This document shows, piece after piece, positions 1-64,000 of a DNA stretch of 64,000 bases. The DNA is from Acidobacteria bacterium Ga0077551 (GTDB taxonomy: Bacteria > Pseudomonadota > Alphaproteobacteria > Caulobacterales > Hyphomonadaceae). The stretch lies in contig LNFC01000019.1 of assembly GCA_001464545.1 (NCBI GenBank), forward strand, positions 1-64,000, written 5' to 3'. The stretch's first letter is position 1; each line of letters starts with the position of its first letter. The position numbers were made by a program, and so were the translations under genes. The notes under the pieces are model-generated. The model was not told the DNA's origin, ran no database searches, and saw only the letters and a program-made list of their open reading frames with translations.

Positions 1-1101
1 CCCGGCCAGCGCCTCCCATTCCTCGCCCTCGGCGATGCCCATCAGCGTCTGGAACTCGGCCATCTGCGCCTTGGTCATCAGGCCGGAATGGTTGTCCTTG
101 TGCCCCGCGAGCGGCGTGCCCCAGCCCTTGATCGTATAGGCGAGGAATACGGTCGGCGCCTCGTCGCGGGCCTGGTCAAACGCCTCGCACAAGGTCTCGA
201 GGCACTGGCCGCCGAGATTGTTCATCAGGGTGCTGAGCTCTGCATCCGAGCGCCGCTCGATCAGCGCCGTCACGTCGCCCTGGTCGCCAATGTCGTCCAG
301 CAGGCGTTTGCGCCAGGCCGCCCCGCCCCTGTAGGTCAGCGCCGAATAAAGCGAGTTGGGGCACGCCTCGATCCAGGCCTTCAGCCGCGCGCCGCCCGGC
401 TCCTCGAACGCCGCGCGCTGCAGCGCGCCGAAGCGCAGCACTTCCACGCGCCAGCCGAACGCCGTGAAGATTGCCTCCACCCGCGCCCACAGGCCCTCAT
501 GCACCACGCCGTCGAGGCTCTGGCGGTTATAGTCGATGATCCACCAGGTATTGCGCAGGCCGTGCTTCCAGCCTTCCTGCAGGCACTCGTACACGTTGCC
601 CTCATCCAGCTCCGCGTCGCCCACCAGCGCCACCATGCGCCCCGCCTTGCGCGCGCCGGATCCAAGCTCCGTCCACGGACGGGCGATCAGGTAGTCCTGT
701 ATCATCGAGGCAAACGCCGTCTCCGCCACGCCGAGCCCGACCGAGCCGGTGGAGAAGTCGACATCATCAATGTCCTTGGTCCGCGAGGGATAGGACTGCG
801 CGCCGCCATAGCCTCGGAAATTCTCCAGCTTCTCGCGCGTCTGGTTGCCCATCAGGTAATGCATCGCGTGGAACACCGGCGCCGCGTGCGGCTTCACCGC
901 CACCCGGTCTTCCGGCCGCAGCACATGGAAATACAGCGCCGTCAGGATCGACACCATCGAGGCGCAGCTGGCCTGGTGCCCGCCGACCTTGACGTCGTCG
1001 TCGCGCTTCTCGCGCAGGTGATTGGCGTTGTGCACAGTCCAAGCGCTGAGCCAGAGCAGGCGCTGTTCAACGGCTTTGAGGGTCTCGATCGGAAGGGTCA
1101 T
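1..1101 (-). CDS. AceE/transketolase-like ThDP enzyme, N-terminal part (runs off left edge)
   Basis: Only the first 367 residues lie in the window. They resemble the first ThDP-binding half of the homodimeric pyruvate dehydrogenase E1 (AceE) and its transketolase-like relatives. VGGHQAS is at 39-45 and HAAPVFHAMHYL near 72. The cofactor/Mg site GDAELDEGN is at 161-169, followed by IIDYN and QSLDGVV up to residue 200. KGWGTPLAGHKDNHSG is near 325-340. The family's GDG is GDA here. The N-terminus is shorter than in E. coli AceE. The ATG at 1101 begins MTLPIETLKAVEQ; no strong ribosome site is visible. The likely role is 2-oxo acid decarboxylation or a transketolase-type reaction in the cytoplasm; substrate cannot be fixed from half a protein. 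A long open frame on the other strand over this gene is a GC-driven shadow. Confidence 0.82.
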   Translation of the reverse strand, partial: MTLPIETLKAVEQRLLWLSAWTVHNANHLREKRDDDVKVGGHQASCASMVSILTALYFHVLRPEDRVAVKPHAAPVFHAMHYLMGNQTREKLENFRGYGGAQSYPSRTKDIDDVDFSTGSVGLGVAETAFASMIQDYLIARPWTELGSGARKAGRMVALVGDAELDEGNVYECLQEGWKHGLRNTWWIIDYNRQSLDGVVHEGLWARVEAIFTAFGWRVEVLRFGALQRAAFEEPGGARLKAWIEACPNSLYSALTYRGGAAWRKRLLDDIGDQGDVTALIERRSDAELSTLMNNLGGQCLETLCEAFDQARDEAPTVFLAYTIKGWGTPLAGHKDNHSGLMTKAQMAEFQTLMGIAEGEEWEALAG

Positions 1102-1151
1102 GCCCCGAGGTAAATCAGGGCAGGCGCCAAGTCCACAAGGCAGAGAAGGCT

Positions 1152-1475
1152 TTAGCCCCGGCCGCGCTGGGCCTTGTCGAAAAGGTTCACCAGCGTGGTG
1201 CCCGGCACTGAATTCATCTTTTGCACCCAGCTGGGCATGCCCTTCAGTACATCGGCCGTGTCCGACCAGCGGCGCACATTGGCGTCGGCGGCGCGCTGGA
1301 AAGCCTCGCGCATGTAGTTCTCGTCCTGACTGTCCCAGCCATCACTGAGCGTGATGGACGACAGGTTCATCATACTCTTCTGCATCGTCAGCATCGTGTC
1401 GAGCGACGCGGCGGTCATCGCCGTATAGGTGCGCCAGGAATTCATCCAGAAGTCCATCATGTCCTGTTTCCCCAT
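1152..1475 (-). CDS. small hypothetical protein, possibly phasin-like
   Basis: A 107-residue acidic-to-neutral protein with a methionine-rich N-terminus (MGKQDMMDFW), no signal peptide and no membrane segment. It is likely to be helical: residues 10-70 show hydrophobic residues every three to four positions. Size and composition (W and M at the helix start, a helical body, one conserved-looking PSWVQKMN stretch) recall phasin-like granule-associated proteins, but I see no diagnostic motif, so that is only a suggestion. It lies between the AceE-like gene (same strand, about 50 bp downstream) and the divergent murI. Confidence 0.6.
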   Translation of the reverse strand: MGKQDMMDFWMNSWRTYTAMTAASLDTMLTMQKSMMNLSSITLSDGWDSQDENYMREAFQRAADANVRRWSDTADVLKGMPSWVQKMNSVPGTTLVNLFDKAQRGRG

Positions 1476-1601
1476 GGGTTGACCCTTTCACGCTAAGCCT
1501 CGATTGTGCGCTGCACAACAAGTTTCGTGCCACGCGCCCGCTGCATGCCGCGGCGCCGCCCCGATTGCGCCGCGCCCGAATGCGCTTAACTTCCCGCGCA
1601 G

Positions 1602-2474
1602 ATGAGCGACCAGGCACCCTTCACCTTTGAGCCGTCCCCCGCCCGGGGCCGCGTCCTCGTGTTCGATTCCGGCGTCGGCGGCCTCACAGTGGCCGGCGAA
1701 ATCCGCGCCCTCGGCCCGCGCCTCGCGGTCCACTACGCCGCCGACAACGCCTTTTTCCCGTATGGGGACAAGTCGGACGACGCCCTGCGCGCGCGCCTGC
1801 CGCGGGTCGCGAAGGCCCTCGTGGACGCGGTCCAGCCGGATGTCTTTGTTATCGCCTGCAACACGGCGAGCACGCTGGCGCTCGCCGAAGTGCGCGCCGC
1901 CCTCTCCATCCCGGTCGTCGGCACGGTGCCGGCCATCAAGCCGGCGGCGAAGCTCACCGAGACCGGCACCATCGGCCTCCTCGCCACCCCCGGCACCATC
2001 CGGCGCGCCTATACCGCGCAGCTGATCGAGCAGTTCGCCGCCGGCAAGCGCGTTATCCTGCAGGGCAGCCTGGAACTCGTGAAACTCGCCGAGGCCCACG
2101 CCCGCGGCGAGGATGTGCCGCCCGAAGCCTTCGCCGCCGCCCAGGCGCCGCTCTTCAACGCGCCCGGCGGAGACCAGATCGATACGGTCGTCCTCGCCTG
2201 CACGCATTTCCCGCTGGTGCGGGGCCAGCTTATCGCCACTGCGCCGCGCGCTGTGTCCTATGTCGATTCAGGCGCCGCGATTGCGCGCCAGACCATCCGT
2301 GTGCTGCCGGGGAATACTCAATCCGGCGGGCAGGGAGGAACAGCCTCCCTCACCCGCCCGCCGGACGAGACGGACGGCATGACGCGCGTCCTCAGACGTT
2401 ACGGATTTCCGGACGTTCAGTTCGTGGCCATCGAGCCGATCGAGATGACTTCGGCGCCAACGGCCGAGACATAG
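1602..2474 (+). CDS. murI: glutamate racemase
   Basis: Converts L- to D-glutamate for peptidoglycan precursors in the cytoplasm. The 290-residue protein has the family signature: FDSGVGGLTV near residue 22, the first catalytic cysteine in ACNTAST (about residue 87) and the second in ACTHFPL (about residue 200). Length is usual for the family (260-290). The 3' end overlaps the convergent decarboxylase gene by 58 bp, so the two stop regions are interlocked. The ATG at 1602 begins MSDQAPFTFEPSP. A short N-terminal extension of about 15 residues precedes the first strand, so a slightly later start cannot be excluded. Confidence 0.95.
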   Translation: MSDQAPFTFEPSPARGRVLVFDSGVGGLTVAGEIRALGPRLAVHYAADNAFFPYGDKSDDALRARLPRVAKALVDAVQPDVFVIACNTASTLALAEVRAALSIPVVGTVPAIKPAAKLTETGTIGLLATPGTIRRAYTAQLIEQFAAGKRVILQGSLELVKLAEAHARGEDVPPEAFAAAQAPLFNAPGGDQIDTVVLACTHFPLVRGQLIATAPRAVSYVDSGAAIARQTIRVLPGNTQSGGQGGTASLTRPPDETDGMTRVLRRYGFPDVQFVAIEPIEMTSAPTAET

Positions 2475-3613
2475 AGCGACGGCCAGGGCGAATCCTGGAC
2501 TTCCGCCACTTCGGTCTCGCCGAACCCGTTGAACTGGGTCGACATCGAACGGCCATAGGCGCCGATATTGCCGATCTCGACATAGTCGCCTTCGGTCAGG
2601 CCGGCCGGAAGCCAGACCTTGCCCGGAAGCATGTCGGCGGAGTCGCAGGTCGGTCCGTACACGGTGTATTCCACCATGCGGCCGAGCTTGCGCCCGTCGC
2701 CCGAGATCGCGCGCATCGGGAACTTCCAGCCTTCGTGCACCGCGTCATAGAGGGCGCCATAGGAGCCATCATTGACGTAGATCTCGCGGCCTTTCGCAAG
2801 GTCGACGCGCACCAGCAGGCTTTCCGACTCGGCGACCAGCGCACGGCCCGGCTCGCACCACAGTTCGGCGTTCTCGAGCACGAACATGTTCTCGAACGAA
2901 CGCATCACCATGGCGACATAGTCGTCCATTTCCGGCGGGGTCTTGTCGGCATAGATCGCCGGGAAGCCACCGCCGACATCGACGATGTCCACGGTCACGC
3001 CGGCCTCGATGATCACACGGCTCGCATCCGCCATCGCCTGCGCCCAGGCCGAAGGCTTCATCGCCTGGCTGCCGACGTGGAAAGACACGCCGACCTCGTC
3101 CGCATGACGGCGGGCAAGGCGGAGGATTTCCGCCGCTTCGGCCGCGCTCGCGCCGAACTTCCCGGACAGCGGTAAGGCCGAGCCTTCGTTCGAGACAGCG
3201 ATGCGCACGAGGATGGTCAGGTCCTTGGCGAAGTTCGTGGCTTCGAGGATCTTGTTCAGTTCGGCAACCGAGTCGGTCACGTAAATGCGGACGCCATAGT
3301 TGAAGTAGGCGCGCTCGATCGCGTGGCGCGGCTTCACCGGGTGCAGGAAGGCAATCCGTGCGTCCGGGAAGCGGCCACGGATCAGCTGGATTTCCTTTTC
3401 GGAAGCCGCGTCAAAGCTGCGGATGCCGGCGTCCCAGAGGGCGTCGAGCACGTGCGGGGCAGGGTTCACCTTGACGGCATAGAACGACTGGGCCGGGAAT
3501 TTCTCCACGAACCAGCGGGCAGCCGCGGTCACGCGCTCCGGACGGAAGCAATATGTCGGCAGCTCCGGCTGCAGATTGCGGACAATATTATACGGGGTAG
3601 CGTAAGTGCGCAT
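2417..3613 (-). CDS. ornithine/lysine decarboxylase, PLP fold type III
   Basis: Decarboxylates ornithine (and perhaps lysine) to putrescine or cadaverine, the entry to polyamine synthesis. The 398-residue protein has the PLP lysine in YAVKVN (K48), the phosphate-binding VGGGFP at 213, CEPGR at 253 and the catalytic cysteine-aspartate in PTCDSAD (C323, D324). This is the eukaryotic-like ODC family common in alphaproteobacteria. The frame stays open upstream to 3790, but the ATG at 3613 is chosen because GGAGG lies 9 nt before it and the protein then begins MRTYATPYNIV, as expected. The long untranslated leader looks structured (see the separate entry). The 3' end overlaps murI tail to tail. 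Confidence 0.93.
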   Translation of the reverse strand: MRTYATPYNIVRNLQPELPTYCFRPERVTAAARWFVEKFPAQSFYAVKVNPAPHVLDALWDAGIRSFDAASEKEIQLIRGRFPDARIAFLHPVKPRHAIERAYFNYGVRIYVTDSVAELNKILEATNFAKDLTILVRIAVSNEGSALPLSGKFGASAAEAAEILRLARRHADEVGVSFHVGSQAMKPSAWAQAMADASRVIIEAGVTVDIVDVGGGFPAIYADKTPPEMDDYVAMVMRSFENMFVLENAELWCEPGRALVAESESLLVRVDLAKGREIYVNDGSYGALYDAVHEGWKFPMRAISGDGRKLGRMVEYTVYGPTCDSADMLPGKVWLPAGLTEGDYVEIGNIGAYGRSMSTQFNGFGETEVAEVQDSPWPSLYVSAVGAEVISIGSMATN

Positions 3614-3790
3614 GACACCTAACCTCCAAAGGGCTTCAAACCAGCTTTGGGCGTTAGTACAGGGGGCCCCCCTTTTTGTCGGGTTAGCCCAGATGTCCGC
3701 CACATCAATTTCGAAGGTGCATTTAGGGGGTAATCCCCGGATGCGCAAGAAGTTTTTTCGGACTACAGGCCCGTGTCGCAAAACTGTCAC
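3614..3790 (-). promoter_or_regulatory. structured 5' leader of the ornithine decarboxylase gene (possible speF-type element)
   Basis: On the minus strand about 180 nt precede the decarboxylase start and are unusually rich in inverted repeats. The hairpin CCAAAG/CTTTGG (3626-3631 with 3645-3650) runs into the Shine-Dalgarno GGAGG (3627-3623), so pairing would partly hide the ribosome site. Further up are a self-complementary GGGGGCCCCC block (3662-3671), a GGGNTAACCC stem near 3680 and GGGGATTACCCC near 3730. Alphaproteobacterial ODC genes are known to carry the conserved speF leader RNA, so this may be one. I cannot confirm the consensus by eye. The divergent PHO box overlaps its far end. 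Confidence 0.4.
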
Positions 3791-3828
3791 TTTTTCTCGC
3801 AGGAAGTGTCACATCACAAGCGTATGGC
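3773..3828 (+). promoter_or_regulatory. PHO box and -10 element upstream of pstS
   Basis: Heptamers matching the PhoB half-site CTGTCAY occur at 3773-3779 (GTGTCGC), 3784-3790 (CTGTCAC) and 3806-3812 (GTGTCAC). Starts are 11 and 22 bp apart, the phase expected for tandem PhoB dimers, with an A-rich AAAA spacer between the first two. TATGGC at 3823-3828 sits 10 bp after the last heptamer and can serve as the -10. This arrangement is typical of PhoB-activated promoters and fits the phosphate-binding gene downstream. Confidence 0.75.
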
Positions 3829-3877
3829 GAACTTGAGAATCCCCCGCTATTGCGGGCCAAACAAGCGGAGACACATC

Positions 3878-4990
3878 ATGTTCAAGGGCTTCTTCAAGGC
3901 CGCCATCCCGGCTGCAATGTTAATGGCCGCAGCCGCCTGCGGTCAGAGCGACCTTTCGCAGCTGGAAGACGATTCCGCCTCCCAGGCTGCCCCTGTCGCC
4001 GGAACCGCCTCTGCCGAGCAGAAGATCAAGATCGTCGGCTCCTCCACCGTCGCGCCCTTCTCGCGCACCATTGCCGAGCGGTTTGGTGCCACTACCTCTT
4101 TCGACACCCCGATCGTCGAATCGACCGGCACGGGCGGCGGCTTCAAGGCGTTCTGCGCCGGGGTCGGCCCGGGCGAGCCCTCGATCATCAACGCATCCCG
4201 CCCCATTCAGGACGCCGAGCGCAACCTCTGCGTCGCTGCCGGCGTCAGCAGCATCACTGAAATCCCGCTCGGCTATGACGGCATTGTCGTCGCAAATGCC
4301 AAGGAAGGCCCGCTCTTCGACATTACCAAGCGCGAACTCTTCCTGGCTCTGGCTAAGGATATTCCGGACGGCCAGGGCGGTTTCAAACCGAACCCATACA
4401 TGATGTGGAACGAAGTAAACCCGTCGCTGCCCGCCAAGCCGATCCTCGTCCTCGGCCCGCCGCCCACCTCCGGCACGCGCGATGCCTTCGTCGAACTCGG
4501 CATGGAGCTCGGCGCGCTGGAAATCCCGGAACTGGCAGCCCTGAAGAAGAGCGACGCCGAAGCTTTCAAGATTCGCTCACATACGGTGCGTACGGACGAC
4601 AAGTGGGTCGATTTCGGCGAGAATGATTCGGCCATCGTGCAGTCGCTCGTCAAATCGCCCGATGCGATCGGCGTGCTCGGCTTCTCCTTCCTCGAACAGA
4701 ACGGCGACCGCGTCAAAGGCGGCCTGCTCAGCGGCGTCGAGCCAACCTTCGAGAACATCACCAGCGGCCAGTACGGCCTCGCCCGCGTCATGTACTTCTA
4801 CGTCAAGGACCAGAACATCCCGCTCGTGCCGGGCCTTGCCGAATTCGTCGTCGAATCGGTCAGCGACGGCGCCGCCGGTGAAGACGGTTACATGATCGAG
4901 AAGGGCCTGATACCGCTGCACGAAGCCGAGCTCGGCAAAGCCCAGGAAGTGGCCGCCACCTTGAAGGCAGGCGTCCCCGCCACTCCTTGA
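3878..4990 (+). CDS. pstS: phosphate ABC transporter substrate-binding lipoprotein PstS
   Basis: Binds phosphate in the periplasm for the Pst ABC transporter. The ATG at 3878 follows GCGGAG and gives 370 residues with a lipoprotein signal (lipobox MAAAAC, C21). The mature part has the phosphate-binding loops GSSTVAPFS (54-62), TGTGGGFKAFC (about 85-95) and PTSGTRDAF (about 198). The preceding PHO box implies induction by phosphate starvation. No pstC, pstA, pstB or phoU lies nearby: the next gene is a convergent glycosyltransferase, so this is an orphan pstS whose partners are elsewhere. The frame is open further upstream into the PHO box, but an earlier start would destroy the signal peptide. 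Confidence 0.93.
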   Translation: MFKGFFKAAIPAAMLMAAAACGQSDLSQLEDDSASQAAPVAGTASAEQKIKIVGSSTVAPFSRTIAERFGATTSFDTPIVESTGTGGGFKAFCAGVGPGEPSIINASRPIQDAERNLCVAAGVSSITEIPLGYDGIVVANAKEGPLFDITKRELFLALAKDIPDGQGGFKPNPYMMWNEVNPSLPAKPILVLGPPPTSGTRDAFVELGMELGALEIPELAALKKSDAEAFKIRSHTVRTDDKWVDFGENDSAIVQSLVKSPDAIGVLGFSFLEQNGDRVKGGLLSGVEPTFENITSGQYGLARVMYFYVKDQNIPLVPGLAEFVVESVSDGAAGEDGYMIEKGLIPLHEAELGKAQEVAATLKAGVPATP

Positions 4991-5015
4991 CGGAATCGCC
5001 TGCCTCGGCCCCATT

Positions 5016-5104
5016 CTAGCCCTCCCCAAAATGGGGAGGGGACATGGTGCGCCGGGTCTATCGGTTAAGCTGAGCGGTCCCCTCCCCATTTTGGGGAGGG
5101 CTAG
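5016..5104. repeat. perfect 28-nt inverted repeat, each arm itself palindromic
   Basis: The arms 5016-5043 and 5077-5104 are exact reverse complements over 28 nt, separated by 33 nt. Each arm contains the palindrome CCTCCCCAAAATGGGGAGG. The element sits between two convergent stop codons (pstS and the glycosyltransferase), so it could fold as a very strong bidirectional terminator or act as a REP-like dispersed element. There is no T-run. Confidence 0.85.
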
Positions 5105-5134
5105 GGTGGGGTGAGGCAAAAGCTGCAGCGGCCT

Positions 5135-6244
5135 TTACCCCTCCGTCTTCTCCACCGCCGGCTTGCGTCTCCGTATACGGATCTTGTGCCAGAAGCGCCG
5201 GCGCAACGGCGGGGGCAGGGGCTGCAGGTTCTCCAGGAACACTTCGGCGCAGGACCGCCAGCTATAGGTCTCGGCATGCGCCCGCGCGGTCTCGCGGCTG
5301 AGCGCAAGACAGTCAGTCGCGCCTTTCGCCAGGTCTCCGTCCAGCGGTGTGATCGTGCCTGCGCCGGAGCCGGGGATCACGTCGCGCGGCCCCGTCGCAT
5401 CAAACGCTGCCACGGGCGTGCCCGCCGCCATCGCCTCCAGCACCACCAGCCCGAACGTATCCGTCAGGCTCGGGAACACGAACACGTCCGCGCTCGCATA
5501 GCAGGCCGCGAGTTCGTCGCCGAACTTCGCGCCGAGGAACACGACGTCTTTATACTTCCGCTTAAGCTCTTCCAGCTGCGGGCCTTCGCCGATGATCACC
5601 TTGGTGCCCTTCAGCGTCAGGTCGGCAAACGCCTCGATATTCTTCTCGACCGCCACGCGCCCGACATTCAGGAAAATCGGCCGGGCCATTCCCGCAAACG
5701 GGTCACCCGGCTGGCCTTCCTCCACGCGCTTCAGCGGCGTGAAGGTCTCCGTATCCACGCCCCGGCTCCAGGCCACGAGGTTCGTGAACCGTTCGGCCTC
5801 AAGTTCCTTCATGAGGGACGGCGTCGCCACCATCACCTTGCCGGAATACTTGTGGAACCAGCGCACGAACGAATAGCCCCACGCCACCGGCACCGGGAAC
5901 CGCGCCGACACGTATTCCGGAAACCGCGTGTGATAGGCGGTCGAGAAGGGGTGTTTCTCGGTCAGGCACACCGCCCGCGCCGCCATCCCCAGCGTGCCTT
6001 CGGTGGCGATATGCACCGCGTCCGGCTCGAACTCGTGGAAGATGTTGCTGATCCGCGGCCGGCCCCACAGGCCCATCTTGATCTCGGGATAGGTCGGCAG
6101 CGGCATCGTCATGAAGCCCGCGCCGGGATGCACGATCTCCCACACATGCCCCATCGCCTCGGTCTCGGCGATGATGCGCTTCATCGTGCGCACGACGCCG
6201 TTGACCTGGGGATCCCAGGCGTCAGTCACGAGCATGATGCGCAT
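5135..6244 (-). CDS. glycosyltransferase family 4 (GT-B fold)
   Basis: A 369-residue retaining glycosyltransferase of the kind that makes mannosyl or glycolipid headgroups. The N-terminal domain opens MRIMLVTDAWDPQVNGV, the acceptor-side glycine loop of GT4 enzymes. HTRFPEY and WSRGVDTETF follow mid-protein. The C-terminal nucleotide-sugar domain has NVGRVAVEKN and the E-x7-E signature in FGLVVLEAMAAGTP. I chose the ATG at 6244 because GGGAGA precedes it; an ATG eight codons upstream (6268) is possible. The basic C-terminal tail (RRRFWHKIRIRRRKP) may bind the membrane. The exact sugar and acceptor are unknown. Confidence 0.85.
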   Translation of the reverse strand: MRIMLVTDAWDPQVNGVVRTMKRIIAETEAMGHVWEIVHPGAGFMTMPLPTYPEIKMGLWGRPRISNIFHEFEPDAVHIATEGTLGMAARAVCLTEKHPFSTAYHTRFPEYVSARFPVPVAWGYSFVRWFHKYSGKVMVATPSLMKELEAERFTNLVAWSRGVDTETFTPLKRVEEGQPGDPFAGMARPIFLNVGRVAVEKNIEAFADLTLKGTKVIIGEGPQLEELKRKYKDVVFLGAKFGDELAACYASADVFVFPSLTDTFGLVVLEAMAAGTPVAAFDATGPRDVIPGSGAGTITPLDGDLAKGATDCLALSRETARAHAETYSWRSCAEVFLENLQPLPPPLRRRFWHKIRIRRRKPAVEKTEG

Positions 6245-6443
6245 GGCATCTCCCACTGGACGTTTCATCGGGGCCCCCCGCGGGCCGTTCGCGGCGCAAT
6301 GTGGCGAGGTTGCGCCAGTGCGTAAAGAGGTCCACTGCCGTCAAATTCCACTCGCAGCCAGCCCCGGACACAGGTATTCAGGCTCCATGCCTGCGCCGCA
6401 GGCGCAAAACTTTGCCTCTTTTCCTGTGAGTTCGCCCGTTACC

Positions 6444-9400
6444 ATGCCTGACACCCTCGCCTCGCTCCCGGTTGACTGGGACGCGCTCGACGCGCTGAAA
6501 TTCGCCGATGAAGAGGCCCTCCTCGAAGGCCTGATCAAGCAGGGCGTGCTGCCCGGGCCGATCCGCGAAGGCGCCGTGCGCCGGGGCCGCGACCTGGTTG
6601 TGCTCGCCCGCTCCAAGGGCCGGCGCAAAGGGATGATGGAAAGCTTCCTCGAGGAGTTTGGCCTGACCAATTCCGAAGGCCTCGCCCTGATGTGCCTCGC
6701 CGAAGCGCTGCTGCGCGTGCCGGACGCCGCCACCCGCGATGACCTGATCGCTGAGAAAATCCGCTCCGGCAACTGGGGCGCCCACCAGGGCCAGTCGGAC
6801 TCCTGGCTCGTCAACGCCTCCACCTGGGGCCTGATGCTCACGGGCCGCGTCATCGGCGCGCCGGAAACCGCCAGGAAAGGCCCGGCCGCCTTCGTCGGCG
6901 GCCTCATCCGCCAGAGCGGCGAGCCCGTCATCCGCGCCGCCATGATGCAGGCGATGCGCATCATGGGCGAACAGTTCGTCCTTGGACGGACGGTCGAGGA
7001 AGCCCTGAAGCGCGGCCGCCGCATGGTGAAGTCCGGCGAGGCCGCCCACTTCTCCTTCGACATGCTGGGGGAGGGCGCCCGCACCAGCGCCGACGCCGCT
7101 CGCTACTTCAAGGCCTACGAAGACGCCATCGCCGCCGTCGCCGCCGGCAAGGACGCGAAACTCCCGCCCGAATCCGCCAACGGCGTCTCGGTCAAGCTCT
7201 CCGCCCTCCACCCGCGATACCTCGCCGTGAAGGAAGCGCGCGTCATGGCCGAGATGTATCCGAAAGTGCTCACGCTCTGCCAGCAGGCCGCGAAAGCCAA
7301 TATCGGCCTCTGCCTCGACGCCGAGGAAGCCCACCGCCTGGTCATCAGCCTCAAGATCTTCGAGAAGCTCGCCCGCGAGCCCTCCCTCGAAGGCTGGACC
7401 GGCCTCGGCCTCGCCGTCCAGGCCTACCAGAAACGCGCCCTCGCCGTCATCGAACGCCTCGGCACGCTGGCAAACGTCACCGGCCGCCGCTTCATGGTCC
7501 GCCTCGTCAAGGGCGCCTATTGGGATTCCGAAATCAAGAACGCCCAGGTCGAAGGCTATCCGAACTTCCCGGTCTTCACCACCAAACAGGGCACCGACGT
7601 TCACTACCTCGCCTGCGCGAAGGCTATGCTCGCGGCCTCGCCCGCCATCTATCCCTGCTTCGCCACCCACAACGCCCACACGCTCGCCGCGGTCGACCTG
7701 CTCGCCGGCGCCGCCGGGGTCTCGGGCTTCGAGTTCCAGCGCCTGCACGGCATGGGCGAGCCCCTCTATGAAGCGGCCGATGCGGGCACGCGCGTGCGCG
7801 TCTACGCCCCCGTCGGCGCCCACGAGGACCTCCTGCCTTACCTCGTCCGCCGCCTCCTCGAGAACGGCGCAAACACCAGCTTCGTCCACTCCTTCCTCGA
7901 TGAAAGCGTGCCGCCCGAACAGGTCGTCACCGATCCCATCGCCAAGGTCGAGATCGGCCCGCGCCGCCATCCGCGCATCCCGACGCCCCCGCGCCTCTAT
8001 GGCAGTGCACGGAGGAATTCCCTCGGCCACGATCTCAGCCAGCTCGGGGTGCGGAGCGGCTTTGCCTCCGCCGTCAAGGCGCTCGATGGCGGCCCCGCCA
8101 TCGCCGCCGGCCCCATCGTCTCAGGGATAGCCACCTCCGGCGGCGGCGAGATGGTCCGCGCCCCCGCCGACCATTCCCGCGACCTCGGCACTGCGCTCGA
8201 AGCCGATGAGGCCGCAATCAGCAAGGCGCTCGACGCCGCCGCCGCCTACCAGCCCGAATGGGACCGTCTCGGCGGCGCCAAACGCGCCGAATATCTCCAC
8301 GCCATGGCCGATGCGATGGAGGCCGAAGCGCCCCGCCTGATCGCCCTCATGGCCCGCGAAGCCGGCAAGACCCTGCCGGACGGCATCGCCGAAGTGCGCG
8401 AGGCGGTCGATTTCTGCCGCTACTACGCTCATCAGGCCACGGAGGAATTCGCTGCTCCCGTCCGCCTACCGGGCCCGACCGGCGAGACCAACCATCTCTC
8501 CCTCCATGGCCGCGGCGTCTTCTGCTGCATCTCCCCCTGGAACTTCCCCCTCGCCATCTTCACCGGCCAGATCGCCGCTGCCCTCGCCGCCGGCAACACC
8601 GTCGCCGCCAAGCCGGCCGAACAAACGCCGCTGATCGCCTTCGAAGCCGTCCGCCTTTTCCACAACGCGGGCCTGCCCGCCGATGCGCTGCATCTTCTCC
8701 CGGGGCGCGGCGAAACCGTCGGCGCGAAGCTCACCGCAGACCTGCGCGTCGCCGGCGTCTGCTTCACCGGCGGCACATCCACCGCCCGCCTGATCAACCG
8801 CACGCTCGCCGGCCGGGACGGCCCGATCATTCCGCTGATCGCCGAAACCGGCGGCCTCAACGGCCTCTTCGTCGACACCACCGCCCTGCGCGAACAGGTC
8901 ATCGACGACATGATCACGTCTGCCTTCGGCTCCGCCGGCCAGCGCTGCTCCGCCCTGCGCCTCGCCTTCCTGCCGAACGCCACAGCGGACAGCCTGATCG
9001 AAGGCCTGATCGGCGCGATGAACGAACTCAAGATGGGCGACCCCGCCCTGCCGGACACCGATACCGGCCCGGTCATCGATGCCGCCGCGCGCGGCCGGCT
9101 GGAAAAACACCTCGCCCGCATGAAAGGGGAGGCGAAGCTCCTCCACCAGATCAATCCCGGCGCGCTCGCCGAAAAGGGCACAGGCTTCGGCCCGGCCCTC
9201 GTCGAGCTTTCCTCGCTTGATCAGATCACGGAGGAAACCTTCGGCCCCGTCCTCCACATCCTGCGCTACGATCCGGACAATATCGCCGCCACCGGCGCCG
9301 CCCTGCACGCCAAAGGCTACGGCCTGACGCTCGGCATTCACTCGCGCCTCGAAAGCTTCCACGCCGCGGTGAAAGCCGCCATGCCCGCCGGCAATACCTA

Positions 9401-9578
9401 TGTGAACCGTTCAATGATTGGCGCTGTCGTCGGCGTCCAGCCTTTCGGCGGCGAAGGCCTCTCCGGCACCGGCCCGAAGGCCGGCGGCCCGCATTATCTC
9501 CATCGTTTCGCCACCGAACGGGTGGTAAGTGTCAACATCACCGCGCAGGGCGGCGACGCCGAACTGCTCAGCCTCTAG
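6444..9578 (+). CDS. putA: bifunctional proline dehydrogenase / P5C dehydrogenase
   Basis: Oxidises proline to glutamate in two steps, at the FAD-linked PRODH domain and then the NAD-linked aldehyde dehydrogenase domain. From the ATG at 6444 it has 1044 residues. PRODH motifs are VSVKLSALHPRY (about 250), LVKGAYWDSEIK (about 355), ATHNAHT and FQRLHGMGEP, and RRLLENGANTSF (about 470). P5CDH motifs are PWNFPLAIF (about 700), FTGGTSTA, ETGG, the catalytic cysteine in SAGQRCSALR (about 834) and EETFGPVLHI. It lacks the N-terminal ribbon-helix-helix repressor domain of enteric PutA and begins directly with the dimerisation arm, as in many alphaproteobacteria. An in-frame ATG at 6387 is the alternative start. 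A lipoprotein gene follows after 14 bp. Confidence 0.95.
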   Translation: MPDTLASLPVDWDALDALKFADEEALLEGLIKQGVLPGPIREGAVRRGRDLVVLARSKGRRKGMMESFLEEFGLTNSEGLALMCLAEALLRVPDAATRDDLIAEKIRSGNWGAHQGQSDSWLVNASTWGLMLTGRVIGAPETARKGPAAFVGGLIRQSGEPVIRAAMMQAMRIMGEQFVLGRTVEEALKRGRRMVKSGEAAHFSFDMLGEGARTSADAARYFKAYEDAIAAVAAGKDAKLPPESANGVSVKLSALHPRYLAVKEARVMAEMYPKVLTLCQQAAKANIGLCLDAEEAHRLVISLKIFEKLAREPSLEGWTGLGLAVQAYQKRALAVIERLGTLANVTGRRFMVRLVKGAYWDSEIKNAQVEGYPNFPVFTTKQGTDVHYLACAKAMLAASPAIYPCFATHNAHTLAAVDLLAGAAGVSGFEFQRLHGMGEPLYEAADAGTRVRVYAPVGAHEDLLPYLVRRLLENGANTSFVHSFLDESVPPEQVVTDPIAKVEIGPRRHPRIPTPPRLYGSARRNSLGHDLSQLGVRSGFASAVKALDGGPAIAAGPIVSGIATSGGGEMVRAPADHSRDLGTALEADEAAISKALDAAAAYQPEWDRLGGAKRAEYLHAMADAMEAEAPRLIALMAREAGKTLPDGIAEVREAVDFCRYYAHQATEEFAAPVRLPGPTGETNHLSLHGRGVFCCISPWNFPLAIFTGQIAAALAAGNTVAAKPAEQTPLIAFEAVRLFHNAGLPADALHLLPGRGETVGAKLTADLRVAGVCFTGGTSTARLINRTLAGRDGPIIPLIAETGGLNGLFVDTTALREQVIDDMITSAFGSAGQRCSALRLAFLPNATADSLIEGLIGAMNELKMGDPALPDTDTGPVIDAAARGRLEKHLARMKGEAKLLHQINPGALAEKGTGFGPALVELSSLDQITEETFGPVLHILRYDPDNIAATGAALHAKGYGLTLGIHSRLESFHAAVKAAMPAGNTYVNRSMIGAVVGVQPFGGEGLSGTGPKAGGPHYLHRFATERVVSVNITAQGGDAELLSL

Positions 9579-9592
9579 AAAGTCCCCGCTCC

Positions 9593-10459
9593 ATGATCCG
9601 CCTTCTCTCCACGGTCTCCCTCGCCGCGCTGCTGCTTGCTGCCTGCACACCGGAGGCGGCCGAACCCGCCGCCGTAGACGCGGTGGCCGAAACCGCCAGC
9701 GCCGAAGCCGCGCCCCCCGCCGCGCCCGAAGGCTTCCAGCTTTCCTACATGCTCGAGAACGAGACCTACACGGTCCAGTCCGAGATTGATCCCGCCATTC
9801 TCGCGTTCGATCCTGCGCTCGCCTACCGGCTCTGGACCACCAACAAGGCCGCCCTCGACGCCCTCGTCGCCCAGGCCCAAGCCGACAAGGCCGCCTCGGA
9901 CGCCGACCCGGAATCCTTCGGCTTCATGGGCTATTCGCTCAGCATTACGCAGAAGGCCGCGCTCGTCCTCGAGGATGTGATCAGCCTTGCCGATACCACC
10001 GACACCTATACCGGCGGCGCCCACCCAAACTATTTCCTCGGCGGCGGCATCTACCGCAAGGGCGAGACGGACGCCCTCCCGCTCTCCACCTTCATCGCCG
10101 ATCCCGCCGCTTTCGGCGAGCTCGCGATCAAGGCCCTCGCCATGGAAAAGCAGGAGCGCGGCTATGCTGACGAGCCCGCCGCCATCGAGTCGAGCCTGGA
10201 AGAGCTGCTTGCTCCGACCACGGACGCTCCGGATGTCTACAAGGGCCGCTTCGTCTTCGCGCCCTCATCCGAGGCCGGAAAGATCGGCGGCATTACCTTG
10301 GTGTTCTCGCCCTATGACATCGGCTCCTATGCCGAGGGCGCCTATGAAGTGACCCTTCCGGCGGCCGAGCTGACACCCATCCTCACCGAGGCCTGGGCCC
10401 CCCGCTTCGGCGGCGCTCCAGTGGCGTCAGAAGAAGCGCCGGTCGCAGAAGAACAGTAA
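9593..10459 (+). CDS. DUF3298-type lipoprotein
   Basis: A 288-residue exported lipoprotein with lipobox LLLAAC (C17), then an alanine/proline/glutamate-rich linker to about residue 50. The folded part carries the two stretches typical of the DUF3298/RsiV family: DTYTGGAHPNYF (about 140) and VFSPYDIGSYAEGAYEVTLP (about 240). The family binds glycans or lysozyme in some members; function here is unknown. It starts 14 bp after the putA stop and may be co-transcribed. The acidic tail (EEAPVAEEQ) is unstructured. Confidence 0.75.
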   Translation: MIRLLSTVSLAALLLAACTPEAAEPAAVDAVAETASAEAAPPAAPEGFQLSYMLENETYTVQSEIDPAILAFDPALAYRLWTTNKAALDALVAQAQADKAASDADPESFGFMGYSLSITQKAALVLEDVISLADTTDTYTGGAHPNYFLGGGIYRKGETDALPLSTFIADPAAFGELAIKALAMEKQERGYADEPAAIESSLEELLAPTTDAPDVYKGRFVFAPSSEAGKIGGITLVFSPYDIGSYAEGAYEVTLPAAELTPILTEAWAPRFGGAPVASEEAPVAEEQ

Positions 10460-10463
10460 CGCC

Positions 10464-10570
10464 CTGTCATCCCGGACAGGCCGCAAAGCGGCCGTGATCC
10501 GGGACCTTCTCTTCGCTGTTGCCGCAACAAGGTCCCGGCTCACGCGCTCACGCGCTGGCCGGGATGACAG
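10464..10570. repeat. nested inverted repeat between convergent genes
   Basis: CTGTCATCCCGG at 10464-10475 pairs exactly with 10559-10570. Inside it, CCGGGACCTT (10499-10508) pairs exactly with AAGGTCCCGG (10529-10538), and GGCCGCAAAGCGGCC forms a third hairpin (10479-10493). Together these make a cruciform-like structure just after the DUF3298 gene and before the 3' end of the next convergent gene. The CATCCCGG core is shared by many short dispersed repeats of alphaproteobacteria. It may stop transcription from both sides. Confidence 0.75.
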
Positions 10571-10579
10571 CCAATCAGA

Positions 10580-11020
10580 TCAGCACTTCTTGAAGTCCCA
10601 GGTCTGCGCCCGCGCGCCGTTGGCCAGCGAGATCGTCGCGCTCATCCGGCTGCCCTTGCGCATGTAGACGATGCGCTGGGGATAATCATGCGCGGAGTTC
10701 GCGAACGTGACCGTGTTCTTGGCGCGGCTCTCCTCGGTGAACTCCGACGGCCCGAAGCCGCCCGGATAGGCATTGAACACCGCCGGCGCCCCGCCATCGA
10801 TCCGCGCCTGCTCGAAGAAGCTCAGCGCGCCCGTCTCGTCATAGGTCAGCGAATAGCCGAACAGGAATCCCGATTCCGGTTTCGACCAGACTTCCTTGTA
10901 GCTCTTGTCCGCCGTGCGCCAGCACCCGGTCATCCATTTCAGCCCCTCATCCGCATGCGCGGCGGGGGCCAGCATCGCTGACGCAGCGAGTAGCGACAGG
11001 GCAACAAAAGAGCGTTTCAT
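10580..11020 (-). CDS. exported DUF6265-like protein
   Basis: A 146-residue protein with a classical signal peptide (cut after AAHA, about residue 23). The body has the DUF6265 pattern: LKWMTGCWR, then KEVWSKPESGFLFGYS, AYPGGFGPSEF, FANSAHDYPQRIVYMR and a closing TWDFKKC. The family is periplasmic or outer-membrane associated with no settled function. The start overlaps the stop of the upstream 105-residue gene by 4 bp (ATGA), so they are translationally coupled. Confidence 0.75.
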   Translation of the reverse strand: MKRSFVALSLLAASAMLAPAAHADEGLKWMTGCWRTADKSYKEVWSKPESGFLFGYSLTYDETGALSFFEQARIDGGAPAVFNAYPGGFGPSEFTEESRAKNTVTFANSAHDYPQRIVYMRKGSRMSATISLANGARAQTWDFKKC

Positions 11021-11334
11021 TTTTCCACCAATGTGCAGCCGGTTTCAGGACCGGATTTCCGGGCTTCAGACGAGACAAGGCCGCCGAGCACGCTGGCGCG
11101 AACGGTTTCTGCGGTTTCATCAAAGGTAATCTGGCTGATGTCCACCGTGAAGTCGGTCAGGCAGCTCTCCATAGGTCGCTCCGCCACATGACGGCAGGAG
11201 CAGACCATCTTGGCGCCGTATGCCGTCGCGATCTGCGCATAAGCAACCTGGTTCTTCAGGAAGAACTGCCAGGCGAGCCCTACGGCGACGCCGAGAACCA
11301 CGAGCACGATGGCGAAGGCTTTGACGAGCTTCAT
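11017..11334 (-). CDS. small single-span membrane protein
   Basis: 105 residues from the ATG at 11334: MKLVKAF, one hydrophobic span (about 6-26, AIVLVVLGVAVGLAW), then a periplasmic part with a CSCRHVAERPMESC cluster (three cysteines) and a fourth cysteine near the C-terminus (GCTLVEK). The cysteine pattern suggests disulphides outside the cytoplasm. It overlaps the DUF6265-like gene by 4 bp and is divergent from the hydrolase at 11391. A very similar cysteine region often sits next to beta-lactamase-fold hydrolase genes, but I cannot verify that here. Function unknown. Confidence 0.65.
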   Translation of the reverse strand: MKLVKAFAIVLVVLGVAVGLAWQFFLKNQVAYAQIATAYGAKMVCSCRHVAERPMESCLTDFTVDISQITFDETAETVRASVLGGLVSSEARKSGPETGCTLVEK

Positions 11335-11390
11335 GTCCCGGTCCACAACAGCTTTGACCAAGCATAACCATAACCGGGGAGGGCGCCAGC

Positions 11391-12542
11391 ATGAAGGCCA
11401 AGATTCTTGGAGGACTCGTCGCCGCGGCCCTGCTGGCGTTCGGCGCGGGCGCGCAGTCGCTCACTCCGCTGCCGGCGCAGCCTGAAGGCCTCGCTTATCC
11501 AACCTCCGGCTGGCAGACAGGCGAGTTGCCGCCGGACTCCAAGGCGGCCGTGGAAGCCCTGGTCGCCGAAGCGATGGGCAAGTCGGTCAAGGACATGATG
11601 GGCGAAACGCGCGGGCTCGTCATCATCTGGCGCGGCCGGCTGGTGGCCGAAGCCTACGGCAAGAACTTCACGCCGCAGACCCGGCAGATTTCCTGGAGCA
11701 TGGCCAAATCTGTCACGCAGGCGCTGGTGGGCGCAGCCAGGCAAGCCGGTGCGGACATCGAACTCGATTCCCCCATGCCCACACTCTATCCCGCTGACAG
11801 CAAAGCGGCCGCGATCACCTGGCGCCAGTGGCTCAACGCCGTCGACGGTATGGATTACCACGAGCTCGATGGCGATCCGAACCCGATCAAAAGCGATGTG
11901 GTCCAACTGATGTACGGCGACGGACGGTTCGATGCGCTTGGTTACGCGATGCGCGCCTTCCCCCTCGTGCATGCGCCGGGCACGTTCTGGACCTATTCGA
12001 CACCCACCTTTCACAATATCGGATATGCCCTGCAGGTCACGCTCGGCACGGAGGGGAACGCGGAAGACTCCAAGGCCGCCTTTGACCGGATCCTGTTTGA
12101 CCGGATCGGCATGGACACGGTGGCCGAGTTCGATTCGAAAGGAACCTATCTTGGCGGCTCGCTCATCTGGGCCAGCGCGCGGGATTTTGCGAAGTTCGGC
12201 TACCTCTATCTGCGCGATGGTGTGTGGGACGGCCAGCAGATACTTCCCGAGGGGTGGGTTGATTTCGCCCGCGCTCCGGGTCCCGCGGCCAACACCAACG
12301 TCTATGGGGCCGGCTGGTGGATCATCCCGGCCAAAGGACCGCTCACACACCGGCAGAACGCTGATTCCGATCCGCGCGACGCCTTCCACGCCGGTGGCCA
12401 CGAGGGCCAGACGATCTGGGTCGTACCCAGCCGCGACCTCGTGATCGTCCGCCTCGGCCTGATGCCCAACGAGGGCGAGAACTGGCCCGCCCTTTATGAA
12501 TGGAACCAGCGCATCGCGCGCGCCTTTCCGGAGGTGCAATAG
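11391..12542 (+). CDS. serine hydrolase, class C beta-lactamase fold
   Basis: A 383-residue exported hydrolase (signal peptide cut near GAGAQS, residue 21). It has the S-x-x-K nucleophile motif SMAK in ISWSMAKSVTQ (about residue 104), a YST motif in the position of the usual Y-x-N (WTYSTPTFHNIGY, about 203) and HAGGHEGQ (about 330) in the position of the KTG box. Members are esterases, amidases or D-amino acid peptidases rather than true beta-lactamases. It is related to the protein at 28448-29947. It is followed by a 529-bp stretch without genes. Confidence 0.85.
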   Translation: MKAKILGGLVAAALLAFGAGAQSLTPLPAQPEGLAYPTSGWQTGELPPDSKAAVEALVAEAMGKSVKDMMGETRGLVIIWRGRLVAEAYGKNFTPQTRQISWSMAKSVTQALVGAARQAGADIELDSPMPTLYPADSKAAAITWRQWLNAVDGMDYHELDGDPNPIKSDVVQLMYGDGRFDALGYAMRAFPLVHAPGTFWTYSTPTFHNIGYALQVTLGTEGNAEDSKAAFDRILFDRIGMDTVAEFDSKGTYLGGSLIWASARDFAKFGYLYLRDGVWDGQQILPEGWVDFARAPGPAANTNVYGAGWWIIPAKGPLTHRQNADSDPRDAFHAGGHEGQTIWVVPSRDLVIVRLGLMPNEGENWPALYEWNQRIARAFPEVQ

Positions 12543-12615
12543 CGGCGCAAGTTTTGACCTGCCCCTACGTTTGCGCCTCCGTTGCCCCCATCCCCGAAAA
12601 CAGTTTCCCGCTCAT

Positions 12616-12631
12616 CCCGGCGAAAGCCGGG
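12616..12631. repeat. short GAAA-tetraloop hairpin (REP-like)
   Basis: CCCGGCGAAAGCCGGG forms a 6-bp stem closed by a GAAA tetraloop, in the context TCATCCCGGCGAAAGCCGGG. This sequence is a common short dispersed hairpin of alphaproteobacterial genomes. It lies 74 bp after the hydrolase stop and may end its transcript. The rest of 12543-12750 shows no gene. Confidence 0.6.
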
Positions 12632-12749
12632 GCACAAAATGCCAAGCAGAACAAACACTTGCGGCATGCTGCGCTGGCACGGCAGCTCAGCCGCCATCGC
12701 CCGCCCCCAAAAACTCCACAGCTTCCCAATCCGGCAGCATTCCGTCCGT

Positions 12750-13063
12750 GTGTATCCTCCATGCCATTTGCCCGGCAGGCGCCGCACCGCAGGCCGAATT
12801 CCGGGCACGCGCATCCCCACACCCGGCCTTCGCCCTCCGCGAGAACAAGCGATAGGGAACCGATACGAAGTGATGAAAAATGAGAATCGCTGAGAGAAAA
12901 TCACTATCCGAAGTGCACGGATTGAAACGGAATGACACGGTTTGGCAAGGCGAGGCGCAGGCCTGCGCCTACAGGCAACACGCCCCTGGAGACATAAACT
13001 CCGACCCGATCAAGCCGCAGGAAAACGTGCCCCGGCTCCTTGCGCAACCCCTCCGGCCACGGA
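12750..13063 (+). repeat. copy A of the ~400-bp dispersed element (5' part diverged)
   Basis: This gene-free stretch between two convergent genes matches the elements at 48147-48547 and 61557-61955. Shared blocks in order are: CCGCAGGCCGAA-TCCG; a GA-rich stretch; the best block CGATACGAAGTGATGAAAAA followed by TGAGAATCGCTGAGAGAAAA (12871-12900); TGACACGGTTTGGC (12932-12945); TGCGCCTACAGGCAACACGC (12964-12983); and the right end TTGCGCAACCCCTCCGGCCACGGA (12 + 12 nt, 13040-13063). The left part, upstream of about 12750, is not clearly alignable. A 66-codon frame (12880-13080) runs through it with no convincing ribosome site. Confidence 0.75.
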
Positions 13064-13071
13064 GCGCCGCC

Positions 13072-13500
13072 TCAGTCTGACGCCACCAGAAAATGCGCCA
13101 TCAGCGCCGTCACCGGCTCGGCGCGGTTCTCCTGCCAGGCTTCTGCCCGCACGGACGCCATCCGCCGCCCCATCTTCAGCACATAGGCCCGCGCATAGAG
13201 ATCCTTCGCATGACCCTGCCGCAGGTAATCGATGGTCAGGTTGATCGGCTTCGGCGGGCGCGGCATGTCGGAGACGAGGAACACCTGCAGCATCGCCGTC
13301 AGCTCGAGGAAGGAGGCAATCGCCCCGCCATGCAAGGCCCGGATCGCCACATTGCCGATCAGCTTCTCCTGGAAGGGCAGGATCGCCGTCATCTCGTCGC
13401 CGAGCACTTCGCACCGCATGCCGAGCGTCTGCGCGAACGGCAGGCGCTTCAGGATCGCGTCGATTTCGTCCGCCCTCGGATTGGTCAGCTGCGGGTTCAT
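13072..13500 (-). CDS. PaaI-family hotdog thioesterase
   Basis: A 142-residue hotdog-fold acyl-CoA thioesterase. The signature is NVAIRALHGGAIASFLE (about 50-66), where HGG opens the long central helix and the following glutamate is the likely catalytic base. SIVEW-type ends are absent. Its start overlaps by 4 bp the stop of the next thioesterase, so the two form a coupled pair, probably a heterodimer or two specificities. Cytoplasmic; the substrate is probably an aryl- or acyl-CoA. The 3' end is 8 bp from repeat copy A. Confidence 0.85.
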   Translation of the reverse strand: MNPQLTNPRADEIDAILKRLPFAQTLGMRCEVLGDEMTAILPFQEKLIGNVAIRALHGGAIASFLELTAMLQVFLVSDMPRPPKPINLTIDYLRQGHAKDLYARAYVLKMGRRMASVRAEAWQENRAEPVTALMAHFLVASD

Positions 13501-13970
13501 TTCTTGCTCCCGCCAAGGCGCGCCTTGTTGATGGCGAACGTCCCTGCCGCTGTCGCGATCAGCTTGTCGCGTGTCTCATGATAGGCCCAGGCCCGCGTGA
13601 AGCAGACCGTCCGCGTCAGGTGGTAGCATTCCGCCTCGCCGATGATCTCGCGGCCCTTCTCGGCCGGGCGCATATAGTCGATGCGCAGGTCAATCGTCGC
13701 GACGAAGCGCATCTCGGTCATCGCCGAGGTGCAGGCCATGCCGCACAGGTTGTCGAGGAAGGTCGTTATCACCCCGCCATGGATGACGCCGGTCTCCGGA
13801 TCCCCCACCAGGTGCGCCTCCCAGGGCTGGATGCCGAACACGTGGCCCTTTTCCACCTTCGTCACCCGGAACCGGGTTTCGTTGGCCCAAGGCACCACGT
13901 CGCGCATTACGTTGATGTTCTCGTTCATGATGGCCGCGATGTCATATTGCTGTTTCGGCTTGTCGTTCAT
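13497..13970 (-). CDS. PaaI-family hotdog thioesterase
   Basis: 157 residues with the hotdog signature PETGVIHGGVITTFLDNLCG (about 58-77). HGG followed by D in the helix is the usual PaaI active-site layout. The first in a two-gene unit with 13072-13500 (4-bp overlap). It diverges from the FMO gene at 14070 with about 100 bp between, so the shared intergenic region may hold both promoters. Probably removes CoA from intermediates of ring or fatty-acid breakdown. Confidence 0.85.
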   Translation of the reverse strand: MNDKPKQQYDIAAIMNENINVMRDVVPWANETRFRVTKVEKGHVFGIQPWEAHLVGDPETGVIHGGVITTFLDNLCGMACTSAMTEMRFVATIDLRIDYMRPAEKGREIIGEAECYHLTRTVCFTRAWAYHETRDKLIATAAGTFAINKARLGGSKK

Positions 13971-14069
13971 GCGGCCCGGCTCGCTTTCCGATTTGACGCC
14001 CTATGGAAGCCGGATAACATCGCGCGGGACTCAAGGAAACGGGTTCGCGCAAGGTAAGGAGAGACGGGC

Positions 14070-15401
14070 ATGGCCTTTGACGCAGCGGCAAAGCCGAAAA
14101 CCTGCATCATCGGGGCAGGATGTTCAGGGTTCACGATGGCGAAACGCCTGAAGGATCTGGGACTGCCCTACGATTGTTTCGAGAAATCCGACAATGTCGG
14201 CGGCAACTGGTATTACAACAACCCGAACGGGGTCTCGTCCTGCTACCAGTCGCTGCATATCGATACGTCCAAATGGCGCCTCGCCTTCGAGGACTATCCG
14301 GTGCCGGCCGACTGGCCGGACTTCCCGCACCATGCCCAGCTCCTCCAGTACTTCAACGATTATGTGGACCATTTCGGCCTGCGCCCGACGATCACGTTCA
14401 ACACCTCGGTGGACGATGTGGCCGACCTTCCGGGAGGGCGCTTCCGCGTCACCCTGTCGACCGGCGAAGTGCGCGAGTATGACTCCGTGGTCGTCGCCAA
14501 CGGTCACCACTGGGATGCGCGGATGCCGAAATATCCGGGCACGTTCAATGGTTACCAGGTCCACTCGCACCATTACCGCGATCCGTTCGCGCCGTACGAC
14601 TTCCGCGGCAAGCGCGTGATGATTGTCGGCGCCGGCAACTCGGCGATGGATATCTCGTCCGAACTCTCGCAGCGCCCGCTGGCGGAGAAGCTGTTCATCT
14701 CGATGCGCCGCGGCGTCTGGGTGCTGCCGAAATACATGGACGGCAAGCCCGCCGACAAGGCCGTGCTGCCGGCCTGGATGCCGCCCAAGCTTGGCCGCTC
14801 GCTCGCCAAGGCGAAAATCCGCAAGACCATCGGCAACATGGAAGATTACGGCCTGCCAAAGCCGGACCATGAACCGCTCGACGGCCACCCGTCCGTGTCC
14901 GGAGAATTCCTCACGCGCGTCGGCTGCGGCGACATCACGCCGAAGCCCGGCATTGAACGCCTGGATGGGGACCATGTGGTCTTCACAGATGGCACGCGCG
15001 AGAAGGTCGATGCCATCGTCTGGGCCACCGGCTACAATACCAGCTTCCCGTTTTTCAAGCAGGACGAGCTGACCCCGAAGGACAACGTCTTCCCGCTGTT
15101 CAAGCGGATGGTTCAGCCCGGCCGCGAAAGCCTGTTCTTCCTCGGCCTCGCCCAGCCCCTGCCGACGCTGGTGAACTTTGCCGAGCAGCAATCGAAGCTC
15201 GTCGCCGCCGCGCTGACCGGCGCCTACGCCTTTCCGCCTGCGGACGAAATGCACCGCGTCACGAAAGAAGACGAGGAGGCCCATCTCGGGCACTTCTACG
15301 ACAGCCCGCGCCACCGCATGCAGGTCGACTTCTTCGCCTACTGCAAGGACCTGATGAAGGAAATCGAACGCGGCGCAAAGCGGGCGAAGGTCAGCGCGTG
15401 A
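14070..15401 (+). CDS. flavin-containing monooxygenase (FMO/Baeyer-Villiger type)
   Basis: 443 residues. The FAD-binding GAGCSGF is near 13-19 with VGGNW at about 48. The FMO fingerprint F-x-G-x3-H-x3-Y is intact as FNGYQVHSHHY (about 155-165), and the NADPH site IVGAGNSAMD is at about 188. The ATG at 14070 follows GGAGAG. It oxidises a soft nucleophile or ketone with NADPH and oxygen; the substrate is not predictable. It is first in a run of five close genes, with the next start overlapping its stop by 4 bp. Confidence 0.92.
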   Translation: MAFDAAAKPKTCIIGAGCSGFTMAKRLKDLGLPYDCFEKSDNVGGNWYYNNPNGVSSCYQSLHIDTSKWRLAFEDYPVPADWPDFPHHAQLLQYFNDYVDHFGLRPTITFNTSVDDVADLPGGRFRVTLSTGEVREYDSVVVANGHHWDARMPKYPGTFNGYQVHSHHYRDPFAPYDFRGKRVMIVGAGNSAMDISSELSQRPLAEKLFISMRRGVWVLPKYMDGKPADKAVLPAWMPPKLGRSLAKAKIRKTIGNMEDYGLPKPDHEPLDGHPSVSGEFLTRVGCGDITPKPGIERLDGDHVVFTDGTREKVDAIVWATGYNTSFPFFKQDELTPKDNVFPLFKRMVQPGRESLFFLGLAQPLPTLVNFAEQQSKLVAAALTGAYAFPPADEMHRVTKEDEEAHLGHFYDSPRHRMQVDFFAYCKDLMKEIERGAKRAKVSA

Positions 15402-16078
15402 ACTTTCGCCTGCGGGGGCTTTGGTTTGCATTGACGCTGCTGGGCGCTTGCGCCACGCAGCCAGCGCCGATCGTCGTCTATGGTCCCCCGGTGGACTATG
15501 GCCCGCCGGGCGATGTCCGCAATCCGCCGCAAGGCGCGTTCCAGCCGAACGCCTTCCTGCGGATCTGTCCGGGCATGACCGTCTCCAACAGTCCGCCGAC
15601 GGACAGTGAGCGCTGGATCCTGGACTACAAGCCGGTGATCCTGGTGGGGCAGGTGGTGCTGGTCACGGCGCCGGTCAACGATGTCTGCCTCGCCTCCGGC
15701 TTCGGCCTTCGGGCCGGACGCCCGCATATGGGGATTGATCTCACGAGCCAGCCACCCGGCACAATCTATGCCGCTGCGCCCGGCAGGGTGATTGAGGCGC
15801 GCAATTCGTCCGGCTACGGACTCCAGGTCCTGCTCGATCACGGGCACGGCGTCTATACCCGCTACGCCCACCTCGACAGCTTTGATCCCGGCCTGCATCT
15901 CGGCTCGTCCATCGGCTTTGGCCAGCCGTTGGGCCAGATGGGTGCCACCGGAAATGCCGAAGGCCCCCACCTCCACTACGAGGTGCTGACCGGTAACTAT
16001 GATACGCCCAGCGCCTCCAAAGGCCTGACGCCGAATGATCCTTTCGCCTTCCCAGCCTATGATTTTGTGGGCTATTGA
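15398..16078 (+). CDS. M23-family peptidase lipoprotein
   Basis: 226 residues with a GTG start that overlaps the FMO stop. A lipobox (LLGAC, C18) is followed by a proline-rich linker (PVDYGPPGDVRNPP). The zinc site is complete: HMGID (about 109) supplies His and Asp, and HLHYE (about 196) supplies the last His. This is the LytM-type endopeptidase fold acting on peptidoglycan cross-bridges. Both catalytic histidines are present, so it should be active. It is likely to be anchored in the outer membrane. Confidence 0.88.
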   Translation: MNFRLRGLWFALTLLGACATQPAPIVVYGPPVDYGPPGDVRNPPQGAFQPNAFLRICPGMTVSNSPPTDSERWILDYKPVILVGQVVLVTAPVNDVCLASGFGLRAGRPHMGIDLTSQPPGTIYAAAPGRVIEARNSSGYGLQVLLDHGHGVYTRYAHLDSFDPGLHLGSSIGFGQPLGQMGATGNAEGPHLHYEVLTGNYDTPSASKGLTPNDPFAFPAYDFVGY

Positions 16079-16101
16079 GAGCCTGGGAGAATAAAAAGAC
16101 G

Positions 16102-16698
16102 ATGCACCGCCGTACCTTCAGCGCCGCCGCAAGGCGATTTGTCCTTGCTGCCGCCGCCGGTCTCACGCTCACGGCCTGCGCCTGCATTCCGGGTCACGGC
16201 CCGGGCTACACGCCTGCAACTGCCCAGCAGGCCGATACGTTCGGCGCCCTCTCCGGCCTCGTCGGCAAGACCTGGCGCAGCGCGCCCGCTGGCGACGGCG
16301 AAGCGGGTCCGGCCGATATCTCGAAATGGAGCTGGGACCTCGGCGGGCGCGTGCTCGTCAACCGCCATGCGCTTGAGGACGGCTCCTATGGCGGGGTCAC
16401 CTATGTCTACGAAAACGGCGAGACGGGCTCGCTCGACTATGTCTACGTCACCAGCGCCGGTTTCCACACGACCGGCAGTTTTGTGCTCGGCGACGATGGC
16501 AGCTGGACCGCCGAAGAGGCGGTGAGCGGCCATGACACGATCACCCGCGTGCGCTCGACCGGCCGATTGACCGCAGACGGACAAATGTCCATGACCTCCG
16601 AGTATTTCGCCAAGGGCGAATGGTCGCCGGGCCGGAATGTCGTCTACGTGCCGGTCAACGCCCGGATTCCGGAGATCACCGGCAAGCTCGCCGAATGA
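16102..16698 (+). CDS. hypothetical lipoprotein
   Basis: 198 residues from the ATG at 16102 (MHRRTFSAA). The arginine-rich start, hydrophobic segment and cysteines in LTACAC (about 31-33) indicate a lipoprotein, perhaps Tat-like. The body from residue 50 is a beta-rich domain with repeated W/Y-containing strands (TWRSAP, WSWDLGGRVLVNRH, GVTYVYENGE), as in lipocalin-like DUFs that bind small ligands. A TTG start at 16075 would extend it. It overlaps the next gene by 4 bp. Function unknown. Confidence 0.65.
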   Translation: MHRRTFSAAARRFVLAAAAGLTLTACACIPGHGPGYTPATAQQADTFGALSGLVGKTWRSAPAGDGEAGPADISKWSWDLGGRVLVNRHALEDGSYGGVTYVYENGETGSLDYVYVTSAGFHTTGSFVLGDDGSWTAEEAVSGHDTITRVRSTGRLTADGQMSMTSEYFAKGEWSPGRNVVYVPVNARIPEITGKLAE

Positions 16699-17384
16699 AG
16701 GCGCGCTTTCTCGACCCGTCGGAGGTCGCGCGCGCCTACCGCGATCCGCTCTCCTGGGTCAGCCTGGCCGTAGACCTGATGCCCGTCATCGCCGTGTTCG
16801 CCTTCGGCTGGGGTGCCACACCGCTCGTCGCGCTCTACTGGCTCGAAAACCTCGTCATCGGCGCGTTCACGATCTTCCGGATGATCGGCACTGCGCTCGC
16901 CTCCTTCGGCAGTCTCGCGATGGCCTTGTTCATGGTGCCATTCTTCTTCTTCCACTACGGCATGTTCTGCTTCGTACACGGAATGTTCATCCGCGCATTC
17001 GCCGCTGGAGAGGACGGCGGCGCGTTTGAGCCTGTCTCGCTGATTCAGTGGGCGGTCGGCACCGCGCCGGAAATGCTCTGGTTCGTGGCATCCATCATTG
17101 TCATCAGCGCGCTCTACTACGTGTTCGATTTCCTGCTGCGGGGCGAGTACAAGACGAGCAGTCCGCCGGCCGAGATGTTCTCCCCCTACGGACGGATCGT
17201 GACGCTGCACATCGCCATCCTGCTCGGCGCCGGCGTTGCCTTCTCGCTCAACGAACCCCTCGCCGGCGTGCTCCTGCTCATATTCATCCGCGTCGTGTTC
17301 GGCATGTTCCTCACCGTGCAGCGGCGCCGCAAGCGCGACGCCAGGGTCGGGGCGGCCGCCAGCGTCGTGGATGATGATGCGTAG
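16695..17384 (+). CDS. DUF6498-like integral membrane protein
   Basis: 229 residues with about six membrane spans. Typical features are YWLENLVIGAFTIFRM (about 45-60) and the aromatic FFFFHYGMFCFVHG (about 80-93). The ATG at 16695 sits in an ATGA overlap with the previous stop, giving translational coupling. The short basic and acidic C-terminus (RRRKRDARVG...DDDA) is cytoplasmic. The function of the family is unknown. Confidence 0.75.
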   Translation: MKARFLDPSEVARAYRDPLSWVSLAVDLMPVIAVFAFGWGATPLVALYWLENLVIGAFTIFRMIGTALASFGSLAMALFMVPFFFFHYGMFCFVHGMFIRAFAAGEDGGAFEPVSLIQWAVGTAPEMLWFVASIIVISALYYVFDFLLRGEYKTSSPPAEMFSPYGRIVTLHIAILLGAGVAFSLNEPLAGVLLLIFIRVVFGMFLTVQRRRKRDARVGAAASVVDDDA

Positions 17385-17396
17385 GATGTCCCGCCG

Positions 17397-18029
17397 ATGA
17401 ACCCGATCCTGATCCTCGACTATGCGGGCATTGCGGTGTTCGCCGCGACCGGGGCGCTGGCAGCGTCGCGCAAGCAGCTGGACATCATCGGCTTCCTGTT
17501 TTTCGCGGGGATGACGGCCGTCGGCGGCGGCACGGTGCGCGACCTGATCCTCGGCGTGCCGGTATTCTGGGTGGCGAACCCGGCCTACCTGGTCGTCTGC
17601 GGCGTGACTGCCGCGCTGGTCTATCTGACGGCCCACCTGTTCGAGTCGCGCTACAAGCTGCTGCTCTGGCTCGATGCGGTGGGGCTGGCGGCCTATTGCG
17701 TGTTCGGCGCCTGGAAGGGGCTCGACGTGACCGGATCGCCGGTCGTGGCCATCGTGATGGGTGTGCTGACGGCGAGCTTCGGCGGCATCCTGCGCGACCA
17801 GCTGGCGGGGGAGCCCTCGGTGCTGCTGCGGCCGGAAATCTACATCACGGCGGCGCTGGCCGGGGCGGCGATCTATACCGGGCTGGACCTCGCCGGATTG
17901 CCGCTGATGTGGGCGGCGGTGCCGGCGGCGATTGTAGCCTTCGCGATCCGGGGCGGGGCGATGAGATTCGGCTGGTCCTTCCCGCCCTACAAAGGCCGGC
18001 CGGGCCGCAAGCCCGAGGACATTCCCTGA
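17397..18029 (+). CDS. TRIC-type cation channel family protein (YicG/UPF0126)
   Basis: 210 residues with seven predicted spans and two inverted three-helix repeats, each with a glycine hinge: GGGTVRDLI (about 41-49) and FGGILRDQ (about 125-132). These are the marks of prokaryotic TRIC channels, which form trimers that conduct monovalent cations. It starts 12 bp after the DUF6498 gene and is the last of the five-gene run begun by the FMO. Confidence 0.9.
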   Translation: MNPILILDYAGIAVFAATGALAASRKQLDIIGFLFFAGMTAVGGGTVRDLILGVPVFWVANPAYLVVCGVTAALVYLTAHLFESRYKLLLWLDAVGLAAYCVFGAWKGLDVTGSPVVAIVMGVLTASFGGILRDQLAGEPSVLLRPEIYITAALAGAAIYTGLDLAGLPLMWAAVPAAIVAFAIRGGAMRFGWSFPPYKGRPGRKPEDIP

Positions 18030-18099
18030 CACAACAAAGTTGACGCCTCATGACGCCTCGTGCAGGGTAAAAACCGGCGAGAGTTCAGGGCAATACATC

Positions 18100-18723
18100 A
18101 TGGCAGATATCGCGGCGGATGCGCCAACGAGCGGCAAACGGGCGAATACCAAGGCGGCGAACCGGCGGGCGATCCTCACCGCGGCGCGGCGGGTGTTCGC
18201 GCTGATCGGCTACGAAGCGACCACGGTGCGCGACATCATCCGCGAGACCGAACTCGCCTCCGGCACCTTCTACAACTACTTCAAGTCGAAAGAAGAAGTG
18301 TTCCAGGCGATTGCCGAGGATTCGACCCACCGGTTCCGGGCGCACCTGTCGGAGGTCCGGGCCCGCACCAACTCGCTGGAAGACTATATCGAGCATGCCT
18401 TCCGCGCCTATTTCAGCTTCATCGCCCGCGAGAACGAGGAGGCCATCAAGGCCGGCGCGCCGCACCTCGCGCTGATGGGCGTGCGCGTCGATACGCCGGA
18501 AATGCTTGCCGTGGCCGAGGAGATCCGGGCGGACCTCGAACAGACCCTCACCGGCGACACCGCCGCCGGACTCGACCTCGAATATCTCACGGCGGCCGCC
18601 ATCGGCATCGCCCGCGAGATGGGCGATTGCATGCTGCAACGCCGGCCCGTGGATGTGGAAGGCGCCACGCGCTTCGCCTCCGGCCTGGTGCTGGCGGGCG
18701 GGCGGGCGATGATGGGGCGCTAG
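18100..18723 (+). CDS. TetR-family transcriptional regulator
   Basis: 207 residues from the ATG at 18100. The N-terminal helix-turn-helix is clear: RRAILTAARRVFALIGYEAT followed by TVRDIIRE and SGTFYNYFKSKEEVF (about 20-65). The C-terminal ligand domain has no recognised signature. It precedes the HSL hydrolase/quinone oxidoreductase pair by about 100 bp and may control it, or itself. Ligand unknown, perhaps an acyl or aromatic compound. Confidence 0.88.
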   Translation: MADIAADAPTSGKRANTKAANRRAILTAARRVFALIGYEATTVRDIIRETELASGTFYNYFKSKEEVFQAIAEDSTHRFRAHLSEVRARTNSLEDYIEHAFRAYFSFIARENEEAIKAGAPHLALMGVRVDTPEMLAVAEEIRADLEQTLTGDTAAGLDLEYLTAAAIGIAREMGDCMLQRRPVDVEGATRFASGLVLAGGRAMMGR

Positions 18724-18820
18724 TTTCGCGCGCGCCACTCTCTCCCCCGGCGACACCTCTTGGCGCGCCCGGCAAAGCGGACCATCATCTTCAGCATCTG
18801 GACACAAGGAACTTGCCGCC

Positions 18821-19870
18821 ATGAGCCTGCAGCGCATTCTCGCGAAGACTTTTGCCAGCCTGCCCGGCAACCTGATCGTCAAGCTGGCGGGCGGGGAGCC
18901 GGTCACCATCAACGGCCGCACGCTGGAGCCGCAGCTGCAGATGATCGCCTGGAACGGACGCACCGCGCCGCCGATGTCCTCGCTTCCGGCAGAGGCCGTG
19001 CAGGCGGGCGTCAAGGCGCAGCTCGCCTTGCTCGCCGATGTGACGGGCGAGGGGGCGGGATCGTCCAGAGAGACTATTCCGGGGCCGGACGGAAATGCCA
19101 TTCCGGCGCGGCTCTACCGGCCCGCCTCGCAGGACCCGCGCCATCCGCTGATCGTCTACTTCCACATGGGCGGCGGCGTCATCGGCGATCTCGATACCTG
19201 CCATGCCTGGTGCGCGATGCTGGCGCAAGGCGCGCAGGCGCCGGTGCTGTCGGTCGACTACCGGCTGGCGCCGCAGCACGTGTTCCCGGCGGGGCTGAAT
19301 GATTGCCTCGCGGCGTACAAGTGGGGCCTTGCCAATGCGCATCGGTTTGGCGCGCCGGCCGGAAAGGCTGCCGTGGGCGGCGACTCCATGGGCGGGAACT
19401 TCTCGGCCATCATCAGCCAGCAGATGAAACGCGAAGGCGGGCCTATGCCGGCGCTCCAATTGCTGATCTATCCCGCCATCGACATCTCGAAACACTATCC
19501 GTCCAAGACCGCCTTCGCGCAGACCTTCTCGCTGAGCCAGGACACGATGGACTGGTTCATGAAACAATACCTGCCCGAAGGCACGGACCACCGGGACCTG
19601 CGCGTCTCGCCCGGGCAGGAGGCGGACCTGTCGGGCTTGCCTCCGGCTGTGGTGATCACGGCAGGGCACGATCCCCTGTCGGATGAAGGCGATGAGTATG
19701 CCGCGCGCCTCAAAGCGGCCGGCGTGCCGGTGGTGCACAAGCGCTATGACAGTCTTGCTCATGCCTTCACGGCGTTCACGTTCATCTCACCCGGCGCGCG
19801 CGCAGCTTGCCGCGAGATTTCGGAAATGGTGCACGACATCTTCGCAAAGGCCGCCCGGGTCTCCGCATGA
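18821..19870 (+). CDS. alpha/beta hydrolase, hormone-sensitive-lipase-like
   Basis: 349 residues. The oxyanion motif is HMGGG (about 112; usual HGGG), the nucleophile is in GGDSMGGN (about 188), and the acid and base lie in AGHDPLSDEGD (about 285) and SLAHAF (about 313). The order and spacing fit the HSL/bacterial esterase family IV, which cuts short-chain esters. It overlaps the next gene by 4 bp. The N-terminal 60 residues form a cap. Cytoplasmic: no signal peptide. Confidence 0.87.
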   Translation: MSLQRILAKTFASLPGNLIVKLAGGEPVTINGRTLEPQLQMIAWNGRTAPPMSSLPAEAVQAGVKAQLALLADVTGEGAGSSRETIPGPDGNAIPARLYRPASQDPRHPLIVYFHMGGGVIGDLDTCHAWCAMLAQGAQAPVLSVDYRLAPQHVFPAGLNDCLAAYKWGLANAHRFGAPAGKAAVGGDSMGGNFSAIISQQMKREGGPMPALQLLIYPAIDISKHYPSKTAFAQTFSLSQDTMDWFMKQYLPEGTDHRDLRVSPGQEADLSGLPPAVVITAGHDPLSDEGDEYAARLKAAGVPVVHKRYDSLAHAFTAFTFISPGARAACREISEMVHDIFAKAARVSA

Positions 19871-20838
19871 AGGCCCTCGTATGCCGGGAACTGGCGCCGG
19901 ACTATGCCGGGGTCGGGCTGGAAGAGCAGCGCATGCCGGAGCCTGGCCCCGGAGAGGTCCGGGTGCGGATCAAGGCGACCAGCCTTAACTTCCCGGACCT
20001 GTTGATGACCGAAGGCAAGTACCAGCTGAAGCCGGAGCTGCCCTTCGTGCTGGGCATGGAGTTTGCGGGCGTCGTGGACGCGCTCGGCGCCGGCGTCAGC
20101 GGATTTGCGCCGGGTGACGCCGTGGCGGGCGGCAACCGGATCGGCGCCTTCTCGGAATTTGCCGTGGTGCCGGCGGCGGCGCTGCGCAGGAAGCCGGAGG
20201 CGATCAGTTTCGCGGCGGCCGCGTCCTATGGCGCGGCTTACCTCACCGCTTATGTCGCCCTGGTGCGGCGCGGAAACCTGCAGCCCGGCGAAACCCTGCT
20301 GGTGCACGGCGCCAGCGGCGGCGTTGGCCTTGCAGCGGTGGACGTGGGGCGCCTGCTTGGCGCCAAAGTGATTGCGACCTCGGCCTCCGAAGCCAAGCGC
20401 CGCATACTGACGGAATACGGCGCCGATCATGTGCTGCCGGATGCGGGCTTTCGCGATCGGGTGAAGGAGCTCACCGGCGGGCGCGGGGCCGACGTGATCT
20501 ATGATCCGGTCGGCGGCGACGTGTTCGACGAGAGTGTGCGCTGCATCGCGTTTGACGGGCGGCTGCTGATCATCGGCTTCACATCCGGGCGCATACCGTC
20601 CGTGAGCGTCAACATGCCACTCATCAAGGGCTTCTCGGTGGTCGGCGTGCGGGCCGGTGAGTATGGCCGACAGTTCCCGGACAGGGGCCGCGAGAATATG
20701 GCCGCGATCTGGAAATGGGCGGAAGAGGGCAAGGTTCGTCCGCGCATCCATGCCGAAGTGCCGATCGCCGAGTGGCGGCGCGCTTTCGAGATGATGCGCG
20801 GCCGCGAAGTGGTCGGCAAAGTCGCGATCGTGATGTGA
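19867..20838 (+). CDS. NADPH:quinone oxidoreductase-like MDR protein
   Basis: 323 residues from the ATG at 19867, which overlaps the hydrolase stop (ATGA). It is a zinc-free medium-chain reductase: the MPEPGPGEVRV start, NFPDLLM, the GMEFAGVV catalytic-domain strand, and the NADP Rossmann motif HGASGGVGLAAV (about 142-153). GGRGADVIYDPVGGD is typical of the QOR/acrylyl-CoA reductase branch. Probably reduces an enone or enoyl-CoA with NADPH. Its gene ends 1 bp before the convergent next gene. Confidence 0.87.
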   Translation: MKALVCRELAPDYAGVGLEEQRMPEPGPGEVRVRIKATSLNFPDLLMTEGKYQLKPELPFVLGMEFAGVVDALGAGVSGFAPGDAVAGGNRIGAFSEFAVVPAAALRRKPEAISFAAAASYGAAYLTAYVALVRRGNLQPGETLLVHGASGGVGLAAVDVGRLLGAKVIATSASEAKRRILTEYGADHVLPDAGFRDRVKELTGGRGADVIYDPVGGDVFDESVRCIAFDGRLLIIGFTSGRIPSVSVNMPLIKGFSVVGVRAGEYGRQFPDRGRENMAAIWKWAEEGKVRPRIHAEVPIAEWRRAFEMMRGREVVGKVAIVM

Positions 20839-21846
20839 TCAGAGCCGGTAGTTGATCGATTTCGAGGCGTCGCAGAATTCCTCGAGCTCGCCCAGCGCGA
20901 TGCGTTCCATCTGGGGCACCACGATGTCCAGCGTCGCGCCATGCTCGATGCGGCGCTCGACTTCGGCGATGTCCTCGCGGTAGCGCACGAAGCGTGCGGT
21001 CGACGGTTCCGTCAGGGTCGCGCTGTCGAGCACGGTCTTCGAGATCGACAGGACGAAAGCCGAGATCGCAAAGAAGTCGACCCAGGCGTTGAGCGTTGTG
21101 GGCATGCCCGGCACGATCTTCGCGAGCAGCGAGAGGAGCACCAGGCAGGCGCCGGAAAAGTAAAGGATGTCGGCGGCCGAGTGGAAGACCCGGCGGTTCT
21201 CGCGCAGGCGGTGGAGCTCTGCGGCGGCGTAGCGGTCCTGATAGAGAAGGCGCAGTTCGCGGAAGGCTATCATCGCCTCGCCGGTGATGTCCGGGTGCGC
21301 CGGGCCAGCGCCGGGCGCGGGCACAGAGACGCATTTTTCCGGCACGAAGGCCTCGAAGATCGAGATGCCCATGTTGAGCTCGCTTTCGAGCCTGGCGAGT
21401 TCTGTGGCCGTCAGCTGCCGCGTGCGCTGGGCGAGTTCGGCTTCGTCGCGGGCGGTGGCGGCAAGGCTGTAGGCCTGGAACTTGATCGAGCGCAGGCGCT
21501 CGCACGCAAATCGGTTGACCAGCCACTGGCTCTTCACCTTGGCGGCGAGCGTATAGATCTGCGCCGAGATGCCGATGGCGGCGCAGATCGCGGCGGCGAT
21601 GCTGACGGCCGGGTTGCCGGCGTCCTTGAACAGGAGCGCTTCGGCAATCGTGTAGATCGCGCTGCCGCCGATCAGCACCATCGAGACAAGGCCGAGGCGG
21701 TGGAACCAGCGCTTGCCGGAAACCGACAGTGCCTCATGCCGGTTGAAGGCCGCCTCGATGGCCTCGTTTTTCAGCAGCGGCGTGATGTTGGGAAAGCGCT
21801 CGAGCATCGCCGGGGTTGGGAAAATGTCCCGGTTCGGTTCCTGCAT
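20839..21846 (-). CDS. four-span membrane protein resembling SLATT-type proteins
   Basis: 335 residues with two pairs of membrane spans (about 51-73 with 82-106, and 232-252 with 263-282) separated by long cytoplasmic helical segments. The sequence after the first pair, QWLVNRFACERLRSIKFQAY, has the W-x4-R-x3-E-x-L-R pattern of SLATT/DUF4231 membrane domains; a second copy-like stretch occurs near YRLREN. SLATT proteins are pore-forming effectors of nucleotide-signal conflict systems, but no nucleotide cyclase-like or SLOG gene lies beside it. The family call rests on this pattern only. Confidence 0.55.
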   Translation of the reverse strand: MQEPNRDIFPTPAMLERFPNITPLLKNEAIEAAFNRHEALSVSGKRWFHRLGLVSMVLIGGSAIYTIAEALLFKDAGNPAVSIAAAICAAIGISAQIYTLAAKVKSQWLVNRFACERLRSIKFQAYSLAATARDEAELAQRTRQLTATELARLESELNMGISIFEAFVPEKCVSVPAPGAGPAHPDITGEAMIAFRELRLLYQDRYAAAELHRLRENRRVFHSAADILYFSGACLVLLSLLAKIVPGMPTTLNAWVDFFAISAFVLSISKTVLDSATLTEPSTARFVRYREDIAEVERRIEHGATLDIVVPQMERIALGELEEFCDASKSINYRL

Positions 21847-21904
21847 GCTCTACCCCCGCCAAGCCCGCTGCGCCCTCCTGTTCGGAGGCGCAGCGGTACC
21901 CTGC

Positions 21905-22807
21905 TTATACGGTTCGCTTGGCCTTGTCCTGTGCGTTTGTGGCCTCGATGGCGCTGCGGGCGGCGGCCCATTGTTCGTCGCCCCAGCTGGTCAGCATGGC
22001 GAAGTTGCCGCCGGAGGCGTTGTACATCGCGCCGTCGATCGCGATGGTCTGGCCGTTGATGTATTCGGCGCCGGGCGCCATCAGCAGGACGGCGAGGTTG
22101 ACCAGTTCGTGCATCTCGCCGACGCGGCCCATCGGGTTGGCGACGCCGCGTTCCATGCGCTCGGCGCCGTCCGCGTCGGGCGACAGGCGTTTCGACATGC
22201 CCTCGGTCGGGAAGGGGCCAGGCGCGATGGCGTTGAAGCGCAGGCCGTAGCGGCCCCACTCGACGGCAAGGCTTTGCGTCATCGTGTTGACGGCGGCTTT
22301 CGACATGGCGGACGGCACGACGAACGGGCCGCCATTCCAGACCCAGGTGGTGAGGATCGAGATGACGTTGCCGCGCGTCTTGCCGGAAATCCAGCGCTTG
22401 CCGATGTCCTGCGTCATGTAGAACGAGCCGCGGAAGACGATGTTGGAGATCGCGTCGAAGCCGCGGATCGAGAGATCCTCGGTGCGGCTGATGAAGTTGC
22501 CGGCGGCGTTGTTGACGAGCCCGGTCAGGGGGCCGTGCTTGGCCCAGATCGAGTCGTTCATGTCGCTGATCGCTTCGGCCACCCGGATATCGCAGGCATG
22601 CGGGACGACGAGGCCGCCATGCTTGCCCATCAGTTCCTTGGCGGTTTCCTCGCAGACCCCCCCGCGCCGGCCGCAGATGTGCACTTCGGCGCCGAGCTTC
22701 AGGAAGCCTTCAGCCATTTCCTTGCCAAGGCCGGTTCCGCCGCCCGTGACGAGGATACGCTCGCCCTTCATCAGGCCATCTTTGAACATAAGTTTCGAGG
22801 TATCCAT
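21905..22807 (-). CDS. SDR oxidoreductase, 2,4-dienoyl-CoA reductase type
   Basis: 300 residues from the ATG at 22807, which follows AGGGAGAG. NADP motif TGGGTGLGKEMA (about 22-33), NNAAGNFIS (about 98), and the active-site region FVVPSAMSKAAV (about 180-191). There the usual Y-x3-K tyrosine is missing and S-x4-K is found, exactly as in the DECR branch of the SDR family. The PGPFPTEG loop follows. The likely reaction is NADPH reduction of 2,4-dienoyl-CoA during breakdown of unsaturated fatty acids. Confidence 0.87.
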   Translation of the reverse strand: MDTSKLMFKDGLMKGERILVTGGGTGLGKEMAEGFLKLGAEVHICGRRGGVCEETAKELMGKHGGLVVPHACDIRVAEAISDMNDSIWAKHGPLTGLVNNAAGNFISRTEDLSIRGFDAISNIVFRGSFYMTQDIGKRWISGKTRGNVISILTTWVWNGGPFVVPSAMSKAAVNTMTQSLAVEWGRYGLRFNAIAPGPFPTEGMSKRLSPDADGAERMERGVANPMGRVGEMHELVNLAVLLMAPGAEYINGQTIAIDGAMYNASGGNFAMLTSWGDEQWAAARSAIEATNAQDKAKRTV

Positions 22808-22871
22808 TTGTCTCTCCCTGCGGGTCAGTCTATTTTGACGGACTATAATGCCACTTTCAGCGGAGACACCC

Positions 22872-23303
22872 ATGAAACGAATGCTAGTTGCGGCTGCCCT
22901 CGCGTCACTGTTTGCCGGCTCGGCAGCAGCTGATCCGTTCGACGTGTTCGGCACGTTCAAGCTGCCGGACGGGGACTCGCATGTGCAGATCGCCGACTGC
23001 GGCGACGGCTCGCCCTGCGGGAAGATCATCTGGATCAATGCAACGGATTTGCCCTCGGGGATAACGCCCGCGGACGTGAAGAATCCGAAGGGCGAAAAGA
23101 TTCTCGGCTACAAGCTGCTGCAGGGCTTTGCCAAGAAGGCCAAGGACTGGCGCGGCGGCAAGATCCACGATCCGATGGAACTGAAAACCTACGACTCGCG
23201 GCTGAAGCGGCTGACCGATGGGACGCTGGAAGTGAAAGGCTGCGTCGGTCCGGTCTGCCAGACGCAGATCTGGAAGCCGGTCAAGGCTGCGAAAGGCGGC
23301 TGA
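22872..23303 (+). CDS. exported DUF2147 protein
   Basis: 143 residues with a signal peptide (cut after GSAAA, about residue 20). The DUF2147 pattern is clear: CGDGSPCGKIIWIN, NPKGEKILGYKLLQGF, WRGGKIHDP and the closing LEVKGCVGPVCQTQIW. The family is a periplasmic lipocalin-like domain of unknown role. The ATG at 22872 follows CGGAGA. The 3' end overlaps the convergent gene by 23 bp. Confidence 0.88.
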   Translation: MKRMLVAAALASLFAGSAAADPFDVFGTFKLPDGDSHVQIADCGDGSPCGKIIWINATDLPSGITPADVKNPKGEKILGYKLLQGFAKKAKDWRGGKIHDPMELKTYDSRLKRLTDGTLEVKGCVGPVCQTQIWKPVKAAKGG

Positions 23304-23703
23304 GCCACCGGACGGCGATGCCGGCACCGCGAAAAAGGAGCCAGCCCGGGAGCAGAACCGCCATGCCGATCCAGAAGGAATCCGGGAGGCTGGTGCCGAG
23401 AGGCTCTTCGGCCACCCGGTTCAGCATGGCGACATAAGCGGCGGGCAGCGAGACGAACAAGCCAGTCTCGTCAAACTCGCCTGCCACCCGTACGAAGTGG
23501 TTCATCAACAGTCCCACAGGCAGGCTGAGCGCCAGCATGACGTAACCCGTCACGCGCGGAACCGTGTGGGTGCGATCCAGGCCGAGCTTGTGCCAGCCAT
23601 CGATCCAGAACTGGAAAATATGCGCCGGGCCAGGCGTTTCGCAAGGTCGATTGCTGGTTGGCACGCGCGCTCCCTCAACAAACCCGGATCGCAGAGACTC
23701 CAT
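23281..23703 (-). CDS. small two-span membrane protein, unknown
   Basis: 140 residues with two hydrophobic spans (about 48-66 YVMLALSLPVGLL and about 110-128 WIGMAVLLPGWLLFRG). The N-terminal 35 residues are of uncertain reality; GTG/ATG choices downstream are possible. No family recognised. Tail-to-tail overlap of 23 bp with the DUF2147 gene. Confidence 0.5.
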   Translation of the reverse strand: MESLRSGFVEGARVPTSNRPCETPGPAHIFQFWIDGWHKLGLDRTHTVPRVTGYVMLALSLPVGLLMNHFVRVAGEFDETGLFVSLPAAYVAMLNRVAEEPLGTSLPDSFWIGMAVLLPGWLLFRGAGIAVRWLSRLSQP

Positions 23704-23815
23704 CCTGACTGCAACTGCTCAATTTTGCGTTTCCGAAAACGTTCAGCTTTGACCGATGACTTGCCTCTCCGGCGGAACGGCGCATGTTGGCGTTAAGCCT
23801 AAACGGGAGGACACC

Positions 23816-24853
23816 ATGGCAGAGATCAATCGCCGCTGGCTGCTGGCCACGCGTCCGCAGGGCATGATCAAGGATAGCGACTTCGAGCTGGTCTCAGGCC
23901 CGGTGCCGGAACCGGGCGAGGGCGAATTCCTCGTACGCGTCACCGACCTGTCCTTTGACCCGACCCAGCGCGGCTGGCTCGCGGGCGACACCTACCTTCC
24001 GGCCGTGAAGATCGGCGCGCCCGTGCGCGCGGGCGCCGTCGGGCAGGTGATCAAGTCCAACCATCCGGGCTTCAAGCCGGGGCAGATGGTGCAAGGCACC
24101 TTCGGCTGGCAGGAATATGTGGTCACCAAGGGCATGACCGAGACCGGCCCAGTGACGATCGTGCGCGAAGGCATCTCGCCGGAACATGCGCTCGGCGTGT
24201 TCGGGGTCACCGGCATCACGGCTTGGTTCGGGCTGACAGATGTCGGCCAGCCGAAGGCGGGCGATACGGTGCTGGTCTCCGGCGCGGCGGGGGCGACGGG
24301 ATCGGTGGTCGTCCAGATCGCCAAGGCGCTCGGCTGCAAGGTCATCGGCATCGCGGGCGGCAAGGACAAGTGCGCCTGGGTGAAAGAGGTGGCGGGCGCG
24401 GATGCATGCATCGACTACAAGTCAGAGAACGTTGCGGCAGCGATCAAGGCGCATGCGCCGAAAGGCGTGAATGTCGTGTTCGAGAATGTCGGCGGCGAGA
24501 TCCTCGAGGCGGCGCTGATGAACCTGGCGCTCCGGGCACGGATTGTCCTGTGCGGCGGTATCTCGTCCTACAACGCCGAAGACCTCGCCGACATGAAAGG
24601 CATCCGGCCCTACATGCAGCTGACTGTGATGCGGGCGCGGATGGAGGGCTTCATCGTGCTGGACTATGCGCCGCGCTGGGGCGAAGGCGTGGCCGCGCTC
24701 GGCAAGCTGATCGCTGAGGGCAAGCTGAAGACGGTGGAGGATGTGCAGCACGGTTTCGAGAACTGCCCGGCGACGCTGCGGCGCCTGTTCGAAGGCAAGA
24801 ATGTCGGCAAGCAGCTGCTCAAGCTGACGGCGCCGCCGCTGCCGGTCGTCTAG
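23816..24853 (+). CDS. NADP-dependent MDR oxidoreductase (prostaglandin reductase/CurA type)
   Basis: 345 residues from the ATG at 23816 after GGGAGG. Family marks are INRRWLLATRPQG, SFDPTQRGWL (about 46) and the NADP loop VSGAAGATGSVV (about 154-165), followed by GIAGGKDKC and FENVGGEI. The YMQLTVMRARMEGFIVLDYA stretch (about 268-287) is typical of the leukotriene B4 12-hydroxydehydrogenase branch. Reduces alpha,beta-unsaturated carbonyls with NADPH. Confidence 0.9.
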   Translation: MAEINRRWLLATRPQGMIKDSDFELVSGPVPEPGEGEFLVRVTDLSFDPTQRGWLAGDTYLPAVKIGAPVRAGAVGQVIKSNHPGFKPGQMVQGTFGWQEYVVTKGMTETGPVTIVREGISPEHALGVFGVTGITAWFGLTDVGQPKAGDTVLVSGAAGATGSVVVQIAKALGCKVIGIAGGKDKCAWVKEVAGADACIDYKSENVAAAIKAHAPKGVNVVFENVGGEILEAALMNLALRARIVLCGGISSYNAEDLADMKGIRPYMQLTVMRARMEGFIVLDYAPRWGEGVAALGKLIAEGKLKTVEDVQHGFENCPATLRRLFEGKNVGKQLLKLTAPPLPVV

Positions 24854-24855
24854 GG

Positions 24856-25227
24856 CTATTTCCGGAAAGGCATCTGAACGAGCCGCCACAGCGCCCAGAG
24901 GGGCAGGACGACGACGGCGCCCGCGAGGGCCGGCTTCCAGAAGCTGTCGAACGCCCAGCCGATTGCAGTGAAGGCGCGGTGGATGATGGCAGTGAAGGCG
25001 CCGCCCAGATCGAACGTGGTGCCGGTTGGCGCAAAGTCGAAGGCGAGGACGAAAAAGCCCACCAGCGTGCTGATACCGAGCAGGCGAAGCGCCTGGCCGA
25101 CGCTCAGGCTGAAGGTCCGTGCAAGGAAGGAATTCGGGGGCGCCTCGGCAGTGGGCGTGGACGCAGGCACTGACGCAGGTCGCTCTACAGCGGCAGGCGG
25201 CGGAGGCGCTTCCGGCGGTGTATTCAT
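24856..25227 (-). CDS. small membrane protein, third gene of the MscS operon
   Basis: 123 residues: a proline/alanine-rich N-terminus (about 1-35), then two hydrophobic spans (about 45-64 and 100-117). The ATG at 25227 lies one base after the MscS stop (25229), so the genes are contiguous. No family recognised; it may be an accessory subunit of the channel or unrelated. Ends 2 bp after the stop of the convergent oxidoreductase. Confidence 0.6.
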   Translation of the reverse strand: MNTPPEAPPPPAAVERPASVPASTPTAEAPPNSFLARTFSLSVGQALRLLGISTLVGFFVLAFDFAPTGTTFDLGGAFTAIIHRAFTAIGWAFDSFWKPALAGAVVVLPLWALWRLVQMPFRK

Positions 25228-25228
25228 G

Positions 25229-26371
25229 TCAGGTTTCCGGGTCCGGCTCGGGCGCCGCCTCGACCCGCTTTGCGGCGGCCGACCGGGGCGGACCGGGAGC
25301 CGGATAGGGAATGGAGATGCCTTCACGGTCGAAGGCCTGTTTCACCATCTTCTGCAAGTCCGCGCGGATATCGACAAAATCCGAGGTTGCGACCCACGCA
25401 CGCAGGCGCAGCCGCACGCTCCAGGGTTCCAGCGAATGAACCCCGGACCATGTCGTGTCCTTCTGAAGGATGTGTTCGTGTGCGTTCGCAGTGTCGCGCA
25501 CCACCTTGAGCGCATGGTCGAGATCATCTTCGTAGGAGACGTCAAAGTACAGGTCGAGGCGGCGCTGCGACTCGGCCGTGAAGTTGATCAGCGGATCGCC
25601 CCAGACCTGGTCATTGGTGATCGAGACTACCTTGTTGTCGATCTGGCGCAGCGACGTGGTGAAGGGCGTTATGTTGGTGACCGTACCTTCGAGGCCTGCC
25701 ACGCCGACATAGTCGCCGATCCGGAACGGCCTGAAGATCGCGAGCATCACGCCGGCGGCGACGGCCTTCAGCGTGTCCTGCAGCGCCAGGCCGATGGCGA
25801 GACCTGCCGCCGCAAGCACTGCCGCCAACGAGGCCGCAGGGAAGCCGAGTTGTGACAGGGCAAAGACAATCGCGACGGCGAAGATGATATACTTGATCAG
25901 CGAAGCCGAGAAGGCGATCAGCGTATCGTCCGCGCCGGAATGAGCGTGCGCCTTGGCGCCGAACTGGCGGAGCGACCGCGACAACGTATTGGCGATGACG
26001 AAGGCGGCAACGAGGATAACGCTCGCAGCAAACGCGCCGGGGCCGTGCTTCTCGACAAGGCCTTGCCAGTCATAGCCCGCAAGGCCGAGCGGCAGCGGCA
26101 TCATCAGGATGAAGCTGAAGAAGCGCCCGGTTGAAGCGGCGAGATCCCAAGACGTTCCTTCAAAGGCTTGGTCCTTCGGCGTGAGGCGGCGGCCTGCTAG
26201 CAGGATCAGGAACTTGACCAGCGAGGCGACCAGCCAGATCAGGCCGACCGAGGCGATAACGAGGCCCCATTTCACGGTGTCCGGCCAGATCGCAGCGGCC
26301 CAAAGGGGCCAGCCGGATGTATCGAGGCCAAGCAGGAAATCGGACGGGGTAAGGAGTGTGGGCCGGATCAT
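25229..26371 (-). CDS. MscS-family mechanosensitive channel
   Basis: 380 residues. Five hydrophobic spans precede the MscS core. The pore helix is alanine/glycine-rich, FPAASLAAVLAAAGLAIGLA (about 185-204), followed by LQDTLKAVAAGVMLAIFRPF and the beta-domain RIGDYVGVAGLEGTV (about 227). The C-terminal alpha/beta domain ends in the IPYPAPGP motif. Acts as a pressure-release valve in the inner membrane. Overlaps the upstream gene by 4 bp. Confidence 0.93.
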   Translation of the reverse strand: MIRPTLLTPSDFLLGLDTSGWPLWAAAIWPDTVKWGLVIASVGLIWLVASLVKFLILLAGRRLTPKDQAFEGTSWDLAASTGRFFSFILMMPLPLGLAGYDWQGLVEKHGPGAFAASVILVAAFVIANTLSRSLRQFGAKAHAHSGADDTLIAFSASLIKYIIFAVAIVFALSQLGFPAASLAAVLAAAGLAIGLALQDTLKAVAAGVMLAIFRPFRIGDYVGVAGLEGTVTNITPFTTSLRQIDNKVVSITNDQVWGDPLINFTAESQRRLDLYFDVSYEDDLDHALKVVRDTANAHEHILQKDTTWSGVHSLEPWSVRLRLRAWVATSDFVDIRADLQKMVKQAFDREGISIPYPAPGPPRSAAAKRVEAAPEPDPET

Positions 26372-27126
26372 GGCGCCGATTTAAAGCGCTTTGGCGGTCT
26401 CGTCACCCGCAGCAGCAGGATTGTTGCAGTTCCGAGGGCGGCCATGCCTGCCAGAAGGTGCATTTCGGTGCGCAGCCAGTTGTTGAGGACAACCCCGAGC
26501 AGGCCCCAACCGAGCGCGGCAAAGAACCAGAGGCTGCGGCTTATGCGCGTCGAAAACAGCCAGGACGCAAGGCAGGCGGCCGCGAAAGTCGTCCAGAACA
26601 TCGGCCAGGGAAAATCGGTCGGGGCGAGGCCGATGAAGGTGCGGATGGTCAGCGGTATCGAGATGGCGGTCGCAACCGAAATCCAGCCGGCCAGCAGGCC
26701 GGAGGCCGCGTCGGCAACGTTCAGCGTGAGGCCGCGATAGGAGGCGCGCAGGGCCTGCACGCGTGCGGCGGCAATCCAGGCGCCGGCGAAGATCGGCGCG
26801 AGCAGCAGGAAGTTCAGGGGTTGGGAGACGATCAGCTGGGCGCTGAGCATCCAGACGATATTCGCGACGCCCGCCGCAAGCATCGGCCAGCCGACTTTCG
26901 GAAACCAGGTGGCGGGACGCAGGATGCCCGCCAGGCCGAAACCGGCATAAGCGAGGAAGATGAGGCCCCAGATCGAGAAGAAGGCGGGCAGGGGCTGTTC
27001 CGGTGCGTCGGTGCTGGCCGTATCAGCGCCGATGGGCGTGCCAATCCCGAACACCGGTTCAAGTGCGCCGGATAGCGGCTGCAGGATGCCGAGCAGCAGG
27101 ATCAGCCAGGGCAGGGCGCGGGTCAT
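26368..27126 (-). CDS. multi-span membrane protein, TspO/MBR-like
   Basis: 252 residues with about seven spans. PAFFSIWGLIFLAYAGFGLA (about 47-66) and several W residues at helix ends (PATWFPKVGW, FPWPMFW, SLWFF) recall tryptophan-rich sensory proteins (TspO/MBR). TspO is only about 160 residues with five spans, so this would be a distant, larger relative. It is the first gene of the three-gene operon ending with the MscS channel and the 123-residue protein (ATGA overlap). Confidence 0.6.
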   Translation of the reverse strand: MTRALPWLILLLGILQPLSGALEPVFGIGTPIGADTASTDAPEQPLPAFFSIWGLIFLAYAGFGLAGILRPATWFPKVGWPMLAAGVANIVWMLSAQLIVSQPLNFLLLAPIFAGAWIAAARVQALRASYRGLTLNVADAASGLLAGWISVATAISIPLTIRTFIGLAPTDFPWPMFWTTFAAACLASWLFSTRISRSLWFFAALGWGLLGVVLNNWLRTEMHLLAGMAALGTATILLLRVTRPPKRFKSAP

Positions 27127-27155
27127 GGCATTCCTTGTAGCGGCGGCGGCCGGTG

Positions 27156-28292
27156 CTACTTGCAGACGTCCGGCTGCGCTTCACATAGCGCGATGACGGA
27201 GTCGATCCAGCCCGCATAGCCCTGCAGGTTGGTGTAGCGGCCATTATAGTCGCCGGCGCAGAACTGTCCGGTCGCGTGGTTCTGTTCGACCACGGACAAT
27301 ATGCCGACAACTGTCTTGGCGCCGTCCGGCTCGGTCACGTAGAGCGGACCGCCGGAATCGCCGATACACGGACCCGCGCCGCCCTGGCTGGCGACGGTGA
27401 TGGCGGCGGGACCGACTGCCGTGATCTTCAAGGCCGTTTTCAAGAGGTCGTTCGAGAGCTGCCCGCCGAACCGGGTGAGGCCCCATCCGGCCATTTCGCC
27501 GGTGGGATAGTTCGCGGGCGCGAGCGCCAAGCTGGTCGCGCCGGTGCGGGCAACGGGCACGGCGGTGATCAGGGCCGCCTGCTCCGGCGACAGGCGCAGC
27601 AGGGCGATGTCGTTCGAATAGCCATTGTCCGTACCCAGATAACCGCCATGGCAGAGCGCCGTTTCGGCGGCCGTGATGCGGGCAGCGGGGCTGCGCAGGT
27701 TGGCCGCGTCACCAATCATCCGGATCTCGTCATAGGGCTGGTCGACGCAGTGCGCGGCGGTAACGAACCAGTTGGCGCGGATGCGCACGGCGCTGCAATG
27801 CCCGCTGGCGATCAGGCCTGTCGGGTCGGCGCGCCGGGGCTCAAGTTTCACGATACCGGGGAAAGCCGCGAGGCTTGCGGCGAGGGCGTTGACGGCTTCG
27901 ACTCCAGCGACCGGTTCTTCAAGTTCGGTCGCGCCCGCGACGGAGGCGACGGTCGGCGTCGGTGCGGCGCCTTCAGGTCGGCCGCAAATGGCGGCATTGT
28001 AGAGGGCAAGCGTCGGGCGGATCGACAAGGCGCCAAGGCCGGGCATGCCGGCGGGATCGGCAAGGGCCGCGTCTCCGGCTACGAGGTCCGGGGCATCGCG
28101 GTCGACCGTAGGGGTTTCGCCTTCGGTTTTCGTCTCCGGAGCAGCTGGACCTGCCTCCGCCGCGATCACGTCAGTCTCCTCGGCGGCGGGCGTTGCGGGT
28201 GAGGCGTCGTTGACGCCCGGCAGCCGGACCTGGTCGCAGGCAGCGAGCAGGGCGGCGAGACCGGCGGCTGCCAGCAGATGGACGCGTTGCAT
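27156..28292 (-). CDS. trypsin-like (S1) serine protease lipoprotein
   Basis: 378 residues. Lipobox ALLAAC (C19), then an Ala/Thr/Glu-rich linker to about residue 90. The catalytic triad is complete: His in TAAHC (about 198), Asp in SNDIALLRL (about 252) and Ser in GDSGGPL (about 330). Paired cysteines (SGHC...TAAHC, CIGDSGG, CAGD) fit S1 disulphides. The ATG at 28292 is chosen because it starts the signal peptide (MQRVHLLAAAG). Presumably acts at the cell surface or in the periplasm. Confidence 0.9.
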   Translation of the reverse strand: MQRVHLLAAAGLAALLAACDQVRLPGVNDASPATPAAEETDVIAAEAGPAAPETKTEGETPTVDRDAPDLVAGDAALADPAGMPGLGALSIRPTLALYNAAICGRPEGAAPTPTVASVAGATELEEPVAGVEAVNALAASLAAFPGIVKLEPRRADPTGLIASGHCSAVRIRANWFVTAAHCVDQPYDEIRMIGDAANLRSPAARITAAETALCHGGYLGTDNGYSNDIALLRLSPEQAALITAVPVARTGATSLALAPANYPTGEMAGWGLTRFGGQLSNDLLKTALKITAVGPAAITVASQGGAGPCIGDSGGPLYVTEPDGAKTVVGILSVVEQNHATGQFCAGDYNGRYTNLQGYAGWIDSVIALCEAQPDVCK

Positions 28293-28447
28293 GTTCGGGG
28301 CTTCCCTTCTGAAAGTCGGCTGCATTAACGCCGCGCGCTGGCACGGGGTCAAGTTGAAGCGCGTTTAGCCGCTGGAAACTGTGGCGGCAGGCTTGCCCCT
28401 GCAGGAGCCGGGCCTAGACTGCGCCCAAACTCCGGAGACCCGACCCG

Positions 28448-29947
28448 ATGCGCACCTTTCGCGTGGCCGCCGCTGCCCTGCTTTTCGCCGTTCCCGCCCT
28501 GATGTCTGCAGCCCAGGAGGGCGGCACGACAGACGCGATGGAGGCCTCGTTGGCCGCCGGCTGGAAGGCCACGTTCATCTGCTCGGGTATCTTCGTGGCA
28601 GGTCAGACCCTGCCGGAAATCGAGCGCAACGAACTCTCCGGCATCTATCCGGACTACCAGCGCCAGTATGACCAGCTGCCCGAAGCCGAGATCGATCAGG
28701 CGCGCCAGCTCGTCTCGGTGACCTACGCCCCGGACATGCCGCCGCGCATTGCCGCCTATCGTCCCGGCTTCGGCTGCACGCAGCTGCCGGCCGGCGCCGG
28801 CGAAGACGCGCTCGGATTCCTGCCGCGCTTCGCCTCCTGGCCCGCGCCGCCGGCGCAGGACCGGGGCAGCGCGATCGGCTCCAACGTCAAGATCGAGCTG
28901 AAGATCGAAGAAGCCGAACGCCTCGATCCGCCGGTGTCGGCCGCGTTTGACGAGATCACCTATGGCAGCGGCACGCGAACGGCATCGGTCATCGTCGTTC
29001 GCGACGGGCAGGTGGTTGCCGAGCGCTATGACCGGGGCATCGACAATGAGACGCCGGTGCGTACCTGGTCGGCGGCGAAGTCCTTGACGGCGACGCTGAT
29101 CGGCGCCGCGCGGCGGCAGGGGCTGATTGATATCGACTATCCGGCAGTGATCGCCGACTGGAACAAGGGCGCTGATCCGCGCCGCGCCATCACGGTGCGC
29201 AACCTGCTGCACATGGCCAGCGGCCTCGACAGCGGCGACAGTGGTTCGCGTACGGACAGGCTGTATTTCGCGGGCGCCCGCGTCATCGACATGGCGGCGA
29301 AAAATTCGCTGGAAGTGGAGCCGGGCACGCGGTTCAAATACGCCAACAATGATACGCTGATTGCGATGCGCGCGCTGCGCGAGGCGATGAAGGACGACAA
29401 CCTCTTCCACCGCTTCCCGTACGAGAAATTGTTGCACAAGATCGGCGCAGTGCACACCACGCTGGAGATCGACTGGAACGGCGACTTCATCTCCTCGAGC
29501 CAGGTCTGGGCCACCGGCCGCGATCTCGCGCGCATCGGGCAGCTGTACCTTCAGGACGGCATGTGGGGCAATGAGCGCCTCTTGCCGGAAGACTGGGTGG
29601 AATTCGTCCGTTCACCCGCCCCGGCTCAGCCGGCGGCGGGGGATGGCTATGGCGCGCAGTTCTGGCTGATGAACAAGTCGCCCGGCGTACCCGCAGGCAC
29701 GTTCTATGCTGCCGGCAACCGCGGCCAGTACATCGTGATCATCCCGGCACTGAATACCGTGGTCGTACGCCAGGGCTTCGACATCATCGGCGGCGCGCAG
29801 TTCGAGATCGACCGGTTCACGGCGGATGTCGTCACGGCGCTGAACGCCGCCGACGCCGAGCGCGTCGCAGAGCGGGCCGCCACCGAGGCGGCCGCTGAGG
29901 CCGAAGCCGAAGTGCGCCGCTCAACCCGCATTGGCCGGCTGAACTAG
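28448..29947 (+). CDS. serine hydrolase, class C beta-lactamase fold, with N-terminal extension
   Basis: 499 residues, exported (signal cut about residue 22). An extra domain of about 150 residues with a cysteine pair (FICSG, FGCTQ) precedes the hydrolase fold. Active site: SAAK in TWSAAKSLTATLIGAARRQG (about 200), YAN in FKYANND (about 300, the Y-x-N box) and YAAGNRGQ in place of KTG (about 420). It resembles the hydrolase at 11391-12542 (AKS...GAAR, D-GxW-G-Q/R-LP). The C-terminal 30 residues are Ala/Glu-rich and probably helical. Confidence 0.85.
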   Translation: MRTFRVAAAALLFAVPALMSAAQEGGTTDAMEASLAAGWKATFICSGIFVAGQTLPEIERNELSGIYPDYQRQYDQLPEAEIDQARQLVSVTYAPDMPPRIAAYRPGFGCTQLPAGAGEDALGFLPRFASWPAPPAQDRGSAIGSNVKIELKIEEAERLDPPVSAAFDEITYGSGTRTASVIVVRDGQVVAERYDRGIDNETPVRTWSAAKSLTATLIGAARRQGLIDIDYPAVIADWNKGADPRRAITVRNLLHMASGLDSGDSGSRTDRLYFAGARVIDMAAKNSLEVEPGTRFKYANNDTLIAMRALREAMKDDNLFHRFPYEKLLHKIGAVHTTLEIDWNGDFISSSQVWATGRDLARIGQLYLQDGMWGNERLLPEDWVEFVRSPAPAQPAAGDGYGAQFWLMNKSPGVPAGTFYAAGNRGQYIVIIPALNTVVVRQGFDIIGGAQFEIDRFTADVVTALNAADAERVAERAATEAAAEAEAEVRRSTRIGRLN

Positions 29948-29954
29948 TCCGGTA

Positions 29955-31841
29955 TCAGGGCGAGCCTGCCGCCGTTTCGGCGGCCGGCACATGCGTGACC
30001 GACAGACCGAAAAGATCAACAAGCTCCGCGAAATCGGGTGACTCGGCCATTCCCGGCTCGGCGCCTGCGCCAGTGAAGTCCGCAGCGCTCAGCGAGGTCT
30101 CCGGCTCGAACGCGATCTTGAACGTGCCGCCGGTATTTATGAACTGCGACAGGCTCGTGATCCAGGCGGTGGCCTGCGGCACGTCCTGCGAGACCGCGCC
30201 GGCGCCGAACATCACCATGCCGGAGGCAAACATGCGAACGGCTTCCGGCGTGGAGTTGGCAAAGTTGCCCAGCATCGGATCGTCCTCGCCGCTGAACTTG
30301 GCGACCTCGATGGTGAGCGCGGCGAGCGCGTTCAGCAGACCGCCGTCCGACAGGCTGTAATGGCCGCCGATGAAGGTGAACTGCTCGTCGAGCAGCGCCG
30401 AAAGGGCGGTGTCGTCCGGCGTCTTGCCGTCAACGCCGAAGACCGGGACGAGCTGCGCGTAGGTCGGCAGGCGAAGTTCAACCCGGGTTTCATCCGTATA
30501 GAGACCGTCAGAGGTATTGTTGCTGGCAAGCTTGGCGCTGCCGGTTTCGCTGTCCCAGGTCAGCGAGAAGGCGCCGTCGCCGGACAGTTTGCCGAGGCCG
30601 GTGCGCTCGAGGATACCAATGATCTCCGCCACGGTCGGCTCGGCGCCCTCTTCGGGAGGCGCCGAGGGTTCGATCTCCTCGGCCCATTTCAGGATTTCCA
30701 CGAGGTTCAGCGACGCATCCTGATGCGTCACGCTGATGCGCTCCGGCAGGAACCAGGCGAACTTGTCCGCCGCAATATCGAGACGGCCGATCTCGAACAT
30801 CGGTTTGCCGCCGAGGCTCATCTCGGTGTCTGCCAGCGTGTAGGTGCCGAAGCTCCAGAGGTCTCGGGCCGTGATCGGAGGCAGCTCGCCGCGCTCGCCG
30901 TATTCGAGCAGGGACGCGAAGCGCAGGCCCGTCCAGGCCGAGTAGCCGGACCGGCCGGCCATCTCGACTGACCGCATCGAGGTCAGCGGGGCCGCGTCCA
31001 GCCCTGCCGTGACATCCGGCACCGGGATCGAGCCCGAGAAGCTGACGCCCGTCTGGATCATCGAGGCGATGTCGCCGCGGTCATAGCCTTCGACCAGCTG
31101 GCGGTCATAGCGCGAAATGATCGTGCCGCTGGCGCCGGCCTCGGTGATGGTCTGGCTGATGTCACCGTTGAGGAAGACGGCGGCCTCAAGCGAGAAGCTG
31201 CGCGCGAGCGCCGAGATGACGCGGATGGCCGCTAACCCTTCCTCTTCGCCTTCAGTCTCCTCAAAGGTCCAGGGGTGCAAGGTCATGCCGCCGAGGATGA
31301 CGCGGCCGACATTCATGGACGCATCGTCATAACCGATATCCACGGTTTCGCCCGGGAGAATGGCTGCGGCAACCGCCTCATCAACGGCGTTGGTGTAATC
31401 CGTCAGGTCGAACTTCAGGCCGGACATCTCGATCCGGTCAAACAGGCGGACGGTGGTGTCCAGCTGCTGGCCGTTCAGGCGCGCAATCAGCGCCTCGGTA
31501 TTGGCGTTCCAGACGAGCACTTCGTCGGCCGTGAAAAGAGTCGTGGGTTTGTCGCCGAGCAGTTCGAAGCGGAAACCGGTCAGGCGTGTCGGCGCCGTGA
31601 GGGTCTCCTGCGTCGCGAAGCCGTAGCTCAGCCGCGCCGAGCCCGCGAGGGCGGCGTTCAGGCTTTCCACATCAAGGTTCGAGGTGGATGTAGCGGGGCG
31701 CGCTTCCAGCCGGGCGAACAGGGCGTCGGTGGCAGACTCGGCGGTCACCTGCGGCGGGGATTCCGGAACCGAGGGAAGCACCGGGGCAATCGCCAGCACG
31801 GAAGACAGGGCAAGCGCCCGGAAATTGGCAAGCCACGACAT
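29955..31841 (-). CDS. large exported protein of unknown function
   Basis: 628 residues with a signal peptide (cut about residue 25, after VLPSV). The rest is soluble and acidic, with alternating beta segments and repeated short motifs of the type RLTGFRFEL, RIEMSGLKFDL, GRVILGGMTLHP and MFEIGRLDIAADKF. Each is a strand pair of about 30-40 residues, suggesting a long beta-rich repetitive fold, as in AsmA-like or translocation-associated proteins. I do not recognise a family. It lies between the hydrolase (7 bp from its stop, convergent) and a smaller exported protein on the same strand. Confidence 0.7.
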   Translation of the reverse strand: MSWLANFRALALSSVLAIAPVLPSVPESPPQVTAESATDALFARLEARPATSTSNLDVESLNAALAGSARLSYGFATQETLTAPTRLTGFRFELLGDKPTTLFTADEVLVWNANTEALIARLNGQQLDTTVRLFDRIEMSGLKFDLTDYTNAVDEAVAAAILPGETVDIGYDDASMNVGRVILGGMTLHPWTFEETEGEEEGLAAIRVISALARSFSLEAAVFLNGDISQTITEAGASGTIISRYDRQLVEGYDRGDIASMIQTGVSFSGSIPVPDVTAGLDAAPLTSMRSVEMAGRSGYSAWTGLRFASLLEYGERGELPPITARDLWSFGTYTLADTEMSLGGKPMFEIGRLDIAADKFAWFLPERISVTHQDASLNLVEILKWAEEIEPSAPPEEGAEPTVAEIIGILERTGLGKLSGDGAFSLTWDSETGSAKLASNNTSDGLYTDETRVELRLPTYAQLVPVFGVDGKTPDDTALSALLDEQFTFIGGHYSLSDGGLLNALAALTIEVAKFSGEDDPMLGNFANSTPEAVRMFASGMVMFGAGAVSQDVPQATAWITSLSQFINTGGTFKIAFEPETSLSAADFTGAGAEPGMAESPDFAELVDLFGLSVTHVPAAETAAGSP

Positions 31842-31948
31842 GTCTGAATCCCTCCACCTGTTCGGCCCGGTTTAGTGCGGGCCCGCCTCAGGGTTCAAGA
31901 TATGAAATGCCGAATGTGAACCGAAAGTGATCAGCCGCCCGGCCAGTC

Positions 31949-32632
31949 TCAGGGCGTGCCGAATCCGGAACCGGCCAGCGCCTTCAGATTGGTGATCCTG
32001 CGTGTCTCCATCTGGTCCAGCGACTGCATCATCGCCGAACCTTGCAGGTTGAAGGCCAGCGAGTCGACATAGGTGCGCCCGTCCGGCGCCGCCTTGCAGG
32101 CCACCTTCATGGTCAGCTTGTCGACCTTGGCCACCGGCATCGGCTTGAACGCCTTGGGCGAGGTCATTTCGTAGGCGAGGATGGCGCCGTTCGCCTTGTC
32201 GATCGTCGCGGTGCCCTTGAGGTATTTGTAGGCGGCGGCCACCTCGCCCTTCTGCTTGCCGGGCAGCGGCGTGAAACTGTAAGTCGCGGCGGCGGCGGTT
32301 TCCGACACGCGCTTGGCATTCGCCGGGATGTTCTCGGCAAAGCTGCTGCACCAGATGTCACCGGCCGTGCTCTTCACAAGCCTGTCGGCTTTCTTGGCCG
32401 AGTCGCCCTTCAGCGTGGAGACTTCCGGCGCGAACTTCACGACGCGCTTGCCGTTGGGCTGGCTCTGGTCGACGGTCATGCGGAACTGGTCGTCGCCGTC
32501 ATTGAAGTCGATATCATAGATATAGAGCGGGCCTTCCTTGGAGGCCGATTTCGCCTTTTCCAGCACAGCGTCCGCTGACGCAGGCAGGGCGGCGGCAAGA
32601 ACGAACAGGCTGGCGGCAAGTAGGCGGTGCAT
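31949..32632 (-). CDS. exported protein of unknown function
   Basis: 227 residues from the ATG at 32632, the start of a clear signal peptide (MHRLLAASLFVLAAALPASA, cut about residue 20). It has two cysteines (DIWCSSF at about 94, KVACKA at about 186) likely to form a disulphide. The middle has two-strand repeats (YDIDFNDGDDQFRM, VSETAAAATYSFTPLPGK). No family recognised. On the same strand as the 628-residue protein and 107 bp upstream of it; a common role outside the cytoplasm is possible. Confidence 0.65.
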   Translation of the reverse strand: MHRLLAASLFVLAAALPASADAVLEKAKSASKEGPLYIYDIDFNDGDDQFRMTVDQSQPNGKRVVKFAPEVSTLKGDSAKKADRLVKSTAGDIWCSSFAENIPANAKRVSETAAAATYSFTPLPGKQKGEVAAAYKYLKGTATIDKANGAILAYEMTSPKAFKPMPVAKVDKLTMKVACKAAPDGRTYVDSLAFNLQGSAMMQSLDQMETRRITNLKALAGSGFGTP

Positions 32633-32734
32633 AAAAGGTCTCCGGGAACGCGGAACAGAAGGGTTAGGTGTTTCCACCGGGCCAAAAAGGAAAGGGGGCA
32701 GGCGCAGCGTCTTGCGTTAGTTTAATAAGGCATC

Positions 32735-35239
32735 ATGGCAGATACGCAGGGTCCTTCGTTCCGGTTGCCGCCCGCCTTCGAGGCGTGGTTTGCGGCGCGT
32801 GGCTGGGCGCCGCGTCCGCACCAGCTGGCGCTGGCCGAGGCGTCGCTGTCGGGGGAAAGCGCCCTACTGATCGCGCCGACGGGCGGAGGCAAGACGCTTG
32901 CGGGCTTCCTGGGCACCTTAATCGAACTGTCTGAACGCGGCGCAACGAACTCCGGCATTCCGGCGCTGCATACGCTGTATGTCTCGCCCCTGAAGGCCCT
33001 CGCGGCAGATGTTCAACGCAACGTGATGACGCCGGTAACCGAGATGGGACTGCCGATCCGCATCGAGACGCGCACCGGCGACACCGCCACCCATGTTCGC
33101 CAGAAGCAGCGCAAGACCCCCCCGGACATCCTGCTGACAACGCCGGAACAGCTCGCGCTGCTGATCGCCTCCGATCACGCAGCCGCCTTCTTCGCGGACC
33201 TGCGCTGCGTGATCATCGACGAGATCCACGCGCTGACGCCGTCGAAGCGCGGAGACCTGCTGTCGCTTGGTCTGGCGACCTTGGCCGAATGGGCGCCGGC
33301 CTGCCGCTTCCTCGGCCTGTCTGCAACCGTGCGCGAGCCGGAGGAGCTGGCTCTGTGGCTGGATGTACGAGGGCGGACGGAACGTCCGCGCATCATCACC
33401 GCCTCGGGCGGCGTCAAGGCCGACGTCGACATCCTGATCTCCCGTGAGCGCATCCCCTGGTCCGGCCATTCCGGACGGTTCGCCGTCGCCGAAGTGTATG
33501 AGGCGATCAAGGCCGCGAAGATGACGCTCGTCTTCGTCAATACGCGCAGCCAGGCGGAGCTGATGTTCCAGGAGCTGTGGAACGCCAACGAGGACGGGCT
33601 GCCGATCGCGCTGCACCACGGTTCGCTCGTGCGCGAGCAGCGCCAGCGCGTCGAGGCCGCGATGGCGGCGGGGTTGCTGAAAGCAGTGGTGTGCACATCC
33701 ACGCTCGATCTCGGCATCGACTGGGGCGAAGTGGACCTCGTCATCCAGATGGGCGCGCCCAAGGGCGCCGCGCGCCTGATCCAGCGCATCGGCCGCGCCA
33801 ATCACCGGATGGACGAGGCGAGCAAGGCCATCCTTGTACCGACGAACCGGTTCGAGGTGCTCGAATGCCGCGCCGCGGAGGCCGCAGTGGAAGCAGGCGA
33901 GATCGACGGGGAAGGCGTGCGCACCGGCGCGCTCGACATTCTCGCCCAGCACATCATGGGCCGCGCCTGCGGCGAGGGCTTCCGGCTGGACGAACTGTTC
34001 GAAGAAATCCGCCGCGCCGCGCCCTATGCCTGGCTCGACTGGGAGACCTTCGAGCGGATCGTGGATTTCGTCGCGACCGGAGGCTACGCGCTGAAAACCT
34101 ATGACCGCTTCCACCGCATCGTGCGGCGCAGCGACGGCATCTGGGTCGCCCGCACGGCGCGTGACAAGCAGGCGCACCGGATGAATGTGGGCGCAATTGT
34201 CGAGGCGCCGATGCTGTCGGTAAGGCTTGCGAGTTTTGCGGAGAAGGCCGGCTTGCCGGCCAGCAGCGAGCAACGCGCCCTCCGCGCCGGCCGCAAGCTG
34301 GGCGAGATGGAGGAGTATTTCCTCAGCCTGCTCACACCCGGGGACACGTTCCTGTTCGGCGGCGAGGTCCTGCGGCTGGTGGCGATCGACGGGATGGACG
34401 CGCTGGTGATGCGCGCCCAATCGGACTCGCCCGCCATTCCCACCTACAATGGCGGCAAGTTTCCGCTAACCACCTTCCTGGCAGACCGTGTGCGGAAGAT
34501 GATCCACGATCCCGCGCAGTGGACCGGCCTGCCGGACCCCGTGCGCGAATGGTTCGAGATCCAGCGGCTGCGCTCCGCCATTCCGCCGCCGGACCATCTG
34601 CTGGTCGAAACCTTCCCGCGCGGCGGGCGCCACTATCTCGTCTGCTACCCCTTCGAAGGGCGTCTCGCGCACCAGACGCTCGGCATGCTGGTGACGCGGC
34701 GGCTGGAGCGGACGGGCGCCAAGCCCGCTGGCTTCGTCGCCAGCGAATACGCGATGGCGGTCTGGGGTATGGAAGACATGCGCGGCCTGGACATGGACGC
34801 GGTGTTCCATCCGGACATGCTCGGCGATGACCTGGAAGAATGGCTCTCCGAAAGCGCGCTGATGAAGCGCACCTTTGCGCACTGTGCCATCATTTCGGGC
34901 CTGATCCACCGTAACCTTCCGGGTACGGAGAAGAACTCGCGGCAGGTCACCTTCTCGACCGACCTCATCTACGACGTGCTGCGCAGCCATGAGCCGGACC
35001 ATATCCTGCTGCAGGCCGCCCGTCAGGACGCCGCCACCGGCCTGCTCGACGTGCGCCGCCTGTCTGACATGCTGGCCCGCATCGAAGGCCGCATCGTGCA
35101 CAAGCCACTGCAGCGCATCAGCCCGTTCGCCGTGCCCGTCATGCTGGAAGTCGGCCGCGAACCGGTGTTCGGGGCCTCAGCCCTGGAAGCCGTGCTGCGC
35201 GAAGCGGAAGAAGACCTCGTCCGCGACGCGATGGGCTAG
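32735..35239 (+). CDS. ligase-associated DEXH box helicase (Lhr-like)
   Basis: 834 residues. Walker A APTGGGKT (about 49-56), DEIH box in IIDEIHAL (about 160), SATV motif III (about 195) and QRIGRANHRM motif VI (about 350). A long C-terminal winged-helix/DUF region follows, with FPRGGRHYLVCYPFEGR and MEDMRGLDMD. This is the Lhr-Core type helicase that in many bacteria sits with a DNA ligase, an exonuclease and the PdeM phosphoesterase in a DNA-damage-response set. pdeM is here too (36071), but the ligase and exonuclease are not in the window. Confidence 0.92.
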   Translation: MADTQGPSFRLPPAFEAWFAARGWAPRPHQLALAEASLSGESALLIAPTGGGKTLAGFLGTLIELSERGATNSGIPALHTLYVSPLKALAADVQRNVMTPVTEMGLPIRIETRTGDTATHVRQKQRKTPPDILLTTPEQLALLIASDHAAAFFADLRCVIIDEIHALTPSKRGDLLSLGLATLAEWAPACRFLGLSATVREPEELALWLDVRGRTERPRIITASGGVKADVDILISRERIPWSGHSGRFAVAEVYEAIKAAKMTLVFVNTRSQAELMFQELWNANEDGLPIALHHGSLVREQRQRVEAAMAAGLLKAVVCTSTLDLGIDWGEVDLVIQMGAPKGAARLIQRIGRANHRMDEASKAILVPTNRFEVLECRAAEAAVEAGEIDGEGVRTGALDILAQHIMGRACGEGFRLDELFEEIRRAAPYAWLDWETFERIVDFVATGGYALKTYDRFHRIVRRSDGIWVARTARDKQAHRMNVGAIVEAPMLSVRLASFAEKAGLPASSEQRALRAGRKLGEMEEYFLSLLTPGDTFLFGGEVLRLVAIDGMDALVMRAQSDSPAIPTYNGGKFPLTTFLADRVRKMIHDPAQWTGLPDPVREWFEIQRLRSAIPPPDHLLVETFPRGGRHYLVCYPFEGRLAHQTLGMLVTRRLERTGAKPAGFVASEYAMAVWGMEDMRGLDMDAVFHPDMLGDDLEEWLSESALMKRTFAHCAIISGLIHRNLPGTEKNSRQVTFSTDLIYDVLRSHEPDHILLQAARQDAATGLLDVRRLSDMLARIEGRIVHKPLQRISPFAVPVMLEVGREPVFGASALEAVLREAEEDLVRDAMG

Positions 35240-35950
35240 CTACGAGGGATCAAAGAAGTGCAGCGCCAGTTCGTCCGCGGACGGTTTGGCCGCCCGCATC
35301 TCGGGGCTGTCGGAGCGGAAGTAGGCGTCCGGATCGCCCGAGACGGGCGCGGCCGCTTCGCTGGATACGCCCTCCGGCAGGGCCAGCACCATGGCAAACT
35401 CGCACGTGTCGCCGGGCTTGGCCGCCAGTGCGCCGCCCAGCCAGTTGGTAACTTCGCCTGCACTGTGATGCTGGAAGCCCGACATCTCGAAAGGGCCGCC
35501 ATTCGCCGCTTCGACATCGGCCAGGCTGGCGCCCGCGAAAAGGCCGCCGGGGCCGATCCATTGGCTCTCAGCGCCGCCGGCGCGGACATAGCGTGGCCCG
35601 CCGCCGGTCTTGTCCAACCAGAACATTTCCACCCGGGTTGCGGGTTCATTGGGGAACAGGACCAGGGCCATCTCCGAGCTGTCGACCCAGGCGAGCTCTT
35701 CCTCCACAAGGTTTTCTGCGCCGAAGGTCTCTGCCAGCGACTCCCGCGTGGCATCCTGCCGGATGAAACCGTCCGGGCCGCAAATCATTTTGGGCAGCAG
35801 CGAGACGGTTTCCGTCACCGGTTCTTCCTCAGCCGCCACCACCGGTTCAGCCTCCGGCGCGGCGGCGGCCGGCGCAGCGTCCTGGCAGGCGGCCAGCGTC
35901 AGCGCGCTGATTGAGGCGAGCATCACGATGCGAAATCTGGGTTGTGCCAC
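35240..35950 (-). CDS. hypothetical lipoprotein
   Basis: 236 residues from a GTG at 35950, chosen because GGAGGA lies 7 nt upstream and the product then has a lipoprotein signal (lipobox TLAAC, C22). An acidic Ala/Pro/Glu linker follows, then a domain with a cysteine pair (MICGPDG, DTCEFAM) and several W/F strand motifs (SEMALVLFPNEP, RVEMFWLDKTGGG). No family recognised. It is inserted in opposite orientation between the helicase and pdeM, its stop abutting the helicase stop. Confidence 0.65.
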   Translation of the reverse strand: MAQPRFRIVMLASISALTLAACQDAAPAAAAPEAEPVVAAEEEPVTETVSLLPKMICGPDGFIRQDATRESLAETFGAENLVEEELAWVDSSEMALVLFPNEPATRVEMFWLDKTGGGPRYVRAGGAESQWIGPGGLFAGASLADVEAANGGPFEMSGFQHHSAGEVTNWLGGALAAKPGDTCEFAMVLALPEGVSSEAAAPVSGDPDAYFRSDSPEMRAAKPSADELALHFFDPS

Positions 35951-36070
35951 GATCTGGTCCTCCGGGTGTCTTCGGTTGAAGCAGCAATAGAGCCGAGCGC
36001 TGCAGTCCTGTCCACCTTGGCCGCATTGCGGCGTTGACCCCGGCCCCGCATCGGGCCAGTTCTGTGCGCG

Positions 36071-36799
36071 ATGACCGCCGCCGCGACCCAGTCCGCACAG
36101 ACCCTGCTCCACCTTGCAGGGGAGATGCTCTCGCCTTTGCCCGAGGGCGCGCTCTGGTGGGACCAGCAGCGCTTGCTCGTCGTCTCCGACCTGCATTTGG
36201 AAAAGGGCTCGAACTACGCCGCCGCCGGCCAGATGCTGCCCCCCTATGACACGTCCGCCACGCTGGCGCGGGTCGAGAAACTCTGCGCGGCCTTGAAGCC
36301 CGAGACGGTGATCTCGCTGGGCGACAGCTTCCATGACCGCCGCTCCGAATCGCGCCTGCCGGCGGCCTATGCCGACCGTATCCGGGCGCTGACCGGCGCA
36401 CATGACTGGGTCTGGGTCGAGGGCAACCACGATCCCGATCCCCCCGCCCATCTCGGCGGACGCGCCGCCAAGGTGCTGCACCTCGGCCCGCTGGTCTTCC
36501 GGCATGAGCCGACCGGCGAGGCAGGCGAGGTGGCAGGCCACCTTCACCCGGTCGCCAAGGTCGCCGGTCGCGGGCGTTCGGTGCGCCGGCGCTGCTTTGC
36601 GTCCGATGGCGCGCGGCTCGTGATGCCGGCCATGGGCGCCTTCGCGGGCGGGCTGAACGTGCTGCACGACGCGTTCCGGCCGGTCTTCCCCGAAGGCTGC
36701 ATGGCCTTCGCCATCGGCGAGGCGCGTGTCTACGGCGTCTCGCACCGCCACCTCCTGCCGGATGGCGGGGCAGGCGGCAGCGGAAAGTGGCGGCTCTAA
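36071..36799 (+). CDS. pdeM: ligase-associated DNA damage response endonuclease PdeM
   Basis: 242 residues of the calcineurin-like metallophosphoesterase fold. The metal ligands are all present: SDLHLEKG (about 45), GDSFHD (about 84), GNHDPD (about 120) and the paired GHLHP (about 158). FRHEPTGEAGEVAGHLHP is characteristic of PdeM, a nuclease/phosphodiesterase of the ligase-associated repair set. The partner helicase lies about 830 bp upstream on the same strand. Cytoplasmic; two-metal catalysis. Confidence 0.9.
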   Translation: MTAAATQSAQTLLHLAGEMLSPLPEGALWWDQQRLLVVSDLHLEKGSNYAAAGQMLPPYDTSATLARVEKLCAALKPETVISLGDSFHDRRSESRLPAAYADRIRALTGAHDWVWVEGNHDPDPPAHLGGRAAKVLHLGPLVFRHEPTGEAGEVAGHLHPVAKVAGRGRSVRRRCFASDGARLVMPAMGAFAGGLNVLHDAFRPVFPEGCMAFAIGEARVYGVSHRHLLPDGGAGGSGKWRL

Positions 36800-36898
36800 C
36801 GCCTGCGAGCCCGTGCCACATCGTGCCGCGCGGGCTGATCTGCTAGCGTATGGATCGAGGTAAGGACGCCGGCCCAATGCCCCCGCCCGCCAGCGCCC

Positions 36899-38161
36899 GT
36901 GACACCGAAACTCCTGACGACCCTCAAATCCTACAGCTGGCCGCTGTTTGCGGCGGACGTCTTTGCCGGCGTGACCGTCGCGATGGTCGCCCTGCCGCTG
37001 AGCCTCGCCATCGCGATTGCCTCCGGCGCCGAGCCCGCGGCAGGCCTCGTCACCGCCATCGTCGCGGGCTTCCTGATCTCGCTGCTCGGCGGCAGCCGCG
37101 TGCAGATCGGCGGGCCGACCGGTGCCTTCATCGTCGTCGTCTACGGCGTCATCGCGCATCACGGCTTTGACGGGCTGGTCCTCGCCACGCTGATGGCGGG
37201 CGTGATCCTGCTGATCGCGGGCGCGCTGCGGGCCGGCAACCTGATCCAGTTCATTCCTGAAGCGGTCGTCAACGGCTTCACCATCGGAATCGCCATCATC
37301 ATCGCGACCAGCCAGCTGAAGGACCTGTTTGGCCTCGAGATCGCGAACCTACCGGCCGATTTCCTGCACAAGCTGCCCGCGCTGTGGGCCGGGCGGGAGA
37401 CGCTAAACCTCTCCGCGCTGGGCATCGGCCTCGTCACGCTTGCCCTGATCGTCCTCTTCCGCCGCCTCGCGCCGAAATGGCCGGGCCTGATCGTGGCGGT
37501 CGGGCTGACCTCGGCCGCGGCCGCGCTCTTCGTCTTGCCGGTCGAGACCATCACCAGCCGCTTCGGCGCCTTGCCGGACCATCTGCCGATGCCCACCCTG
37601 CCGGACATCTCGCTTGCCCGCCTGCAGGAACTGCTGCCCTCTGCCCTGATCATCGCCTTCCTCGCGGGGGTCGAGTCGCTGCTCTCTGCGATGGTGGCCG
37701 ACCGGATGATCGAGGGCAAACATCGTCCGAATGCGGAACTGATTGCGCAAGGCGCCGCCAATATCGGCTCCAGCCTGTTCGGCGGCCTGCCCGCCACCGG
37801 CGCCATCGCGCGCACGGCCACGAATGTGAAAGCCGGCGGCAAGACGCCGGTTGCCGGGCTTGTCCACGCGCTCGCCATCCTGCTGATGATGCTGCTCGCG
37901 GGCCCCCTCGTCGGCGCACTCGCCCTGCCGGCGCTGGCGGGCCTCCTGATCCTCACCGCCTGGAACATGAGCGAGCCGCACAAGTGGCGCGAGCACGCGA
38001 AGCTGCCCGTGGAAGACCGGTTGCTGCTGGTCCTCACACTCGTGCTGACGGTGGTGGCAGACCTCGCCGTGGCGATCGGCGTCGGCGTCGCGCTCGGCCC
38101 CGCCCTGCGCCTCCGGCGGCGGGCCACAAAGCCGTCGGACTGGACGCCGCCGGAGCGTTGA
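36899..38161 (+). CDS. SulP-family anion transporter lacking a STAS domain
   Basis: 420 residues with about 12 spans. SulP motifs: the N-terminal LAIAIASGAEPAAGL (about 35), GGPTGAFIVVVYGVIA (about 70), and LFGGLPATGAIARTATN (about 296-312), the signature closest to the substrate site. AWNMSE (about 358) completes the core. The usual C-terminal STAS domain is missing: the protein ends soon after the last helix. A GTG at 36899 gives a normal N-terminus. Likely a sulfate or bicarbonate:H+/Na+ transporter. Its last codons carry the -35 element of the next gene. Confidence 0.85.
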   Translation: MTPKLLTTLKSYSWPLFAADVFAGVTVAMVALPLSLAIAIASGAEPAAGLVTAIVAGFLISLLGGSRVQIGGPTGAFIVVVYGVIAHHGFDGLVLATLMAGVILLIAGALRAGNLIQFIPEAVVNGFTIGIAIIIATSQLKDLFGLEIANLPADFLHKLPALWAGRETLNLSALGIGLVTLALIVLFRRLAPKWPGLIVAVGLTSAAAALFVLPVETITSRFGALPDHLPMPTLPDISLARLQELLPSALIIAFLAGVESLLSAMVADRMIEGKHRPNAELIAQGAANIGSSLFGGLPATGAIARTATNVKAGGKTPVAGLVHALAILLMMLLAGPLVGALALPALAGLLILTAWNMSEPHKWREHAKLPVEDRLLLVLTLVLTVVADLAVAIGVGVALGPALRLRRRATKPSDWTPPER

Positions 38162-38191
38162 CGATAGGGGAATATTCCTAGTATAGGAATA
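38158..38191 (+). promoter_or_regulatory. promoter with 19-bp palindromic operator before the S24 regulator
   Basis: TTGACG at 38158-38163 and TATAGG at 38182-38187 form a -35/-10 pair with an 18-bp spacer. A 19-bp inverted repeat, TATTCCTA-N3-TATAGGAATA type (38173-38191, eight of nine arm pairs matched), covers the spacer and -10. This is the layout of a self-repressed HTH gene. The -35 overlaps the SulP stop codon. Confidence 0.7.
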
Positions 38192-38217
38192 CTTCCATAT
38201 TTCTCGCGGGGCTGCCC

Positions 38218-38835
38218 ATGCAGCACAAGGATATCTGGCGCGGGCTCGACCAGCTCGCCGCGCATCATGGCCTCTCCGCCTCCGGGCTGGCGAAACGGGC
38301 GGGGCTAGACCCCACCAGCTTTAATCCGTCCAAGCGGGAAGGCGCCGACGGACGCCCCCGCTGGCCGACGACCGAAAGCCTCGCCCGCGTGCTCGATGCG
38401 GTCGGCGCCGGCTTTGACGATTTCGCCGCGCTGGTGGAAGGCCGCCGCGGCGGCTCGACGCCGCTGATCGGCTTTGCGCAGGCGGGGCAGGACGGCTTCT
38501 TCGACGATGCCGGCTTTCCCGCCGGCGCCGGCTGGGACGATGTGCGCTTCCCCGGCCTCGGCACCGAGACGGTCTACGCCCTGCAGGTCAGCGGCGACTC
38601 GATGGAGCCCGCCTACCGCGCCGGTGACCGCATCATCGTCGCGCCCGGCGCCGAAGTGAAGCCCGGTGACCGCGTCGTCGCAAAGACCGCGCAGGGCGAA
38701 GTGATGGCGAAAGTCCTCGCCCGGAAGAATACCCGCATCATCGAGCTTGCCTCGCTGAACCCGGACTATCCGTCCCGCGAATTCAAGCCTTCCGAAATCG
38801 CCTGGATCGCGCGTATTCTCTGGGCCAGTCAGTAA
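38218..38835 (+). CDS. XRE-type repressor with S24 (LexA-like) peptidase domain
   Basis: 205 residues. The N-terminal helix-turn-helix (about 8-60; SASGLAKRAGLDPTSFN) is joined to an S24 domain. The self-cleavage serine is in VSGDSMEPAYRAGD (about 126) and the general-base lysine in VMAKVLAR (about 164), so the dyad is intact. An AG pair (QAG near 85) precedes the domain, where LexA-type proteins are cut. It probably represses itself through the palindrome upstream and is relieved by self-cleavage or a ligand. The next gene, an aromatic-amino-acid decarboxylase, follows 20 bp later. Confidence 0.88.
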   Translation: MQHKDIWRGLDQLAAHHGLSASGLAKRAGLDPTSFNPSKREGADGRPRWPTTESLARVLDAVGAGFDDFAALVEGRRGGSTPLIGFAQAGQDGFFDDAGFPAGAGWDDVRFPGLGTETVYALQVSGDSMEPAYRAGDRIIVAPGAEVKPGDRVVAKTAQGEVMAKVLARKNTRIIELASLNPDYPSREFKPSEIAWIARILWASQ

Positions 38836-38855
38836 TCCTCCCGAAAGACACTCCG

Positions 38856-40284
38856 ATGGCAGACGATCCGGACGCCGGGCTCGACCCGCAGGACTGGCCC
38901 GCGTTCCGTGATACCGCGCATGCGCTGCTCGACGCCGCAATGGACAAGATGCAGGCCGCCCGGGAGGGCAGGGTATGGACGCCCTTTCCGCCCGGCATCA
39001 AGGCGGCGTTTGACCAGCCGCTGCCGGAGGCTGGCCAGGACGAGGAGGCGCTCGCTGCCCAACTCGCCTCACTCCTGCCCTACGGCGCCGGCAACACCCA
39101 TCCGCGCTTCTTCGGCTGGGTGCACGGCTCCGGCACGCCGCAGAACCTGCTCGCCGAAATCACCGCCTCCGCCATCAACGCCAATGCCGGTGGTCGTGAC
39201 CACGGCGCGATTTATGTCGAGCGGCAGGTGATCCGCTGGTGCCGCGAACTCTTCGGATTTCCCGAAACCGCCAGCGGCCTCATCGTCTCCGGCACTTCGC
39301 TCGCCACCGTCATCGCCCTGAAGGTCGCCCGCGACATGCGCCTTGAGTTTGCCAGCCGCAAGGGCGGCCTCGCAAACGCGCGCCTGGTCGGCTACGCCTC
39401 TGCCGAGGCCCATGCGTGCAATGCCCGCGCCTTCGACATTCTCGGCCTTGGCTCGGACGCGCTGCGCCGCATTCCCGTCAACGACCGGTTCGAGATGGAC
39501 ACCGCCGCCCTGCGCGCTGCGATCGCGGCTGACCGCGCGGTGGGCCTGCAGCCCTTCGTCCTCATCGGCACGGCGGGCACGGTGAATACCGGCGCGACTG
39601 ATCCGCTCACGGAGCTTACCGGCATCGCCGCGACCGAGAACCTCTGGTTCCATGTCGACGGCGCCTTCGGCGCACTCGGTACGCTCGTGCCAGGCCTCGC
39701 CGCCCGCTTCGCTGCCATCGCACGCGCCGATTCCCTCGCCTTCGATTTCCACAAATGGTTGCACGTGAACTACGATGCAGGCTGCGTGCTGGTGCGCGAC
39801 GAGGCGCACCACCGCCACGCGCGGCCTTGCCGGCGGCAATCCCTGGCCGGTGGAATACGGGCCCGAACTTTCGCGTGGCTTCCGGGCCCTGAAGGTCTGG
39901 TCCCAGATCGCCGGTTTCGGCACGCAGCGCCTCGGCGCGGCGATCGCGAAGAATTGTCAGCAGGCGGCGTATCTGGCGGAGAAGGTGGCGGCCGACCCCC
40001 GCTTCGAACTGATGGCGCCCGTCGCTCTCAACATCTGCTGCTTCCGCTATGCCGGGGCAGGGCTCGACGGCGCGGCGCTCGACGCATTGAACGAAGAGAT
40101 CGTCATCCGTCTTCAGGAGCTCGGTATAGCGGCACCGTCCACCACCCGCCTGAAGGGGGCAACGGTCATCCGCGTCAATCTCACGAATCACCGGACGCAG
40201 ACCTCGGACCTTGATCTCCTCCTCGCCGAGATTGCCGGGCTGGGGGAAAGCACAGAAACCCGCCTGGCAGCAGCACAGGCTTAG
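38856..40284 (+). pseudogene. group II PLP decarboxylase with internal deletion and frameshift
   Basis: Frame 1 (38856 on) gives an aromatic-L-amino-acid decarboxylase-type enzyme up to GCVLVRDEAHHRHA: THPRFFGWVHGSG, VSGTSLATVIAL and the PLP lysine in DFHKWLHVNYDAG (about 305). From about 39812 the conserved sequence continues in another frame as GLAGGNPWPVEYGPELSRGF and ends at 40284. Family alignments expect about 14-16 residues between these blocks, so about 44-47 nt (2 mod 3) are missing. Both halves are otherwise intact, so the loss is recent or artefactual. It lies 20 bp after the S24 repressor gene, possibly in one operon. Confidence 0.75.
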
Positions 40285-40347
40285 CGCCAGCAATTACAAT
40301 TCAAGCGGACGCTTGCGGCGCGAGTCCGGGCCGTGCCACAAGTGTCC

Positions 40348-41250
40348 ATGGATTGGGGAAAGCTCAGATCGTTTCACGCCGCCGCCGAAGCCGGCAGCCT
40401 GACGCTCGCCGGCGAGCGCCTTGGCATTTCGCAATCAGCGGTCTCCCGCCAGATCGCGGCGCTGGAGGAACAGCTGGGCGTGTCGCTGTTCCAGCGGCAT
40501 GCGCGCGGCCTGGTGCTGACCGACAGCGGCCACACGTTGTTTCGCTCCACCTCAGACATGGCCTCGGCGGCCATGTCGGCCAACGCGGCCCTCAAGGACC
40601 AGCAGGAAACCCCGCAGGGCGAGCTTATCGTCTCGGCCCCCGTGGCCTTCGGCTCGGTCTGGCTGGTGCCCCGCCTCGGCGGCTTCGTGCGCCGCCACCC
40701 GGACCTGCACCTCGACCTGCGCCTCGATGACCAGCGCGAGTATGACCTGCTGAAGCTGGAGGCCGAATGCGCCATCCGGCTATGGGCCGCCGACAAGGCG
40801 GATCTGATCCAGCGCAAGCTCGGCACGGTCGCCACAAATCTCTATGCCGCGCCGGAATACCTGAAGATCCACGGCGTGCCCCGCACCCCGCTGGACCTCG
40901 ATAATCACCGGATCATCGCCTACGGGGACGATTCCTCGCCCTTGCAGGAGATGAGCTTCGCTTGCCGGGTAGGGCGCGATGACGCACCTCCCCGTCCGGC
41001 CACCCTCAAGGTGAACAACGTGTTTGCGATGATGCGGGCGGTGGATGCAGGGCTCGGCATCGCCGATGTGCCCGATTACATGGCCAGCGCGCTGCCCCGC
41101 CTGGTGCGCATCCTGCCCGAGATCACAGGCCCCACTTTCGACCTTTATTTCATATATCCCAGTGACTTGCGCCGTTCCAAACGGGTCGCCGCATTCCGGG
41201 ATTTCCTGACCACGGAAACCGAACCGCTGCGCAAGATGTCCATGCGTTAA
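40348..41250 (+). CDS. LysR-family transcriptional regulator
   Basis: 300 residues from the ATG at 40348 (MDWGKLRSF); a GTG at 40333 would add five. The N-terminal winged HTH is typical (AAEAGSLTLAGERLGISQSA then VSRQIAALEEQLG). The C-terminal inducer domain has VSAPVAFGSVWLVPRL and a DVPDYMA segment. The end HPR-like loop is short. Regulates an unknown target, perhaps the adjacent decarboxylase or the symporter. No strong ribosome site is visible. Confidence 0.88.
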   Translation: MDWGKLRSFHAAAEAGSLTLAGERLGISQSAVSRQIAALEEQLGVSLFQRHARGLVLTDSGHTLFRSTSDMASAAMSANAALKDQQETPQGELIVSAPVAFGSVWLVPRLGGFVRRHPDLHLDLRLDDQREYDLLKLEAECAIRLWAADKADLIQRKLGTVATNLYAAPEYLKIHGVPRTPLDLDNHRIIAYGDDSSPLQEMSFACRVGRDDAPPRPATLKVNNVFAMMRAVDAGLGIADVPDYMASALPRLVRILPEITGPTFDLYFIYPSDLRRSKRVAAFRDFLTTETEPLRKMSMR

Positions 41251-41309
41251 TGATCGTGGATTTTGCGTAATGCATGCGGATTTGCATGCGTGATCTGCTC
41301 TCGCGCATG

Positions 41310-41337
41310 TTGCAATGCAGCGTAACCCTCTTATGTA
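41310..41337 (+). promoter_or_regulatory. sigma70-type promoter for a candidate small RNA
   Basis: TTGCAA at 41310-41315 and TATGTA at 41332-41337, spaced by 16 bp. They would start a transcript near 41343-41345, just before a structured stretch that ends in a strong terminator. Confidence 0.5.
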
Positions 41338-41343
41338 GGGCCT

Positions 41344-41458
41344 ATGCGATGGGTCCTGCGCATATCCCGATCATTCCTTCGATTGGGCGTTTCCTCCCCC
41401 TAACAGGACCCCACTTTAGCCCGGCGCGTCGTAAGATGCAGCCGGGCTTTCTTTTTTT
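41344..41458 (+). ncRNA. candidate small regulatory RNA with anti-SD loop
   Basis: About 115 nt between LysR and the convergent symporter. GGGTCCT (41351-41357) pairs with AGGACCC (41405-41411), enclosing a hairpin CCCGATC/GATTGGG (41366-41372 with 41381-41387, one G-U pair). Beside the hairpin is an unpaired CCTCCCCC (41393-41400), complementary to ribosome binding sites. A rho-independent terminator follows at 41418-41458 and a promoter precedes at 41310-41337. No coding frame is evident. Alphaproteobacterial trans-acting sRNAs commonly display such C-rich loops. Not a family I recognise. Confidence 0.6.
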
Positions 41459-42891
41459 CCGCCCTCGAGAACGCCGCGCTTCTCCAGCTCTGCCACAGCA
41501 ATATAGGCGGCGAGGGCCGAGACGACCGAGATGATGAACGAGCCTTCGAAGCCCTGCGCCCAGGCGGGCATGCCTTCGGCGGCGGCCTCATCGAACAGGC
41601 TTACGGCCCAGGTCGGTACGCCATAACCGAGGAAGCTCAACGCTGCCCCCGTGAAGAGGGCTGCCAGCGCGGCCTTTTCCCGGCCATAGCCTGAGTGCAG
41701 GCCGATCAGCAGGGCCACCATGATACCGGCCGATCCGAAGGAGGAGGCGATCTCGACCAGGCCCTTGATGGTCTCTCCCGAGGCCGCAATGCCATAGGCC
41801 AGCAAGCCGGCGAGCAGGGTCAATGACCGGCCGAACATCAGCTTGCGCGGCTCCGGCAAGTTGCGCGCGATCGGGTCGATCAGGTTGCGGCTGGCTATGG
41901 CCGAGACGGCCAGCAGGGTTGTGTCCACGGTGGACAGGATCGCCGAGACGATTGCGCCCATCAGCAGGATGTACATGACGGGAGACAGGTACTGCCGCGC
42001 CAGTTCCGGCAGGTAGCTGTCTGTCGAGGTGGCCTCGAATCCGGCGGCGTGCCCGAGCAGCCCGATCATAAGCGGGATTGAGCCGAAAACGATGTAGAGG
42101 CCTGCGGCAAGGAAGCAGCCCTTGCGGGCAATGCTGGCGGACTTCGCTCCCAGGAAACGCGAGATGGCCTCCTGGGCCACAAGCGAGCCGAGGATCGGCA
42201 CCATCCACGTATCAAGCGCAGACAGCCAGGACTCAGGGTTGCCCTCTTCGTCAGAGATCACCCAGGTCAGCTGTTCCGGCTTGATCTCGGCGAAGGAGAA
42301 GTCCCCCGACGCGAGCAGCACGATCAGCAGCACGGTCAGGCCGATCATCATGACGGCGCCTTGCAGCATGTCGGTCATTGCATCGCCCAGCAGGCCGCCA
42401 ATGGTCGTGTAGGCGATGATCAGCATGGCGCCGCCGAAGAGGGCGATGTTCAGGCTGATCGCGGCGGTCTCGGAGATGATCTGGCCCATGGCCAGCAGCT
42501 GCGCCGAGGCCCAGATGATGGAGGTGGGAATGGTCAGGATGGCCGCAGTGATCTCGGCGCGCTGGCCGAAGCGCTGTTCCAGGAAGTCGGGGAAGGTCAT
42601 CACTTCCGCCGCCCGCAGCTTGTAGGCGAGGAAGAGGGCCATTCCGATCAGGCAGATCGTGTAGCCGAACGGATCGGCGCGCCCGCCAGCGAGGCCTTCA
42701 TCGGCGATAGCGCCCGAAGCGCCCATGACGGTTTCCGCCCCGAACCAGGTGGCGAAGACCGATACGCCAACCATCAGCAGGCCAAAGCGCCGCCCGGCGA
42801 CGAAGTAGTCGGCTTCGGAGTTGACGTATTTGCTGGCCCAGAGCGCGATTGCAAATTGCAGGATAATGTACGCCCCGAGCGCATAGATCAT
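41416..42891 (-). CDS. sodium/solute symporter (SSS family)
   Basis: 491 residues with about 13 spans. Na+/solute signature regions: DYFVAGRRFG, ATWFGAETVMGASGAI (about 47-62), FPDFLEQRFGQR (about 99), and the Na2-type SAILSTVDTTLLAVSA (about 315-330). GLGDA-type region: TIGGLLGDAMTDMLQGAVMM (about 163-182). The substrate is unknown; PutP/choline-like relatives carry proline or other organic solutes. The last dozen codons (KKESPAASYDAPG) lie inside a terminator for the opposite strand. Confidence 0.88.
   Translation of the reverse strand: MIYALGAYIILQFAIALWASKYVNSEADYFVAGRRFGLLMVGVSVFATWFGAETVMGASGAIADEGLAGGRADPFGYTICLIGMALFLAYKLRAAEVMTFPDFLEQRFGQRAEITAAILTIPTSIIWASAQLLAMGQIISETAAISLNIALFGGAMLIIAYTTIGGLLGDAMTDMLQGAVMMIGLTVLLIVLLASGDFSFAEIKPEQLTWVISDEEGNPESWLSALDTWMVPILGSLVAQEAISRFLGAKSASIARKGCFLAAGLYIVFGSIPLMIGLLGHAAGFEATSTDSYLPELARQYLSPVMYILLMGAIVSAILSTVDTTLLAVSAIASRNLIDPIARNLPEPRKLMFGRSLTLLAGLLAYGIAASGETIKGLVEIASSFGSAGIMVALLIGLHSGYGREKAALAALFTGAALSFLGYGVPTWAVSLFDEAAAEGMPAWAQGFEGSFIISVVSALAAYIAVAELEKRGVLEGGKKESPAASYDAPG
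41418..41458 (+). terminator. rho-independent terminator
   Basis: AGCCCGGC (41418-41425) pairs exactly with GCCGGGCT (41441-41448), followed by TTTCTTTTTTT ending at 41458. It would end the candidate sRNA, or read-through from the LysR gene. It overlaps the last codons of the convergent symporter. Confidence 0.85.
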
Positions 42892-43061
42892 TCACCCGAC
42901 TCCCCGTTGTCACAGCATTGTCATGTGGCGGAGCGTTAGAAGAATCTATCCGTCTTGCAAGCGGGATATCCTGAGAAGCGACAGGCGGGTTCCCGGTGCC
43001 CTTGCATTGGTCATGCCCGTATGATGTCCATCCTGTCCGCGCCAATCAGGGAGCCCTCGCC

Positions 43062-44021
43062 ATGTCCTCACGCCGCCTCGTCGACCCGGAACTGCTGCCC
43101 TTCCTGGAGGCGTTCCCGACGCTGAACATCACGGCGGAAACCCTGCCGAAGATCCGGGAGATGCGCGGCGTGATGCTGGCGCAGCTGCCGCCCTTGCCGC
43201 AGTCGGTTCAGGCCGACGTGGTGCATGTGCCGGGCGCACCCGGTGACCCGGATGTCCGCGTGCGCACCTACCGCAGGAAACAGGGCGCCGCCTCCCGCCC
43301 GGCGATCCTGCACCTCCACGGCGGAGGCTATATCCTCGGCACGCCGGATGCCTCCGCGCCGTTCTGCGCGCAATGGGCGGACGCTTTCGACGCCGTCGTG
43401 ATCGCGCCGGCCTACCGGCTCGGGCCGGAAACCAGTTTCCCCGGCAATGTCGAGGACGCCTACGCGGCGCTCGCCTGGGCTGTGAAAAATGCCTCTGCGC
43501 TGGGCATCGACACCTCCCGCATCGCGGTGGCCGGGGAGAGCGCCGGCGGCGGCCTCGCAGCGGGCCTCGCCCTCCTCGTGCGCGACCGCGGCGAGTACAG
43601 TTTCTGCCACCAGCAACTGATCTTCCCGATGCTCGACGACCGCACCGCCGTGCGCACGGACATCTCGCCAATGTATGGCGAGTTCGTCTGGACCAATGCG
43701 TCCAACCATTTCGGCTGGCAGGCCTTGCTCGGCCAGCCACCCGGCAGTGACGGCGTCTCGCCCTATGCGGCGGCGGCGCGGGCGGAAAGCCTCAAGGGCC
43801 TGCCGCCCGCCTATGTCGCCACCGGCGCGCTTGATCTGTTCACGGAGGAAAATCTCGACTACGCCAAACGCCTGATGGCGGACGGCGTGCCGGTCGAACT
43901 GCACGTCTATCCCGGCGCGCCGCACGGCTTCATGCAGCTGGCGAGCGCCCGCGTCTCGAAGACCTATGCGCGCGACGCGATGGCCGCCCTGGCGCGCGGC
44001 ATCGGCGCCGAGCCGCGCTAG
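43062..44021 (+). CDS. alpha/beta hydrolase, HSL-type esterase
   Basis: 319 residues from the ATG at 43062. HGGGYILG (about 90) is the oxyanion box, AGESAGGG (about 160) the nucleophile, LDLFTEENLDYAK (about 260) the acid and PGAPHGF (about 288) the histidine. Family IV carboxylesterase; cytoplasmic, short-chain acyl esters. Related to the hydrolase at 18821-19870 but with the standard HGGG. Its stop overlaps the convergent dps stop by 4 bp. Confidence 0.9.
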   Translation: MSSRRLVDPELLPFLEAFPTLNITAETLPKIREMRGVMLAQLPPLPQSVQADVVHVPGAPGDPDVRVRTYRRKQGAASRPAILHLHGGGYILGTPDASAPFCAQWADAFDAVVIAPAYRLGPETSFPGNVEDAYAALAWAVKNASALGIDTSRIAVAGESAGGGLAAGLALLVRDRGEYSFCHQQLIFPMLDDRTAVRTDISPMYGEFVWTNASNHFGWQALLGQPPGSDGVSPYAAAARAESLKGLPPAYVATGALDLFTEENLDYAKRLMADGVPVELHVYPGAPHGFMQLASARVSKTYARDAMAALARGIGAEPR

Positions 44022-44482
44022 ACGGCCGCGCGCAGCATCCAGGCAGTCTTCTCGGCAATCTGCGCGCGCTGCGTGCAGAGGTCGACGGTCACCGGGTCAT
44101 GGTTCTTCTCGGCGATCTTGATGCCGGCCTTGGCGGCCTTGCTGACCGCTTCGTGGCCCGCTGCCAGCTGTTTCACCATGTCGGCCGCATCCGGCACGCC
44201 GTTGTCCGGCTTGATCGTCGCATTCTGCAGCATCTCGCCCGACGAGCCCGGCGCAAAATGGCCGAGCGCCCGGATACGTTCCGCAATAAGGTCCAGCGCC
44301 AGCCAGAGTTCATTATACTGCACCATGAACATGTTGTGCAGCTCGTTGAAGCGCGGGCCCGTCACGTTCCAGTGGTAGCCGTGGGTCTTGGTGTAGAGCG
44401 CGTAGGTCTCGCCCAGCAGCGCCTTCAGCGCCTCCGCCGAGGATTTCCGGGCGGCGTCATCCAGTCCGATATCGATCGCCAT
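44018..44482 (-). CDS. Dps-family ferritin-like protein
   Basis: 154 residues from the ATG at 44482. The Dps ferroxidase signature is present: HGYHWNVTGPRFNELH (about 34-49) followed by QYNELWLALDLIAERIRALG (about 54-73), where H, D/E residues bridge two subunits. The last helix ends in EKTAWMLRA. Forms a dodecamer that binds iron, protects DNA and consumes peroxide. Alternative starts upstream would add an unconserved N-terminus. Confidence 0.92.
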   Translation of the reverse strand: MAIDIGLDDAARKSSAEALKALLGETYALYTKTHGYHWNVTGPRFNELHNMFMVQYNELWLALDLIAERIRALGHFAPGSSGEMLQNATIKPDNGVPDAADMVKQLAAGHEAVSKAAKAGIKIAEKNHDPVTVDLCTQRAQIAEKTAWMLRAAV

Positions 44483-44580
44483 GTCAGTCTCCTTGCAGGC
44501 CTGTGCCTGTGTGCGCTGAATATGGTCACACACCCTGCGGCGTTCAAATCCGTATCATCCGAGGGTGGTATAGGCCGCGT

Positions 44581-45915
<1,335 letters not shown>

Positions 45916-46016
45916 TCAAGTTTCATCGAAGAATTGGAGGAAAGGTAAAACAAATCCGGCAATCTGTTCATACGGGCGGGACGCTTCAGGCCGCTAGGCT
46001 GGCCCGGAGGTTCAAA

Positions 46017-46304
46017 ATGTTGGCTGACATCGGGAAGGAACGGATCGAATCCGCCCTCTCTGGCGTAGGGCGTGACCTGGACGACATGGTCGGCCAGGGG
46101 AAACGGTTCGTGGAAGGACTGGACACCACCGAGCAGCTGGTGCTGGTGGGCCTGATCCTGATTGGCCTGTTCTATCTGGTCTTTGGCCATTTTCAGGGCG
46201 GTGACCCGGACGAAAAGGCCGGTGGCCGCTTCGTTGGCATCATGTTCATGATGGTCGCCATGGCAGCCGGCCTCGGCTGGATGGCCTCGGACTACGCGGC
46301 ATAG
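46017..46304 (+). CDS. small two-span membrane protein
   Basis: 95 residues after CGGAGG: an amphipathic N-terminus (about 1-38), a first span [17 protein letters not shown] (about 41-57), a short [10 protein letters not shown] loop and a second span [16 protein letters not shown] (about 73-88). No family recognised. It lies just upstream of uvrC (41 bp) and may be co-transcribed with it. Confidence 0.65.
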
Positions 46305-46344
46305 CGCCCTTCCTGACCGGCCCCGGCAGGGCTATCTGTCACCC

Positions 46345-48124
46345 ATGAGCGAGAATCAGGCCGGTGCGCCGCCCCTTCGCGGCGTCGATGTCATCAAGGA
46401 CAACCTCTCCCGGCTTCCGTCGAAGCCGGGCGTCTACCGCATGTTCGGGGACGCCGACGAAGTCCTGTACGTCGGCAAGGCCCGCGACCTGAAGGCCCGC
46501 GTCTCCAACTATGTCCGCCTCGGCGGCCACACCCAGCGCATCGCCCGGATGATCCTGCAGACGCGGCGGATGGAATTCGTGGTCACCGAAAGCGAGACCG
46601 AGGCGCTGCTGCTCTGCTGCGCGACGACAAGTCGTTCCCCTACATCCTGATCCGCCGCAACCACGAGGCGCCACAGATCAAGAAGTATCGCGGCTCGAAA
46701 CAGGACGAGGGCGACTATTTCGGCCCCTTCGCCAGCGCCGGCGCCGTGATGCGCACGCTCGACACGCTGCAGAAAGCCTTCCTGCTGCGCACCTGCGAGG
46801 ACAGCGTGTATTCCGCCCGCACGCGCCCCTGCATGCTGCACCAGATCAAGCGCTGCGCCGCGCCCTGCGTCGGGTTGATCTCGAAGGAAGACTATGAGGA
46901 GCTTGCGAACGAGGCGGCCGACTTTCTGCGCGGGAAGGGGGTCGGCCTGCAAAAGCGGCTCGCGACCGAAATGGAAGCGGCGCGCTCGCGCATGTGCTGT
47001 CGACGCAGGACGTGAACCCGGACGGCATCGAAGAGGCGGACGTCTTCGCCATCGCGATGGACGGCGGCGTCTCCTGCGTGCAGGTCTTCTTCATCCGCGC
47101 CGGTCAGAACTGGGGCGCTACCGTCCACTTCCCGCGCCACGAACGTGATCAGGGGGCGGAGGAAATTCTCGCCGCCTTCCTCGTCCAGTTCTACGACAAG
47201 CGCCCGCCGCCGCGCCTCATCCTCGTCAACGAGTTGCCCGAACAGGCCGAGCTGATCGCCGAAGCGCTCAGCCTGAAAGCCGCGCGCAAGATCGAGCTTC
47301 GCAAGCCGGAACGCGGCGCCAAGCGCGACCTCCTCACGCAGGCCGAACGCAACGCCGCCGAGGCGCTCACCCGCAAACTGTCGGAGACCGCCAGCCAGGA
47401 ACGCCTGCTGCTGGAAGTGCAGAAAGTGTTCGAGCTGCCGGAAGTCCCCGAACGGATCGAAGTCTACGACAACTCCCACATCCAGGGCACCAACGCCGTC
47501 GGCGGCATGGTGGTCGCGGGCCCGGAAGGCTTCCGCAAGGGCGCCTACCGGAAGTTCAGTATCAGGGACACCGAGATCACCCCCGGCGACGATTTCGGCA
47601 TGATGCGCGAAGTGATGCGCCGCCGCTTCGCCCGCGCGCTGAAGGAACGCGAGGCCGGGCAGGACCAGGACTGGCCGGATCTCGTGCTGATCGATGGCGG
47701 CCTCGGCCAGCTCAACGCGACCATCGAAACCCTCGCAGAACTAGGGCTGACCCCGGACGATGTTACCCTCGTCTCGATCGCCAAGGGCGTCGACCGGAAT
47801 GCCGGCCGCGAGCAGTTCTTCCGGCCCGGCCGCGCGCCCTTCAAGCTGCCCGAGAACGCGCCCGTCCTCTATTACCTCCAGCGCCTGCGCGACGAGGCCC
47901 ACCGCTGGGCCATCGGCGCTCACCGCCAGAAACGCGCCGCGGAAGCTGCCCGCTCCCCGCTCGACGAGATCGAAGGCATTGGCCCGACGCGCAAGAAGGC
48001 GCTGCTCCACCATTTCGGCTCCGCCCGCGGCGTCTCGCGCGCCAAGGTCGCCGACCTCATGCAGGTCGACGGCGTCAACGAAGCCCTCGCCATCCGCATC
48101 CACGGCCACTTCAACGGCGGGTAA
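46345..48124 (+). pseudogene. uvrC: excinuclease ABC subunit C, broken by two small deletions
   Basis: All UvrC regions are recognisable in three frames. Frame 1 begins with the GIY-YIG-like [20 protein letters not shown] and stops after ETEALLL. Conserved [11 protein letters not shown] then resumes in a second frame at about 46618, where about 14 codons (ANLIKRLKPRYNV-like) should lie. The second frame ends after ATEMEA (about 46982) and a third starts with [15 protein letters not shown], about 15 residues missing. Downstream: [30 protein letters not shown] and the C-terminal helix-hairpin-helix ([16 protein letters not shown]). Both losses are 1 mod 3 (about 43-49 nt). If real, the cell lacks nucleotide excision repair; an assembly error is equally possible. 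Confidence 0.85.
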
Positions 48125-48146
48125 ATTTCAGCTGCCGCCCGGCCTA

Positions 48147-48547
48147 TGCAACACAATCCGCCCCCTCCGGAAACAAAAAAATCCGTAAGGGCCTCAAGCG
48201 CCTGAAAGATTTTTCCGCAAAACGCGCGCCACACCCCTCCGGCCGGGGATATACTCAGCCTCAAACTACACCACAATCGCAATACAAGGTCGGATAGAGG
48301 CCGCAGGCAGAAATCCGACACCCCCGAGAGAAGCCGAGAAACAAACGATACGAAGTGATAAAAAATGAGAATCAATGAGAAAAATTCGACATCAGGAATG
48401 CAAAGCCTGCAACAAAATGAGGCCGTCTGTGAGCGCAGCGGGGTGACTTGCGCCTACAGCCAACACGCCGTCCCAAAAAAAAACCCATCCTCATCAAGCC
48501 GCTATGAAATCCGCCCTCAAACCTTGCGCAACACCTCCGCCCACGGA
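48147..48547 (+). repeat. copy B of the ~400-bp dispersed element
   Basis: This fills most of the 580-bp gap between uvrC and ssrA. It aligns along its whole length with the reverse complement of 61557-61955 and over its right part with 12750-13063. Its left end TGCAACACAATCCGCCC (48147-48163) resembles its own right end GCGCAACACCTCCGCCC, so the element is bounded by imperfect direct repeats. Inside: a CCCCT-N6-GGGG hairpin followed by TATACT (48235-48256); the block CGATACGAAGTGATAAAAAA then TGAGAATCAATGAGAAAA (48347-48384); AATGCAAAGCCTGCAACA; and TGCGCCTACAGCCAACACGC. No transposase and no clear gene. The remainder (48548-48668) shows only the ssrA upstream region. Confidence 0.8.
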
Positions 48548-48668
48548 TCTATCGAAAATACTGGATTCAAGACCCTCAACTCCCATGTCATGGGATGACC
48601 CAACTCCTCAGGGCCGGGGGCCGTTTCAGTCCTCCACAGGCAATGCCGGGCGTTAAGGTTTCAGGGGC

Positions 48669-48697
48669 TTACACCGGCGCCCCATATCCCCTATACT
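48669..48697 (+). promoter_or_regulatory. ssrA promoter
   Basis: TTACAC (48669-48674) and TATACT (48692-48697) are spaced by exactly 17 bp. The predicted start near 48704 lies directly upstream of the acceptor part of the tmRNA. Confidence 0.75.
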
Positions 48698-48703
48698 GGC
48701 TCT

Positions 48704-49015
48704 GTCTTCGGACTATGGCGATAAATGCGCGTGTAATAAGCGGCTCGGACCCGGGGGCGGTACCCGGCAGCTCCACCAAAAGACGGCCTCGTTAGCCGTT
48801 TCCTGATGGGGCTGAAATAGTGTCGACGGACGTGTAAAGACGAGGCTTTCGCTCGCTTGAGCTGCGTTAGAAGCTCAAAAGCAAATAGTTGCAAACGACA
48901 ACTTTGCTGAGGGCGAACTGCTCGCCGCGTAAGCGGTGACGGTTTTTCCGACCTAAGTCCTACGGTTTCAGACCCGTAGGCGGGGCCCGGGGGCGCCTGG
49001 CAACAGAAGCCCCCA
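48704..49015 (+). ncRNA. ssrA: two-piece (circularly permuted) tmRNA
   Basis: Rescues stalled ribosomes by adding a degradation tag. The acceptor half comes first, as in alphaproteobacteria. A T-arm (CCGGG/CCCGG, 48751-48767, 7-nt loop) is followed by acceptor strand CAGCTCC (48768-48774), discriminator A and CCA ending at 48778. A 29-nt spacer to be cut out follows, then the coding half starting GGGGCTG (48808-48814). GGGGCTG pairs with CAGCTCC and gives a G3-U70 pair, the alanine identity element. The tag frame at 48891-48932 reads ANDNFAEGELLAA then stop. Pseudoknot-like stems follow to about 49015. Ends are approximate. sspB at 59329 encodes the adaptor for this tag. Confidence 0.93.
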
Positions 49016-49034
49016 CCTTATCCCGCCTGTCAGC

Positions 49035-49706
49035 CTACAGAAGGATCGTGCCCTTGCCATCCTTCTCCATCGCGCGGATGTAGGATGGATACTCACGCAT
49101 CTGCTTCAGGAACCGGTGGCCGTTCGGGAAGCGTGTCTCGTCCATCCCCGCCCGGTGCGCGGCGAGTTCCATGCAATAGCCCATCACGATATCCGCCGCC
49201 GTCAGCGTGTCGCCCGCAAACCATTTCGACTGGCCGAGCGCTTTCTCGATCTCTTTCAGCAGCGCGCCGAGGCGCGGATCGAAGAACGCCGTATTCAGCG
49301 CTCCGACCAGCGACTTCGCGATCGGCCGCACGAGCATCGGCGCGCGGGTCGTCAGCGCCCCGAGCACGAACTTGTTGGTCAGCAGCGGTTGCAGGCTGCC
49401 CTGCGCCGTGTGGAACCAGAACAGATAGGACGCGCGGTTCGCCGAACCCGGCGCCGGACGCAAGGTGCTCCCCGGTTGGCCGTCAAGAATATAGTCCACG
49501 ACGGCATTCGTCTCGGCCAACGTGACGGCTCCATCCGTAATCACCGGCGCCGTGCCCAGCGGCGAGATTGCCTTGTAGGCCGCCGGCGCCAGCCGCGTGT
49601 TCGGGTCGCGGTCATACAGCTTGATCTCGTACGGAACCCCCAGCTCCTCAAGCAGCCAGAGGATACGGATGGACTGGGATTTCTCCAGATGATGCAGTGT
49701 GATCAA
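49035..49706 (-). CDS. glutathione S-transferase family protein
   Basis: 223 residues from a TTG at 49706, where LITLHHLEKSQS matches the usual GST start (MITLHHL) and GGGAG precedes it; a GTG at 49721 is the alternative. The N-terminal thioredoxin-like domain has SQSIRILWLLEELGVPYE and the cis-proline region APVITDG, then AETNAVVDYIL. The helical C-terminal domain follows (FAGDTLTAADIVM). Conjugates glutathione to electrophiles; substrate unknown. Its stop lies 20 bp from the ssrA end. Confidence 0.9.
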   Translation of the reverse strand: MITLHHLEKSQSIRILWLLEELGVPYEIKLYDRDPNTRLAPAAYKAISPLGTAPVITDGAVTLAETNAVVDYILDGQPGSTLRPAPGSANRASYLFWFHTAQGSLQPLLTNKFVLGALTTRAPMLVRPIAKSLVGALNTAFFDPRLGALLKEIEKALGQSKWFAGDTLTAADIVMGYCMELAAHRAGMDETRFPNGHRFLKQMREYPSYIRAMEKDGKGTILL

Positions 49707-49815
49707 GGCAAGGTCTCCCACAGCGCTGTGCTGCGGGAGTAGCTAGGCCGGATGCGTCTGCGGAGCCAGTGGTACCGCTAGGTCAGGCCGACTGCCGCCG
49801 TTCGCTGCCTCTTTC

Positions 49816-51786
49816 CTAATCGATCCCCAGCACGTCCTGCAGGAACAGCGTCTCCGCCTCGCGCTGGGCTTCGCGGTTGGATTTCTTGCGGAAGCCGTGG
49901 CCCTCATCCATCGCCATCATGAACCAGGCCTTCACGCCGTTGGCCTTCACCGCCGACAGGATCTGCTCTGCCTCGGTATAGGGCACGCGCGGATCATTGA
50001 AGCCCTGGATGATGAACAGCGGCTTGGTGATCTTGGAAGCATTCTTCAGCGGCGAAATCTCGTCGAAGAAGGCCGCGACCGCCGGGTCGCGTTCGTCGCC
50101 ATACTCCACGCGGCGCAAGTCCACGCGGTAGCCTTCGGTATTCTCGAGGAAGGTCTTGAAGTCCGAGATGCCGACAATGTTGACCCCTGCCGCCAGGCGG
50201 TCGCCGTAATCGATCATTGAGGCGAGCACCATGTAGCCACCATACGATCCGCCATGCACCACCACCTTGGACGCGTCCAGCTGCGGCTGTGCGCTAATCC
50301 AGTCCAGCAGCGCGCCGATGTCTTCGACGGATTTCTTGCGGTTGAGGCCATTGTCCAGCGACACATAGGTCTTTCCGTACCCGGAGGATCCGCGCACGTT
50401 CGGCACGATCACCGCAATGCCCAGCTCCTTGGCCCAGTATTGGTAAGTGGAGGTGAAGGTCGGCCGCGCCTGGCTTTCCGGGCCGCCATGGATGGAGATG
50501 ATCACCGGATGCGGCCCCGGGCCCTCCGGCGTGTAGATGAAGGCCGGAATGTCCATGCCGTCGGCATTCGTGTAGGTCATCATCTCGGGCGAGAGGAACG
50601 ATTTCGGGTCCAGACCGCCGGTTTCCGCTTCGGTCCAGCGCGTCAGGTTCAAGGTCGCGATGTCGAACGACCAGGCATCCGCCGGGCTCGTCGCGCCGTT
50701 GAAAGTGAAGCCGATCTGCGCGCCGCTCGGCGAGAAGACCAGCCCGCTGGCAATCCCCACCGGCAGCGTCGGGCCGGGGCGGACGTGCCCGCTCGCGACA
50801 TCCAGCAGGCGGATCGTGCCGAGGCCGTTCTCGTTCAGCGTGAAGGCCACCGTCTTCTCGTCCGGCGACAGCGCCCAGTCGGACACGTCCCAGCCGATAT
50901 CGGCGGTATAGTTCGTCATCGTCCCATCCGGCGCGATCCGCACCAGGTTCTGGAACTCGCTGCCCTTGTCGGTCACCGTCAGTACCGATCCGTCAGCGAG
51001 GATGGACGCGCCGGAATAGGCGACCTCGTCGCCGGCATTGATCTCGGTCAGCGTGCCGCTCGCGACGTCCAGGCTGTAGATATGGCTCTTGGCCACCGAC
51101 ACATAACGTTGCAGCAGCAGCGCCTTGCCATCCGCCGACCAGTCGACCGGGCCGATCGCGCCTTCGCCTTCCAGAGCGACCCGGCGGCTCGCGGGGTCTG
51201 CCGGGTTGGCGATCAGGATGTCGTTGTTCGGATCGCCCGCCGAGGTGCGCGCCCAGGCGACGACACTGCCATCATCGGCCCACAACGCGCTGCCATTGCG
51301 CGATCCGGGTTCGGAGTATTGCGTGATCTCGCCGTTGCCGAGATCGAACCGGTAGGACTGGTAATACTCGTCGCCGCCGCGATCCTTGGCGAACAGGAAG
51401 GCGCCGCCTGCGGGGCTGACATCTGCCGAGCCGACAGTTTCGGTATAGAATGTCAGCTGCCGGCGCGCGCCGCCGGGGAAGCGCACTTCATGGATCTGGC
51501 TGACATCGGCAAACCGGGTCGAGATCAGGATGCCGCCTTCGCCAGTCCAGTCCTGGAAGCCGTGCCCGCGCACGTTTTCGTAGCGGGTCAGGCGCTCCTT
51601 CAATTCGGCAGAGGCGTCCGGCACGCCTTCGATCACGAGGTTGCCCTTGGCGATGCGGGCAGATGCAGCTTCAGGCGCTGCTTCAGTGACGGCGGCGTCC
51701 GGCGCGGTGCCCGTCTGCGCGCAGGCAGCAAGGGCGAGGGCCGACAGGCCGAACAGGAACGGGCGGAATTTCTGCGTGCGCAACAT
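49816..51786 (-). CDS. S9-family prolyl oligopeptidase-like lipoprotein
   Basis: 656 residues from the ATG at 51786, starting a lipoprotein signal (lipobox LALAAC, C22). A seven-bladed propeller region (about 60-390) with repeated WSADGKALLL and SPDEKTVAF-type blades is followed by the hydrolase domain. There the nucleophile is in GGSYGGYM (about 498), the acid in NDPRVPY (about 595) and the base in DEGHGF (about 628). ISIHGGPESQ is the oxyanion loop. A dipeptidyl- or acyl-peptidase exported to the periplasm or surface. Divergent from the phosphodiesterase at 51939. Confidence 0.92.
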   Translation of the reverse strand: MLRTQKFRPFLFGLSALALAACAQTGTAPDAAVTEAAPEAASARIAKGNLVIEGVPDASAELKERLTRYENVRGHGFQDWTGEGGILISTRFADVSQIHEVRFPGGARRQLTFYTETVGSADVSPAGGAFLFAKDRGGDEYYQSYRFDLGNGEITQYSEPGSRNGSALWADDGSVVAWARTSAGDPNNDILIANPADPASRRVALEGEGAIGPVDWSADGKALLLQRYVSVAKSHIYSLDVASGTLTEINAGDEVAYSGASILADGSVLTVTDKGSEFQNLVRIAPDGTMTNYTADIGWDVSDWALSPDEKTVAFTLNENGLGTIRLLDVASGHVRPGPTLPVGIASGLVFSPSGAQIGFTFNGATSPADAWSFDIATLNLTRWTEAETGGLDPKSFLSPEMMTYTNADGMDIPAFIYTPEGPGPHPVIISIHGGPESQARPTFTSTYQYWAKELGIAVIVPNVRGSSGYGKTYVSLDNGLNRKKSVEDIGALLDWISAQPQLDASKVVVHGGSYGGYMVLASMIDYGDRLAAGVNIVGISDFKTFLENTEGYRVDLRRVEYGDERDPAVAAFFDEISPLKNASKITKPLFIIQGFNDPRVPYTEAEQILSAVKANGVKAWFMMAMDEGHGFRKKSNREAQREAETLFLQDVLGID

Positions 51787-51938
51787 GGGTATCTCCCCGG
51801 GTGTTTTCTGAACGTCATCGTTTTTTAGAGCGTTTGCCGCCTGCGTCACGCATTTTTCAGCGCGAGCCTTCACAAGCCTGTGTCAAACGGGGTCTAACTC
51901 GCCCGTACCCTCGATTCGCATCCCGCAAGGAGCCCGCC

Positions 51939-53237
51939 ATGAACTGGCAACGCGCAACGCTCGCCGCCGCTCTCGGCCTCCTCGCCCTCGTCGGCTGCAC
52001 CCACCGCGCGCCGCCCGCTGCGCCCATCGAGGCGGCCGCGCCCGCCGCCGTCGAAGCCGCGCCGGCACAGCGCGTGCTCCTCATCGGACTCGACGGCTTT
52101 CGCCCCGAAATGCTCGGCTGGGATGCGCCGAATCTCGCCGCTCTTGCTGCCAGGGGCGTAAAGGCTGAAGCGATGATCCCGGTGATGCCAAGCGTCACCT
52201 TCGTCAACTTCTATTCCCTCGCCACCGGCCTCTATCCCGAAAACCACGGAATGGTTGCCAACAATCCATATGACGCCGAAGCAAAGGAGTTCTTCCAGCC
52301 CACCACTGGCCCGCAGGAAGAACGCTGGTGGCAGGGCGAGCCGATCTGGGTGACTGCAGAGAAGCAGGGACTGAAAACTGCGATCATGTTCTGGCTCGGC
52401 TCGGAAGTGCCTCATCAAGGCATCCGCCCGTCCATCTGGACACCCTATCAGCACGAGAAGCCCTATCAGGAACGCATCGACGAAGTGCTCGCCTGGTATG
52501 ATGTGCCGGACGCCGACCGCCCCCGCTTCGCCGCCGTCTATTTCGACCGCGTCGATACCGTCACCCACTATACCGGTCCCAATTCAGGCGAAGCAAAGGC
52601 CGCCGTCACCGCAGTCGATGCCTTCGTGGGCCAGCTCATAGCCGGCCTCGAGGCGCGCGGCCTGACAGGCTCGACCACGATCATGGTCGTGTCGGATCAC
52701 GGCATGGCCTACACGCCGCCCGAACAGGTGCTCGATGTCGGCGAGTATATCGATCTCGACCAGCTCGTCGTCACCCAGTTCGTGGGCCCCTATGGCGGCT
52801 CAGGCCATCCGTCCCTGCAGATCTACGGCGAAGGCCCGGCGCTCGAAGCCGCTTATGACGGCCTCTCCTCCGCCTCCGAAAAAATCCGTGTTTACCGGCG
52901 CGGCGAGATGCCCGCCCACTACCATCTCGACCACCCCACGCGCGGGCCGGACCTGTTCGCCGTTGCCGATCCCGGCTGGCTGTTGCGCAGCACGAATGTC
53001 GGCGGCTGGCGCGCTCCGATCCCCGGCAACCACGGCTATGACAATCTCGATCCCTCGATGGCGGCCACGTTCGTGGCTGCCGGTCCGATCTTCCCGCAAG
53101 GCGAAACCGCCGCCCCCTTCGAAAACGTCAATGTCTACGGCATGATTGCGTGCGCGCTGGGTATCACGCCGGCGAAGACGGATGGCGATCCGTCCGTGGT
53201 CGAACAGGTCACCGGCGGGCGGTGCGCGGCGGACTAG
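51939..53237 (+). CDS. nucleotide pyrophosphatase/phosphodiesterase (NPP) lipoprotein
   Basis: 432 residues from the ATG at 51939. Lipobox ALVGC (C18), a proline/alanine linker, then the alkaline-phosphatase-fold NPP domain. Metal/nucleophile motifs: GLDGFRPEM (about 50), the threonine nucleophile in MPSVTFVNFYSLATGLYP (about 87-104), SDHGM (about 253) and GNHGYDN (about 363). Usual ENPP length. Hydrolyses nucleotide or phosphodiester bonds outside the cytoplasm. The gene tail lies 13 bp from the convergent curli gene. Confidence 0.92.
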   Translation: MNWQRATLAAALGLLALVGCTHRAPPAAPIEAAAPAAVEAAPAQRVLLIGLDGFRPEMLGWDAPNLAALAARGVKAEAMIPVMPSVTFVNFYSLATGLYPENHGMVANNPYDAEAKEFFQPTTGPQEERWWQGEPIWVTAEKQGLKTAIMFWLGSEVPHQGIRPSIWTPYQHEKPYQERIDEVLAWYDVPDADRPRFAAVYFDRVDTVTHYTGPNSGEAKAAVTAVDAFVGQLIAGLEARGLTGSTTIMVVSDHGMAYTPPEQVLDVGEYIDLDQLVVTQFVGPYGGSGHPSLQIYGEGPALEAAYDGLSSASEKIRVYRRGEMPAHYHLDHPTRGPDLFAVADPGWLLRSTNVGGWRAPIPGNHGYDNLDPSMAATFVAAGPIFPQGETAAPFENVNVYGMIACALGITPAKTDGDPSVVEQVTGGRCAAD

Positions 53238-53250
53238 CCGGCTCCGGTGC

Positions 53251-53763
53251 CTATTGCCGCTGGGCCATCGGTCGCGCCCGCGTGCGCACATCCGCGCGCG
53301 GATTGGGCGTCGCATAGGCCCTCAGATCCCGCCGTGTCGTATCGGCTGAGCAAAGCTGCACCGGCACCACTTCGGAGCCCCAGCGGGTCTGCAGCAGACC
53401 ATCACTCTGATTGTCGCCGACCTGCTGGACGGAACCGTTGAGATTGCGTCCCGCCTGGATGAGGCACGCCGTATTGTTTGAGCCATCCTGCGTGATCACG
53501 CCGGTATTGCCCTGACCGAACTGGAGGATGCCGGCAGTGTTTCCCGTGCCCGTCTGCAGCACGCCGGCGCCGTTGCCGCTGCCTTGCTGCGCGACGGTCA
53601 CGCGGTTGGGCACCGCCGCCGGCGCCGCCACGCTTTGCTCGCGCAGCCGGTCGCCCGGGAACTGCCTCGGGTATCCGCGCCCCTGATCGGCGTGGGCGGC
53701 AAGCGGCATCGCGCAGACCGCGAACGCTAGGCCGGCGAGCATCATCTTGCGGGAACGGTTCAT
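53251..53763 (-). CDS. curlin-repeat protein, CsgB-like (nucleator candidate)
   Basis: 170 residues with a signal peptide (cut after LAAHA, about residue 25). The middle (about 58-125) holds about six curlin units of the Q-x-G-x2-N type: QQGSGN, QTGTGN, QFGQGN, QDGSNN, QAGRNLN and QVGDNQ, spaced about 11 residues apart. A basic tail (RRDLRAY...RADVRTRARPMAQRQ) ends the protein, like the C-terminal part of CsgB that helps anchor it. Last gene of the three-gene curli run on this strand. Confidence 0.8.
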   Translation of the reverse strand: MNRSRKMMLAGLAFAVCAMPLAAHADQGRGYPRQFPGDRLREQSVAAPAAVPNRVTVAQQGSGNGAGVLQTGTGNTAGILQFGQGNTGVITQDGSNNTACLIQAGRNLNGSVQQVGDNQSDGLLQTRWGSEVVPVQLCSADTTRRDLRAYATPNPRADVRTRARPMAQRQ

Positions 53764-53772
53764 TGGGGTCTC

Positions 53773-54198
53773 CTAGGAAAGCTGTTCAGTGAAGCAAAGT
53801 TCGCCGCCCGCATCGCGTAGTGTCAGCACGGCGCGGTAGCGTCCGCCGGAGAACTCCGCCGAGCCGACGGTGGCGCTCTCGCCGTCCGCCAGGTCGACCT
53901 CGCCACCTTGCGTTACGTCAGAAGAGCCGCCGGGGCCCTGCGCCGTCACGGTGAAGTCGTATGATCCGCGTACCGCGTAGTCCGCCTGCACGATCGCCTC
54001 GAGGCGCACGCCATTCGCCGTTCGCGTCTCTCGAATCTTACAGTCCGCTGTCGAGTCAGGGATGGCCCGCTCGCCTTTGACGAATTCAGCCAGCACGGAA
54101 GATGTTTCCGGCAGAGTTACCGTGTGCACTTCGGCAGGGGTCTGCACCGCGCAGGCTGTGACCAGCGCGAGCGAAGCCGCAATCAATGGGATTTTCAT
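53773..54198 (-). CDS. csgH: CsgH-like curli chaperone
   Basis: 141 residues with lipobox VTAC (C16). The body has the alphaproteobacterial CsgH pattern: a conserved ADCKIRETRTANGVRLEAIV stretch, a following ADYAVRGSYDFTVTAQGPGG strand and EFSGGRYRAVLTL, giving an immunoglobulin-like fold. CsgH keeps curli subunits soluble in the periplasm. It lies between the two curlin genes, 9 bp upstream of the CsgB-like one and about 60 bp after the CsgA-like one. No csgG, csgE or csgF is in the window. Confidence 0.75.
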   Translation of the reverse strand: MKIPLIAASLALVTACAVQTPAEVHTVTLPETSSVLAEFVKGERAIPDSTADCKIRETRTANGVRLEAIVQADYAVRGSYDFTVTAQGPGGSSDVTQGGEVDLADGESATVGSAEFSGGRYRAVLTLRDAGGELCFTEQLS

Positions 54199-54257
54199 CC
54201 GCGTGTCTCCTTGGGCGGGCGTTGCGGGGAGGCACAGCGGCCTCCCCGCGCGAGGCG

Positions 54258-54764
54258 TCAGTTGTAGCCGCTCTGCACGACCACGGAGATGTTGCCTTCT
54301 CCGGCCTGGCGAACGGTCACATCCTGGCCATTGCCGACCTGGATGATGCCGGACGTGTTGTTATAGCCGTCTTGGTCCGCCACAGCCCTGTTGTTGGCGC
54401 CGATCTGGGCGATGCCGGACACGTTGCCATAGCCGGTCTGCAGCGTATCGGCGCGCAGGTTGCGGCCTTCTTGCCCGGTGACGGCAAAGTTGTTCTCGCC
54501 GATCTGGCCCGTCGTGACGCTGTTGCGCGTGCCGTACTGGTCCATGCGCAGGAAGTTGTTGTAGCCGGACTGGACGCCGCGCGCGTACTGGCCGCGGCCA
54601 CCCTGCACGATGACGGTGCCGTTGCGGTCGCCTTGCTGGGCGGCGGCGGCGCCATTGTTCCAGCCCGACTGGTCGACGCGCACCCGGTTGCGGGGGTCCG
54701 CATGTGCGGCGCCGAGGCTGAAGACCATCAGGGCCGCGGCGGCAGTGGTGATAAGACGTTTCAT
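54258..54764 (-). CDS. curlin-repeat protein, CsgA-like (major fibre subunit candidate)
   Basis: 168 residues: signal peptide (cut after GAAHA, about residue 22), then about twelve Q-x-G-x2-N units at 11-residue spacing, starting with QSGWNN and ending with QSGYN at the very C-terminus (QQGDRN, QYGTRN, QIGENN, QTGYGN, QIGANN, QDGYNN and others). Such paired repeats fold into stacked cross-beta turns of curli fibres. First gene of the CsgA/CsgH/CsgB run. Its tail ends with the repeat, without a basic stretch, unlike the CsgB-like gene. Confidence 0.85.
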   Translation of the reverse strand: MKRLITTAAAALMVFSLGAAHADPRNRVRVDQSGWNNGAAAAQQGDRNGTVIVQGGRGQYARGVQSGYNNFLRMDQYGTRNSVTTGQIGENNFAVTGQEGRNLRADTLQTGYGNVSGIAQIGANNRAVADQDGYNNTSGIIQVGNGQDVTVRQAGEGNISVVVQSGYN

Positions 54765-55016
54765 GTTTCAGACTCCTGGTTTCATCTCGAGCCCGGTTGA
54801 AGTGTCGCTCGATCCCGCACAGGAATGACGGCCCCGCGCTGAACGCGCTTTGAACGCCCGGTTCAGCTTCGTTCATGTTCGCGGCCCCCGAAGGCCGGAA
54901 ACATCCCTCCGTAGGCGAACAGATTTCCGGCGCGGGCTGGCCCGCACGTCGGATCGCCCTTTCGCGCCCCCGCATCCCAAGCTAATTTGCCCGCGCCGCA
55001 ACTGGAGACCCCCGTC

Positions 55017-55196
55017 ATGGCCAAACTCGCCTTCGGCCTCAACATGTCCCTCATCGACGAATACCAGATCTACTTCCACCCCGTGGTCCTGGGCAAAGGC
55101 AGCCCCATGTTCCCCGGCCCCCGCCCACCCCTCCGCCTAACCGGCACCGACAGGATAGGGGAGAGCGTGATCCGGCTGACCTATGTGCCGGCGTGA
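55017..55196 (+). pseudogene. dihydrofolate-reductase-family remnant with a large internal deletion
   Basis: A 59-codon frame begins with the typical DHFR/RibD-C start MAKLAFGLNMSL and then jumps straight to the C-terminal block LIDEYQIYFHPVVLGKGSPM, then RPPLRLTGTDRIGESVIRL and YVPA. The normal protein has about 100 or more residues between. The reading frame is kept and GGAGACC lies before the ATG, so a short protein could still be made, but the NADPH and substrate sites are gone. It lies between the curli genes and the DUF1800 gene. Confidence 0.75.
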
Positions 55197-55294
55197 CGCG
55201 CCGCCTTCCGCCAACGGCTGGCGCCTCTTTTTTCGTCCCACGCAACGGATATTCGCCTGGCCCGCGTTAAACCTCAAAACTGAGCGAGCCCAAC

Positions 55295-56692
55295 ATGCCT
55301 CGGACCCTTGCCGCGTCGATCGCCGTCAACCGCTTCGGGCTGGGTGCCCGGCCGGATGAACCGGAGGCGGCAACCACCGATCCAAAAGCCTGGCTGGCGC
55401 AGCAGTTGACGCGCACGTCGAGTTTCACGCTGCCCTCAGGCGGGCTGCCGACGACCCGCAGCGCAGCCGAAGCGCTCGGCAGCTATCTCGAAGACCTGAA
55501 GACAAAGACGGACGGCAAAGCGGGCAAGATGAGCCCGGAGGCGCAAGAGGAGGCCATCCTCAAGCCGCTCAAGCAATTGCGCGAAATCCTGATCGCCGAA
55601 ATCGAGGCGCGCACCCTGCGCGGGTTGACGACCGAGGCCGGTTTCGCGGAGCGTCTCGTCCTGTTCTGGTCGAACCATTTCACGGTCTCTGCGAACAAGG
55701 CGGTCACCATTCCCTTTGCCGGGGTGTTCGAGCGCGAGGTGATCCGGGCCGGCATGACCGGAACCTTCGCCGACCTGCTGGTCGCCTCGACCCGGCATCC
55801 CGGCATGCTGCTCTATCTCGATCAAGCCCAGTCGATGGGACCGAACTCGAAAGCGGGCGAGCGCCGCGACAAGGGCCTCAACGAAAACCTAGCCCGTGAA
55901 ATCCTCGAGCTGCAGACCCTCGGCGCGCAAGGCGGCTACACCCAGGCGGACGTCACCGAGTTTGCCAAGGCGTTGACCGGCTGGTCGCTGGCAGGCGGGC
56001 GCACCAAGTTGCTTGTCCCCGGCGCAGACCCGGGCGACTTCATCTTCGTGGACCGCTTCCACGAACCCGGTACCCGGACGGTGATGGGAAAACGCTACAG
56101 TGCAGACGGCGAAGGGCAGGGCGAAGCCATCCTGCGCGACCTCGCCAATCATCCGTCCACGGCGCAACGCGTTGCCACGAAACTGGCCCGCCATTTCATA
56201 TCGGACGCGCCGCCTGTTTCTGCCGTCGAGGCGCTGGCGAGAAGTTTCCGCACCAGCGGTGGCCGCCTGCCGGCGCTGCACGAGACATTGATCTCGCTTG
56301 ACGATGCCTGGAATCCTGAGGCGCAGAAGTTCAAATCTCCCAATGAGTTCTTCCTGTCCGCCCTGCGATTCACGGGCCTGCCCAAGGTCGAGCGCAAGGC
56401 CATCACGGCGGCTTACGGCCTGCTCGGGCAGGCGCCATGGCAGGCGCCGTCGCCTGAAGGCTGGCCGGATGATGCGGCCAGCTGGGCGGGGCCAGACGCG
56501 GTGATCAAGCGCATCGAGTGGGCTCAGGGTCTCGCCGACCGGCTGGGAACCAAGGTCCGCCCTGAAAGTCTCGCTCGCGCCGCGCTGGGCCCCGCCCTGT
56601 CCGTAGCGACGGCTCAGAGTATCGACCGCGCCGAGAGTGCCTCGCAAGGGCTGACACTCGCCCTGATGAGCCCCGAATTCCAGCGCCGCTAG
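55295..56692 (+). CDS. DUF1800 protein
   Basis: 465 residues. Family motifs: AVNRFGLGARPDEP (about 9), LVLFWSNHFTVSAN (about 122), NENLAREILELQTLG (about 190), KALTGWSLAGG (about 225) and a final LALMSPEFQRR. DUF1800 genes usually precede a DUF1501 gene, as here (10 bp). The pair is widespread in environmental bacteria and is thought to act outside the cytoplasm, but no activity is proven. No obvious signal peptide, though the start (MPRTLAASIAVNRF) is short. Confidence 0.92.
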   Translation: MPRTLAASIAVNRFGLGARPDEPEAATTDPKAWLAQQLTRTSSFTLPSGGLPTTRSAAEALGSYLEDLKTKTDGKAGKMSPEAQEEAILKPLKQLREILIAEIEARTLRGLTTEAGFAERLVLFWSNHFTVSANKAVTIPFAGVFEREVIRAGMTGTFADLLVASTRHPGMLLYLDQAQSMGPNSKAGERRDKGLNENLAREILELQTLGAQGGYTQADVTEFAKALTGWSLAGGRTKLLVPGADPGDFIFVDRFHEPGTRTVMGKRYSADGEGQGEAILRDLANHPSTAQRVATKLARHFISDAPPVSAVEALARSFRTSGGRLPALHETLISLDDAWNPEAQKFKSPNEFFLSALRFTGLPKVERKAITAAYGLLGQAPWQAPSPEGWPDDAASWAGPDAVIKRIEWAQGLADRLGTKVRPESLARAALGPALSVATAQSIDRAESASQGLTLALMSPEFQRR

Positions 56693-56702
56693 GAGACCCG
56701 AT

Positions 56703-57917
56703 ATGACCCTTCCTCTGATGACGCGGCGCGCGGCGCTGATGGCGGGCGGCGCCTTGTTCCTGGCGGGTTCCGCAGGCGCTCTGACCCTTTCCCGGCAGGC
56801 TGGTGACCGCAAGTTCGTCCTCGTCATCCTGCGCGGGGCGCTGGACGGGCTGGCCGCCGTCGCGCCCTTTGGCGATGCGCATTACCGCGCCGCGCGCGGC
56901 AAGCTCGCGCTGGCGCCCCCGGGCGAAGCCGGCGGCGTTCTTCCGCTTGCGGAGGGATTTGGCCTGCATCCGGATCTCGCCTTTCTCCACCAGCAATGGA
57001 CGGGCGGCCAGCTCGCCATCGTCCCCGCCTGCGCGTCACCTTACCGGGAGCGCTCGCACTTCGACGCCCAGGACGTGCTGGAAACCGGCGCCGCGGAAGT
57101 CTTCGGAGCAAGCGATGGCTGGCTCGGCCGCGCGCTGACCGCCCTGCCGCCGGAATTGAAACGTGAAGCGGTGGCCATCTCGGGATCGCTGCCGCTTGTG
57201 CTGCGGGGCTCGGCCTCGGCAACCAGCTGGGCGCCCTCCTTCGCCCCGTCTCCCAGCGAGGACACACTCAGCCGCTTGATGGACCTCTACGCGGGCGATT
57301 CCCTGCTGGGTCCGGCGCTCGCCTCGGCCATCGAAACGAATGCGATCGCCAGCGCCTCCGGTATGGACGGAATGGACGGTAAGGGCCGGCGCAATGGCCC
57401 TGGCGCCTACAAAGGTCTGGCAGAAGCGGCGGCGCGGCTACTGTCCGCTGAAGGCGGGCCCGCCGCCGCCGTGCTCTCGTTCGACGGCTGGGATACCCAC
57501 GCCAACCAGGGCGCCGCGAATGGCCAGCTCGCCCTTCGCCTCGCCGGACTGGATGCCGCCATGCGCGCCCTCAGGGACGGGCTCGGCGCGCACTGGTCCA
57601 AAACGGTGGTGGCCGTGGTCACGGAATTCGGTCGAACGGTCGCCGAAAACGGAACTGGCGGCACCGATCATGGCACCGGCAGCGCCGCCTTCCTGCTGGG
57701 CGGCGCGGTGTCGGGCGGAAAGTTCGGCGGCGACTGGCCGGGACTGGCGCCCAAAGCGCTTTTCGAGGGCCGCGACCTTGCCCCGGCAACTGACATCCGG
57801 TCGGTCTTCATGGCGGTCCTGCAAGACCATTGGGGCCTCGACCGCGACACGCTCAGCCGGACCGTCTTTCCGGATGGAACCGGTGTGCGGCCGATAACAG
57901 GGCTGATCCGCACCTGA
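56703..57917 (+). CDS. DUF1501 protein, Tat-exported
   Basis: 404 residues. A twin-arginine signal (TRRAALMAGGALFLAG, about 7-22) implies export in folded form. DUF1501 marks: FVLVILRGALDGLAAVAPF (about 39-57), RSHFDAQDVLETG (about 118), SFDGWDTHANQG (about 260) and VVTEFGRTVAENGTGGTDHG (about 304-323), which carries the metal-binding D/H pattern of alkaline-phosphatase-like sulfatases. It is directly after DUF1800. Function unproven. Confidence 0.92.
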   Translation: MTLPLMTRRAALMAGGALFLAGSAGALTLSRQAGDRKFVLVILRGALDGLAAVAPFGDAHYRAARGKLALAPPGEAGGVLPLAEGFGLHPDLAFLHQQWTGGQLAIVPACASPYRERSHFDAQDVLETGAAEVFGASDGWLGRALTALPPELKREAVAISGSLPLVLRGSASATSWAPSFAPSPSEDTLSRLMDLYAGDSLLGPALASAIETNAIASASGMDGMDGKGRRNGPGAYKGLAEAAARLLSAEGGPAAAVLSFDGWDTHANQGAANGQLALRLAGLDAAMRALRDGLGAHWSKTVVAVVTEFGRTVAENGTGGTDHGTGSAAFLLGGAVSGGKFGGDWPGLAPKALFEGRDLAPATDIRSVFMAVLQDHWGLDRDTLSRTVFPDGTGVRPITGLIRT

Positions 57918-57929
57918 CGTTCTGCCGCC

Positions 57930-59168
57930 TCAACTATACCGCGCCTCAACCTTCTCCGCCTTCACCCCCGCTTTCACATCCACGAGCGCCGCCGCCAAAT
58001 CCGCGAGGTACGCGTCCGCCACCTCCGCATGTTTCGGGGACAGCATCAGGTGCAGGCTCGCGGGCTCTGCCGTGAACGAGGTGAACCAGCCCCGCGCCCG
58101 CATGGCGGCGTAGAGCGCCAGCATCTCCGCCTCCGGATGCCGGAACGCGATCAGCCCGAGCAGCGGCCGCCCAAGCACTTCAAAGCCGAGCGCCTTTACC
58201 CCCGCCTCGATCTTCTCCCGCGTCGCGCAAACCAGTCCCTGCTTCTCGCGGTAGCCGTCGACGCCCAGCACATTCATCACCGCCCAGGCCGCCGAGATCG
58301 CGCCGCCCGGCCGCGTGCCCGCCAGCGTCGGCGTCTTCATCGGCGCGCCGCTCCAGTCGCGCATCGAGAAAGGCATGTGCCTGTAGAGGGCTTCCGAACG
58401 AAACAGCACCGTCGAGGCGCCCTTGGCGCAATAGCCATACTTGTGCAGGTCCGCGCTCATCGAATGTACCGCCGGCACCGCGAAATCGAAATCCGGCACG
58501 GCCACCCCGTTCATCCGCGCAAACGGCGCGAAGTACCCGCCGACACACGCATCCACATGCAGCCACACACCCTTCGCCGCCGCCACATCGCCCAGCGCCG
58601 CGATGGGGTCTATGATGCCATGCGGAAAATTCGGCGCCGAGCCCACCATCATGATGGTGGACGCGTCCACCGCCTCGGCCATCGCGCCCGCGTCCGCCTC
58701 ATAGCTGCCATCGCCCTTCAGCGGCACGCGGCGCACCGCGATGTCCATCAGGTGCGCCGCCTTGTCGAAGGCGAGGTGCGCCGAACGCGGCAGTACAATG
58801 TTGTGGTCCGTCAGCGGCTTGCCGTTCGCGCGTGCGAAATCCCGCGCCGTCTTCAGGGCCATGGTGATCGAATCGGTGCCGCCGGATGTCATCCCCCCTG
58901 CCGCGCCTTCCGGGGCGTGCAGCAGGCCGAGCGCCATCCCGATCACCTCCTTCTCCATCTGCGCCAGCGACGGGAAGGCGAGGGGGCCGAGGCCGTTCTC
59001 GGCCATGAACATCCCGTAAGCCTCGTGCTGGACATGGTGAATGTCTTCGCCTGCGTTAAACACGTAGACGGCCGTCTTCCCGCTGCGCCAGTCGACGTCC
59101 CCGCCCCCGCGCGCGATCATCTCGGCGCGCAGTTCGTCCCAGTCCCGGCCCTGCTGAGGCATCTTCAT
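57930..59168 (-). CDS. group II PLP decarboxylase, sphingosine-phosphate-lyase type
   Basis: 412 residues. PLP fold type I: GGMTSGGTDSITMALKTARD (about 90-109), HVDACVGGYFAPF (about 196) and the PLP lysine in SADLHKYGYCAKGAST (about 239). This is the sphingosine-1-phosphate lyase/glutamate-decarboxylase-like branch. The likely reaction is cleavage of a phosphorylated long-chain base or a similar aldehyde-lyase/decarboxylase step. The related decarboxylase at 38856 is broken, whereas this one is complete. Convergent to DUF1501, 13 bp between stops. Confidence 0.85.
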   Translation of the reverse strand: MKMPQQGRDWDELRAEMIARGGGDVDWRSGKTAVYVFNAGEDIHHVQHEAYGMFMAENGLGPLAFPSLAQMEKEVIGMALGLLHAPEGAAGGMTSGGTDSITMALKTARDFARANGKPLTDHNIVLPRSAHLAFDKAAHLMDIAVRRVPLKGDGSYEADAGAMAEAVDASTIMMVGSAPNFPHGIIDPIAALGDVAAAKGVWLHVDACVGGYFAPFARMNGVAVPDFDFAVPAVHSMSADLHKYGYCAKGASTVLFRSEALYRHMPFSMRDWSGAPMKTPTLAGTRPGGAISAAWAVMNVLGVDGYREKQGLVCATREKIEAGVKALGFEVLGRPLLGLIAFRHPEAEMLALYAAMRARGWFTSFTAEPASLHLMLSPKHAEVADAYLADLAAALVDVKAGVKAEKVEARYS

Positions 59169-59328
59169 GGCGGCGCTCCTTGCGGTTCAGGCCACCAGCC
59201 TAAGCCGCCCAGCGCGGCGCGAGAAGAAAATAAATGCTCGCGTGTTGCGCTAAGGCCGTTGCGGGGTTCAAAGGGTCTGCGTAATTTACAATTCGATAAC
59301 CAATCAACACCGGGAAGAGCGCGCCAAG

Positions 59329-59787
59329 ATGACGGATTACATCGGATACGAAGCGCTCACCCAGGCCGCCATGCGCGGCGTCGTGCGCGAGGCCCTGCGC
59401 CGCGCGAAAACGAATGGCGGCGTTCCCGGTGACCATCACTTCTACATCTCCTTCCGCACCCGCGCGCCCGGCGTGAAGATTGCCGACCACCTCGTCCAGC
59501 GTTTCCCGGAAGAGATGACCATCGTCGTCCAGCACCAGTACTGGGACCTTGAAGTCCACGAAGGGCATTTCGAGATCGTGCTGAAATTCTCCGGCGTGCC
59601 GCAGCACCTGTCGATCCCGCTCGCCGCGATCACCCGTTTCGTCGACCCCTCGGTCAACTTCGGCCTCACCTTCGAAACCCGCGGCCGCGATGCCGGCGTT
59701 ATTGCCCCGGCCAAGGATACGGTCGAGGAAGCGCCCAAGCCGGCGGCTGAAACGGTCGTCAACCTTGACGCCTACCGCCGCAAGTAA
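59329..59787 (+). CDS. sspB: ClpXP adaptor SspB (alphaproteobacterial type)
   Basis: 152 residues. Binds the ssrA tag and hands tagged proteins to ClpXP. The core has DHHFYISFRTRAPGVKIAD (about 35-53), FPEEMTIVVQHQYWDLEV (about 62-79), LSIPLAAITRFVDPSV (about 102-117) and NFGLTFE. After a Pro/Glu linker, the C-terminal VVNLDAYRRK is the ClpX-binding tail. It is in the same window as ssrA. The next gene is a thioesterase, 36 bp downstream from the stop to the chosen start. Confidence 0.93.
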   Translation: MTDYIGYEALTQAAMRGVVREALRRAKTNGGVPGDHHFYISFRTRAPGVKIADHLVQRFPEEMTIVVQHQYWDLEVHEGHFEIVLKFSGVPQHLSIPLAAITRFVDPSVNFGLTFETRGRDAGVIAPAKDTVEEAPKPAAETVVNLDAYRRK

Positions 59788-59823
59788 GGCGCCCCGGTCT
59801 TGACCGAGGAGACAAAGCCCCGC

Positions 59824-60252
59824 GTGTCCGATGCCGACATGCTGGCCCGCTTCCAGAACTCGAAGAAACGCCCGCCCTGTTCCGATACGCTCGGCATGCG
59901 CCTCGCTGCGCTTTCGCAGGATGAGCAATGGGTGCGCATGGAGTTCGACGTGCCGCAGATGTTTGCCAATCCCACCGGCGCGGTGCAGGGCGGCTTCATC
60001 TCCGCCATGATGGACGAGGCGATGAGCACCGCCGTCATCATCGCCTCCAACGTCACGATGACCGCGCCGACGCTGGAAATGAAAACCAGCTACCTCAAAC
60101 GCCTGATGCCCGGTCCCGCCAGCGTTACCGCCCGCATCCTGAAGCTCGGCAAATCCGCAGCCTTCATGGAGGCCGACTGTTTTGACGGCGAAGGCGCCCT
60201 CGTCGCCCGCGCCACCGCGACGGCCATTCCGATGCTGTACAAGAAGCTGTGA
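59824..60252 (+). CDS. PaaI-family hotdog thioesterase
   Basis: 142 residues from a GTG at 59824 (GAGGAG about 12 nt upstream); a TTG at 59800 would add eight. The signature is NPTGAVQGGFISAMMDEAMS, in which the PaaI HGG is QGG. The acid residue in the helix (D) is kept. The rest, LEMKTSYLKRLMPGPASVTA, is typical. Acyl- or aryl-CoA hydrolysis; one of three such genes in the window. It may be co-transcribed with sspB. Confidence 0.85.
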   Translation: MSDADMLARFQNSKKRPPCSDTLGMRLAALSQDEQWVRMEFDVPQMFANPTGAVQGGFISAMMDEAMSTAVIIASNVTMTAPTLEMKTSYLKRLMPGPASVTARILKLGKSAAFMEADCFDGEGALVARATATAIPMLYKKL

Positions 60253-60256
60253 CTGC

Positions 60257-60292
60257 CTTCTCCCCTCGCCCCCTTGGGGGAGAGGGGAGAAG
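60257..60292. repeat. strong hairpin after the thioesterase gene
   Basis: CTTCTCCCCTC (60257-60267) pairs exactly with GAGGGGAGAAG (60282-60292), and CCCCC/GGGGG lengthens the stem with a short TT loop. It starts 5 nt after the stop, has no T-run and resembles the dispersed hairpins at 5016 and 10464. It may end transcription or act as a REP-like unit. Confidence 0.7.
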
Positions 60293-60373
60293 CTCTCCAA
60301 AAATCCCCGCGCCACCTCCGGAAAAATCGGCTACACTCGTGCCATAACAAAAACGCTCCCGGGAGGAGACAAC

Positions 60374-61555
60374 ATGGCTGATGATCCGAAACCGCTGCCC
60401 GGCATCCCGCAATCCGTCCTCGAACTCTCCGCGTTCAATCCTGTCGCCCGCGACAACCCGCATCCGCTGCTGCAGTCGCTGCAGGCCGGCTGCCCGGTGA
60501 TGCGCGACGAGACCGCGAAGGTCTGGGTGCTCAGCCGCTACAAGGACATCCGTGACACGGTCAACGACCGCAGTTTTGTGCGCCATCCGCTGAATGCCGA
60601 TCCGGAGTCCATCACCGCGCGCCTTGTCGATCCGGAAAGAGACCGGCGCACAAGTATCCTCTTCCTCGATGATCCCGACCATGCCCGCATCCGCCAGCCG
60701 CTGGCGAAGGCCTTCTATGCCCGCATCAACAAGATGCGTCCCGAGATCGAGGCGATGGTCGAAGAGGTCGCCGTGCCCGTTCCGGTGCTCGTGATTGCCC
60801 GCATCCTCGGGGTGGATGAAGCCATGCTCACGAATTTCCGTCAGTGGTCGGAAGATGTGATCCTCGGCCTGAACCCCGTCCGCACGCCCGAGGAAAACGC
60901 CCGCATGCTGTCCGGCGGCGAAGCGCTCGACGCCTATTTCGCCGAGCTGATGCAGGCGCGCCGCAAGGCGCCAAAGGATGATCTCGTCACCGACATGGTG
61001 CAGCTGCAGGCCAGCGGCGAGGCGAAGATCGAGGACGATGAAGTCTGCCTCAACCTGCAGGCCCTGCTGGTCGGCGGCAACCTGACGACCACCGATCTCA
61101 TCGGCAACGGCATCTGGCTCCTGCTCACGCATCCGCAGCAGGCCGCCGCCCTGCGCGCCAATCCGGATCTCGCCGCGCAGGCGGTCGAGGAAGTGCTGCG
61201 CTACGAGGCGCCGGTGCAGGTGACCTCGCGCATCGTCGAGAAGGACCGCACCGTTGCCGGCTGCCCGATGCAGAAGAGCCAGCCGGTCTTCATGTCGCTC
61301 GCCGCCGCCAACCGCGACCCTGACGTGTTCGAGGCTCCGCAAGCCTTCGACGTCACGAAGAAGCGCGCCAGCCATATCGCGTTCGGCGGGGGGCCGCACA
61401 TCTGCATCGGCGCCCCGCTCGCGCGGATCGAGGCGCGCCACGCCTTCCTCAAGCTCCTGGCCCGCTACCCGAACCTGCGCCTGCCGGAGCAGGACCTCAC
61501 TTGGCGAACGCTTCCTTTCTTCCGTGGTTTGGAAAAATTGGTGGTGGAGGGCTGA
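60374..61555 (+). CDS. cytochrome P450
   Basis: 393 residues from the ATG at 60374 after GGAGGAG. Core motifs: I-helix GGNLTTTDLIGNG (about 235-247), E-x2-R in EEVLRYEAP (about 276), and the heme loop FGGGPHICIGAPLAR (about 338-352) with the axial Cys. The protein lacks a signal peptide, as usual for soluble bacterial P450s. Between QPLAKAFYARI-NKMRPEIEAMVEEV and AVPVPVLVIARILGV (about 125-140) roughly 17-20 residues normally present in the family are missing. The electron donor genes are not nearby; the Rieske-type gene at 63506 is an unlikely partner. Confidence 0.9.
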   Translation: MADDPKPLPGIPQSVLELSAFNPVARDNPHPLLQSLQAGCPVMRDETAKVWVLSRYKDIRDTVNDRSFVRHPLNADPESITARLVDPERDRRTSILFLDDPDHARIRQPLAKAFYARINKMRPEIEAMVEEVAVPVPVLVIARILGVDEAMLTNFRQWSEDVILGLNPVRTPEENARMLSGGEALDAYFAELMQARRKAPKDDLVTDMVQLQASGEAKIEDDEVCLNLQALLVGGNLTTTDLIGNGIWLLLTHPQQAAALRANPDLAAQAVEEVLRYEAPVQVTSRIVEKDRTVAGCPMQKSQPVFMSLAAANRDPDVFEAPQAFDVTKKRASHIAFGGGPHICIGAPLARIEARHAFLKLLARYPNLRLPEQDLTWRTLPFFRGLEKLVVEG

Positions 61556-61556
61556 T

Positions 61557-61955
61557 TCCGTGGGCGGAGGGGTTGCGCAGGGATTCCGGGGCTAGCTTGG
61601 AATGATCTGAGGGGATTGGATTTTATCTTTCGCACAGGGCGTTTCCTGTAGGTGCAAGTGGGCCACTGTTCCTCGCCAAACTGTGTCAGGCTGTTGCAGG
61701 CTTTGCATTCGGCATGTCGATTTTCTCTCATTGATTCTCATTTTTTATCACTTTGTATCGGTTCTTTCTCGCCCTCTCTCGGGGCGAGCGGATTTCGGCC
61801 TGCGGCCTCGATCCGCCCTACGGTTTGCCGGTGTGCGGGGGTGAGGCTTAGTATAACCCCGCGCGCAGGGGTGTGGCGCAAGTTTCCGGGCGGAAACTTG
61901 TCGCGGATTGATCCGTAGGGGGATTTCTTCGAGGCGAGGGGCGGAAATGGTTGCA
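61557..61955 (-). repeat. copy C of the ~400-bp dispersed element (minus strand)
   Basis: Read on the minus strand this is the closest match to copy B: same order, same length (399 versus 401 bp) and imperfect direct repeats at the ends (TGCAACCATTTCCGCCC at 61955-61939 and GCGCAACCCCTCCGCCC near 61577-61561). The CCCCT-GCGCGC-GGGG hairpin before TATACT has a different loop from that in copy B (CCGGCC) but the same stem. Blocks GATACAAAGTGATAAAAAA, TGAGAATCAATGAGAGAAAA and AATGCAAAGCCTGCAACA are almost identical to copy B. The element begins 2 bp after the P450 stop and ends about 25 bp from the RusA-like stop. It fills the whole 426-bp gap. Confidence 0.82.
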
Positions 61956-61981
61956 CAAGGCTGGCTCAGGTTCGCCTCGGC

Positions 61982-62386
61982 CTAACCCTCCATCGCCTCC
62001 GCCAGCATCCAGATACCGTCCCGTTCGCCCTCACGCCGCTCCACCAGCAGCCGCGCGACCTGACGGTCGTCCTCGAACACATTCCCGCTCAGCGAATCCA
62101 GCAGGGCCTTGGCCAGGTTGTCGAGGTCCATCCACGGCGCCTCGCCGAGATGTTCCATCACGATGTGGACGCTATAGTCGCCGTACCCCGGCCGCAGTCG
62201 CGGGAAGTCCTTGCGGAAGAACTCCTTCAGCAGTGTCTTGTAATACTTCGTCTGCGTGGTGAGGCCGGTGCACGCCACTTCCAGAGCGCCACTCTCGGTG
62301 ATGCGGGCGCGGACCTTTCCGGCCTGCACCCAGGCCGCCTTCGAGACGAGGCTCTCTGGTTGGTCAGATCTGCCTGGCGAATTCAT
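61982..62386 (-). CDS. RusA-like Holliday-junction resolvase
   Basis: 134 residues from the ATG at 62386. The RusA acidic core is seen: WMDLDNLAKALLDSL then NVFEDDRQVARLLVER (about 82-114), holding the D-x-D-N-x2-K and E-D-D catalytic pattern. RusA-type nucleases resolve four-way DNA junctions and are usually found in prophages or as orphans. No other phage gene is near. The start overlaps the stop of the upstream hydrolase by 4 bp, so it is co-transcribed with it. Confidence 0.75.
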   Translation of the reverse strand: MNSPGRSDQPESLVSKAAWVQAGKVRARITESGALEVACTGLTTQTKYYKTLLKEFFRKDFPRLRPGYGDYSVHIVMEHLGEAPWMDLDNLAKALLDSLSGNVFEDDRQVARLLVERREGERDGIWMLAEAMEG

Positions 62387-63492
62387 GCGGGAGGCAGGGT
62401 TGCGTTGAAGTGCCGGATGACCGCCTCGGCGGCCGCGTCGTGCAAGGCGAGGCGATCTACGCCTTTGGCGTCCTTGCATACCGGCACAAAGCGCTGCCCC
62501 CGGGAAGTGCACGCATTCAGAAAAACATAATGCGTGGCGTCCGGCAGCACCAATGTCTCGGCGCCTTTTATGTGCTCTGCCAGCGTTCCGGCATTGGTGG
62601 CCATCGGCGCCGTTGTATCGTCCCGGGCGCCGATGATGAAGACAGGCAGGCTGATGGCCGACAGGGACTCCGGCGTGAAGGCCTGACCGAGGGCAGGGGC
62701 GAGCGCGGCGACGCTCGTGATGCGGGGATCGCCGAACGCGCCGCCCGCCTCGCGGATGGCGGCCTGTACGGCGGGGTCGCTTGCCAGCAGACGTTCAAAC
62801 TCGGTATTGGCCTCCGGATACTCAGCCTGCGGATCGCAGGTCGCATCCCGTGACGGGCCCGCGCAGAAGGCTTCGAGCTGCTCAAGGCTGGTCCGCCCGC
62901 CTGCCAGCGCGACAACCGTATAGCCGCCAAGCGAAAATCCGGCCGCGCCAACACGGGCCGGATCGATGGCCTCGCCCAGCCGGGGATGCGCCAGCAACTG
63001 GTCCAGCACGGCGCTGAGGTCACGCGCGCGTTCCCAAGGTAAACGGAAACCGCGGGCATCGAAGGCGTCCTCGGCCGCGGTGTTTCCGTGGTGGTCGACC
63101 GCGGCCACGATATAGCCCGCCGCCGCCAGCCGCCGCGCCAGCCACATCACCTGGAGGCCGGACCCTCCGGTGCCGTGCGACAGCAGGATGAGCGGCCGCT
63201 GGCCGCCCGGCTCTAGCGCGGCATTGCGCGCCGCAAACCCGCCGGTGAACACCGGCTTGTCGGCAGGTATCAGGACCTCCGTCATCAGGCTGCCATCTGC
63301 GGCGGGATACCAGACCGTTGTTGCCAGCGGGCGCTGCGCTGTCCCGTCCCAGCTGCGCCGGGCGGGGTCTTCCAGATTGAGACGCTCCATGCCGATCGGG
63401 GGGGCGCCTGCCGGAGGCGATGCGGAAGGCGCCGGGGCCAGATCACAGGCTGCGAGGCAGAGGGCGAGCAAGACGACAGGTAAGCGAACCAT
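62383..63492 (-). CDS. alpha/beta hydrolase lipoprotein (dienelactone/PAF-acetylhydrolase type)
   Basis: 369 residues from the ATG at 63492; lipobox CLAAC (C16). The oxyanion loop is LSHGTGGSGLQ (about 105), the nucleophile is in AGFSLGGYT (about 190), the acid lies around FIIGARDDTTAPM (about 294) and the base in PDATHYVF (about 322). Two cysteine pairs (CAGPSRDATCD, NACTSRGQRFVPVCK) suggest disulphides in an extracytoplasmic enzyme. Overlaps the RusA gene (4 bp) and follows the Rieske gene (13 bp), so these three form one unit. Confidence 0.87.
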   Translation of the reverse strand: MVRLPVVLLALCLAACDLAPAPSASPPAGAPPIGMERLNLEDPARRSWDGTAQRPLATTVWYPAADGSLMTEVLIPADKPVFTGGFAARNAALEPGGQRPLILLSHGTGGSGLQVMWLARRLAAAGYIVAAVDHHGNTAAEDAFDARGFRLPWERARDLSAVLDQLLAHPRLGEAIDPARVGAAGFSLGGYTVVALAGGRTSLEQLEAFCAGPSRDATCDPQAEYPEANTEFERLLASDPAVQAAIREAGGAFGDPRITSVAALAPALGQAFTPESLSAISLPVFIIGARDDTTAPMATNAGTLAEHIKGAETLVLPDATHYVFLNACTSRGQRFVPVCKDAKGVDRLALHDAAAEAVIRHFNATLPPA

Positions 63493-63505
63493 GCAAGTCT
63501 CCAGG

Positions 63506-64000
63506 TTAGTCCGTCCAGCCGCGTGACTTGCCGTGGACGCAGGCGCCCGTGCGAGCGTCGAACTTGTATCCATGCCATGGGCAAGTCATCAATCCGCTTT
63601 CATCCGGTTCGCAATTCAGCGGCAGTCCCTGATGCGGGCAGAGAAGGGGAACCTGGACGCGCGCGCCGTCGGCCATCGCCGCTGACCTGCGCGCCTTGCG
63701 GCCGGCAGGGCCCGCCTTGAGGGCGGCGGCGCGGTGGATCATCTTGGGTTCGTCCTCGTCCAGTATCCGGGTGAAAAGGTCGCGGTAGAAGGCGCCTGCA
63801 GCCTCGACCGGAAAGCCGGAGCCTTCGGGAATGAAGAAGCGCAGATTGATGCGGCAGCTTTCGGTGCCCGTTTCCTCGAATCGCACCACAGCCCGGCCGT
63901 TCTCGGCGCCGCCGGCAAAGGTCGCATTGGTGTAACCCCCGCGGTCGGGATCGACTTTTACCTGCATCTGCATCGGGGTGCCGTCGACCAGTTCCACATC
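63506..64000 (-). CDS. Rieske [2Fe-2S] protein, C-terminal part (runs off right edge)
   Basis: Only the last 164 codons are in view. An N-terminal beta domain (NATFAGGAENGRAVVRFE) precedes a Rieske centre with both ligand pairs: CPHQGLPL (C-x-H) and CPWHGYKFD (C-x2-H), 17 residues apart in CPHQ-x15-CPWH spacing. The pairs are at the C-terminus, about 30 residues from the end, so this may be a domain fused to another catalytic part or a stand-alone ferredoxin-like subunit. It ends 13 bp before the hydrolase start and is likely co-transcribed. Confidence 0.8.
   Translation of the reverse strand, partial: DVELVDGTPMQMQVKVDPDRGGYTNATFAGGAENGRAVVRFEETGTESCRINLRFFIPEGSGFPVEAAGAFYRDLFTRILDEDEPKMIHRAAALKAGPAGRKARRSAAMADGARVQVPLLCPHQGLPLNCEPDESGLMTCPWHGYKFDARTGACVHGKSRGWTD

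Follow-up and report, generated by a model that had tools for sequence, protein, structure and literature searches.

A repeated element beside uvrC and at two further sites of the window

The window, the 64-kb stretch of DNA analysed here as a whole, lies on contig C19 of its own genome (G000; assembly of 3.08 Mb, 92% complete). Between the stop codon of uvrC and a promoter-like site of the tmRNA gene (48668-48697) it contains copy B of a dispersed element, of which two more copies, A and C, are found elsewhere in the window (Table 1). The tmRNA itself (48683-49023) is permuted and of the alphaproteobacterial type, with the tag ANDNFAEGELLAA.

The similarity of the three copies, reported in an earlier note on this DNA, was found again independently within the window. 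It appears there as inverted pairs at 48287-48429/61677-61819 (83% identical), 12831-12950/61671-61790 (74%) and 48220-48263/61842-61885 (84%), and as a direct pair at 12996-13063/48480-48547 (71%). By whole-genome BLASTN, copy B matches copy A with E=6e-48 (74% over 329 bases) and copy C with E=2.5e-18 (71%). The similarity of the copies is far above chance. Copy C lacks the left third of the element, as the earlier note had stated.

The long form of the element has the order R'-REP-array-M-R, in which two homologous units of about 110 bp, R' and R, form a direct repeat. As read from its bases, copy B has a degenerate or lost GTAG foot at its REP. The hairpin of M is degenerate in copy B and clear in short copies.

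Table 1 Features of the three copies in the window.
Feature	Position	Strand	Basis
Copy B, long form (R'-REP-array-M-R)	48142..48567	+	Profile match, 389 bits
Insert at copy B	about 48124-48663		Empty-site comparison with relatives
R' of copy B, homologous to the leader of the ORF family, TATACT box kept	48143..48262	+	Model R1, 83.5 bits
REP-type hairpin GTCGGAT...ATCCGAC of copy B	48289..48319	+	Near-identical sequence beside RAYT gene in G011
Array of copy B, YGA(T/G)A sites at 10-11 bp spacing, core GTGATAAAAAATGAGAATCAATGAGAA	48325..48384	+	
M of copy B, variable middle	48385..48446	+	
R of copy B, the second R unit, which stops short of the TATACT box	48447..48552	+	Model R1, 57.6 bits
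Copy A, long form	61554..61960	-	Profile, 345 bits
R' of copy A	61843..61959	-	Model R1, 76.6 bits
Array-M-R of copy A	61557..61781	-	Core profile, 178 bits
Copy C, without R'	12789..13065	+	Profile, 148 bits
Diverged REP-like hairpin GCCCGG...CCGGGC, left of copy C	12770..12806	+	Aligned with REP

Long and short forms, distribution and placement

The earlier note had predicted that many copies would exist in the genome, and this proved correct: copy B gave 36 BLASTN matches in the whole genome, and a profile recovered 33 copies above 80 bits. Fourteen of these approximately 33 copies are long (R'-REP-array-M-R, ~420 bp), and the 19 others are mostly short (array-M-R), some of them cut. G037, the closest relative of G000 in the genome set, has 20 long and 19 short copies (profile matches above 40 bits). 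The core alignment (A3) was reduced by hand from 61 core matches to 52 through removal of near-identical copies, partial matches and others; the alignment of long copies (A4) has 31 out of 34 from G000 and G037, together with eight from G025 and G036.

Short copies begin at the array and retain the complete R end, consisting of TTATACTCC and then ATG. In long copies the TATACT box is absent from R and retained in R'. All 31 aligned long copies of G000 and G037 have a REP placed between R' and the array; it is absent from five of the eight long copies of G025 and G036 and from most short copies.

Among 299 genomes sampled from the order, which excluded the element carriers G025 and G036, the array core pattern (at most two mismatches) was detected in three, all of them Hyphomonas, with 30, 40 and 1 sites, and the reversed pattern gave zero sites in the same sample. 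At the sensitivity applied, copy B matched nothing in collections of plasmids and phages. None of the 24 G000 copies compared was more than 86% like another, and therefore nothing indicates present activity.

The 3 kb around one short copy are 97.4% identical between G000 and G032 (L028, G000:C22:505213-508256; L039, G032:C12:38981-42024). The uvrC genes of these two genomes are only about 89-90% alike, and G032 has a single array copy; the similarity suggests a recent exchange of this segment. Furthermore, a recurring type of hairpin, CCCTCACCTCCC...GGGAGGTGAGGG, was observed in the right flanks of short copies and the left flanks of some R-ORF loci (described below). Occurring beside both forms of the element, it seems to be another dispersed repeat.

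Placement was read against predicted genes for a non-redundant set of 45 copies. The left neighbour is directed toward the element in 37 of them (three copies had no left gene called), and the gap to this gene is often below 30 bp. Convergent genes enclose 25 of the 45 copies, 12 are co-directional with both genes, three run against them and two lie between divergent genes; only one reaches more than 60 bp into a predicted gene. The element strongly prefers the 3' side of a gene pointing in its own direction.

Filled, empty and collapsed sites

We examined 14 sites, namely copy B, twelve sites by joined-flank queries in five genomes, and copy A. An empty counterpart was present in a relative at seven of the 14, and a lone R unit at two. 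At the copy B site, between uvrC and ssrA, G037, G033, G036, G032 and G038 have 16-30 unaligned bases, compared with about 542 in G000, and their uvrC flanks are 89-95% identical; the site is also empty in G025 and G034. The 401 bp that the earlier note assigned to copy B hold as a region of similarity, but the inserted DNA is longer. At the seven sites with an empty counterpart, insert lengths range from 467 to 582 bp, against -2 to 91 bp in the empty counterparts. The cleanest case is G037:C1:195159 compared with G034, with 511 bp inserted and zero spare bases.

Six of the twelve joined-flank sites were empty in at least one relative. Two-sided matches showed four to be occupied in a relative (G000:C21:105502 and C22:195603 in G037; G037:C1:75751 and C22:37300 in G025), and G037:C16:3352 was uninformative. 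G037:C1:32448 carries the long form in G037 and a single R of ~112 bp in G000 and G025. The copy A site contains the full element in G000, G025 and G036; in G037 the left gene is followed by one R unit and then the right gene. This lone R (98 bp, 89%) corresponds to R' in its left part and to R at its end, a composition that is the expected product of recombination between R' and R.

An orthologous copy in G037 was identified for 26 of the 33 G000 copies, and two more were added by the flank query and the R model, and therefore most insertions are older than the split of G000 and G037. Copy C has an orthologue in G037. The site G000:C23:219349 is filled in G000, G025 and G036 and empty in G037, so clean loss or exchange occurs too.

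In intergenic flanks too diverged for a firm reading, no clean target-site duplication was seen at the inserts: the candidates CAAGGGCT/CAAGCGGCT at one site and TTTCAG at copy B are too weak to claim. A search of seven inserts for terminal inverted repeats gave nothing consistent, the best matches being 5-10 bp with one mismatch and at differing offsets. In shuffles, the terminal match of G037:C15:49781 was reached by 0 of 60, the only such case among the seven inserts, and that of copy B by 4 of 60. The element contains no transposase. A coding role was rejected, as the longest frames of both strands stay within Markov expectation and no three-base rhythm is seen in column entropy; ORFs of 66 and 77 aa are present in copies C and B.

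The search for orthologous gaps with and without the element, proposed in the earlier note as its check, thus yielded both kinds. With the empty sites and the lack of a coding signal, the guess made there of a non-autonomous mobile element is supported. Judged from these sequence comparisons, the long form is a mobile insertion that is also able to collapse by recombination.

R units precede a multicopy ORF family

A model of the R unit, built on sequence only and with filters that drop weak matches, located units in 24 of 42 Hyphomonas genomes. In the loci that we read from array-less genomes, R ends with TATACT or a one-base variant, and 6-8 nt further on an ATG opens an ORF of ~130 aa. This R-ORF arrangement is seen in G033, G034, G022, G021 and others; the ORF is broken in L211 and L212. 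R is the predicted leaderless-promoter region of a multicopy gene family of ~130 aa.

No family assignment was obtained for the ORFs in Pfam (5 members), NCBIfam (2), PHROGs (10) or PADLOC (10). One sub-threshold Pfam match and one weak PADLOC match were disregarded, as was a single weak PDB match to a repeat protein (E=0.0055). The family was matched in 39 of the 42 Hyphomonas genomes, with up to 18 copies per genome and two in G025, and gave no match in G000, G036 and G037. Order-wide, 19 of 150 genomes sampled had matches, 13 of them Hyphomonas and six of one sister genus (weak matches). The proteins are rich in tryptophan (G007, G011, G018, G021-G023, G033, G034 and others; L253-L292).

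For three of four ORF groups (all but L290/L291), differences among copies at codon positions 1, 2 and 3 amounted to 4.5, 3.8 and 24.5% (five copies of G018), 4.9, 4.9 and 15.4% (three copies of G007) and 6.2, 2.5 and 14.5% (six copies of G011). By this codon pattern, the predicted family is under purifying selection. An uncharacterised, apparently selected, multicopy gene family with a putative leaderless promoter has in this way become visible in Hyphomonas.

Of 17 gene-bearing R loci examined, seven follow a gene that is also followed by a short copy in G000 or G037; six different genes are involved. None of the 17 lies behind a gene followed by a long copy, apart from a shared dispersed flank motif of 43 bases. 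In a uvrC tree of 21 genomes, the four array-bearing genomes form a group nested inside the gene-bearing ones; its support of 74/75 is modest and rests on one gene, and G032, with its single copy, was assigned to no group. On these observations, units of R and gene are most likely ancestral and the gene-less form derived.

Several of these loci have additional features. The gene-bearing units of G011 (L278-L284) are flanked by a direct repeat of ~38 bp containing CTCATCCTGAGCGAAGTCGAAGGAT, a further dispersed motif. L252, in the region of G025:C14:26204, has a 37-bp palindrome, CGTCATTGCGTATGCATCGATTGCATACGCAATGACG, with perfect 16-bp arms, before R and in the place of M. R units also lie less than 170 bases from several contig ends (for example G034:C94, C222 and C119; G033:C322 and C157), as if near-identical copies break the assembly, and the copy counts of G033 and G034 are therefore probably lower bounds.

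The REP module and the M hairpin

In their REP module, and only there, many long copies contain a palindrome with an unpaired GTAG foot, GTAGGTCGGAT...ATCCGAC. The hairpin equals the REPs that flank a gene for a REP-associated tyrosine transposase (RAYT) in G011 (NF047646, 178.5 bits). Together with the presence of a REP in every aligned long copy of G000 and G037, this identity raises the question of whether the whole is a REP/BIME-type element, moved by a RAYT acting on the GTAG REP. We consider this unlikely. The REP sits in the middle of the element and not at its ends, most of the G025 and G036 long copies and of the short copies do without it, and a lone REP apart from the element is also present in G000. 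Furthermore, the Y1 transposase model PF01797 had no match in the 92% complete G000 assembly, although this model detects the G011 RAYT weakly and a diverged one could be missed. The statement of the earlier note that no described family fits consequently has to be divided: in the searches made it stands for the element as a whole, and it fails for the REP module, which is of a described type.

The structured RNA suggested in the earlier note is not supported, apart from a hairpin in short copies. RNAalifold predicted 0 pairs in both the 52-copy core alignment and the 39-copy long alignment, and with Rfam covariance models at gathering score the neighbouring tmRNA was the sole match, the element having none. 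The M hairpin of short copies behaves differently, with 73.6% of cells paired and a covariation score of 0.197, compared with a mean of 0.123 in shuffles (0 of 500 as high) and at most 0.107 in a slid alignment. These values come from 33 of 43 hairpin segments (alignment A7), ten having been removed by eye as mis-anchored or poorly fitting, which favours the hairpin. A reading as structured or small RNAs, with transcription running rightwards out of the R' TATACT box, can draw on this hairpin and on the box itself, which is among the best-kept parts of R' and occurs likewise before the ORFs and the tmRNA. However, short copies lack the upstream R' start, and the + strand at 48000-48700 contains no terminator-like site, which together with the folding and Rfam results makes such a reading quite improbable. 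Scanning copy B for promoters and terminators yielded the promoter-like site of the tmRNA and, on the - strand, a single terminator-like site, a yield below that of shuffles.

A helically phased array under constraint

In 45 copies, 159 of 179 spacings between YGA(T/G)A sites are 10 or 11 bp; in 300 first-order shuffles such spacings numbered 1.5 on average and never more than 7. All but one of the remaining 20 spacings equal two or three turns. Several copies have an extra array unit with the phase preserved, and conservation along the core autocorrelates at 10-11 bp. As the 45 copies are related, the phasing counts as one strong pattern and not as 45 independent tests.

We then compared orthologous copies, using 24 of the 26 pairs. 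Columns at least 90% conserved among the other copies differed between orthologues in 171 of 2726 comparisons (6.3%) and variable columns in 318 of 1453 (21.9%); third codon positions of the flanking genes differed in 511 of 4222 (12.1%). Conserved columns thus change 3.5 times less than variable ones, a trend repeated for each consensus base. Within the core, the 12-base stretches that change least are CAACACCTCCGC (R, 3.5%) and AAAATGAGAATC (array, 4.2%). The orthologue was the best match in 23 of the 24 pairs, and broad homogenisation is therefore unlikely, though short blocks may have been converted. Part of the constraint could stem from uneven mutation or gene conversion, or from variable columns being poorly aligned.

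These data bear on a possible, if doubtful, alternative in which the same mobile mosaic is inert after insertion. The copies would then be decaying remains of R-gene units, with constraint acting in the master copy only and appearing in the present copies through gene conversion or uneven mutation. Over the whole element, orthologue identity is indeed 88% for long copies (n=10) and 89% for short ones (n=14), against 88% at flanking third codon positions, and much of M and the spacer changes fast. Inert copies are harder to reconcile with the slow change of conserved columns for every base alike and with the extra-unit arrays that are still in phase, and the best-match result makes wholesale conversion unlikely.

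The array is probably retained as a candidate protein-binding site. The recruitment of a nucleoid protein, conjectured in the earlier note, is possible and gains partial support from the phasing and the orthologue constraint. The motif TGAGAATCA, which we take to resemble a Fur box, was rejected as one on account of its spacing of 10 bp, not 6.

Repeats of the CIR type in Caulobacter have a conserved CcrM site, GANTC, and this site is found in the array core of 22 of 23 long copies here. A methylation-linked long repeat built on GANTC is nevertheless very improbable, as the core of only 9 of 22 short copies has the site and another 9 of the 22 have no GANTC anywhere.

Interpretation and comparison with known repeats

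Taken together, we interpret the repeat, with a probability of roughly 0.72, as a mosaic, non-autonomous mobile element that is clade-specific and resides between Hyphomonas genes, and whose array is retained as a probable protein-binding site. It is composed of modules that are also dispersed separately: the R unit, the REP hairpin and the phased array. R-gene units would represent the ancestral form. In the ancestor of the array group the gene would have been lost, and the gene-less array-M-R, later R'-REP-array-M-R, would have spread instead. Since the element has no enzyme of its own, either a function supplied in trans or recombination of one R unit with another would have moved it. It would be lost when R' recombines with R, which leaves one R. 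After insertion, selection may keep the array and the two R blocks, and the helically phased sites may bind an oligomeric DNA-binding protein downstream of genes; we hold these last two steps with moderate confidence.

A more far-reaching reading would make the R-ORF units a new class of mobile element with the ~130-aa protein as its mobiliser. The gene-less derivative would have displaced them in one clade and become a set of helically phased docking sites across the chromosome, located behind genes and recognised by a dedicated oligomeric DNA-binding protein with a role in organising the nucleoid or transcription ends. We regard this as a long shot. On the preferred reading of a mosaic mobile element, a mobile repeat family appears to have been caught changing its state, gene-bearing across the genus and gene-less in one group; comparison of orthologous sites reveals both its fresh insertions and its collapsed copies. 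Were the array a binding site, a mobile element would have spread about 33 equal platforms to the 3' ends of genes, a directly testable case of repeats turning into chromosome architecture.

The literature searched contained no described family of such repeats in Hyphomonas. The CIR repeats of Caulobacter, the rhizobial RIME and ABC and the Bru-RS of Brucella are alphaproteobacterial intergenic repeats that are long, mosaic and lineage-bound, and the present element is alike in all these respects when compared by description and not by sequence. It differs from CIR in that GANTC is not kept in short copies, and CIR, RIME, ABC and Bru-RS are not known to have a phased 10-bp array. A solo-LTR is the recombination product of direct repeats flanking an inner part. 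The element is similar in having direct repeats around an inner part and a lone repeat at two orthologous sites; however, R is not an LTR, and no reverse transcriptase or integrase was found.

GTAG REPs are hypothesised to be miniature transposons mobilised by RAYTs, according to PMC3733652. The REP-shaped hairpin, the GTAG foot in many long copies and the RAYT-flanking position in G011 agree with the REPs and REPtrons outlined there. In contrast to that outline, the REP is here one inner module of a ~420-bp element formed mostly by R, array and M, short copies and some of the long ones lack it, and G000 yielded no RAYT. With MITEs and other small non-autonomous elements of bacteria (PMC10969869, PMC2229807), the element shares its non-coding, multicopy, dispersed and intergenic nature, sites that are empty in relatives and a plausible descent from a gene-bearing unit. 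Unlike MITEs, it has R'/R direct repeats and no consistent terminal inverted repeat, and its gene-bearing R-ORF relative, which shares R, encodes no recognised transposase. Finally, RepRanger lists 3,707 REPs for Hyphomonas jannaschiana VP2, as given in PMC12306157, and abundant palindromes in Hyphomonas are therefore already published.
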